A DNA stretch of 33,448 nt from the NCBI GenBank assembly GCA_945902135.1, contig CAMDMI010000005.1, positions 1-33,448 of the forward strand, in the 5' to 3' direction. Of this stretch, positions 1 through 33,448 are shown in pieces. The stretch comes from Spirosoma fluviale (GTDB lineage Bacteria; Bacteroidota; Bacteroidia; Cytophagales; Flexibacteraceae). A program made the translations under genes and the position numbers. The notes below the pieces were generated by a model. It saw only the letters and a program-made list of their open reading frames with translations, searched no databases and was not told where the DNA came from. Each line of letters opens with the position of its first letter. Position 1 is the stretch's first letter.

Positions 1-108
1 GGAATCAAAATTGGAAAAAATGCCTCCGTTGGTGCTGGTTCTGTACCACTAACAGAAGTAGCTGCAGGAAGCAAAGTTTTTGGATTCCCGGCTCAGGTAA
101 TGAAGTAG
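1..108 (+). CDS. C-terminal end of a hexapeptide-repeat acyltransferase (partial)
   Basis: The first 35 codons are open in frame 1 and end at TAG (106-108). The peptide reads IKIGKNASVGAGSV, then ends VFGFPAQVMK. This is the last coil of a left-handed beta-helix plus the closing 'G-x-P-A' tail seen in hexapeptide acyltransferases. LpxD and NeuD/PglD-type sugar acetyltransferases both end this way, and 35 residues cannot tell them apart. The gene is cut by the window edge. About 200 nt separate it from queE, and I see no terminator hairpin in that gap. Confidence 0.75.
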   Translation, partial: GIKIGKNASVGAGSVPLTEVAAGSKVFGFPAQVMK

Positions 109-314
109 CTTTAAATCAGTTTTGTGCCTTCGCGCACAATTCATTTGAATTCAGGTTGCCCCGCTTTTGCTTTGCGAGCAAGCATGCTGTATTTTTACGG
201 AAAATCCGATTTGATTGCATATCATGGCTTTGCAAATCGACCTCAAAAAAATTGCCGGTTGCCGGGCCTTGAAAGTTCATTTTTCAAAGAAAACCGCAAC
301 CACAGTGAAATAGA

Positions 315-932
315 ATGAACGAATCACCAACAGCAGAAAAACTTCCTTTAATGGAATCCTTCTATACCCTGCAAGGAGAAGGTTTTCATACCGGCCGCCC
401 CGCTTGGTTTATTCGTTTGGGAGGTTGTGATGTTGGCTGTGTATGGTGTGATGTGAAGGACAGCTGGAATCCGGATGCGCACCCTAAAATCAGTGTTGAA
501 TCTATGGTGATGAATGCATTGGAGAACCCAAGTCGTTTGGCTGTAATAACCGGTGGAGAACCATTGATGCACAACCTGGATGCGCTGACTGATAGGCTCA
601 AAACAGCAGGATTTGAAACCAACATTGAAACTTCAGGTGCATATCCACTGAGTGGACATTGGGATTGGATTTGCCTTTCTCCCAAAAAATTCAAATTGCC
701 CTTGCCTGAGGTTCTGACCGCGGCGCATGAATTTAAAGTGGTGGTTTACCACCGATCAGACATCGAATGGATGCAGCAGTTTTTGCCCCATCTGTCACCA
801 GATTGCAAATTATTCCTTCAACCAGAATGGTCTAAAGCCGAAGATATTACGCCCCTTCTTTTGGATTTCATCAAACAAAACCCGGCTTGGAGGCTTTCCC
901 TCCAAACCCACAAATACCTAAACATTCCATGA
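315..932 (+). CDS. queE: 7-carboxy-7-deazaguanine synthase (QueE)
   Basis: Radical SAM enzyme of 205 residues that converts 6-carboxy-tetrahydropterin to 7-carboxy-7-deazaguanine, the ring-contraction step of the preQ0/queuosine pathway. The cluster motif C-x3-C-x2-C is at residues 38-45 (CDVGCVWC). It is preceded by the family's TLQGEG substrate-binding motif (18-23) and followed by the SAM-binding TGGEP (79-83). The length suits QueE. The start is the only sensible ATG before TLQGEG. The stop overlaps the rluD start as ATGA (929-932), so the two genes are probably translationally coupled. I looked for a preQ1 riboswitch upstream and saw none. No other queuosine gene is in the window. Confidence 0.95.
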   Translation: MNESPTAEKLPLMESFYTLQGEGFHTGRPAWFIRLGGCDVGCVWCDVKDSWNPDAHPKISVESMVMNALENPSRLAVITGGEPLMHNLDALTDRLKTAGFETNIETSGAYPLSGHWDWICLSPKKFKLPLPEVLTAAHEFKVVVYHRSDIEWMQQFLPHLSPDCKLFLQPEWSKAEDITPLLLDFIKQNPAWRLSLQTHKYLNIP

Positions 933-1960
933 ACGGGGAAAACGATATTTTTCAAGAAGAGGAAACAGCACTTTTCGAACACCATCGTGTAGTGGCTGAT
1001 CCTGGTCAGGCACTTATGAGATTGGACAAATTCCTCTCTGTTCGCCTGCCAAATACTTCCCGTACGAAAGTTCAGCTCGGTATCGAAACCGGCCTTGTTA
1101 CCGTAAATGGAAAGGCAACCAAGGCCAATTACCAAATAAAACCTGGTGATGAGGTTTCGGTGAGCCTTCCCCATCCACGCAGAAACGATGAAATTATTGC
1201 CCAGGATATTCCAATTGATATCGTTTATGAAGATGAAGTGCTGATGGTCGTTAACAAGCCCGCTGGCATGGTCGTTCATCCTGCTTATGGCAATTGGGAA
1301 GGCACGCTGGTAAATGCCCTGCTTTTTTACCTCAACCGGGATTTGCCGGAAGGAAGCGAGCAACTCAGACCAGGACTTGTGCACCGCACAGATAAAGACA
1401 CCTCCGGACTTCTACTCATTGCCAAAGAAGAAAAGGCCATGATGAAGCTTGCAAAGCAGTTTTTCGAGCACAGTGTGGAACGCACCTACAATGCACTTGT
1501 CTGGGGAACGCCTTCACCCAAAGAGGGAACCATCAACCAAAGACTTGCACGCAGTCCAAGAGACCGCCGCCTAACCGAGGTTACGCAAAACGAAGAGATT
1601 GGCAAGCATGCAATCACCCATTTTAAGACAATGGAGAATTTCTCCTACACGAGTCTGATGCGTTGCAACCTGGAAACCGGGAGAACCCACCAAATCAGGG
1701 CTCATTTGAAATGGCTTGGTCATCCTCTTTTTGCAGATGAAATGTATGGTGGGAAGGTACCCCTTAAAGGACCAGCATTTACCAATTACAGGGCCTTCGT
1801 AGATAATGCCTTTCGTCTTTGTCCGCGTCAGGCTTTGCATGCCAGGTCACTCGGATTTAAACACCCGGTAAGTGGAGAATGGATGCAGTTTGAAGTTGAT
1901 TTGCCTGCAGATATGCTGGCTGTAATTTCAAAATGGCGGGAATACAAACCGCAGAACTAA
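929..1960 (+). CDS. rluD: RluA/RluD family 23S rRNA pseudouridine synthase
   Basis: 343-residue pseudouridine synthase. An S4 RNA-binding domain spans about residues 28-95 (MRLDKFLS, then VTVNGK). The catalytic domain holds [10 protein letters not shown] at 152-161, where D155 is the expected catalytic aspartate; the usual Leu of HRLDKDTSG is Thr here. The RTHQIRAH motif follows further on. RluD itself modifies helix 69 of 23S rRNA, but RluA-family paralogues are hard to separate by eye, so the exact target is inferred. The track starts at TTG 887, inside queE. ATG 929 overlapping the queE stop is better. The 3' end overlaps nuoA on the other strand by 4 nt. Confidence 0.92.
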
Positions 1961-2418
1961 GCAGCAGACTGCTTTTCCCTGTCCAGGTTATATTGCTCAT
2001 ACATAAAATCCGGCACCGGCCCTTGAAAGGAAGCGGTCTTTTGTTCTGGCTTCTGCCACTCAAAAAAACCTTTTCCCAAGGCAAGGAGGAAACCTGCCGC
2101 AAGTATGAGAATGAAAAGGAGCAATTCCGTTTTCATGATTTGTTTACCCGCCGCATCAGAAAAATCAAATCTATTTAGAAAAACCGGTGCCATTAACACG
2201 ATCTCAACTTCCATGAGCAAAAACACAATGGCCGGCAGAAAAAACCTTAAGTTAAACCGGCTTCCCAAAGGACCGGCTTCTTCACCACACTCATAAAAAC
2301 TGAGTTTTTCCGGGTTGGGTTTGTGGGTTTGCAATAGCCAGGAAAGTCCAAATCCCAGTCCTACGAATACCAGACCACCGGCAAAAAATACCAACAAAGG
2401 AAGATAAGCAGACTGCAT
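1957..2418 (-). CDS. nuoA: NADH-quinone oxidoreductase subunit A (NuoA)
   Basis: 153-residue membrane subunit of respiratory complex I. Three hydrophobic segments are visible: near the N-terminus ([19 protein letters not shown]), in the middle ([20 protein letters not shown]) and at 98-115 ([17 protein letters not shown]). The family signature FYECGEE and [14 protein letters not shown] with the conserved MEVEI are intact. The family usually runs 115-150 residues, so the charged C-terminal tail is slightly long. nuoA normally heads the nuoA-N operon. Here the next gene downstream is rluD on the opposite strand, so no nuoB follows. A TACTTTTG element lies 4 nt upstream of the ATG, suggesting a leaderless transcript. 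Confidence 0.93.
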
Positions 2419-2422
2419 GAGA

Positions 2423-2430
2423 CAAAAGTA
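2423..2430 (-). promoter_or_regulatory. Bacteroidota -7 promoter element upstream of nuoA
   Basis: On the minus strand this reads TACTTTTG, a perfect match to TAnnTTTG. It lies 4 nt upstream of the nuoA ATG, so transcription would begin at or next to the start codon. I see no clear -33 TTTG at the usual spacing. It is divergent from the element at 2466-2473. Confidence 0.6.
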
Positions 2431-2465
2431 AACAAAGCCCCGGTTTTTTCAGGGCATAGGTTTTT

Positions 2466-2473
2466 TACCTTTG
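2466..2473 (+). promoter_or_regulatory. Bacteroidota -7 promoter element upstream of the first DUF58 gene
   Basis: TACCTTTG matches TAnnTTTG and lies 9 nt before ATG 2483. The track's TTG start (2471) falls inside the element, which argues for the ATG as the real start. Confidence 0.6.
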
Positions 2474-2482
2474 CATCAAGCA

Positions 2483-3355
2483 ATGGATTTACGCGAAACC
2501 ATACAGAAACTCCGGAACTATGAAATCCGAATCCGCAAAGCGCTGAATACACGCTTGCAGGGGGATTATCATTCTGTTTTCAAAGGTTCTGGACTCGAAT
2601 TCAGCGATGTGCGAGAGTACCAGTACGGAGATGATGTGCGCACCATCGACTGGAATGTATCGGCAAAGGGTCATGGAACTTTTGTAAAAACCTTCAAAGA
2701 AGAAAAAGAGCAGACTGTGATGTTTTTGCTGGATGTTTCGGCTTCGCAGGAGGTAGGGAAATACGGCGCCAACAAACTGGATTTGTGCAGGGAAATTTGC
2801 GGTGTGCTTTCACTTTCTGCAGTAAAGGAAGGCTCTCAGGTTGGGGTAATTGCCTTCAGCAATAAGCGCGAAAAGTTTATCAAACCAGGAAAAGGAATGC
2901 AGCAGGCATACCGGATTATTTCTGAATTGTACAACCTGAAAAATCAGTCACAGCTCACCGATTTGAATGCGGCCATACACTTTACCATGACCATGCTCAA
3001 GCGAAAGTGCATCGTCATTGTGCTAAGTGATTTCATTGACAAAGATTACGACCAGGCCCTACGCACATTGAGCCGTAAGCACGATGTTGTGGTAATCCAT
3101 CTCATGGACAAACGGGAGGAAGATTTTCCCCGGCTTGGCATACTGCCACTTTACGACCCGGAACAGAAAAAGGCTTTTTGGATAAACACTTCCCTTCCCG
3201 GTTTTACAAAACTGGTGAAGCAACAATTTTTACAAAACAGGAAGAATTTGGAAGAACTCTGTCGGCAGCAGAAGACCAATTATCTGGCCATCAATACCAC
3301 AGACGATTATGTTTCGGCACTTGTTCGCCTTTTCAGGATCAGGAATGGAAAGTAA
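2483..3355 (+). CDS. DUF58 domain protein (VWA-like), subfamily 1
   Basis: 290-residue cytoplasmic DUF58 protein. The N-terminal DUF58 signature reads DYHSVFKGSGLEFSDVREY and then DVRTIDWNVSAK. A von Willebrand A-like fold follows with a MIDAS-type LDVSASQE (83-90) and a second acidic strand, VLSDFID. DUF58 genes usually sit behind a MoxR AAA+ ATPase and beside BatA/BatB-like VWA proteins; none is present here. The start is ATG 2483, 9 nt after a TACCTTTG element. The end overlaps the next gene by 11 nt, so the pair is probably coupled. The role is unknown; envelope-stress or chaperone-like functions are proposed for the family. Confidence 0.88.
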   Translation: MDLRETIQKLRNYEIRIRKALNTRLQGDYHSVFKGSGLEFSDVREYQYGDDVRTIDWNVSAKGHGTFVKTFKEEKEQTVMFLLDVSASQEVGKYGANKLDLCREICGVLSLSAVKEGSQVGVIAFSNKREKFIKPGKGMQQAYRIISELYNLKNQSQLTDLNAAIHFTMTMLKRKCIVIVLSDFIDKDYDQALRTLSRKHDVVVIHLMDKREEDFPRLGILPLYDPEQKKAFWINTSLPGFTKLVKQQFLQNRKNLEELCRQQKTNYLAINTTDDYVSALVRLFRIRNGK

Positions 3356-3719
3356 TTCGAAAGAAGTAAAAAGCCGCGACTGGCACCCACTTGAATATGC
3401 CCATGTTTTCCTTTGGCTGGTAAAAGACCTTTGCTGGGCACAAGGCTGGAAATTGGCCGGAACCATCATGGTACCGCCTGCAATTACAGTGGCCATCATC
3501 ATCACATGGCTTCAGCGAAAAAGAGCCCTTACGCTGGTGCACAACATTGCAATTTCCATTTGGATCAGTTCCAACAGCCTTTGGATGCTGGCCGAATTTT
3601 ACCAGAAAGAATCCTGGATGAAACCTGTAAGTTCTGTAGGTTTTATTCTTGGGCTTTTGATTTTGGCAATTCAGTATTCAAAATTCCTCTTGCAATATAT
3701 CTGGAACAAGAGAAGATAA
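3345..3719 (+). CDS. Small integral membrane protein of unknown function
   Basis: 124 residues, no recognised domain. Three hydrophobic stretches are visible: around 36-52 (MVPPAITVAIIITW), around 64-80 (HNIAISIWISSNSLWML) and around 93-115 (VGFILGLLILAIQYSKFLL). Trp-rich motifs LEYAHVFLWLVKDLCW precede the first. I recall similar small proteins as conserved in Bacteroidota but can assign no function. The track extends the ORF back to TTG 3309. ATG 3345 inside the end of the DUF58 gene is preferred, giving an 11-nt overlap and likely coupling to it. Confidence 0.7.
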   Translation: MESNSKEVKSRDWHPLEYAHVFLWLVKDLCWAQGWKLAGTIMVPPAITVAIIITWLQRKRALTLVHNIAISIWISSNSLWMLAEFYQKESWMKPVSSVGFILGLLILAIQYSKFLLQYIWNKRR

Positions 3720-3780
3720 TGGCCTTGTTACAGAGCGAGCCTATATGATTTAAAAAAAGGCTTGGCCTTCGGGAAGCAAT

Positions 3781-3818
3781 AAAAAAAAATCACCTGAAAA
3801 ATTTTCATTCTCAGGTGA
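3781..3818 (-). terminator. Rho-independent terminator for the 47-residue protein gene
   Basis: ATCACCTGA (3788-3796) pairs perfectly with TCAGGTGAT (3810-3818). On the minus strand the 9-bp stem is followed by a run of eight T (complement of the A-run at 3781-3788). It lies about 80 nt past the stop of the small minus-strand gene at 3900-4043. The plus side has only AAAATTT, so minus-strand termination is favoured. Confidence 0.75.
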
Positions 3819-3899
3819 TAAAATTTAGAATTGTCCTACGGATGTCCGGAACGATTTGTAACCGGATTAAAAGTGGTCTGCCTTAAAAAGGCTATTTGA

Positions 3900-4043
3900 T
3901 TATGCGGAAAAGGACTTTTTCAGTTCCTCCACATCCACTTTTTTGATAACGGGAGTAAGGGTAAGTTGCTTAATGCGCTTTACGCGTGCATTTGCCTTTG
4001 CCTTGTTCCTTCTGTCTTTTCTTTTAAGTCTTGTTACTCCCAT
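3900..4043 (-). CDS. 47-residue basic protein, possible ribosome-associated protein (missed by the ORF track)
   Basis: Read by hand on the minus strand: ATG 4043-4041 to TAA 3902-3900. The protein starts MGVTRLKRKDRRNKAKANAR and ends LKKSFSA. Of 47 residues 16 are Lys/Arg and only 4 acidic, so it should bind RNA. It has its own promoter-like sequence (TTTG-N20-CATCTTTG, 4064-4095) and a strong terminator (3781-3818), which together argue for a real gene. From memory, very similar short proteins starting 'MG(V/I)TRLKRKDRRN' occur widely in Bacteroidota as hypotheticals. Association with the ribosome (for example the Bacteroidota-specific protein bL38) is only a guess. It lies in a gap that would otherwise be about 390 nt without a gene. 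Confidence 0.82.
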   Translation of the reverse strand: MGVTRLKRKDRRNKAKANARVKRIKQLTLTPVIKKVDVEELKKSFSA

Positions 4044-4063
4044 GGCCTATGAATTTCGGGGTG

Positions 4064-4095
4064 CAAAGATGCTTAACCAGATTATTTTATCCAAA
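4064..4095 (-). promoter_or_regulatory. Promoter of the 47-residue protein gene
   Basis: On the minus strand TTTG (4095-4092) is separated by 20 nt from CATCTTTG (4071-4064). The spacing fits the Bacteroidota -33/-7 arrangement. The -7 box has one mismatch (C for the first T of TAnnTTTG). The gap to the ATG is 20 nt. Confidence 0.5.
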
Positions 4096-4113
4096 CATCT
4101 TCAAGTAAAATCC

Positions 4114-4515
4114 TCAGTTTTTTTTCTCACCTTCCGGATAAGAATCTGGCTGGTAGTCAACTCCTCCAAAAAAATGCAGCATCATTGACTTGCTGAGGCG
4201 ACTTGTGAAAGTAACCAACAGAACCACCATCGAAGCCGAAATCCCAAAATAGACATAAGGTCCCGGGTCGCCGAGAAGCACATAAGTGGCAACACCGGAG
4301 CTCACCATAATGGCCACATTCAAGGCATAATTAAAATACAATGCGCCTTCAAAAAAAGCCGGTTCCCGCTCAAAATGCAGGTTGCAAACTGGGCAATGAA
4401 TATTCAATCTTCGCCCAAACCTTAGACTAAAAGGAGAATCTGTAAAGAGTTTCCCTTTTCTGCATCTCGGACACCGGCACTGAATGATGGTATTAATTTG
4501 TGATAGCTCGCTCAT
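4114..4515 (-). CDS. DUF983 family membrane protein
   Basis: 133 residues. The N-terminus carries a zinc-ribbon-like pair, CRCPRCRKGKLF and CPVCNLHF, with the typical DUF983 'CPRCRKGKLF' opening. Two membrane helices follow (ALYFNYALNVAIMVSSGVATYVLL and YVYFGISASMVVLLVTF), then an RLSKSMMLHFFGGVDY segment and a charged tail. Function is unknown; the arrangement (cytoplasmic zinc ribbon plus two helices) is standard for the family and the length is normal. It is divergent from the ABC exporter gene at 4609. Confidence 0.9.
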   Translation of the reverse strand: MSELSQINTIIQCRCPRCRKGKLFTDSPFSLRFGRRLNIHCPVCNLHFEREPAFFEGALYFNYALNVAIMVSSGVATYVLLGDPGPYVYFGISASMVVLLVTFTSRLSKSMMLHFFGGVDYQPDSYPEGEKKN

Positions 4516-4595
4516 AAATTAAAGGCGCAATTAAGTAAAATCGATTCATTAAAATCATGAGCAAAACCGGGATGGACACAGCCACAGAAATTGCC

Positions 4596-4603
4596 TACTT
4601 TTG
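4596..4603 (+). promoter_or_regulatory. -7 promoter element upstream of the ABC exporter gene
   Basis: TACTTTTG is a perfect TAnnTTTG match. It ends 5 nt before GTG 4609 and lies inside the ORF-track extension (TTG 4591), so it moves the start downstream and suggests a leaderless mRNA. Confidence 0.6.
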
Positions 4604-4608
4604 CAGCA

Positions 4609-6390
4609 GTGAAGCCACTTCTTTCTCTCAACCATTACTTCTTCCGGTACAAGTATTACCTACTAATGGGCATCGCCTTTGTGGTGCTATCAAACCTTTT
4701 TGCGATTTACCCGGCGCAAATGGTTCGGTCTTCTTTTGATTTGGTGGCAAACCACCTGAGCACCATTTCAAATATTAAGTCAGAAGCAGATAAAGCCACG
4801 GCAATCAGCATCCTCAAGGATGATGTTTTGCGATATGGCCTCCTCATTGTAGCCATGGCTTTCATCCGGGGACTCTTTCTTTTTTTCATGAGGCAAACCA
4901 TCATTGTGATGTGTCGCCTTATTGAATTTGACCAGAAAAACGACATTTTTCAAAAGTATCAGGCACTTCCCCTCAGCTTTTACCGCCGCAACAATACCGG
5001 CGACCTCATGGCCCGGATTTCAGAAGATGTAAGTCGGGTTAGAATGTACACCGGACCAGCCATTATGTATGGAATCAACATGCTGGTTTTATTTGTGATG
5101 GTTATCGGATACATGGTATCAGTGAGTGCCGAGTTTACCTTGTATGTGCTCATGCCATTGCCCATACTTTCTGTTTCGGTTTACTTCATCAATTCAGAAA
5201 TCCAGCGGCGATCTGACTTGATTCAAAAAAGTCTTTCCGGGCTTTCTACTTTTGTGCAGGAAGCGTTTAGTGGCATCCGAGTGATCAAAGCTTTTGGAAG
5301 AGAGCAAGATTCTGTTCGACGGTTTGGAGAAGAAAGTCACCTTTACAGAGACCGGTCCATTCACCTTGGGAACCTCAATGCCTGGTTCTCTCCGGCAATC
5401 ATAAGCCTGATTGGCCTTAGCAGCATCATTACTGTTTATGTGGGTGGCCAACAAGTAATTGCCGGAAAAATCACCACAGGAAACATTGCCGAATTTCTCA
5501 TTTATGTGAACATGCTCACATGGCCAGTTACTTCCCTTGGTTGGGTTATTTCAATGGCGCAAAGAGCTTCGGTGAGTCAGACGCGTATCAATGAATTTCT
5601 GGATGAAAAATCGATGATTGTTTCAGATGAAAACCTAGAACTTCCGATCCTTGGAAATCTTGAATTCCGGAATGTTTCGCTTACCTATCCCGAGACAGGC
5701 ATACAAGCAATAAAGGATATTTCGTTTAAAGTAAGTCCGGGTCAAAGCATTGGTATATTAGGCAATACCGGAAGTGGCAAATCCAGTTTGGCAAACCTGG
5801 TTTGCAGGTTGTTTGATCCGGATTCCGGGGAAATTCTGGTAGATGGCCGATCCATTCGCGCCTGGAATCCACAATCGCTCCGGAAGCAAATCAGTTATGT
5901 GCAGCAGGATGTATTTCTGTTTTCCGACAGCATCCGCAACAATATCTTGTTTGGAAACCCGGACCTTTCTGAAGAAGAAATGCTAAAAGCTTCGCTTCAG
6001 GCAGACCTCCTTGAAAATGTAGAAAGGTTCGAAAAGCAATTTGAAACCGTAATCGGAGAACGGGGCATAACCCTTTCCGGCGGTCAAAAACAGCGCGTAT
6101 CAATTGCAAGGGCGCTTGTGCTGAAACCCAAAATTCTTGTCCTCGACGATTGTCTTTCTGCTGTTGACACTTCAACAGAAAAAACGATCCTCAATCACCT
6201 GAAAGAGGAAATGAAAGGCAAAACCACAATAATCATTTCCCACCGGATTTCCTCTGTGAACCTTGCCGACAAAATCCTTGTAATGGATGAGGGTTGTGTG
6301 GTTCAAGCGGGAAACCATGAGGAACTAATCAATCAGGAAGGACCCTACAAAACCCTGTTTGAAAAACAATTGGCAAGTGAAGAAGCATGA
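4609..6390 (+). CDS. ABC exporter, MsbA-like half-transporter (fused permease and ATPase)
   Basis: 593 residues: an N-terminal six-helix exporter domain (about 15-310) and a C-terminal ATPase (about 345-590). Walker A GNTGSGKSS is near 385-393, the signature LSGGQKQR near 489-496, and the H-loop ISHR near 543-546. Walker B reads ILVLDDCLSAVD, so Asp replaces the catalytic Glu. The family exports lipids (lipid A precursor for MsbA) or hydrophobic compounds; the substrate cannot be told from sequence. GTG 4609 is chosen because a TACTTTTG promoter element sits inside the track's TTG-started extension, and the N-terminus KPLLSLNHYFFRYK is typical for Bacteroidota members. The stop overlaps the lipoprotein start as ATGA. 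Confidence 0.9.
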   Translation: MKPLLSLNHYFFRYKYYLLMGIAFVVLSNLFAIYPAQMVRSSFDLVANHLSTISNIKSEADKATAISILKDDVLRYGLLIVAMAFIRGLFLFFMRQTIIVMCRLIEFDQKNDIFQKYQALPLSFYRRNNTGDLMARISEDVSRVRMYTGPAIMYGINMLVLFVMVIGYMVSVSAEFTLYVLMPLPILSVSVYFINSEIQRRSDLIQKSLSGLSTFVQEAFSGIRVIKAFGREQDSVRRFGEESHLYRDRSIHLGNLNAWFSPAIISLIGLSSIITVYVGGQQVIAGKITTGNIAEFLIYVNMLTWPVTSLGWVISMAQRASVSQTRINEFLDEKSMIVSDENLELPILGNLEFRNVSLTYPETGIQAIKDISFKVSPGQSIGILGNTGSGKSSLANLVCRLFDPDSGEILVDGRSIRAWNPQSLRKQISYVQQDVFLFSDSIRNNILFGNPDLSEEEMLKASLQADLLENVERFEKQFETVIGERGITLSGGQKQRVSIARALVLKPKILVLDDCLSAVDTSTEKTILNHLKEEMKGKTTIIISHRISSVNLADKILVMDEGCVVQAGNHEELINQEGPYKTLFEKQLASEEA

Positions 6391-6737
6391 GGAAGCGTTT
6401 GATATTTCCTGCCTTCCTCTTGTTGGTTTCGTTTTCCTGTACTGAGGAAGAAAAACCAGCATCTACCCCGAAGGGCATTTTGCCCATGGATTCCACCGCA
6501 ATGGTTTTAAGCGAAATTCATGAACTGGAATCCGCATTAATGGTCTCTTCCATCAGGCAAGATTCAACGCAAAACCTTTACCAGGCACTGGAACCTGATA
6601 TTTTCCGTAAATACAAATTGGATACAGGCCGATTAAACCGAAGCTTACGGTATTATTCCTCCGAACCATATTTGCTTGATTCGCTTTATCATGTGGTTCT
6701 AAAAAAGACCGATTCCACCGCCATTTTTCAGCCCTGA
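6387..6737 (+). CDS. DUF4296 family lipoprotein
   Basis: 116 residues with a short charged N-terminus, a hydrophobic segment and a cysteine at position 18 (LLVSFSCTEEE), which looks like a lipoprotein signal peptide with a non-ideal lipobox. The rest matches the DUF4296 pattern known to me from Bacteroidota: a short linker to ILPMDSTAMVLSEIHELE, a helical body, then RSLRYYSSEPYLLDSLYHVVL. Function is unknown. Its ATG overlaps the stop of the exporter (ATGA), so it is probably translated together with it and may act in the same envelope process. Confidence 0.82.
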   Translation: MRKRLIFPAFLLLVSFSCTEEEKPASTPKGILPMDSTAMVLSEIHELESALMVSSIRQDSTQNLYQALEPDIFRKYKLDTGRLNRSLRYYSSEPYLLDSLYHVVLKKTDSTAIFQP

Positions 6738-6787
6738 CAAAATAAATTGGACAAAAATTCAAAGGTTCACAAACCCTACTTTTCCGC

Positions 6788-6795
6788 CATATTTG
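6788..6795 (+). promoter_or_regulatory. Possible -7 element upstream of the second DUF58 gene
   Basis: CATATTTG differs from TAnnTTTG only at the first base. It lies 18 nt before TTG 6814 and overlaps the track's TTG start at 6793, so it favours 6814. Confidence 0.4.
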
Positions 6796-6813
6796 TACCA
6801 AAGCAAAACTCCA

Positions 6814-7722
6814 TTGGGTAAAAAAGTAGATCTCGCCTGGGCACGCCAGTTTGGAAACCTTGAACTGCTGGCTAGACAGCTGGTAGAAGGTTTTATTACT
6901 GGTTTACACCGCTCGCCCTATCACGGATTTTCTGTGGAATTTGCCGAGCATGTGCTGTACAACCCAGGTGAAAGCACCCGCCACATCAACTGGAAAGTAT
7001 TTGCGAAAACCGACCGACTTTACACGAAGCGCTATGAGGAGGAAACCAACCTCCGATGCCAGATTCTTCTGGATGTTTCGCCTTCCATGTACTTGCCAAA
7101 GCCGAATCAAGAAAAACTCACATTTAGTATTCTGGCTTCGGCGGCCATTATGCACATGCTGAGCAAACAGCGCGATGCCGTTGGCCTGAGCACATTTGCA
7201 GACGGAGTGATCAGCCAGAGCCAGACAAGGTCGATTTCCGGCCATGTCCACAAGCTCATCCTGCAACTTGAAAAAATCATGCAGGAACCAATTTCTGCAA
7301 GTCGGTCTTCAGTGCCTGAAGTAATTGACCAGTTGGCAGAATCTTTTCACCGACGCTCATTAGTGGTGATTTTCAGCGATTTATTCAGTGATGCAGATCC
7401 TGAAAAACTATTTAGTGCACTTGCCCACCTGAGGCACAACAAGCATGAAGTCCTCCTTTTTCATGTGATGGATTACCGTCAGGAAGTGGAATTTGAGTTC
7501 CGAAACAAGCCCTATATTTTTGTGGACGCGGAAACATCGGAACAGGTAAAACTTCATCCAACCGACATTCAGGAATCTTACCGCGAAGCCATGCACAAGC
7601 AAAATCAGGCCATACGCCTGCGTTGCGGGCAAATGAAAATTGATTATGTAGAGGCAAATACGAACATGGATTTCAGTCAGATTCTGATGAATTTCATGAC
7701 CAAGCGAAGCCGGATGGTGTAG
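6814..7722 (+). CDS. DUF58 domain protein (VWA-like), subfamily 2
   Basis: 302 residues if started at TTG 6814. No ATG precedes the conserved QFGNLELLARQLVEGF, so a non-ATG start is needed; the track uses TTG 6793. The DUF58 signature GLHRSPYHGFSVEFAEH and STRHINWKVFAKTDRLY is intact. A VWA-like MIDAS LLDVSPSMYL and a later VVIFSDLFSDAD follow. This belongs to a different DUF58 branch from the gene at 2483: it has 'SPYHGFSVEFAEH' where the first has 'GDYHSVFKGSGLEFSDV'. It is not next to a MoxR or Bat gene. A weak promoter element (CATATTTG) lies 18 nt upstream. Function is unknown. Confidence 0.85.
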   Translation: MGKKVDLAWARQFGNLELLARQLVEGFITGLHRSPYHGFSVEFAEHVLYNPGESTRHINWKVFAKTDRLYTKRYEEETNLRCQILLDVSPSMYLPKPNQEKLTFSILASAAIMHMLSKQRDAVGLSTFADGVISQSQTRSISGHVHKLILQLEKIMQEPISASRSSVPEVIDQLAESFHRRSLVVIFSDLFSDADPEKLFSALAHLRHNKHEVLLFHVMDYRQEVEFEFRNKPYIFVDAETSEQVKLHPTDIQESYREAMHKQNQAIRLRCGQMKIDYVEANTNMDFSQILMNFMTKRSRMV

Positions 7723-7866
7723 GAAATTGTATTGCTACAGTTTTGTTGGAGGTAGAAAAAGTTAATAGTTATACCATTTTGGTGTTTTTCGCCTAGTTGC
7801 AGATGAGGTGCTTTTAGTTGTTTAAAATACCCAGAGAGGTGAAATGCATGAACACAAAATTTCCCT

Positions 7867-7874
7867 TACCTTTA
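7867..7874 (+). promoter_or_regulatory. Possible -7 element upstream of the DUF433 gene
   Basis: TACCTTTA has one mismatch to TAnnTTTG and ends 4 nt before ATG 7879, the same spacing as at nuoA and the DedA gene. Confidence 0.45.
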
Positions 7875-7878
7875 ATCC

Positions 7879-8112
7879 ATGGAAAATTTGCTTGACCGAA
7901 TCAGCATTGATCCGGAAATCTGCCACGGAAAGCCCTGCATCCGAGAAATGCGTTATCCTGTGGAAATGCTACTGGACCTGCTTTCTTCTGGAATGTCTAC
8001 CGAAGAAATTCTGAGTGATTATCCATCCCTAAAGGTGGAGGACATTCAGGCCTGCCTGCTTTATGCATCCAGGCTGATGAAAGTGAAATCCATCCTGCGG
8101 CTTTCCGCATGA
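7879..8112 (+). CDS. DUF433 domain protein, probable antitoxin
   Basis: 77 residues matching DUF433 along its length: RISIDPEICHGKPCIREMRYPVE, then LLSSGMSTEEILSDYPSLKVEDI and a C-terminal helix. The C-terminal part of the family is a small winged-helix-like DNA-binding fold, and DUF433 proteins are often paired with DUF5615 PIN-like toxins. The stop overlaps the next gene's ATG as ATGA, the expected antitoxin-first arrangement. It probably binds the toxin and represses its own promoter; that is inferred from the family. Confidence 0.9.
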   Translation: MENLLDRISIDPEICHGKPCIREMRYPVEMLLDLLSSGMSTEEILSDYPSLKVEDIQACLLYASRLMKVKSILRLSA

Positions 8113-8465
8113 AGTTTCTTATCGATGCCCAATTGCCGCTGGCACTTGCTCATTTCATTCGCTGGAATGGATTAGAGTGTGTTCATGCTTTCGATCTGCC
8201 ACTTAAAGACCGTACCCCAGACAGCGAAATTCGGAAGATTTGTCTTCAGGAAGGGTTCATTCTAATAACGAAAGACCGAGATTTTCTCGACTCCCATTTG
8301 CTCCGCAGAATTCCACCTAAACTACTGATGATTTCCACTGGTAATATTTCCAACCGAATTCTGCTTGACATCTTAAAGCAAAACTGGCAAACCATTCAGG
8401 GCTTGTTTGAAGAAAACAACCTGCTTGAACTCGATAACGCTGAACTGATTGCTCATAATTCCTGA
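8109..8465 (+). CDS. DUF5615 PIN-like protein, probable toxin RNase
   Basis: 118 residues of the DUF5615/Mut7-C type PIN-like fold. Acidic residues expected at the active site are present: D6 in FLIDAQLP, D36 in DRTPDSEI, and the pair in ITKDRDF. The motif order (LIDAQLP, HAFDLPLKDRTPDSEI, ILITKDRDF) is the family's. It is coupled by ATGA to the DUF433 gene. The predicted activity is Mg-dependent RNA cleavage held in check by the DUF433 partner; toxicity itself cannot be read from the sequence. All key acidic residues look intact, so the pair is probably functional. Confidence 0.87.
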   Translation: MKFLIDAQLPLALAHFIRWNGLECVHAFDLPLKDRTPDSEIRKICLQEGFILITKDRDFLDSHLLRRIPPKLLMISTGNISNRILLDILKQNWQTIQGLFEENNLLELDNAELIAHNS

Positions 8466-8547
8466 TTTTGCGAATCGAACCTTAAGCTTGCCCAGGTTGG
8501 TGTTTTTCACCATCAAACCAAAGCTTGGTCTAATCACCACATCCTTG

Positions 8548-8576
8548 TTTGGATTTCGAATGAAATTCTACCTTTG
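8548..8576 (+). promoter_or_regulatory. Promoter of the heptad-repeat protein gene
   Basis: TTTG (8548-8551), a 17-nt spacer, then TACCTTTG (8569-8576): a complete Bacteroidota -33/-7 pair. ATG 8595 is 18 nt downstream. The track's TTG start (8574) lies inside the -7 box and is rejected. Confidence 0.7.
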
Positions 8577-8594
8577 CATAAACTATTGAATATT

Positions 8595-9164
8595 ATGACA
8601 AGATTAGACCGTATTGAAAGAGGAATAGAAGCCTTACAAATCAGTCAGCTCAGGACCGATGCCCAGCTGGCTAAAACAGATGCTCAATTGGCCAAAACAG
8701 ATCAGCAGCTGGCTAAAACAGATGCTCAATTGGCCAAAACCGAACGCATTTTGAGCGGAATTGGCATTAACCTTGGACATGCTGCAGAGGAATTTTTTGC
8801 GAATAGTCTGCAAAAAAATAAGAAGCTGGGGAAGGTAAAGTTCGATGCAGTAGCCCTCCAACTGAAAGGACACAAAGGGAAAGTACAAGATGAATTTGAT
8901 GTTGTCATGTATAATGGCAATTCGGTTGGCCTCGTAGAAGTGAAACACAAAGTTCATCCTTCGGATGTAGACCAATTGATTACGCGAAAACTTCTGAACT
9001 TCAAGGCCTTGTTTCCAAAATATGCGGATGCTGCTTTTTATCTAGGCATTGCAGGAATGAGTTTTCCTCCGGAAGTTGTGGAAATGGCAGAAAATGAGGG
9101 GATAGCCGTACTGCGTCAGGTTGGCAATGTTCTTACAATGAATGAAAATCTGAGGAAGTTTTGA
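8595..9164 (+). CDS. Heptad-repeat coiled-coil protein with PD-(D/E)XK nuclease-like domain
   Basis: 189 residues. Residues 21-48 are four near-identical heptads, TDAQLAK (one is TDQQLAK), followed by a partial fifth (TERILSG), so a rod or oligomerising coiled coil is expected. The rest looks like a restriction-endonuclease-like core: a helix with Glu (AAEEFFANSL), then D102 in DEFDVVMYNG, a beta turn, E115-V-K117 in LVEVKHKV, and a later helix with DVDQL. This is the D-(x)n-E-x-K pattern of PD-(D/E)XK enzymes. Many genome-encoded proteins of this layout (DUF3782-like) are of unknown role. ATG 8595 is supported by the promoter at 8548-8576. It has its own promoter behind the toxin-antitoxin pair. 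Confidence 0.78.
   Translation: MTRLDRIERGIEALQISQLRTDAQLAKTDAQLAKTDQQLAKTDAQLAKTERILSGIGINLGHAAEEFFANSLQKNKKLGKVKFDAVALQLKGHKGKVQDEFDVVMYNGNSVGLVEVKHKVHPSDVDQLITRKLLNFKALFPKYADAAFYLGIAGMSFPPEVVEMAENEGIAVLRQVGNVLTMNENLRKF
8664..8740 (+). repeat. Two 35-nt identical direct repeats at 42-nt period, inside the coding region
   Basis: The 35-nt unit starting CAGCTGGCTAAAACAGATGC occurs at 8664-8698 and again at 8706-8740 with no mismatch. The 42-nt period equals two heptads. Neighbouring single heptads use different codons, so the duplicated unit is a heptad pair. This explains the coiled-coil repeat of the gene at 8595. Confidence 0.9.
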
Positions 9165-9193
9165 CCATCCTTCTGGCTTTAAAGATTCTTTAT

Positions 9194-9715
9194 TCAGCTA
9201 CTTTCTAAAAGTTCTACCAAACTTTCAAAAGCCAGCAAAATGGCCTGATTCAGGATTTCTTCCCGGTTGCCGTTCAGGTTCCATTCTCGGTGGAAAAGTT
9301 CCTGCTCAGGGAATCCAAAACAGATAAATACTTTTCCTGGCAGACTTGAAATTTTGTAATCATTTACCGGTTGGGAGGCCGAGCCAGTTATGGCAAGAAC
9401 AATACCAGCATCTGGAAATAAGCGGCTTATCCCTTCTGCCATCGCCCTTGTTACTTCCGCTGATTCTGCGCCATTATCAATCAGTAATTCCTCCGGAACT
9501 CCCAAAAGCCGCACTTTACTTTCTTTGTTATAGCAAACCGCCGAGCCAAGAAGCACCGAAGAAGCGCCCGCAATCCGGGTAAGACTCCCGCTGAGTAATC
9601 CTCCTGTCATGCTTTCAGCAAATGCAATTTTCAGGCCCCGGGTTTTGAGTTTTTCCAGCAATTCTGCCGCTGATATTCTGATAATTTCATCCACGGTTTT
9701 ATTCCCAATGTTCAT
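9194..9715 (-). CDS. Stand-alone CinA C-terminal domain protein (PncC-like, divergent)
   Basis: 173 residues covering only the CinA C-terminal (nicotinamide-nucleotide amidohydrolase) domain. The AESMTGG motif (33-39) is intact, with the Ser expected to be catalytic, and GSAVCYNKESK and NGAESAEVTRAMAEG are typical. The second glycine-rich motif, normally like TGIAGPGGG, reads TGSASQPVNDYK, so that loop is degenerate. The N-terminal molybdopterin-binding domain of full CinA is absent. NMN deamidation would be the family activity, but this copy may have lost or changed it. It is the last gene of a minus-strand operon, 12 nt after the propeller lipoprotein. Confidence 0.83.
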   Translation of the reverse strand: MNIGNKTVDEIIRISAAELLEKLKTRGLKIAFAESMTGGLLSGSLTRIAGASSVLLGSAVCYNKESKVRLLGVPEELLIDNGAESAEVTRAMAEGISRLFPDAGIVLAITGSASQPVNDYKISSLPGKVFICFGFPEQELFHREWNLNGNREEILNQAILLAFESLVELLESS

Positions 9716-9727
9716 TGCTGAAAGGTA

Positions 9728-10741
9728 TTACCAAAAATAAAAGCGGCTGCTGATGAAGCCACCCTGAAATTCTTGAATTTTATTGCCTGCTGCATCCAGT
9801 CTCAAAATCCGGCTCTGTTGCTGGTAATCCTTTACATCAGAAATCCACAATTCCTTCCGAATCGGATCAAGACCAAGTCCATACCAGTTGCCGGCTTCCA
9901 GCGGATACCGGAAAAAGTTTCCTTGCGCAAAGCGACACAAGCCTTTGTTTAGAAAATACAGCGTGTCGCCGTTGATACCCGAAACCAGCCTGTCGGGAAC
10001 AGCATCCCGGTTTTCATTATACCAGTTCTGTTCTATCGCTTTGGTTTCAGGATTGAGGAGGAGGATGCCGGGTGCAGTTTCGGATCCCTCCTCAAAGCTG
10101 ACCCAGATTTTTCCATTCGGTCCGGCGCATATCGACCTTGCTTTGCCGGGAAGAAAAAGGGTGTCTGAAATCCTGTCGCTTGTCGGGTCAATTCCGAGAA
10201 GGTATTCACGCTCACGGCAAACCACCCAGATACGGCCTTTCAAAAGGAGCATTTCTTCTGTCCAGCCAGGAACATCAATCCTGCCAGAAGGCTTGTTTTC
10301 GCCCCGTTTTAGGATGGAAATTCCTGAAGCATATAAATCACTCACATAGGCCTTTTCTGAAGAAACAGGATAGAGAAATCGCGGCGAAGTAAATCCTGTT
10401 ATCGTCTTTTTGAGGCTAAAATCGGCAACATCCAAACCTTCCAAGCGGCCTGAGTTGTTCACCACCAGCCAGAGCAAACCATCCCAGAATGCAGCGGATT
10501 GCAAGACATCGCCAAGCGGCCTATTGTTTTTCCTGCTGAATGCCTTCCACTCTTCTTTACCGCTGCGAAGATTTACGAGGCCAGCCTCAGCGTTTCCCCA
10601 TCGGTAATTTCCTTCCGAACACACCAACATCATTTGCCCATCTTCCAATTCGGGAAAATCAGATGGTTTTGTGGTTTCTTTTTCACCACAGGCAACGGTG
10701 ACTGCAAGGATGAGGAGAAGAGAGAACAGCTTCTGGATCAT
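9728..10741 (-). CDS. BtuG-like beta-propeller surface lipoprotein (DUF5074/YncE-like)
   Basis: 337 residues. A lipoprotein signal is clear: LLLILAVTVACGE, Cys at 18. The rest is a repeated beta-propeller with the hallmark segments I associate with the DUF5074/BtuG group: LVCSEGNYRWGNAEAGL, NRPLGDVLQSA, LVVNNSGRLEGLDV, SPRFLYPV, GWTEEMLLL and WYGLGLDP, then DVKDYQQQSRILRLD. BtuG is the surface protein that captures cobalamin for BtuB in gut Bacteroides. Here the ligand is an inference from family resemblance. Its ATG overlaps the upstream gene's stop (ATGA), and the CinA-like gene follows after 12 nt. No BtuB gene is in the window. Confidence 0.75.
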   Translation of the reverse strand: MIQKLFSLLLILAVTVACGEKETTKPSDFPELEDGQMMLVCSEGNYRWGNAEAGLVNLRSGKEEWKAFSRKNNRPLGDVLQSAAFWDGLLWLVVNNSGRLEGLDVADFSLKKTITGFTSPRFLYPVSSEKAYVSDLYASGISILKRGENKPSGRIDVPGWTEEMLLLKGRIWVVCREREYLLGIDPTSDRISDTLFLPGKARSICAGPNGKIWVSFEEGSETAPGILLLNPETKAIEQNWYNENRDAVPDRLVSGINGDTLYFLNKGLCRFAQGNFFRYPLEAGNWYGLGLDPIRKELWISDVKDYQQQSRILRLDAAGNKIQEFQGGFISSRFYFW

Positions 10742-11706
10742 TGCAGAATCAATATTTTACGGGATTTAGCCTGATTTTTTTCTCTGACGAAATAAATCCC
10801 GGGCAAAACCCAGGAAGGAATCTGCAGAGATTGACCACCAGAAGGAAATTCAGCAATCAGCTTGCCTGAAATTCCGAGTAGGAGAATTGGAGCGTTTGTG
10901 TCTGATGAAATCACCTGAAATTTATCCCCAGCCATCAGAACAGAAGGCCAGACAATTGGCGATTCAGATTCAGCCAGATTCAATCCAGCAATGGCATCAA
11001 GGTCAAAACCCCCGGATTCAAAATCGGTGGGCCAGGGGTCATTGATAAAAGTTCCATTCGAATCAAAAGTTCCAAAGGCAGAATCAAGGGAACCAACAAC
11101 ATCCCGGATTCGAACTTCTGTAATCGATTGAACATCCAATCCGGGCGTCGAGCCCAATTCGGCCAAGTCAAAACCAGTTCCAAATCCTGCTCTGTATTTT
11201 CCTGCAAGGTTGTGAACCCTCCGAGCATCCAGTGTATCGAAAGGGCCTGTCTGATTTTCAGTTTGAATTTCCGAAACCGCAGGAAAACGGAAAAAATCCT
11301 TGCCATTGCTGCTTACTTCAACTGTAGCTAATTCGAGAAAACCATTTGAAAACCCATTTTCAAAAACCGCAAAGTCCGGACCAGGTCCATCTGAAATCGG
11401 ACTTGGAAATGAAACAATGATACTGCCGCCATCCCCTAAACTTAAAATTCCATTTGTAAGCGCTGCACCCAGAACATTTTCTTCTGTGCCGGCAGATGCA
11501 AATCCCTTTGAAATGTCATCGATTTTTCTGAGCCCTCTTTCAAAATGCAGCACCCGGCTGGCCCAGGTCCTGATTTTTGGTGAGTCATGCGGAATGGCCA
11601 GACTACCGGAAATGCCTGCACCAGGGTCAAAAGATTGCCCGAATATTTCACCTGACAGGACCAGGAAAAAAAAAGAATAAAACAGCAGGCAGCAGAGCGT
11701 CTTCAC
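10738..11706 (-). CDS. Secreted surface protein with T9SS sorting tail (B12-locus type)
   Basis: 322 residues from GTG 11706. A signal peptide (MKTLCCLLFYSFFFLVLSG) ends near IFGQS. The body has SLGDGGSIIVSF, GPGPDFAVFENGF, VEVSSNGKDFFRFP, NLAGKYRAGFGTGFDL and VRIRDVVGS, then DPWPTDFESGGFDLDAI. These segments recur, as I recall, in 'cell surface proteins' next to BtuB/BtuG-like genes in Bacteroidota. The end (LPGIYFVREKNQAKSRKILIL) looks like a T9SS type A sorting domain, so export through T9SS is likely. The track starts at 11796, but a TACCTTTG promoter element lies inside that extension, 16 nt upstream of GTG 11706. First gene of a three-gene operon. Confidence 0.75.
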   Translation of the reverse strand: MKTLCCLLFYSFFFLVLSGEIFGQSFDPGAGISGSLAIPHDSPKIRTWASRVLHFERGLRKIDDISKGFASAGTEENVLGAALTNGILSLGDGGSIIVSFPSPISDGPGPDFAVFENGFSNGFLELATVEVSSNGKDFFRFPAVSEIQTENQTGPFDTLDARRVHNLAGKYRAGFGTGFDLAELGSTPGLDVQSITEVRIRDVVGSLDSAFGTFDSNGTFINDPWPTDFESGGFDLDAIAGLNLAESESPIVWPSVLMAGDKFQVISSDTNAPILLLGISGKLIAEFPSGGQSLQIPSWVLPGIYFVREKNQAKSRKILILQ

Positions 11707-11722
11707 AATAAATTTGCAAGCG

Positions 11723-11730
11723 CAAAGGTA
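11723..11730 (-). promoter_or_regulatory. -7 promoter element of the surface protein operon
   Basis: TACCTTTG on the minus strand, perfect TAnnTTTG, 16 nt upstream of GTG 11706. There is no room between it and the start for a cobalamin riboswitch. Confidence 0.6.
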
Positions 11731-11780
11731 GGAATTGCATGGGCTGAGAATCATGGAAATTATCCTGCAATAATTCAATA

Positions 11781-12494
11781 ATGGAAAACAAATCATCAGA
11801 AGCCATAAACCGCTGGATTATCCCGGTTGGAATTTTCATCGTACTTGCCTCAGTGCTTGGCATTGGCGCATATCAGGCCTATTACAACCCGAAGCCACCA
11901 CGGATTTTGGACACTTATGGCAACCAGGAAATTGACTCAACAGATGAAAAAGGCAAACCATTGGTTGTGAAAGTGGTGCACCAGGTGCCGGACTATTCGT
12001 TTACAGACCAAGACGGAAAAACTGTAAACCAAAGCACAACGGAAGGCAAAACTTATGTTGCAGATTTCTTTTTCACCACATGTAAATCCATTTGCCCGGT
12101 GATGGGTAAAGAAATAATGAAACTAACCGAGCTTCTGGCCGAGGAAGAAGATGTGCTTTTTCTTTCGCATACAGTGGACCCGGAGACCGACAGTGTTTCT
12201 CAACTGAAAGCCTATGCCAAAGAACACAATGCGAGGCCGGGGCAATGGTACTTCCTCACAGGCGAAAAGAAAAAACTATATGACATGGCAAGGAAGGGCT
12301 ACTTCGTAACGGCCACAGAAGGCGATGGAGGTCCGGACGATTTCGTACATACCCAGAATTTTGTTTTGGTGGATAAATACCGGCATATCAGAGGTTATTA
12401 CGACGGAACCGACAGCACAGAAATGGAAAAACTGTACCGCGACATTCGCCTGCTCAAAGAGGAATATGCTTGGCGAGATGCCGGAGGAAAATGA
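11781..12494 (+). CDS. SCO1/SenC family protein
   Basis: 237 residues with one N-terminal membrane anchor (WIIPVGIFIVLASVLGIGAY) and a thioredoxin-like domain outside it. The copper-binding set is complete: C101-x3-C105 in TTCKSICPVM and H190 in FVHTQNFVLVD. SCO proteins deliver copper to, or reduce, the CuA centre of cytochrome c oxidase. No oxidase subunit gene is in the window. The gene is divergent from the surface protein gene at 11706 and convergent with the ABC gene that ends 3 nt further on. I see no convincing -7 element. Confidence 0.92.
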   Translation: MENKSSEAINRWIIPVGIFIVLASVLGIGAYQAYYNPKPPRILDTYGNQEIDSTDEKGKPLVVKVVHQVPDYSFTDQDGKTVNQSTTEGKTYVADFFFTTCKSICPVMGKEIMKLTELLAEEEDVLFLSHTVDPETDSVSQLKAYAKEHNARPGQWYFLTGEKKKLYDMARKGYFVTATEGDGGPDDFVHTQNFVLVDKYRHIRGYYDGTDSTEMEKLYRDIRLLKEEYAWRDAGGK

Positions 12495-12497
12495 TTT

Positions 12498-15400
12498 TTA
12501 GTCCCGGATTCGGAAAATAACCCGAAGCAATCGAAACCTAAGGACCAGGAAGGTAACAAGGCTTAATGCCCAAATTACCACAATGTTGAACAGCTCGGTT
12601 GGAAAAAAGCGTCCGGCAAAATGCTTGAACGGCGCATATAAATGCGTGCGAAAATCCAGGAAATGATCCGGCTCCGGTTTCTGATAACCCGGCTTTTCCT
12701 TTCTGAAAATCCCTTCAGGAGAAACCTCAAGCCTTGGTTGCATGGCAAAGTCTTCAGACAAAAACCTTGCGACCTGCTCATTTTCATAACGCTCCTTTAA
12801 ACTGGCAAGTACACTTTTTCCAGAACTGTCAAAACCCGTTTGCCGGTACACTCTATCAAGATCTGCCTGAAGCTGGCTATACGATTTGTTATAGTGGCTG
12901 ACAAAATCCTGTATTCTTTTTTGAATCGCAGCATGTGCTGTTTCGCTGATCCGGTCATTCTTCAAAAGAAAATTAAAACTCTGAGCTGATAATCCAAACC
13001 TGGCAGATTCTTTGCTTAGTTCATTGAAAAGCAATTTCCGGCGTTGCAGATTTTCCTCCGAACTTCCTTCTCCACGAAACGCTGCTTCAGAAAGCCTTTC
13101 AAGCTCAGGTAAATAAGCTGAACGCCTGTAGTGGGCCTCTTCTCTTTTCGATTCAATTTCAAAGATCTGACTTTGAAATGGATTGTTCTTAAACTGAGCC
13201 ACCATAAGGGCCTCATAGGCCCACCTGGCAACCATCGCCTCACCAACAAATGGCACCTTTCCGGGACATTCCACAAAAGGATTCAGTCTGTCGTACCGCA
13301 CCAAAGCCCCACCCAGAACGATTTGAGGAATCAGCAGAAGCGGAATTAAAATATAAACCACCACCGCATTTCGAAAAGTATCCGACAATACCAAGCCCAA
13401 TAAATTGGCCCAGCAGGAAGTAGCAAAAAGCACCATCCAGAACTCCATTCCAGTTTTGGGAACCTTGAGTACCAAATCGGAAATCAACACAAATGCAAGA
13501 GTATGTACCAGTGACAGCAGAAACAATAAAAGGACTTTTGCAATGAGGTAAGAATCCCGGTTGAGGTGCAGGAATCGCTCTCTTTTTAAGAGCAGTCTGT
13601 CCCGGATAATTTCCTCTGCACTCACGCTCATGCCCATGAAAAGCGCCACAATCACCGACATAAAAAAATATGCGGGGATGTTTTCATTGGTAGAGAATTT
13701 GTATGCCTTCTCCAGGAAATTGTCGATTGGCGCATAACGCACAACCAGAGCAAGAAGTAATGCAAGGGCGGGCGCTTCCAGAATGTTGATAAGCAGGTAT
13801 TGCTTGTCATGGATTTTCGCAAGAACATCCCTGCGGAAATACAGACCGATCTGTTTAAAAAAGCCTGGCTTGATGGTAAGGTGTGGAACTGGACTCGTTT
13901 CGGTTTCCGCTTCTGGTAAACTGAAATTTTTCCTGAACCGCATTTCCCAATCCTGTGACTGAAATTTCCGCTGATCTGAAAGGTGTCCATCCTCTTTTAC
14001 TAGCTTGGTTTCCAGAATATTAAAAATCTCAGCGGCATCAGCTGCTTCTGCATTTTCAGGAAGTTCTGGCAGCATGGCTTCTTTCCGGAAATAAGGTACA
14101 GCCTCAAGTGGATTGCCATAAAAAACAGGATTTCCACCTGTATCCATAACCATAAGCCGATCGAACATTCGGAAAATTTCCGCAGAAGGCTGGTGGATAA
14201 TGACAAAAACGAGCTTGCCTGTAAGGGATAAGTTCTTGAGCAGCTCCATGGTGCGCAGACTATCGCTGCTGCTAAGGCCGGAAGTTGGCTCATCCACAAA
14301 AAGCACCCAAGGCTGCCGAACAAGTTCAAGTCCGATGTTAAGCCGCTTCCGCTGTCCGCCAGAGATTGTTTTTTTGGCAGGAGAGCCTACCTCTTTATCC
14401 CTGGTGGCAGCCAGCCCAAGTGAATCCAGCATCTGATCGGACATGGCCACTATTTCATTCTCAGGCAGATTTCCATAACTGAACTTCGCTGCGAAATACA
14501 TGTTTTCAAAAACAGTGAGCCTTTCATTCAGTAAATCATCCTGAGGAATATAGCCAATTACACCTTCAAGCTCAATCGCATCGCGATGCACATCGAGGCC
14601 GTTAATGAGAATTTTACCTTGATCAGGTTTCTCATTTCCATTCAAAACATTTAAAAGCGTGGATTTTCCACAGCCGCTGGCGCCCATGATGGCAACCATC
14701 CTCCCCCCCTTTTCTGATAGGCTGATGTCATTGAGGCCAATCCGGCCATCAGGAAACCGAAGACTGAGGTTGCTGGCTTGGAAATTGATTTTGGGTTTTA
14801 CGCCCGGATCTGAAATCCTTTCTTGTATGTAACTGAAGAAAACTGGTCCAATTCCCTGTTGACGCAAACTTGCACCCGGCGCCCAGATTCTACTGATACC
14901 GGACTCCATTACTTGGCCATTGAGGGTTGTTTCCTTATTGCCATTGTACTGAACAAAATAGGTATCTGTTCCTCCTAATTTTAGAATGGCCAGATTTCCT
15001 GAAAAACCTGGAAATGCCCAGAAATTATCTTCTGGAATTTCGAGAGGCTTACTGTCAGATACAATCAACACATCCTTGTCGGGAGTGCTAATAACCCCAT
15101 TTCCAGTGGCAAATTCTCTCAGAATTGCGACATCACCCTCTGGAAGATTTAACAGGCCCGGCAAAAGATTCAGTATTTCATCCTCCGCAAGACTTATCTG
15201 ATTGTCGCTTAATGAAAGTTCAATGAGCTCAAGGAAAAGGTAATACCGCTGCGAAAGCAGTAATTCCTTGTTTACGGTTTGAGAAATTTCCCGGAGTTCC
15301 TCTTCCAGCCAATCTTTATTCCCAAAGTTTGGTGCATATTCAAGACACCATTTTTCAAGAAGCTGAATGAAATGCGCTACCGAATCTGGTGAAAGATGGG

Positions 15401-15506
15401 TACTTAGAAAACGGGAAATACGCTTTTTTTCACCTTCAAGCAGACCATCTGATCCTGCGAACAAGGCATAAAGCCGAAGAATCGAACGGAGCAGTGGTTC
15501 ATTCAT
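12498..15506 (-). CDS. TerB-ABC-ABC2 fusion: large ABC transporter with N-terminal TerB-like domain
   Basis: 1002 residues in clear order. 1-140: helical TerB-like domain with acidic motifs (AGSDGLLEGEKKR, NQISLAEDEIL). About 145-232: a beta-rich segment, possibly FHA-like (ETTLNGQVMESG). 240-470: ABCG-type ATPase with Walker A GASGCGKST (275-283), signature ISGGQRKR (381-388), and Walker B VLFVDEPTSGL with the catalytic Glu (406). 550-740: ABC2 membrane domain with at least four helices. 770-950: a long helical, charged insertion. 972-992: last helix. The insertion before the last helix is unusual for ABCG proteins. The lipoprotein gene lies 29 nt upstream on the same strand, so the two form an operon. 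Substrate unknown. Confidence 0.87.
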   Translation of the reverse strand: MNEPLLRSILRLYALFAGSDGLLEGEKKRISRFLSTHLSPDSVAHFIQLLEKWCLEYAPNFGNKDWLEEELREISQTVNKELLLSQRYYLFLELIELSLSDNQISLAEDEILNLLPGLLNLPEGDVAILREFATGNGVISTPDKDVLIVSDSKPLEIPEDNFWAFPGFSGNLAILKLGGTDTYFVQYNGNKETTLNGQVMESGISRIWAPGASLRQQGIGPVFFSYIQERISDPGVKPKINFQASNLSLRFPDGRIGLNDISLSEKGGRMVAIMGASGCGKSTLLNVLNGNEKPDQGKILINGLDVHRDAIELEGVIGYIPQDDLLNERLTVFENMYFAAKFSYGNLPENEIVAMSDQMLDSLGLAATRDKEVGSPAKKTISGGQRKRLNIGLELVRQPWVLFVDEPTSGLSSSDSLRTMELLKNLSLTGKLVFVIIHQPSAEIFRMFDRLMVMDTGGNPVFYGNPLEAVPYFRKEAMLPELPENAEAADAAEIFNILETKLVKEDGHLSDQRKFQSQDWEMRFRKNFSLPEAETETSPVPHLTIKPGFFKQIGLYFRRDVLAKIHDKQYLLINILEAPALALLLALVVRYAPIDNFLEKAYKFSTNENIPAYFFMSVIVALFMGMSVSAEEIIRDRLLLKRERFLHLNRDSYLIAKVLLLFLLSLVHTLAFVLISDLVLKVPKTGMEFWMVLFATSCWANLLGLVLSDTFRNAVVVYILIPLLLIPQIVLGGALVRYDRLNPFVECPGKVPFVGEAMVARWAYEALMVAQFKNNPFQSQIFEIESKREEAHYRRSAYLPELERLSEAAFRGEGSSEENLQRRKLLFNELSKESARFGLSAQSFNFLLKNDRISETAHAAIQKRIQDFVSHYNKSYSQLQADLDRVYRQTGFDSSGKSVLASLKERYENEQVARFLSEDFAMQPRLEVSPEGIFRKEKPGYQKPEPDHFLDFRTHLYAPFKHFAGRFFPTELFNIVVIWALSLVTFLVLRFRLLRVIFRIRD

Positions 15507-15535
15507 GGCAATTTACCTTAGGCTATTTGCTGAAT

Positions 15536-16453
15536 CTAAGGAATCATTGCTTTCCGGATTTTGCCTACAGCTGCATCCAAATCTGAAAGTTCGGAATAGC
15601 TGGGAGAAAATCCACCTTTGTTTGAAGCAACTTTATTGGCCCAATCCCCTTTTTTGTAAATTCCAGAAAGCTCTTTCAGCATACCCAAAAGCTTGGTGGC
15701 TTCTGGATCTTCACCCGTTTTTTGAAGCAATGAAATAAGACTATTCACGGACGCTTCCTGGTCAATAATTGTTTTATACAGTGGAATAAGGATTTTATCC
15801 TGTTCAGCTTTCGGAAGTCCTGTAGGCGGATATTCCCGGATAAGACCACCAGTTATGTAAAGACCTTCAATTACTGCGCCTGCAGAAAGAAGTGCAGCAT
15901 CCTTTGCCTGCTCTCCTGATTTCAGTAAATCGGAAGACTTTTTCAAAGTAGCATCTGTGAGCAAAATAAGAGAATCTTTATTTGAGAGATTCCTTTCAAC
16001 ACTTTCTAGCATATCAGCATCAAAAGCATTGGAAACCCCAATTCTATCCGCCATTTTCTTCCCTGAAATAAAGGAAGCAACAGCATCTTTACCCTTGTCA
16101 TATGCCGCCATGTACGCGATATCGGCCCCGAAAGCACCTAAACAAAAAGCTGTTGCAGACGAGTTTCCTACGGTTCGGTCAGCAGCCTTATCATCACAAA
16201 GCAATGAACTTCTGTATTCAGCCCCTGTGCGCGCTATAATGTTGGGAACTGTAGAAGGTTTGGGAATAAGCGCAAGCAATGAATCCACTGCATTGAGCAT
16301 GCTGGTCTTTTTATCAAGTGCGCCCGATGAAGCGGTATCTATTTGATTTTCATTGCCTTTATTATCATCAGATCCACCGCAGGAAGTAAGCATGACAGCT
16401 GGAAGTATTGCCAGAACAGCAATTTTCCGATAGTTGAATTTCGTTTTTAGCAT
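15536..16453 (-). CDS. Conserved alpha-helical lipoprotein, partner gene of the TerB-ABC-ABC2 protein
   Basis: 305 residues from ATG 16453; the track extends to 16522 without need. The signal peptide is lipoprotein-type, with lipobox VMLTSCGGSDD (Cys 26). The mature part is largely helical and opens with a Ser/Asp-rich linker. Distinct pieces are TAFCLGAFGADIAYMAAYDKG (a Gly/Ala-rich helix), a Cys pair in SSLLCDDKA and TAFCLG, and GAVIEGLYITGGLI. From memory, lipoproteins with this 'GADIAYMAAYD ... EGLYI' pattern are common in Bacteroidota and uncharacterised. It precedes the ABC gene by 29 nt. The upstream region contains TATTATTG, one mismatch from a -7 box, but 35 nt or more from the start. 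Confidence 0.75.
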   Translation of the reverse strand: MLKTKFNYRKIAVLAILPAVMLTSCGGSDDNKGNENQIDTASSGALDKKTSMLNAVDSLLALIPKPSTVPNIIARTGAEYRSSLLCDDKAADRTVGNSSATAFCLGAFGADIAYMAAYDKGKDAVASFISGKKMADRIGVSNAFDADMLESVERNLSNKDSLILLTDATLKKSSDLLKSGEQAKDAALLSAGAVIEGLYITGGLIREYPPTGLPKAEQDKILIPLYKTIIDQEASVNSLISLLQKTGEDPEATKLLGMLKELSGIYKKGDWANKVASNKGGFSPSYSELSDLDAAVGKIRKAMIP

Positions 16454-16582
16454 TTTTCTATTGTGATTGGAACTTCTCCTTGGATGCAATAATACAAGAT
16501 TTGAAATTTTCGAAATGCACAAATGACAAATACATCAAATTAAAAATTGACTTCACACATCAAGGCTGCAGGGAAATTGACA

Positions 16583-16590
16583 TACATTTG
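16583..16590 (+). promoter_or_regulatory. -7 promoter element of the DedA gene
   Basis: TACATTTG matches TAnnTTTG exactly and ends 4 nt before GTG 16595. The expected transcription start coincides with the start codon. Confidence 0.6.
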
Positions 16591-16594
16591 AACC

Positions 16595-17233
16595 GTGAAC
16601 GATTTATTGAATTTGTTTAGTTTTCTGCTGAATTCGGAAGAACTTATTTCAAAAGGTGGTTTGCTGCTCGTTTGCATTATTGTTTTTGCGGAAAGTGGCA
16701 TATTCTTTTGCTTTTTTCTGCCCGGCGATTACCTGCTTTTTACTGCAGGGATGTTTTGCGGTCTGGGATTTATCAAATTTCCGATAAGCATTTTGATTGC
16801 TTGTATTCTGGGTTCTGCTGTTGCTGGAAACTATACAGGTTATTTTTTCGGGAAATATCTGGGCCAGCGATTGATGAACATGAAGGATGGTTTTTTCTTC
16901 AAAAAGAGTTTCCTGACCAACACCGAAAAAGCCTTTCAACAATACGGAGGCAATGCTTTAATCGTGGGACGATTTCTTCCTATGATTCGGACTTTCGCAC
17001 CGATTCTGGCAGGTATTAGTAGGATGCCGCACCTAAGATTTGCTGTTTATAACATCGCAGGCGCAGCACTTTGGGTCAATAGTCTTTGTCTGATTGGATA
17101 TTTCCTCGGAAAGGAATACCCCGGAATTATAAATTATGTGGAGTACATAATTGTCGGGTTCATAATCCTTACCTCGCTTGCGGTTGGAAATTCAATATTA
17201 AAGCTTAGAAAAAAAGCATCTAGTGACGCATAA
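16595..17233 (+). CDS. DedA family membrane protein
   Basis: 212 residues with the DedA (SNARE-associated/VTT) layout. Features are an early acidic motif in FAESGIFFCFFLPGDYLLF, then GSAVAGNYTGYFFGKYLG, the conserved re-entrant NALIVGRFLPMIRTFAPILAG with its Arg residues, and a final helix pair ending in KLRKKA. DedA proteins are inner-membrane lipid flippases or proton-coupled transporters needed for undecaprenyl-phosphate or phospholipid handling. The key E and D residues and the R-F-x-P-x-x-R motif are intact. GTG 16595 is 4 nt from a TACATTTG promoter box. The S15 peptidase gene follows after 27 nt. Confidence 0.92.
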   Translation: MNDLLNLFSFLLNSEELISKGGLLLVCIIVFAESGIFFCFFLPGDYLLFTAGMFCGLGFIKFPISILIACILGSAVAGNYTGYFFGKYLGQRLMNMKDGFFFKKSFLTNTEKAFQQYGGNALIVGRFLPMIRTFAPILAGISRMPHLRFAVYNIAGAALWVNSLCLIGYFLGKEYPGIINYVEYIIVGFIILTSLAVGNSILKLRKKASSDA

Positions 17234-17248
17234 AACAGACAAATCAAT

Positions 17249-17256
17249 TAATATTG
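17249..17256 (+). promoter_or_regulatory. Possible internal promoter before the S15 peptidase gene
   Basis: TAATATTG has one mismatch to TAnnTTTG and ends 4 nt before ATG 17261, the spacing seen at several other genes here. The gene could equally be read through from the DedA gene. Confidence 0.3.
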
Positions 17257-17260
17257 CCAG

Positions 17261-19114
17261 ATGCGAAAACTGGTTCTCCTAATTTTTTCGTTTTTTATCT
17301 CCGGATGGCTTATGGCGCAGGATGCCAATGAGTTAAAATCGAGGTACACCAAAAAAATGTACCCGGTTTCCATGAGGGATGGCGTAAAACTCTTTACGGT
17401 TGTGTATGAGCCAAAAGACAAGTCTCGCAAATATCCGATTCTTTTCAACCGTACGCCTTATGGATCAGGTCCTTATGGCCCGGATGAATTCAAAGAAAGC
17501 ATTGGCCCGAACAGCCTTTTGGAAAAAAGCGGCTACATTTTTGTTTACCAGGATGTCCGCGGAAAATACATGTCGGAAGGACTTTTTGTGGATGTAAGAC
17601 CTTTTAAGACTGTAAGGAACGGAACCAAGGACATCGATGAAAGTACAGACGCCTGGGACAGCATTAACTGGTTGCTGAAAAACATCAAAAATAACAATGG
17701 TAAAGTCGGCATGTGGGGCATTTCTTATCCAGGATTTTATGCCGCCATGGGCGCCTTGAGCAACCACCCAAATCTGGTAGCAGTTTCACCTCAGGCACCG
17801 GTAATGGACTGGTTTACAGGTGATGATTTTCACCACAATGGTGCATTATTTTTACCCCATGCCTTTGATTTTTTCAGCAGTTTCGGCAAGCCAAGAACTT
17901 CATTGACTACCGAAAGACCTGCACCATTTAAATACGGAACCGATGACGGTTATCATTTCTATCGTCAGCTCGGCGCTCTTGAAAATGCCAATAAGGTTTA
18001 CCTAAATTATGACATTGGATTTTGGAATGATCTGATGGCGCATCCTGATTATGATGCATTCTGGCAGGAAAGAAACGCTTTGCAACATTTCAAGGGGATA
18101 AAAGCGGCTACTTTGGTTGTGGGTGGTTTTTATGATGCCGAGAACCTTTATGGCGCCCTCAACCTTTATAAAACCATTGAAAAAAACAATCCGAAAGGGG
18201 AAAATTATCTGGTAATGGGGCCCTGGAGCCACGGACAATGGGCAAGAAACGATGGTCAAAAACTTGGACCCATCAATTTTGAAAGTAAAACCTCACTATT
18301 TTTCAGGAAAGAAGTTGAATTTGAATTCTTCAACTATTACCTAAAAGGCGAAACCGACCTCGAACTTCCTGAAGCCTATGTTTTTGAATCAGGTGCGAAT
18401 GTTTGGAAGGCATACAAGGAATGGCCCCCGGCAGAATCTGAAGAAAAAGAAATATTTCTTGCACCCTCAGGAGCGCTGTCATTTTCACAGGAAGGCCTTT
18501 CCAGTAAAGAAAGCTATCAGGAATATACCAGCGACCCTGCAAAACCTGTCCCTTACATTGATTCCATCGGAACAAGAATGAACAAGTATTACATGGTTGG
18601 TGACCAGCGATTTGCTTCCCGCAGAACCGATGTACTCGTTTTCGAAACAGAGCCGCTGAAAGAAGATGTGACCATGACAGGCCCTTTGGTTGCAGACCTT
18701 TTTTTATCTTCTAGTACGGATGATGCCGACTTTGTTGTAAAGCTGGTGGATGTCTTTCCAGATTCAGAAAATAAAAAAGAAGGTGGAATTCCGATGGGTG
18801 GATACCAAATGATGGTGCGGGGCGATGTTATGCGGAGCCGATATCGGAAAAGTCTTTCAAAACCTGAGCCATTGGTTGTGAATGATATCAACGAGGTTAA
18901 ATTTAACCTGAATGACATCAACCATACCTTCAGGAAAGACCATAGAATAATGGTGCAAGTACAAAGCAGCTGGTTTCCTTTGGTTGACTTGAATCCACAG
19001 AAATTTGTGAACATCAGCACAGCCAAAAAGGAAGATTTTCAGAAAGCAAAAATCAAGCTCTTCCACACCGCTCGGTTTCCGAGCCACCTGAAGTTTCTTC
19101 AGCTCAAAAAATAG
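17261..19114 (+). CDS. Secreted CocE/NonD (S15) family hydrolase, probable X-Pro dipeptidyl-peptidase or ester hydrolase
   Basis: 617 residues. A signal peptide (MRKLVLLIFSFFISGWLMAQ) ends at AQ-D. The alpha/beta-hydrolase domain has the nucleophile elbow GISYPG with S155, D292 in VVGGFYDAEN and H324 in MGPWSHGQW, so the catalytic triad is complete. The VFVYQDVRGKYMSEG oxyanion-region motif is also typical. A C-terminal jelly-roll (from about 450, LVFETEPLKEDVTMTGPL) completes the S15/CocE fold. Known members are X-Pro dipeptidyl-peptidases, cocaine esterase and glutaryl acylases; the substrate is not decided by sequence. Its tail overlaps the LD-carboxypeptidase gene by 11 nt, tail to tail. 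Confidence 0.9.
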   Translation: MRKLVLLIFSFFISGWLMAQDANELKSRYTKKMYPVSMRDGVKLFTVVYEPKDKSRKYPILFNRTPYGSGPYGPDEFKESIGPNSLLEKSGYIFVYQDVRGKYMSEGLFVDVRPFKTVRNGTKDIDESTDAWDSINWLLKNIKNNNGKVGMWGISYPGFYAAMGALSNHPNLVAVSPQAPVMDWFTGDDFHHNGALFLPHAFDFFSSFGKPRTSLTTERPAPFKYGTDDGYHFYRQLGALENANKVYLNYDIGFWNDLMAHPDYDAFWQERNALQHFKGIKAATLVVGGFYDAENLYGALNLYKTIEKNNPKGENYLVMGPWSHGQWARNDGQKLGPINFESKTSLFFRKEVEFEFFNYYLKGETDLELPEAYVFESGANVWKAYKEWPPAESEEKEIFLAPSGALSFSQEGLSSKESYQEYTSDPAKPVPYIDSIGTRMNKYYMVGDQRFASRRTDVLVFETEPLKEDVTMTGPLVADLFLSSSTDDADFVVKLVDVFPDSENKKEGGIPMGGYQMMVRGDVMRSRYRKSLSKPEPLVVNDINEVKFNLNDINHTFRKDHRIMVQVQSSWFPLVDLNPQKFVNISTAKKEDFQKAKIKLFHTARFPSHLKFLQLKK

Positions 19115-20015
19115 GGACTTTCAATTCGTCCTGTTTTAGCCACCATTGCTTTCCCTGGCGTTTGATTTCTGTTGTCATTCCCAAAACCAAAGGAAAAGAC
19201 GGCTTGCCATGTCCGGCAGGAATTCCAGAAAATATAGGTACAGAATCTCCAGCCTTTTCACGAATCATTTCGGCTAAACTTATAGGAAATCCAGAATCAA
19301 GGCAATCTGTAAACTGGCCAAGGATGAATGCCTTTGCACTGGAAAAAACCCCAGATTTAAAAAGCTGACTGAGCATCCTATCTATTTTATGGTAGGCCTC
19401 CCCGGTTTCCTCAATGAAAACCAATTTATCCTTGAAAAATCCTTCAGGTAAGCGGCAATCATAATGCGCAAGCAAACTCAGGTTTCCTCCTGAAATCTGT
19501 CCATTAATGGTCAAATCAAAAGGAAATTCAGCTTGAAGCTCGTATCGAATGGGCAAACGACCTGCTAAAAAACCATTCTGCGCTAGGCAGGCTGGGATTT
19601 GTGCCAATTGCCCGTAATGAATTGCCATCGGACCATGAATGGCTGCAAAACCCCTGGCTTGTAGCATGCAATGCAGAAATGTAACATCACTGAAACCAAC
19701 CACCCATTTTGGGTTTTGTGCAAATTTTGTAAAATTAAGTTGCTCCGAAATTCTGCTTAAGCCATAGCCCCCACGACTGCATAAAATGATGCGCGCACTA
19801 GGATGATTTATGGCCCACTGAAGGTCTTCAAGTCTTTCCTGATCAGTTCCGGCAAATCGACCCCAGGTTTTTTCGAGGTTTGGGCCTCGCTCCACCCGAT
19901 ACCCCTGGCGGATTAAGGTTTGGATACCCGACTCAAGGTCAGATACTTCGGGACTATAAGACGGGCTGATTACAAGAATCAAGTCTCCGGATCGCAGTGG
20001 CGCGGGATTAATCAT
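19104..20015 (-). CDS. LD-carboxypeptidase (S66 family)
   Basis: 303 residues, the normal size for LdcA/MccF peptidases. The Ser nucleophile is S109 in VVGFSDVTFLH, the acid lies in FIEETGEAYHKIDRML (about 202) and the His is H269 in GIPAGHGKPSFPL. N- and C-terminal Rossmann-like halves are both present. LdcA cleaves the terminal D-Ala from murein tetrapeptides during peptidoglycan recycling; MccF degrades microcin C. Murein recycling is the more likely role, but the sequence does not settle it. It lacks a signal peptide, as for LdcA. It is convergent with the S15 gene and divergent from the Xer gene. Confidence 0.9.
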   Translation of the reverse strand: MINPAPLRSGDLILVISPSYSPEVSDLESGIQTLIRQGYRVERGPNLEKTWGRFAGTDQERLEDLQWAINHPSARIILCSRGGYGLSRISEQLNFTKFAQNPKWVVGFSDVTFLHCMLQARGFAAIHGPMAIHYGQLAQIPACLAQNGFLAGRLPIRYELQAEFPFDLTINGQISGGNLSLLAHYDCRLPEGFFKDKLVFIEETGEAYHKIDRMLSQLFKSGVFSSAKAFILGQFTDCLDSGFPISLAEMIREKAGDSVPIFSGIPAGHGKPSFPLVLGMTTEIKRQGKQWWLKQDELKVPIF

Positions 20016-20075
20016 GCGGGCAATTTGACTTAATTTTTTCTTACTTGGCTTTTAATAGTTTTCTAAACAAAATCA

Positions 20076-21005
20076 ATGGAAGGAATGTCGGTACATGAGG
20101 CCGAGTGGGAAAAACAAATCCGAGGTTTTTTGCGCTATCTCAGGCTTGAGCGTTCCGGTTCTGAGAATACCCGAAAGGCCTATGCCCACGACATTCGAAT
20201 TCTTCAGAAATCACTAATTGAAAGAAAACAAGATATTGGCCCAAAACAGGTAACTTCTGGCCACATCAATGAATTGCTTCGGGATCTCACCGAAACCGGT
20301 ATTGCACCACATTCCCAGGCAAGAATTTTATCGGGCATCAAGGCCTTCTATTCCTTTTTGGTTTTTGAAGACCTTATTCCGGACAGCCCGGCGGCCTTGA
20401 TTCAGGGACCGGTTTTACCGCGAAAACTACCCTCATTTCTTGAAGTACATGAAGTTGAAAAAATTCTGGAATGCTTGGAAAATGATGGGGCAGATGCCAT
20501 CCGTGACAAAATGATTGTTGAACTTTTATACGGCGGAGGTCTTCGTGTTTCAGAACTGAGCAACTTGCTGATTACGCAGATTTACAGCGAAGCGGCATAT
20601 TTGAGGGTAACGGGAAAAAACAACAAGGAAAGACTTGTTCCGATTGGAGAAGAAGCTCTGAATGCCATTCAGAAATACAAGGAAATGGTAAGGTCTTCTA
20701 TTCAAATTAAACCGGGATTCTCCGACCACCTTTTGCTCAACAAAGCAGGAAAAAACCTGAGCAGGATTTCCATTTTTAACATTGTGGTAAAGGCAGGAAA
20801 AATGGCCGGTATAAAAAAGAAAATCAGCCCGCACACATTCAGGCACACATTCGCTACACACTTACTTGAGGGAGGCGCCGACCTTCGGCTGATTCAAGAA
20901 ATGCTTGGTCATGAAAGCATTACCACTACCGAAATTTATACACACCTAGATATGCAATACCTACAGCAAGTAATCCGGGAATTTCATCCAAGATCAAAGG
21001 CTTGA
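20076..21005 (+). CDS. Tyrosine recombinase of the XerC/XerD type
   Basis: 309 residues. N-terminal SAM-like core-binding domain (about 10-100: FLRYLRLERSGSENTRKAY). The catalytic domain has Arg in GGGLRVSEL, Lys in TGKNNKERLVP, H-x-x-R in SPHTFRHTFATHLL, His in MLGHESITTT and the nucleophile Tyr in TEIYTHLDMQYL. All five are intact. The length matches XerC/D rather than phage integrases, and no phage or insertion gene is nearby, so it is probably the chromosome dimer-resolution enzyme. The start is ATG 20076 or the in-frame ATG 20085. A weak TAGTTTTC lies 12 nt upstream. Confidence 0.92.
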   Translation: MEGMSVHEAEWEKQIRGFLRYLRLERSGSENTRKAYAHDIRILQKSLIERKQDIGPKQVTSGHINELLRDLTETGIAPHSQARILSGIKAFYSFLVFEDLIPDSPAALIQGPVLPRKLPSFLEVHEVEKILECLENDGADAIRDKMIVELLYGGGLRVSELSNLLITQIYSEAAYLRVTGKNNKERLVPIGEEALNAIQKYKEMVRSSIQIKPGFSDHLLLNKAGKNLSRISIFNIVVKAGKMAGIKKKISPHTFRHTFATHLLEGGADLRLIQEMLGHESITTTEIYTHLDMQYLQQVIREFHPRSKA

Positions 21006-21192
21006 TAAAAATAAATGTCAAGGAACGAACTTGCACTTCATTTAAAAAAGCGATTTTAGTCCTGTAACCGAGAAATTTCGAAGTCATAAGTCATAAATTG
21101 GATTTTATATTGAAAAAATCAATACATCTAAAAAAACAATTTTATATCAGAATGTGTAATATTATTTATTAAAATAATTTCAATTCTACAAA

Positions 21193-22893
21193 ATGAAAAA
21201 ACTTATAAGCTTATACTCCCTTACCTGTGCATTGGTATTTGGCTTGCGCCCAGGTTTTGCTCAGGAGGCTCGTGTCCAGGTTGTTCACAATGCAGCAAAT
21301 GCACCTTCGGTAGACATTTTCCTGGGCAACACTAAAATTTTACCGAATGTTTCTTTCCGCACAGCATCTCCTTTTATAAACGCTCCGGCAGGTGTTCCAA
21401 TTCAAATCCGACTTAAGCCGGCTTCTTCCAGCAATGACACCAGCGGCTCTGCTTATTTTAGGGAGTACACTTTAGCCCCCAATTCAGGTTATTATCTGAT
21501 TGCAAATGGCAATCTTCCTGGTGGCTCATTCGCTTCAAACCCAGATGGAATCGACACTGGCTTTGACATTACTGTGATCCCAGATGCAAAAGAAACATCA
21601 ACAGACCCTGTTAATACAGAACTTCGTATTTTTCACGGAGTAACCGATGCGCCTACTGTAGACATTAAAGCACAGGGCGTAGGAACACTGGTTGATAATG
21701 CCCCTTTCCGCGGATTTTCACCTTACCTTCCTGTTCCTGCTGCCAGTTATACAGTGCAAATTTCCCCAGCCTCCGGTTCGCCGAATTTGCTTGCTTACGC
21801 AGCACCACTTTCTGGTCTTGCCGGAAAAACCGTACTTGTACTAGCCTCTGGATATTTTAATCCTGCACAGAACCAGAATGGTCCCGCATTTGGGATCTGG
21901 GCATTCACCACAACCGGGGATGCGATACAGCTTCCAACGGCCACTTCTCGCGTTCAGATTGTGCACAATTGCGCCAATGCCCCGGCGGTTGATGTTTTTG
22001 TGAATGGCGTCAAAGCGGTTCCGGGCCTCGATTTTAGAAAAGCAACTCCTTTCGTCACGCTGAATGCCGGTGTTCCGCTAACCGTAGCATTAAAAGGTGC
22101 ATCTGCCAGTTCAGATACTAGCAATCCTGCTTTCAGAAAAACCTATGAATTAATGGGTGCTGAGTCGTATTCACTCGTTGCCACAGGTCTTTTGACCTCT
22201 CAGGGTTACGCAGCAAATCCAAATGGAATAGCAACAGCATTTGACATTACAGTAATGCCAGGTGCAAGAGAGATTTCCTCAACTTCAGCGGGTTCAAATA
22301 ATGCCGAAGTGCGGGTTTTACATGCCGCTACAGATGCTCCCTTCGTAGATGTGCGTGTGCAATCAGGTCCAACCTTGGTGAATAATGCCGGATTCCGTGA
22401 TTTTACACCTTATTTGTCTGCACCCAATGCTGACCTTACGCTTGAAGTAACAGATTCAGCCCAGTCGGTTGTAGTAGGTGCATTTCTGGCTCCATTATCT
22501 GCTTTTGGCGACAGTGCCCTGCTGGTAATGGCTTCCGGTTTTCTTGCTCCAGCCGAAAACCAAAATGGACCTGCATTAGGTCTTCTGGCTGTTACTGCTT
22601 CAGGAAATGCGGTTCTGCTTCCTGCGGTTTCATCAGCAAAAAATATAAAGAATTCTCAGGACCTGAAACTGTTTCCAAATCCAAGCAAAGGATTTTTTGC
22701 AATTAAGCTTCCAAAAAATACACAGGTGAAAGAAGTAAGACTGGTATCTCTGTTGGGAAAATCTGAGAATGTGAACTTTACCTCAGATGAAAATCAGGTA
22801 ACTGTACAGACGAATCTTTCATCCGGTGTGTATCGGGTTGAGCTTGTTGGCATGGATAATTCCGTCCTTCGTTCAAGCCTGATGCTGCAATAG
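21193..22893 (+). CDS. Secreted protein with four DUF4397 repeats and T9SS sorting domain
   Basis: 566 residues. A signal peptide ends near GLRPGFAQ. The body holds four repeats in two tandem pairs: RVQVVHNAANAPSVDIFL, LRIFHGVTDAPTVDI, RVQIVHNCANAPAVDVFV, and VRVLHAATDAPFVDV. Each is followed by a FR-x-(F/A)-(S/T)-P strand motif. The longer first and third units end ATAFDITVMPGA-like, so an ancestral two-unit block was duplicated. The C-terminus (LKLFPNPSKGFFAIKLP, then GVYRVELVGMD) is a T9SS type A sorting domain, so it should be secreted or attached by T9SS. The 187-nt region upstream is AT-rich with no convincing -7 box. A strong terminator follows. Confidence 0.9.
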   Translation: MKKLISLYSLTCALVFGLRPGFAQEARVQVVHNAANAPSVDIFLGNTKILPNVSFRTASPFINAPAGVPIQIRLKPASSSNDTSGSAYFREYTLAPNSGYYLIANGNLPGGSFASNPDGIDTGFDITVIPDAKETSTDPVNTELRIFHGVTDAPTVDIKAQGVGTLVDNAPFRGFSPYLPVPAASYTVQISPASGSPNLLAYAAPLSGLAGKTVLVLASGYFNPAQNQNGPAFGIWAFTTTGDAIQLPTATSRVQIVHNCANAPAVDVFVNGVKAVPGLDFRKATPFVTLNAGVPLTVALKGASASSDTSNPAFRKTYELMGAESYSLVATGLLTSQGYAANPNGIATAFDITVMPGAREISSTSAGSNNAEVRVLHAATDAPFVDVRVQSGPTLVNNAGFRDFTPYLSAPNADLTLEVTDSAQSVVVGAFLAPLSAFGDSALLVMASGFLAPAENQNGPALGLLAVTASGNAVLLPAVSSAKNIKNSQDLKLFPNPSKGFFAIKLPKNTQVKEVRLVSLLGKSENVNFTSDENQVTVQTNLSSGVYRVELVGMDNSVLRSSLMLQ

Positions 22894-22934
22894 TTTTTTC
22901 AAAAAAATAGTTTTCTTTCTGGTCTTAAGGTTTG

Positions 22935-22972
22935 GAGCAGTTCCTTTAAAAAAAGGAGCTGCTCTTTTTTTT
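22935..22972 (+). terminator. Rho-independent terminator after the DUF4397 gene
   Basis: GAGCAGTTCCTTT (22935-22947) pairs with AAAGGAGCTGCTC (22952-22964), 13 bp with one G-U pair, followed by eight T (22965-22972). It lies 42 nt after the stop and isolates the secreted-protein gene from the next unit. Confidence 0.85.
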
Positions 22973-23013
22973 AAATACAGAATAATAAACACCAGCGGAA
23001 AGTTCCACTCGTT

Positions 23014-23021
23014 TAATTTTG
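23014..23021 (+). promoter_or_regulatory. -7 promoter element of the small lipoprotein gene
   Basis: TAATTTTG is a perfect TAnnTTTG match and lies 17 nt before TTG 23039. It supports a transcript for this gene and its TTG start. Confidence 0.5.
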
Positions 23022-23038
23022 CACCTTCATTTTCCAAC

Positions 23039-23470
23039 TTGAAAATAATTCCAATCATATCTAGGTTAGTTCATTTCATCTTTGCCACAGCGGCAACTTT
23101 AATTCTATTCTCTTGCAGCAGTCAGAAAAAAAAGAATCAAAATCCTTTTGGTTTAAGCGGAACAACTGATTTCTATAACACCGAAAAGTTTGAATCGCAA
23201 AAAAAGCACCGCGACAGATACTTGTATGCCTACAATATGGGTAAAATCCTTTATGGAAATCCCTGTGTAACAGAAGTAACAAAGGCATTTGGATTTGAAT
23301 ATATCCCGGCATTTGACTCACCCGATGAGCCACGAAATGACCTTCAGATCTGGGCCCACAATTTTGTCACATCAATTGCCATCACATTTCGTAACGGCCT
23401 TTTATGGAAAAGGAAGGTAAAAAAACGAATCCGGTATTGTGCTGAAACTTCAGGGGATTTTAATGGTTAA
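23039..23470 (+). CDS. Small lipoprotein of unknown function (TTG start)
   Basis: 143 residues. A basic N-terminus and hydrophobic stretch lead to LILFSCSSQKKK, a plausible lipobox with Cys 26. The rest is unrecognised: a Lys-rich linker, YLYAYNMGKILYGNPCVTEVTKAFGFEYI, and a Lys/Arg-rich C-terminus. No ATG exists upstream of the signal segment, so the TTG at 23039 is needed; a TAATTTTG element 17 nt upstream supports it. It is followed after 49 nt by the DAHP synthase gene but need not be functionally related. Confidence 0.6.
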   Translation: MKIIPIISRLVHFIFATAATLILFSCSSQKKKNQNPFGLSGTTDFYNTEKFESQKKHRDRYLYAYNMGKILYGNPCVTEVTKAFGFEYIPAFDSPDEPRNDLQIWAHNFVTSIAITFRNGLLWKRKVKKRIRYCAETSGDFNG

Positions 23471-23519
23471 CAAGCCTGACTTAAACATTCCTACCTTGTT
23501 TTGGTTTTTTTAAGTAACG

Positions 23520-24605
23520 ATGCAAACACTCACCCGCCACAAAAAAGTAAATCCATTCAAGCCCGAAGGCAGTCCATTTCTGGTGGCCGGACCCTGCAGT
23601 GCCGAAAGCGAAGAACAAGTGATGGAAAGCGCTCGGGCAATTTCCGCCATTCCGGGAATATGTGCCATGCGGGCAGGGGTTTGGAAACCTAGAACAAGAC
23701 CTAATGCATTTGAAGGCCATGGAAGCAAAGCTTTGGCCTGGCTTATCAAAGCCCGAAATGAAACTGGCCTTCCGGTGACTACCGAAGTTGCAAATGCCAA
23801 ACACACGGAAGAGGCTTTGACTGCAGGAATTGACATCCTCTGGATTGGAGCAAGAACCACAGTAAACCCATTTTTCGTTCAGGAAATAGCCGAGGTTCTT
23901 CGTGGCACCGACACACCTGTGATGGTAAAAAACCCAGTCAACCCCGACCTTTCCCTTTGGATTGGGGCAATAGAAAGGCTGGAAAATGTTGGGATTCAAA
24001 ACATAGCGGCCATCCACAGGGGTTTTTCTACCTATGGAAAATCTCAGTATCGAAATGCGCCTGAATGGGCTATTCCAATCGAATTCAGAAGGCAGAAGCC
24101 TGAGATTCCTTTAATCTGTGACCCAAGTCACATTGCCGGAAAGCGAAGTCTGATACCCTACATTGCCCAAAAAGCACTGGATTTGGATTATGCAGGCCTG
24201 ATGATTGAAACCCATCCAAAACCAGATGAAGCCCTGAGTGATCCAAGGCAACAATTGAAACCCGAAGACCTGAAAAATCTTTTGGAAAATCTCCACTTCG
24301 CCTGCCTTCTGGATGAAAAAAGTGGTCATCGAGAAATACTTGAATTATTACGAACACGAATTGACACACTCGACAGGCAGCTGTTGGAAACACTTGCCGA
24401 AAGAATGGAAGTGGTAACAGAAATTGCAGAAATGAAAAAGCAACTGGGCATCAGTGTGCTACAAATGGAACGCTGGTCTGGTATTTTTGAAACGCGGATT
24501 GAAAACGGCCTCCAACTAGGACTCAACGAGAACCTAATCCGCCGACTCATTGAATTGGTTCATCTTGAGTCAATCGGCCTTCAGGAAAAAATTATCCGGG
24601 GCTGA
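23520..24605 (+). CDS. Bifunctional DAHP synthase (type I-beta) and chorismate mutase
   Basis: 361 residues. Residues 1-265 form a KDO8P-like DAHP synthase: FLVAGPCSAES, MRAGVWKPRTRPNAFEG, WIGARTTVNPF, VKNPVNPD, IHRGFSTYGKSQYRNAP, LICDPSHIAG and IETHPKPDEA. Metal-binding Cys/His/Glu/Asp positions of the family are present. From about 275 an AroQ chorismate mutase follows: LRTRIDTLDRQLLETLAERMEVV, then EIAEMKK. The fusion with the mutase at the C-terminus is, from memory, the Bacteroidota arrangement (as in Porphyromonas), whereas Bacillus has it at the N-terminus. The mutase part probably also provides feedback control by prephenate. The gene ends directly against the next gene, without a gap. 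Confidence 0.93.
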   Translation: MQTLTRHKKVNPFKPEGSPFLVAGPCSAESEEQVMESARAISAIPGICAMRAGVWKPRTRPNAFEGHGSKALAWLIKARNETGLPVTTEVANAKHTEEALTAGIDILWIGARTTVNPFFVQEIAEVLRGTDTPVMVKNPVNPDLSLWIGAIERLENVGIQNIAAIHRGFSTYGKSQYRNAPEWAIPIEFRRQKPEIPLICDPSHIAGKRSLIPYIAQKALDLDYAGLMIETHPKPDEALSDPRQQLKPEDLKNLLENLHFACLLDEKSGHREILELLRTRIDTLDRQLLETLAERMEVVTEIAEMKKQLGISVLQMERWSGIFETRIENGLQLGLNENLIRRLIELVHLESIGLQEKIIRG

Positions 24606-25748
24606 TTACTGAGGCCAGACTTGCGTAATTCCAGTCTTTTCGACCTTGTAAACGGGCACATACTGATTTTCTGGAAGGCCAATTTCAAACCGGTATTTTC
24701 CAAAAATGCTGGATCGGCATTGTTTTGATTGAGCAGAACCAAAGGAAAACTTTCCGGTGTCTGAGGAGTACCATTCCAATGAAAGCATTCGCACAAGGTC
24801 AAATCCCTTCCAGGAAAGCCAAGTAGGCGGACTTCCCCATCTGGCGATATAAGCGCTTTCCCAAATTTTTCTTTCATCAACAGAAGGCATGGGAAGATCC
24901 GGATCTGCAAAATAAAAAGGCAGTCCTGCGTACTCATCATATTCCGCAGCAGGAGCTTCAAGCCATTTGCCGCTTATTATTACAGGAAATTTAGCCTGAA
25001 TCACACCATAAGCAGACAGCAACTGCAACCTAACCAGTGCCTCATTGTTTGGCACAAATAAATGGGAGCTTGAATCCAGGCCTGCCTCTGCGAGGTATTT
25101 GCTGAGATTGGCGGCCGAGTTTTTCCCCACCTTCCGGAATAAAACAAGCAGCTTGCCATTCTTCAAGCAAACTTTGCGATAGGCATCAGCTAAAAGCGAA
25201 TCGTTTTTTTCGGGACCGTAGATAATACCAACCTTTAAGCCTGGTGCAAGAGGACTCATTAATGCGAAGGAATTTTCGGCAATGGCTTGATTTCCGGCCT
25301 GCTGCGAAAAATATCCCGGGCTGGGTTTTACCGGATTTTGTGTGGACAACACATTTACAAGAGGAATCTTTTTGATTGCGGCAATGGAATCCAGTGGAGA
25401 AATTAAAGCTGCGCGCATGGGCCCAACCAGCAAATCCAAACCCTCCAGACAAGCGCTTCTGGAGATTTCATTCAAAGCAGAAATCTGATTTTTGTGGTCA
25501 AATAAGTGTACTTCAATCCCGGAATCCTGTGCGGTGCAAATTTCATTGGCTAAAATCACTCCCTTATAAAATTCAAGGGCGTTTTCAGTTCTGGCTTTGG
25601 CATCTTTTCCTCCGGAAAGCGGAAGGATAAGTCCAAGCTGGGGCTTTCGTTTGTTGTTGATTGAATCCCCAGAAATAGTGCCAAATCCAAGACAATCAAT
25701 TCTAAAGAGCAACGAAGCAACAAAGACCAGAAAAAATCTACACCCCAT
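24606..25748 (-). CDS. Orphan periplasmic-binding protein (type 1, LivJ-like)
   Basis: 380 residues with an N-terminal signal (MGCRFFLVFVASLLF). The mature part follows the type-1 periplasmic-binding fold: LGLILPLSGGKDAKARTENALEFYKGV, DLLVGPMRAALISPLDSIA, IPLVNVLSTQNP, KVGIIYGPEKNDS, FPVIISGKWLEAPA and a C-terminal WLSWKGFDLVRML. No permease or ATPase gene is beside it, so it is unlikely to be a normal amino-acid ABC component; related Bacteroidota proteins are often found alone. The start overlaps the smpB stop by 11 nt, so the genes probably share a transcript. Ligand unknown. Confidence 0.8.
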   Translation of the reverse strand: MGCRFFLVFVASLLFRIDCLGFGTISGDSINNKRKPQLGLILPLSGGKDAKARTENALEFYKGVILANEICTAQDSGIEVHLFDHKNQISALNEISRSACLEGLDLLVGPMRAALISPLDSIAAIKKIPLVNVLSTQNPVKPSPGYFSQQAGNQAIAENSFALMSPLAPGLKVGIIYGPEKNDSLLADAYRKVCLKNGKLLVLFRKVGKNSAANLSKYLAEAGLDSSSHLFVPNNEALVRLQLLSAYGVIQAKFPVIISGKWLEAPAAEYDEYAGLPFYFADPDLPMPSVDERKIWESAYIARWGSPPTWLSWKGFDLVRMLSLEWYSSDTGKFSFGSAQSKQCRSSIFGKYRFEIGLPENQYVPVYKVEKTGITQVWPQ

Positions 25749-26199
25749 TATCCTGCCTCATTTCCCGGGCCAAATCCCGCTCCTTGATTGTTTCTCTTTT
25801 GTCATGGGTTTTCTTGCCTTTTGCAAGTGCGATTTCGGCCTTGCAAAGCCCCTTATCATCTATAAACAAGCGGAGAACTGCTATTGTAAGACCTTTCTCC
25901 TCCATCTTGGCTTTCCACTTTCTCAGTTCCTGCCTTTTCAAAAGCAGTTTCCGGTCGCGCTTTGGAATAGGATTGTTGTAGGTTCCATGCTCATAAGGGG
26001 AGATGTGAAGATTTACCATAAACAATTCCAATCCCCTGAACTGGCAAAAACTATCCTGAAGATTGACCTTCTGCTGCCTAACCGACTTAATTTCAGTACC
26101 CGTGAGCACGATTCCGGCAGTTAGTTTGTCGAGAATTTCATATTCAAATGAAGCCTGCCTATTTTTCAGGTCCACCTTGGCGGCAAGTTTATCTTTCAT
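25738..26199 (-). CDS. smpB: SsrA-binding protein SmpB
   Basis: 153 residues, the usual SmpB size. It carries the OB-fold motifs EYEILDKLTAGIVLTGTEIKSVR and NLHISPYEHGTYNNP, then the family's KRDRKLLLKR and the basic C-terminal tail KGKKTHDKRETIKERD. SmpB binds tmRNA and delivers it to stalled ribosomes. The track starts at a TTG upstream (26238); ATG 26199, starting MKDKLAAKVDLKNRQA, is better. A weak CAATTTTG lies further upstream. The ssrA (tmRNA) gene is not in the window. The orphan periplasmic-binding protein overlaps its 3' end. Confidence 0.95.
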   Translation of the reverse strand: MKDKLAAKVDLKNRQASFEYEILDKLTAGIVLTGTEIKSVRQQKVNLQDSFCQFRGLELFMVNLHISPYEHGTYNNPIPKRDRKLLLKRQELRKWKAKMEEKGLTIAVLRLFIDDKGLCKAEIALAKGKKTHDKRETIKERDLAREMRQDNGV

Positions 26200-26279
26200 G
26201 ATGGGCTGTTCGTGATTGGCATTTCTGCAAAATTGCAAAACTCCTTCATTTTCCGATTAAAAAAGCTGGTAAGCATGCT

Positions 26280-26287
26280 TAACTTTG
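26280..26287 (+). promoter_or_regulatory. -7 promoter element of the SGNH hydrolase gene
   Basis: TAACTTTG is a perfect TAnnTTTG match, 15 nt before ATG 26303. The track's TTG start (26285) lies inside it and is rejected. Confidence 0.6.
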
Positions 26288-26302
26288 CGGGCTATTTTTT
26301 TC

Positions 26303-27748
26303 ATGAGTCCCTGGAAATTGATGTTGTTTCTCCTGAGCTGTCTGGGGGCATTTTTGCTTCTGGGTCAGGTTTTTCCTGCAGGGCTAAAAATCGGAGATTA
26401 CAATATTCGTTTTTTCAAGGTAAAAAATCTGATTGAACAAGCTGTTACAAACAAAGAAATCAGGGCGATTGACAAATCAGGTTTGATTCAATTGCAGCAA
26501 AAAGCTGCGATTCTGGCCGAAGAAGACACCTTAATTTCTGGTGGAAAAAAAATCGATGAGGATCTCTCCAATTCAGGATTTCGCCCCAATGTTGAATTTC
26601 ATATTGATTCAGCCTCTGGCATACAATACCCGGCAGGCGACAGCACAATTTTAAATTCATTCTTCCAAAGCCTAGATTCTGCGAGAAGAAAGGAAGAAAT
26701 TGTCCGGATTCTTCACATTGGGGATTCGCAAATTGAAGGCGACCGGATTTCAGGATACCTGAGGCAAAGATTGCAGCAGCAGTTTGGTGGTTGCGGCCCG
26801 GGGCTGATTCCATTTTCTGAAGAAACCGTTTCGAGAATGTATCTTCGGATGGATGGGTACACGCAAACCAAAAAATTTCAACTTTTAGGGAAAGGTCTGC
26901 GGGGAGAACACACCCGATACTCCCTTTTTCATAGTTATTTCCGGCTAAAACAGGATTCAGGGCAATCCAATTCGAATTTGAGCGGAACATTTGCATACCA
27001 CCTCAACAATCTCGGATATAGGCGAAATGGTTATTTTGAAAATGCTACGCTGTTGCTGAGAAACCGGGATTCCCGATTGGAATTAAACACAAGCTCTGGA
27101 AACAGGAGCTTCGCACCGTCCGACTCATTGAGGTTTAGCACATGGAATATGGGCAAACCAAGCCGCAATTTTTCAGTTTCAATGGAAACCGGAGCCGGAA
27201 CCGATTTCTATGGTGTTTGCCTTGATTGCAAATCCGGTGTTGCCCTGGATAATATTCCATTGCGGGGAAGCTCCGGACTGGAGTTGTTGAAAATCAATCC
27301 AAAATTTCTTCAGGAACAAATCAGAAGGCTGAACACGCGCCTTATAATTCTGCAATTCGGCGTGAATGTTGTGCCTTACGATGCTTCTTCCTATAACTGG
27401 TATGAAAACAATCTGGTGAAGATCATATCCACCATCAAGAGCTCGGCGCCTGGCATTCAGGTTCTGGTGATTGGCGTTTCAGACATGGCCAGAAAAAAGA
27501 ATGGCATCTGGGGAAGTTTTGAGACAATTCCCCGGGTAATTTCAGCCCAGCGAAATGCTTGCGCTCGTACCAATTCTGCTTTTTGGGATATGTATCAGGT
27601 GATGGGAGGAAAAAATGCAATCCTTGCATGGAGCAAAACCAGTCCGCCTCTGGCAGGTAAAGATTTGATACATTTAACCCCGAAAGGCGCCCAGGTTGTA
27701 GGGGAGTTTTTGTTTCAGGCAATTCAAAAAGAAATTTCAAAAAACTGA
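26303..27748 (+). CDS. SGNH-hydrolase family protein, probable surface glycan O-acetyl handling enzyme
   Basis: 481 residues with an N-terminal membrane anchor (LMLFLLSCLGAFLLLG). Block I of the SGNH fold is LHIGDSQIEGD (GDSQ, S142). A Gly-containing block (GVCLDCKSGVALDN), a LQFGVNVVPY block with the expected Asn, and a C-terminal DLIHLTPKG (block V, D-x-x-H) follow. All catalytic positions look intact. The GDSQ form with a long middle domain is like the SGNH partners of MBOAT O-acetyltransferases in Bacteroidota; the acetyl chemistry is inferred and no MBOAT gene is visible. ATG 26303 is chosen from the promoter element. The next gene starts 2 nt after its stop. Confidence 0.82.
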   Translation: MSPWKLMLFLLSCLGAFLLLGQVFPAGLKIGDYNIRFFKVKNLIEQAVTNKEIRAIDKSGLIQLQQKAAILAEEDTLISGGKKIDEDLSNSGFRPNVEFHIDSASGIQYPAGDSTILNSFFQSLDSARRKEEIVRILHIGDSQIEGDRISGYLRQRLQQQFGGCGPGLIPFSEETVSRMYLRMDGYTQTKKFQLLGKGLRGEHTRYSLFHSYFRLKQDSGQSNSNLSGTFAYHLNNLGYRRNGYFENATLLLRNRDSRLELNTSSGNRSFAPSDSLRFSTWNMGKPSRNFSVSMETGAGTDFYGVCLDCKSGVALDNIPLRGSSGLELLKINPKFLQEQIRRLNTRLIILQFGVNVVPYDASSYNWYENNLVKIISTIKSSAPGIQVLVIGVSDMARKKNGIWGSFETIPRVISAQRNACARTNSAFWDMYQVMGGKNAILAWSKTSPPLAGKDLIHLTPKGAQVVGEFLFQAIQKEISKN

Positions 27749-27749
27749 A

Positions 27750-28892
27750 GTGAAAAAAGCTCTTAAGAGAATTAGCAGTTATTTGCTTTCAACCGCTTCG
27801 ATTCTGGAAATACATGTTTTAGCAAGTATTTTTTCATTTAGTCTATTCGGCTACATACTATTGGTAGCTAAGATAATGCAACCAGACCTAGATGATCATA
27901 TAGAAATTTCAAACAGAATGATGAAGGGAGAGATGATTGGACACCCCTTTTTTTTCTTTTTTCTCCAGCTTTTTTCTTTTTTCTCCGGGAATATAAACGC
28001 GCTGGTTTTTGCGGCTTTTCTGTGTTTTTCAGTAGCCCAATATGGTAAAATAATCCAAAGTATTCGCCTCTGCGAAACAATTCGAGAAAAGCAGGCTAGC
28101 AGATTATTAATTATTCTAATACTTGGTTGTCAGATTGCGATTGGGTTTTTGGCCCTACAAATTGGTTATGTAAAAGGTAGTTTAAGCCCTAATTTTTTTC
28201 ATAATGGCACATTACTTCTATCCATTCCTCCATCGCTATACCTACTTAATGAATCCATACTATTTATTAAGGATAAAAAGAGAAAGGGAATTTTTCGAAT
28301 GCTGCTTTCCGGAATTCTGATTCTACTTATAAAACCTAGTTTTCTTTTTTGCTGGATTCCTGTAATGCCTGTTTTCGTTTTGATTACAGAAGGCGCCGGA
28401 AGAAAATTTATGAAGTTTTTACAAATAAGTGCCACTTTATTTATTTGCCTTTTGGCCCAAAGCCTTTTTCTGAAAAGTTCTAGCATTGACTTTAAGGTTG
28501 TTTTCGATCCTTTCTTTCTTTTTGGAACTATAAAAAATCATTTTTTTGTTTTTATAGCTGCTTGCACATTTCCAATAGTCACCATTATACCCGGATGGTC
28601 GGGTTGGAAAACGGGAATAGGTCTGCTACTTGCAATGATGACTTTGCAAGGCCTTGTTTTGTCATTTTGTTTTTATGACAAAATCAAAAATATAGTTTCG
28701 GCAAACATGATTTGGCAATCATCCATCATCCATTACATACTACTTCTGTACGGAAGTCTAATATTAACTGACCTATTGGAACGAAAAAAGTTCATTTATG
28801 CAATACTGCCGATAGTTGCTTTGTTGGCTCAGGTTCTTTCCGGCGTGCAATACCTTCGATTATCAATTTTTATGCGTACCTTTTTTTTCTAA
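27750..28892 (+). CDS. Polytopic membrane protein, possible GT-C glycosyltransferase or polymerase
   Basis: 380 residues with around nine to eleven hydrophobic segments across its length. No recognised family. An acidic motif outside the first helix (MQPDLDDHIEISNRMMKGE) followed by GHPFFFFFLQLFSF resembles the first-loop Asp/Glu-His pattern of GT-C glycosyltransferases and polymerases, but this is only a likeness. The GTG start lies 2 nt after the SGNH stop. The stop shares one base with the next ATG (TAATG), so the three plus-strand genes form one operon. The gene is visibly more AT-rich than its neighbours. Confidence 0.72.
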   Translation: MKKALKRISSYLLSTASILEIHVLASIFSFSLFGYILLVAKIMQPDLDDHIEISNRMMKGEMIGHPFFFFFLQLFSFFSGNINALVFAAFLCFSVAQYGKIIQSIRLCETIREKQASRLLIILILGCQIAIGFLALQIGYVKGSLSPNFFHNGTLLLSIPPSLYLLNESILFIKDKKRKGIFRMLLSGILILLIKPSFLFCWIPVMPVFVLITEGAGRKFMKFLQISATLFICLLAQSLFLKSSSIDFKVVFDPFFLFGTIKNHFFVFIAACTFPIVTIIPGWSGWKTGIGLLLAMMTLQGLVLSFCFYDKIKNIVSANMIWQSSIIHYILLLYGSLILTDLLERKKFIYAILPIVALLAQVLSGVQYLRLSIFMRTFFF

Positions 28893-29797
28893 TGAAAATT
28901 CTGATAACCGGTGCAAATGGACTCCTTGGGCAAAAATTAGTACGCATCCTCGGAAATTCGAAACATTCAATTCTTGCAAGTGGTCAGGGAGATTGCCGGA
29001 TTCTCAATCTTCCCGATAATGTGAGCTATCGTTCTTGTAATGTCACCAATGAGGAGGATGTTGCAAAAATCTGCAATGACTTTCAACCTGAGGCTGTCAT
29101 TCATACTGCTGCCATGACCAATGTGGATGAGTGCGAGTTAAATCCAGAGCAATGTCATGTGCAGAATGTAATTGCAACGCAGAATGTAATTCGTGCCAGT
29201 GAAATGGTCGGCGCGCATCTCATTCACCTTTCTACAGATTTCATTTTTGACGGCAGCTCAGGGCCATATTCAGAAATGGACAAACCCAACCCAATCAGCA
29301 TTTACGGACAAAGCAAGCTTGATGCGGAGACACTAGTTCAGAAAGCAAAGTGTCCGTGGAGCATTGTCAGAACGGTCCTTGTATATGGAATTGCGCCCGG
29401 CCTTAGCCGTTCGAATATTATACTTTGGGTAAAAGCAAGCCTTGAACATGGCAAGGAAATACAGGTCGTTGACGATCAATTTCGCACCCCCACACTGGCG
29501 GAAGACCTTGCGACAGGATGCATTTTGATTGCAGAAAAAAAGGCTAAAGGAATTTTCAACATCTCGGGAAAGGATTTTCTGACGCCTCATGAAATGGCCA
29601 TCCAAACAGCCGATTTTTTTTCACTCAATAAAGCGCTTATAAAACAGGCATCAGCAGCTACCTTTACTCAGCCTGCCAAAAGACCGCCAAGAACGGGTTT
29701 TAACATCTCAAAAGCCGTACAGGAACTCGGATACAATCCGCATTCATTTCTGGAGGGGATTAAAATACTGGCAACACAGTTGAATCAAGCGGTATAA
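28892..29797 (+). CDS. rfbD: dTDP-4-dehydrorhamnose reductase family protein (RmlD-like)
   Basis: 301 residues, an extended SDR. It has the Rossmann motif GANGLLG (7-13), VIHTAAMTNVDECE, the LSTDFIFDG strand with Thr 115, the catalytic YGQSK (Y138, K142), and the RmlD-type FRTPTLAEDLA. RmlD reduces dTDP-6-deoxy-4-keto-L-mannose to dTDP-L-rhamnose using NAD(P)H. The other rhamnose genes rmlA, rmlB and rmlC are not in the window, so an MAT2B-like or other nucleotide-sugar reductase role cannot be excluded. It shares one base with the preceding stop, and its end overlaps the convergent aminotransferase gene by 13 nt. Confidence 0.82.
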   Translation: MKILITGANGLLGQKLVRILGNSKHSILASGQGDCRILNLPDNVSYRSCNVTNEEDVAKICNDFQPEAVIHTAAMTNVDECELNPEQCHVQNVIATQNVIRASEMVGAHLIHLSTDFIFDGSSGPYSEMDKPNPISIYGQSKLDAETLVQKAKCPWSIVRTVLVYGIAPGLSRSNIILWVKASLEHGKEIQVVDDQFRTPTLAEDLATGCILIAEKKAKGIFNISGKDFLTPHEMAIQTADFFSLNKALIKQASAATFTQPAKRPPRTGFNISKAVQELGYNPHSFLEGIKILATQLNQAV

Positions 29798-30924
29798 AAC
29801 CGCGAAATAGTTTCACAAATCATGTCAACCTGACTGTCCTCCAATTCATAAAACAGAGGAAGCCGAAGCAGGCAATCCGTAAACCTGTCTGATTCTGTAA
29901 GGGATCTTCCATCGTGGTTGGCCTGGAAATACGGCGCAGAATGTAAACTCAAGTAGTGAAAAACGGCATAAATACCATTCTTTTTCAAATGGTCTGCCAG
30001 CCTGGTTCTCTCATCAAGATTGCGGCAAACCACATAAAACATATGGCCGTTTTGCGTAGCAAAATCGGGTACGGTTGGCGTAGCCAGCAATCCTTGATGC
30101 TCCAGACCAATGAGCTGGTTTTTGTAACGGTTCCAAAGTGAAATCCGTCTGGCTTGAATGTCATCTATATTTTCAAGCTGGGCATACAAAAAGGCAGCAA
30201 TAATATCGCTGGGCAAAAAACTGGAACCTATGTCAACCCAACTATATTTGTCTACCTCACCGCGAAAAAACGCAGAACGATTGGTCCCTTTTTCTCTGAG
30301 AATTTCTGCTCTGCCCGAATATTCAGGATTGCTGATTACAATCATTCCTCCTTCCCCAGCCATGATATTCTTGGTTTCATGGAATGAAAAACAACCAAGG
30401 TCGCCGCAGGCACCGAGCGGCTTACGGCCATCCCGTCCAATATACCAGGAGTCTATCGCCTGGGCAGCATCCTCCACCACACTTATTCCATACTTTCTGG
30501 CTAAATCATTGATTTTGTCCATATCGGAAGCCACGCCTGCATAATGGACAGGCACGATGGCCTTCGTTTTTTCGTTGATCAGTTCTTCGATTTTGTCCTC
30601 ATCCATTCCGGGATGATCGCTTCTACTATCAACAAACCGAATATGCGCACCTCTCAGAGCAAATGCATTGGCCGTGGAAACAAAGGTATAAGACGGCATA
30701 ATTACCTCATCACCGGGCTCTATCTTCAGCAACAGAGCTGCAAGTTCTAAGGCATCTGTGCAAGATGTAGTTAGCAAAACCTTTCCGAATTCATATTTTG
30801 ATTCAAAAAATTGGTTGCACTTTTTGGTAAACATTCCATCTCCGCTGATTTTGCCGGAAAGAACTGCCTGATAAAGGTAATGTGCTTCTTTGCCTGTTAG
30901 GTAGGGCTTGTTAAATGGAATCAT
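29785..30924 (-). CDS. wecE: dTDP-4-amino-4,6-dideoxygalactose transaminase (WecE/RffA)
   Basis: 379 residues, close to the 376 of E. coli WecE. The PLP lysine is K185 in CFSFHETKN. Other matches are MPSYTFVSTANAFALRG, IVPVHYAGVA, VVEDAAQAID, EKGTNRSAFFRGEVDKYSWVDIGSSFLPSD and FYVVCRNLDERT. I recognise long stretches shared with the E. coli enzyme, more than with generic DegT aminotransferases. It converts dTDP-4-keto-6-deoxy-D-glucose and glutamate to dTDP-D-Fuc4N. The start overlaps the NeuD-like gene by 14 nt. Confidence 0.92.
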   Translation of the reverse strand: MIPFNKPYLTGKEAHYLYQAVLSGKISGDGMFTKKCNQFFESKYEFGKVLLTTSCTDALELAALLLKIEPGDEVIMPSYTFVSTANAFALRGAHIRFVDSRSDHPGMDEDKIEELINEKTKAIVPVHYAGVASDMDKINDLARKYGISVVEDAAQAIDSWYIGRDGRKPLGACGDLGCFSFHETKNIMAGEGGMIVISNPEYSGRAEILREKGTNRSAFFRGEVDKYSWVDIGSSFLPSDIIAAFLYAQLENIDDIQARRISLWNRYKNQLIGLEHQGLLATPTVPDFATQNGHMFYVVCRNLDERTRLADHLKKNGIYAVFHYLSLHSAPYFQANHDGRSLTESDRFTDCLLRLPLFYELEDSQVDMICETISRFYTA

Positions 30925-31567
30925 GCTGATTGAATTTCTTTTTTAATTCTGCAGGAACGCCTGCGTACATACCAGGGAGTTCAAAACTATTCAAAACAAC
31001 TGCACCTGCAGCAATTCTGATGAAATTTCCAATTTTCAGGTTGTCGATTATCGTGCAATTCAAACCAAGAATACAACATTCACCAATTTCGGTTTTTCCA
31101 GCCAATGCAGCAGCAGGAGCCAGAAAACTATGGTTGCCGATTTTGGTGTCATGGGCAATTGTTACGGCTGTATTGAGCAGTACATTTTCACCGATGGCAG
31201 CATTGTGGTCCAAAGTACAGCCCGGCAAAATAAACGAACCCTGACCAATTTTTACAGAAGGATCCACAAATGCAGAATGGTGGATTAATACAGAGAAAGG
31301 AATCAAGCCCCGAAACTGCTCAAAAATCGATTTGCGAAAATCCATGTGGTTGTAACCGATGCCAACCATAAGTTCATCGAATTTGCCTTGTTCAAATGCC
31401 GAGTGAATGTCTTTCAAACCTCCTTCTACCGGAACTCCGGCCACAAGAGATCCTGCTTCAGCAAAATCATCAAAAAAGCAGGCTACTTCGAAATTTCCAC
31501 AGAATGGGGCATGATGGGCTATTAACTTACCCAAATCTCCACTTCCAATTATGCCAATCCGCTTCAT
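30911..31567 (-). CDS. NeuD/PglD-like sugar acyltransferase
   Basis: 218 residues. The N-terminal Rossmann-like half opens with IGIIGSGDLGKLIAHH, as in NeuD and PglD. The C-terminal half is a left-handed beta-helix of hexapeptide repeats (VKIGQGSFILPG, AAIGENVLLN, TKIGNHSFLAP, LKIGNFIRIAAGAVV), ending YAGVPAEL. PglD acetylates UDP-4-amino sugars and NeuD O-acetylates sialic acid. Directly upstream of wecE, its likeliest substrate is dTDP-Fuc4N, giving dTDP-Fuc4NAc; that is an inference from context. The catalytic His candidate lies in VTIAHDTKIG. It overlaps wecE by 14 nt. Confidence 0.85.
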   Translation of the reverse strand: MKRIGIIGSGDLGKLIAHHAPFCGNFEVACFFDDFAEAGSLVAGVPVEGGLKDIHSAFEQGKFDELMVGIGYNHMDFRKSIFEQFRGLIPFSVLIHHSAFVDPSVKIGQGSFILPGCTLDHNAAIGENVLLNTAVTIAHDTKIGNHSFLAPAAALAGKTEIGECCILGLNCTIIDNLKIGNFIRIAAGAVVLNSFELPGMYAGVPAELKKKFNQHDSI

Positions 31568-31569
31568 TT

Positions 31570-32496
31570 CTATAGATTGGTAAAACTCTTTATTGAATAC
31601 AGCGGTCTGCCTTTACTTTCCTTGTAAATTTTGCCAATGTAAATGGCGGCAATCCCAAGGAAAAATAGCTGTAGGCCCAAACTCAGGACAATTGCACTGA
31701 AAAGTGAAGGCCAGCCTGCAGAAAAATTAAACAAGAAAAGCTTGGCGAAAGCGATGCCAAGGAAGGATAAGACGCCTAACAAGGAAAGCGAAACTCCAAG
31801 ATTCACCGCCAATTTCAGAGGCAATTCGGAAAAATCAAAAATGGCATCAAAAGCCAAACGCATTTTTCGCCTGAAATTGAATTTGCTTTTGCCGGCAAAT
31901 CGTTTCCGTTGCGACACTTCAATCTCGGTCCGATTCATTCCAATGTGAATGAAAATACCTTCAATAAAACGGTTTTGCTCACTGTAAAGCAGGAATTGAT
32001 CGGCAAACCGCCGGCTAAAAATTCGCATTACGGCAAGTCCTTTTGGAATTTCTAGACCAGTAAATTTGTTCAGCGTTCCCCAAAAAATCGCTGAGAAAAA
32101 CTTATTCAGAAGGCTGTCTATCTTTTCCTTTCGGATTCCAAAAACAAGGTCATACCCTTCTTGAATTTTTTCCACAAACTTCGGAATTTCATCGGGCGGA
32201 TCCTGAAGATCAGGGTCCATATAAAGCAAATAATCGCCGCTTGCATACCGGATGCCCGCAGAAACAGCCGCTTGTTTTCCCTGATTGTAAGAGAACTCCA
32301 ATAATTTAATTCTGGATTCAGATGCGGCCTTTTCTTTGATTATTTCTTGGGTTCGATCCTTACTTCCGTCATCAATGAATACTATTTCCCAATCGATATT
32401 GGGAATATTTTCCAGAACAGGAATTGTCTCCTTGAGGTACTGGCCAATGCAATCTTCCTCAAAATAAACAGGAACTACCAGAGATAACTTTTTCAT
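31570..32496 (-). CDS. GtrB/DPM1-like polyprenyl-phosphate glycosyltransferase (GT2)
   Basis: 308 residues. The GT-A domain (1-225) has LVVPVYFEEDCIG, FIDDGSKDRT and the nucleotide- and metal-binding MDPDLQDPPDEI. The C-terminal 85 residues hold two membrane helices (LAVNLGVSLSLLGVLSFLGIA and LFSAIVLSLGLQLFFLGIAAIYIG). This is the layout of GtrB and ArnC, which transfer a sugar from UDP- or dTDP-sugar to undecaprenyl phosphate; the sugar cannot be named. ATG 32496 is chosen because it overlaps the HAD stop as ATGA; the track's TTG 32505 is inside the HAD gene. Only 2 nt separate it from the NeuD-like gene. Confidence 0.88.
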   Translation of the reverse strand: MKKLSLVVPVYFEEDCIGQYLKETIPVLENIPNIDWEIVFIDDGSKDRTQEIIKEKAASESRIKLLEFSYNQGKQAAVSAGIRYASGDYLLYMDPDLQDPPDEIPKFVEKIQEGYDLVFGIRKEKIDSLLNKFFSAIFWGTLNKFTGLEIPKGLAVMRIFSRRFADQFLLYSEQNRFIEGIFIHIGMNRTEIEVSQRKRFAGKSKFNFRRKMRLAFDAIFDFSELPLKLAVNLGVSLSLLGVLSFLGIAFAKLFLFNFSAGWPSLFSAIVLSLGLQLFFLGIAAIYIGKIYKESKGRPLYSIKSFTNL

Positions 32497-33125
32497 GAGA
32501 GGCAATCCGATAGGAATTCAAAACTGGAAATTTTTCTGCTACAAGCTGGAAAAGTATTGTCCCTGTCTATCAGCCAGGCATTCATTCCTGCTTTCAGACC
32601 GGGCTCCAAGTCTAAGCGAATGGAATCACCGATATATACAATGTCTGAGGCCGGTACGCCAAAACCAGCAATGGCTTCATTGAAAAACCCGGCTTCTGGC
32701 TTCCTGAATTTAGAACGCTCGGATATAATGAGCGATGAGAATTTTCCTGGAATTAATTCACCCAGAATATCTGTCAAGCCAGAATGAAAATTCGATAAAA
32801 CCCCGATTGGTCCATCCCAATTGTCGAGAAAACGAACATCATCAAAAGGTTGCCAGGGAAGGTAAGAACACTTCGAAAAAATATCTTCCAGCAACTGCTC
32901 ATCCGCCATCAAACCAAGTGAATAGAGCAATTCCCGGTTGAAATGATGGTAAAAATCCTTGTTGGTCTTATCCGGAAATACGATTAACTCAGTCAGGATT
33001 CGGTGCTGCCGAATAAAAAGCGCCGGATCAACCACAATTTTATGCTGTTTAAGCACTTCCATAAATCGACCATAAAGATCAGGCTTATGGATTAGGGTAT
33101 TGGCTGCATCCAGAAGTAAAACCAT
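32493..33125 (-). CDS. HAD-superfamily protein with altered motif I
   Basis: 210 residues. A HAD core with a helical cap is visible. Motif I is LLLDAANTLI (D6 nucleophile), but the usual second Asp two positions later is Ala (A8), so the general acid of phosphatases is missing. Motif II is GVLSNFHSGL, motif III SKFRKPEAGFF (Lys), and motif IV YIGDSIRLDLEPG, all normal. From memory, DAANTL-type proteins form their own group in Bacteroidota polysaccharide clusters, so this may be a functional change rather than decay. It overlaps the ATP-grasp gene by 1 nt and the glycosyltransferase gene by 4 nt. Confidence 0.85.
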   Translation of the reverse strand: MVLLLDAANTLIHKPDLYGRFMEVLKQHKIVVDPALFIRQHRILTELIVFPDKTNKDFYHHFNRELLYSLGLMADEQLLEDIFSKCSYLPWQPFDDVRFLDNWDGPIGVLSNFHSGLTDILGELIPGKFSSLIISERSKFRKPEAGFFNEAIAGFGVPASDIVYIGDSIRLDLEPGLKAGMNAWLIDRDNTFPACSRKISSFEFLSDCLS

Positions 33126-33448
33126 CAGTATAGAAAAAAGTTATCCTTGTTTGTCCGATTCAAATCCGAAACCGATTTGGCATCGGGGTAAATTACATCC
33201 ATCAAAATCCGCTGTGCCAGGCCTTCTCTGATTTGAGGAATTGGCGCAGGCTGGTTGAATAAAAGTTCCTGCATGGTCCAGGCCACATCGGCAAAACCAA
33301 AATGTGTTCGAATGGAATTGGTGCCTGAAATCCGGCAATTCACTTCAAAAGGAATTACCTCATTTTGTTCAGTTACGATTGCTTGAATATTAAAAGATCC
33401 TTTCAAGTCTGAATGTCGAACCATCAACTCCGCCATTTCTCTTAATTG
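33125..33448 (-). CDS. C-terminal part of an ATP-grasp protein (partial)
   Basis: The ORF runs open to the window edge (33448) and ends at TGA 33125-33127. The readable part is about 107 residues. FNIQAIVTEQNEVIPFEVNCRISGTNSIRTHFGF is the last strand and loop of an ATP-grasp domain, with the metal-binding E-x-N (EVN) and the Arg that follows. Carboxylate-amine ligases of this type occur in surface polysaccharide clusters. The substrate and N-terminus cannot be seen. The stop shares one base with the HAD ATG (TGATG), so it is the first visible gene of the minus-strand glycan operon. Confidence 0.8.
   Translation of the reverse strand, partial: QLREMAELMVRHSDLKGSFNIQAIVTEQNEVIPFEVNCRISGTNSIRTHFGFADVAWTMQELLFNQPAPIPQIREGLAQRILMDVIYPDAKSVSDLNRTNKDNFFLY

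Follow-up and report, generated by a model that had tools for sequence, protein, structure and literature searches.

A gene of only 47 codons in the window (the whole stretch of 33,448 nucleotides analyzed here) is real and under strong purifying selection, and its product is probably an unnamed, lineage-specific ribosomal or tightly ribosome-associated protein that binds rRNA. The best clue to the function of this protein is its promoter, which has the sequence signature of the promoters of ribosomal protein operons.

The Gene and Its Product

The protein, MGVTRLKRKDRRNKAKANARVKRIKQLTLTPVIKKVDVEELKKSFSA, is the minus-strand translation of 4043→3900, followed by a stop codon. It contains 10 lysines and 6 arginines and has a computed pI of 11.5 and a charge of about +11.5. 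The preliminary description of this DNA had reported a 47-codon open reading frame with 16 Lys/Arg at 3900-4043 without giving the strand; it is there, on the minus strand, the plus-strand translation of 3900-4043 being unrelated to the 47-residue protein. Comparison of the window with a congener (L038) revealed 20 synonymous changes in about 30 sites versus 2 non-synonymous changes in about 105 sites, the reverse of the non-synonymous excess that the preliminary description had named as an argument against its interpretation. The features of the transcription unit are listed in Table 1.

Table 1. Features of the transcription unit of the 47-codon gene (window positions)
Feature	Positions	Strand	Remarks
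Small basic protein ORF, 47 codons + stop	3900..4043	-	ATG start at 4043, reading 4043→3900
-33-like box TTTG, Bacteroidota-type promoter	4092..4095	-	From sequence; 20 bases before the -7 box
-7 box CATCTTTG, consensus TANNTTTG	4064..4071	-	From sequence; TANNTTTG upstream family-wide
CACCCC right after the TTTG of the -7 box	4058..4063	-	C, then pyrimidine-rich start region; common to r-protein operon promoters
Intrinsic terminator, 12-pair stem, 7-nt loop, T8	3789..3819	-	About 80 nt past the stop codon

Promoter and Terminator

The private promoter and terminator previously claimed for so short a gene were both confirmed, and the gene is a single-gene unit. The promoter, TTTG-N20-CATCTTTG, lies at 4095-4064 of the minus strand and reads CATCTTTGCACCCC over 4071-4058 (minus strand). 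That it was not listed in a simple sigma-70 scan of the window is expected, as it is of the Bacteroidota type. Exact TANNTTTG was found within 110 nt upstream in 98 of 116 distinct upstream regions of the family (Markov shuffles 7.2 ± 2.5), and a terminator-like stem within 150 nt downstream in 138 of 155 downstream regions (shuffles 8-13). Both counts are far above those of the shuffles and therefore neither the promoter nor the strong terminator is due to chance.

In all 77 named relatives the TTTG of the -7 box is directly followed by C, after which come two less constrained bases and then pyrimidines. CTC, TCC, CCC or CCT is present within 7 nt after TTTG-C in the promoters of 56 of these 77 relatives as compared with 21 of 459 other TANNTTTG sites; for the strict form of the start region, C[ACG]NYCY, the numbers are 22/77 and 9/459. 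The strict form was tested first and the looser one was set after the data had been seen; both differences are significant.

A Promoter Signature of Ribosomal Protein Operons

The signature YANNTTTGCRNYCC has 45 sites in the genome, of which that of the 47-codon gene is one, versus 6 sites for a reversed-pattern control. The pattern was defined once the 47-codon gene, the bL33 promoter and a first scan were known, and the site count is therefore partly post hoc; neither its excess over that of the reversed pattern nor the identities of the genes are affected by this. The genes behind all 45 sites were read and 20 of them were verified with NCBIfam. At least 13 of the sites head ribosomal protein or infC operons (bL31, uL13, uS12, infC, bL21, bS21, uS8, bS6, bL33 with bL38, uL3, bS16, bS1 and bL28), an enrichment with a p of the order of 1e-10 when a background of 30-40 such units among 1200 is assumed. 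Other genes headed by the signature are those for CysRS, IleRS, AlaRS and LeuRS, an ABC-F ATPase, secE and an HU/IHF-like gene. The class is not exclusive to translation, the signature being found also before aconitase-, pyrophosphatase-, prs-, adk- and pyrG-like genes.

Written as TANNTTTGC-R-N-Y-C-C, with a pyrimidine-rich stretch close to where transcripts presumably start, the signature of these 45 sites of the genome (G000), among them 4058-4071 (minus strand) of the window, stands before many ribosomal protein operons and tRNA-synthetase genes. It has the look of a promoter class for a growth regulon in the lineage of the window, and it offers a cheap route to further growth-regulon genes in these genomes.

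Structure Prediction and Database Searches

AlphaFold2, run with 28 sequences, predicted with high confidence a helix from residue 5 to 28 and in addition a short helix from 38 to 46 (mean pLDDT 83, pTM 0.43); the prediction contains no enzyme-like or folded domain. Foldseek found no match to the model in the PDB, as expected for two short helices. No model of Pfam (to E = 1) or NCBIfam, those of the named bacterial ribosomal protein families included, matched the 47-residue protein. When ribosomal protein models were compared with 20 relatives, one or two showed weak, insignificant matches (E 0.014-0.085), which probably come from A/K/E-rich tails. In the PDB, neither the protein nor any profile made for three C-terminal types yielded a significant chain, 7JIL included, and there was likewise no match in the entries of Bacteroidota ribosomes reached via bL38 (7jil and 9i5t groups), whose organisms may lack the gene. 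Nothing convincing was found in PHROGs (best an unnamed PHROG, E = 0.007, in 8 of 36 members), and a literature search on the motif VTRLKRK retrieved no paper.

Comparison With bL38 and Other Small Basic Proteins

Small ribosomal proteins such as bS22 and bL37 are very short, basic and lineage-restricted, and were discovered late because of poor annotation. The 47-residue protein resembles them in all three properties; it differs in that it is not their detectable homolog, as indicated by the lack of a significant match in the PDB. Unannotated bS22 and bL38 have been described in Borrelia (PMC10618245).

A link of the 47-codon gene to bL38 had been suggested in the preliminary description, and size, charge and phylum are what speaks for it. 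But bL38 is DUF4295 (PF14128), which in the same genome is encoded by another gene located beside bL33 (G000:C48:5011-5151; E = 1.9e-27). The product of that gene matches chain 4 of PDB 7JIL, "50S ribosomal protein L38" (E = 4.4e-8), and also chain 15 of 9i5t, whereas the 47-residue protein and its profiles match neither. The 47-residue protein also has no match to the DUF4295 profile (Pfam to E = 1) and no sequence similarity to the DUF4295 protein, and its identity with bL38, which has practically no chance of being correct, was rejected. What the two share, besides being short, basic and encoded in Bacteroidota, is the promoter: the bL33-bL38 operon (L134) has the same signature, TACTTTTGCACTCC. 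The bL38 of F. johnsoniae and Borrelia is a strand-containing 50S protein near helix H95 (PMC10618245); its beta-strands contrast with the all-helical prediction for the 47-residue protein. A second structure group, 9i5t/9i5v, carries DUF4295 as well; its chain 15 (9i5t), which has no name beyond "DUF4295 domain-containing protein", is bL38 by its sequence.

The HU/IHF-like protein of the same genome is likewise basic and its gene has the same promoter class, but it is about 100 amino acids long and matches a known family, whereas the 47-residue protein matches no such family.

Distribution

A sample of the phylum contained full-length relatives in 14 further genomes belonging to the window's order. 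Within this order, which is the Cytophagales as judged from the named relatives (Hymenobacter, Rufibacter, Pontibacter, Siphonobacter, Algoriphagus, Cyclobacterium and others), a profile search detected the gene, nearly always in one copy, in 115 of the 118 genomes (113 of the 116 good genomes) and in 70 of 71 genera; for the remaining three, a broader profile gave nothing convincing either. A second order, probably the Sphingobacteriales, has it in single copy in 121 of 121 genomes and 11 of 11 genera, all from the one family of this order in the sample. As is usual for a ribosomal protein, the gene thus belongs to the single-copy core of its lineage. Of the seven reduced genomes (≤1.2 Mb) of family f74, which judging by size and order appear to resemble Amoebophilaceae, the six of 0.9-1.2 Mb have kept the gene; the seventh has 0.7 Mb. 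A mobile origin was rejected, a search of plasmids, phages and viral contigs having revealed no relative of the 47-residue protein.

Homologs occur in two orders and in scattered families and are therefore not confined to close relatives; such a confinement is what the preliminary description had said would tell against it. Its statement that the N-terminus looks conserved across Bacteroidota was correct in that conservation reaches far beyond close relatives, and too broad in that most other sampled genomes of the phylum gave no match: at the sensitivity reached, conservation is not phylum-wide and covers two orders almost fully plus scattered families of the same class. The list of core genes of the phylum has a gap here: the gene is nearly universal in two orders of Bacteroidota, and there is neither a Pfam or NCBIfam family nor a solved structure for it.

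A Modular Family

The first approximately 28 residues, which are basic, are common to the form in the window and to the form in the second order, which ends with the C-terminus NIELGSRS...NNAVL. With a broader profile the N-terminal module was found in further families of the class, where the C-terminus joined to it is of a third type, ...VKSPNKEQTVIIED, and in one family of a fourth, ...GSYKNENAEVATEA. In members from these further families the module begins at the ATG and the open reading frames mostly have 43-85 residues. Their E-values per genome range from 4e-8 to 7e-3; as chance matches in the phylum sample reach about 3e-4 (e.g., G389 with internal stops), the weakest of these members rest also on start position and length. 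The members of the third type were chosen by their N-terminus and later profile-profile scores are therefore not independent.

Conversely, divergent Cytophagales from some families (L179-L187) have lost the MGVTRL start and kept the segment P-V-I-K-x-V-D-V-E-x-I-K-x-x-F. The two halves of the protein evolve separately. P31, K34, V36, D37, K42 and F45 are invariant or nearly so in the window's order. The low-complexity tails past residue 46 are almost absent in some members and exceed 100 residues in others.

Gene Neighborhood

In the window a DUF983 gene lies upstream of the 47-codon gene. Among 80 named loci, about 26 have hisS divergent from the gene, and 40 others carry nearby a gene that by eye looks like a threonine aldolase. 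In all 11 loci of family f5 (L016-L026) the gene is located a few tens of nucleotides downstream of tRNA-Cys(GCA) and on its strand, the two apparently forming a tRNA-mRNA dicistron. The reduced genomes of family f74 (L188, L189, L333, L336, L337 and L338) have it downstream of tRNA-Val(UAC), again on the same strand (6/6). The neighbors thus vary by lineage, and the gene unit is kept whatever its surroundings.

Function

We infer that the protein is present in ribosomes and highly expressed. The basic N-terminal helix (residues 5-28) would lie in a groove of rRNA as extensions of ribosomal proteins do, and the segment P-x-x-K-x-V-D-V-E-x-(I/L)-K-x-x-F with the short second helix would touch rRNA or a neighboring ribosomal protein, a C-terminal contact that in other families may have been exchanged for others. 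Expression would follow ribosome production via the promoter of ribosomal protein type, from a single-gene unit that ends at its own terminator. The evidence would fit binding of the predicted helix to DNA as well as to rRNA. Since many genomes of Bacteroidota do not have the gene, ribosomes in general can do without the protein.

The preliminary description had considered a ribosomal or a nucleoid protein. A housekeeping role of the ribosomal protein type is backed by the promoter, since this has the signature of ribosomal protein operons, and between the two the evidence leans to the ribosome. The pI and the single basic helix would fit also a small nucleoid-associated or general DNA/RNA-binding protein outside the ribosome, binding nucleic acid without great specificity, and the HU/IHF-like gene has the same promoter signature. 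We regard this as unlikely, however, because specific residues (P31, K34, V36, D37, K42 and F45) and not charge alone are conserved, and because the promoter class and, where they are kept, the neighbors are mainly translational. An accessory factor for ribosome assembly, hibernation or rRNA/tRNA processing, bound to the ribosome part-time, would explain the links to tRNA genes and hisS, the co-regulation with ribosome synthesis indicated by the promoter signature and the low-complexity tails of widely differing length in relatives. The growth-linked promoter class speaks against a hibernation role in stationary phase, and with no enzyme-like or folded domain predicted such a factor is quite improbable.

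That the gene, being short and in a short transcription unit of its own, encodes a regulatory leader peptide or is a chance open reading frame is hardly conceivable in view of the purifying selection at the amino acid level, of the terminator of its own with no downstream gene in the unit, and of the conservation over two orders amid differing neighborhoods.

A ribosomal or tightly ribosome-associated protein remains the preferred reading. It could be generalized, with somewhat less than an even chance of being right, to an as yet unnamed family of ribosomal proteins in the class Bacteroidia with a conserved basic N-terminal helix and exchanged, lineage-specific C-terminal contacts, which was missed because the Bacteroidota ribosomes found in the PDB are without a detectable homolog. 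The ribosome of Bacteroidota is odd already, with its sequestered anti-Shine-Dalgarno sequence and bL38; if the 47-residue protein is part of it, it has one more component.

Other Features of the Window

At 7879-8465 (plus strand) two overlapping small open reading frames look, by sequence alone, like a DUF433/DUF5615 (PIN-like) toxin-antitoxin pair. They are followed at 8574-9164 (plus strand) by an open reading frame with repeated TDAQLAKTDAQLAKTDQQLAKT segments and then a domain that by eye is nuclease-like.
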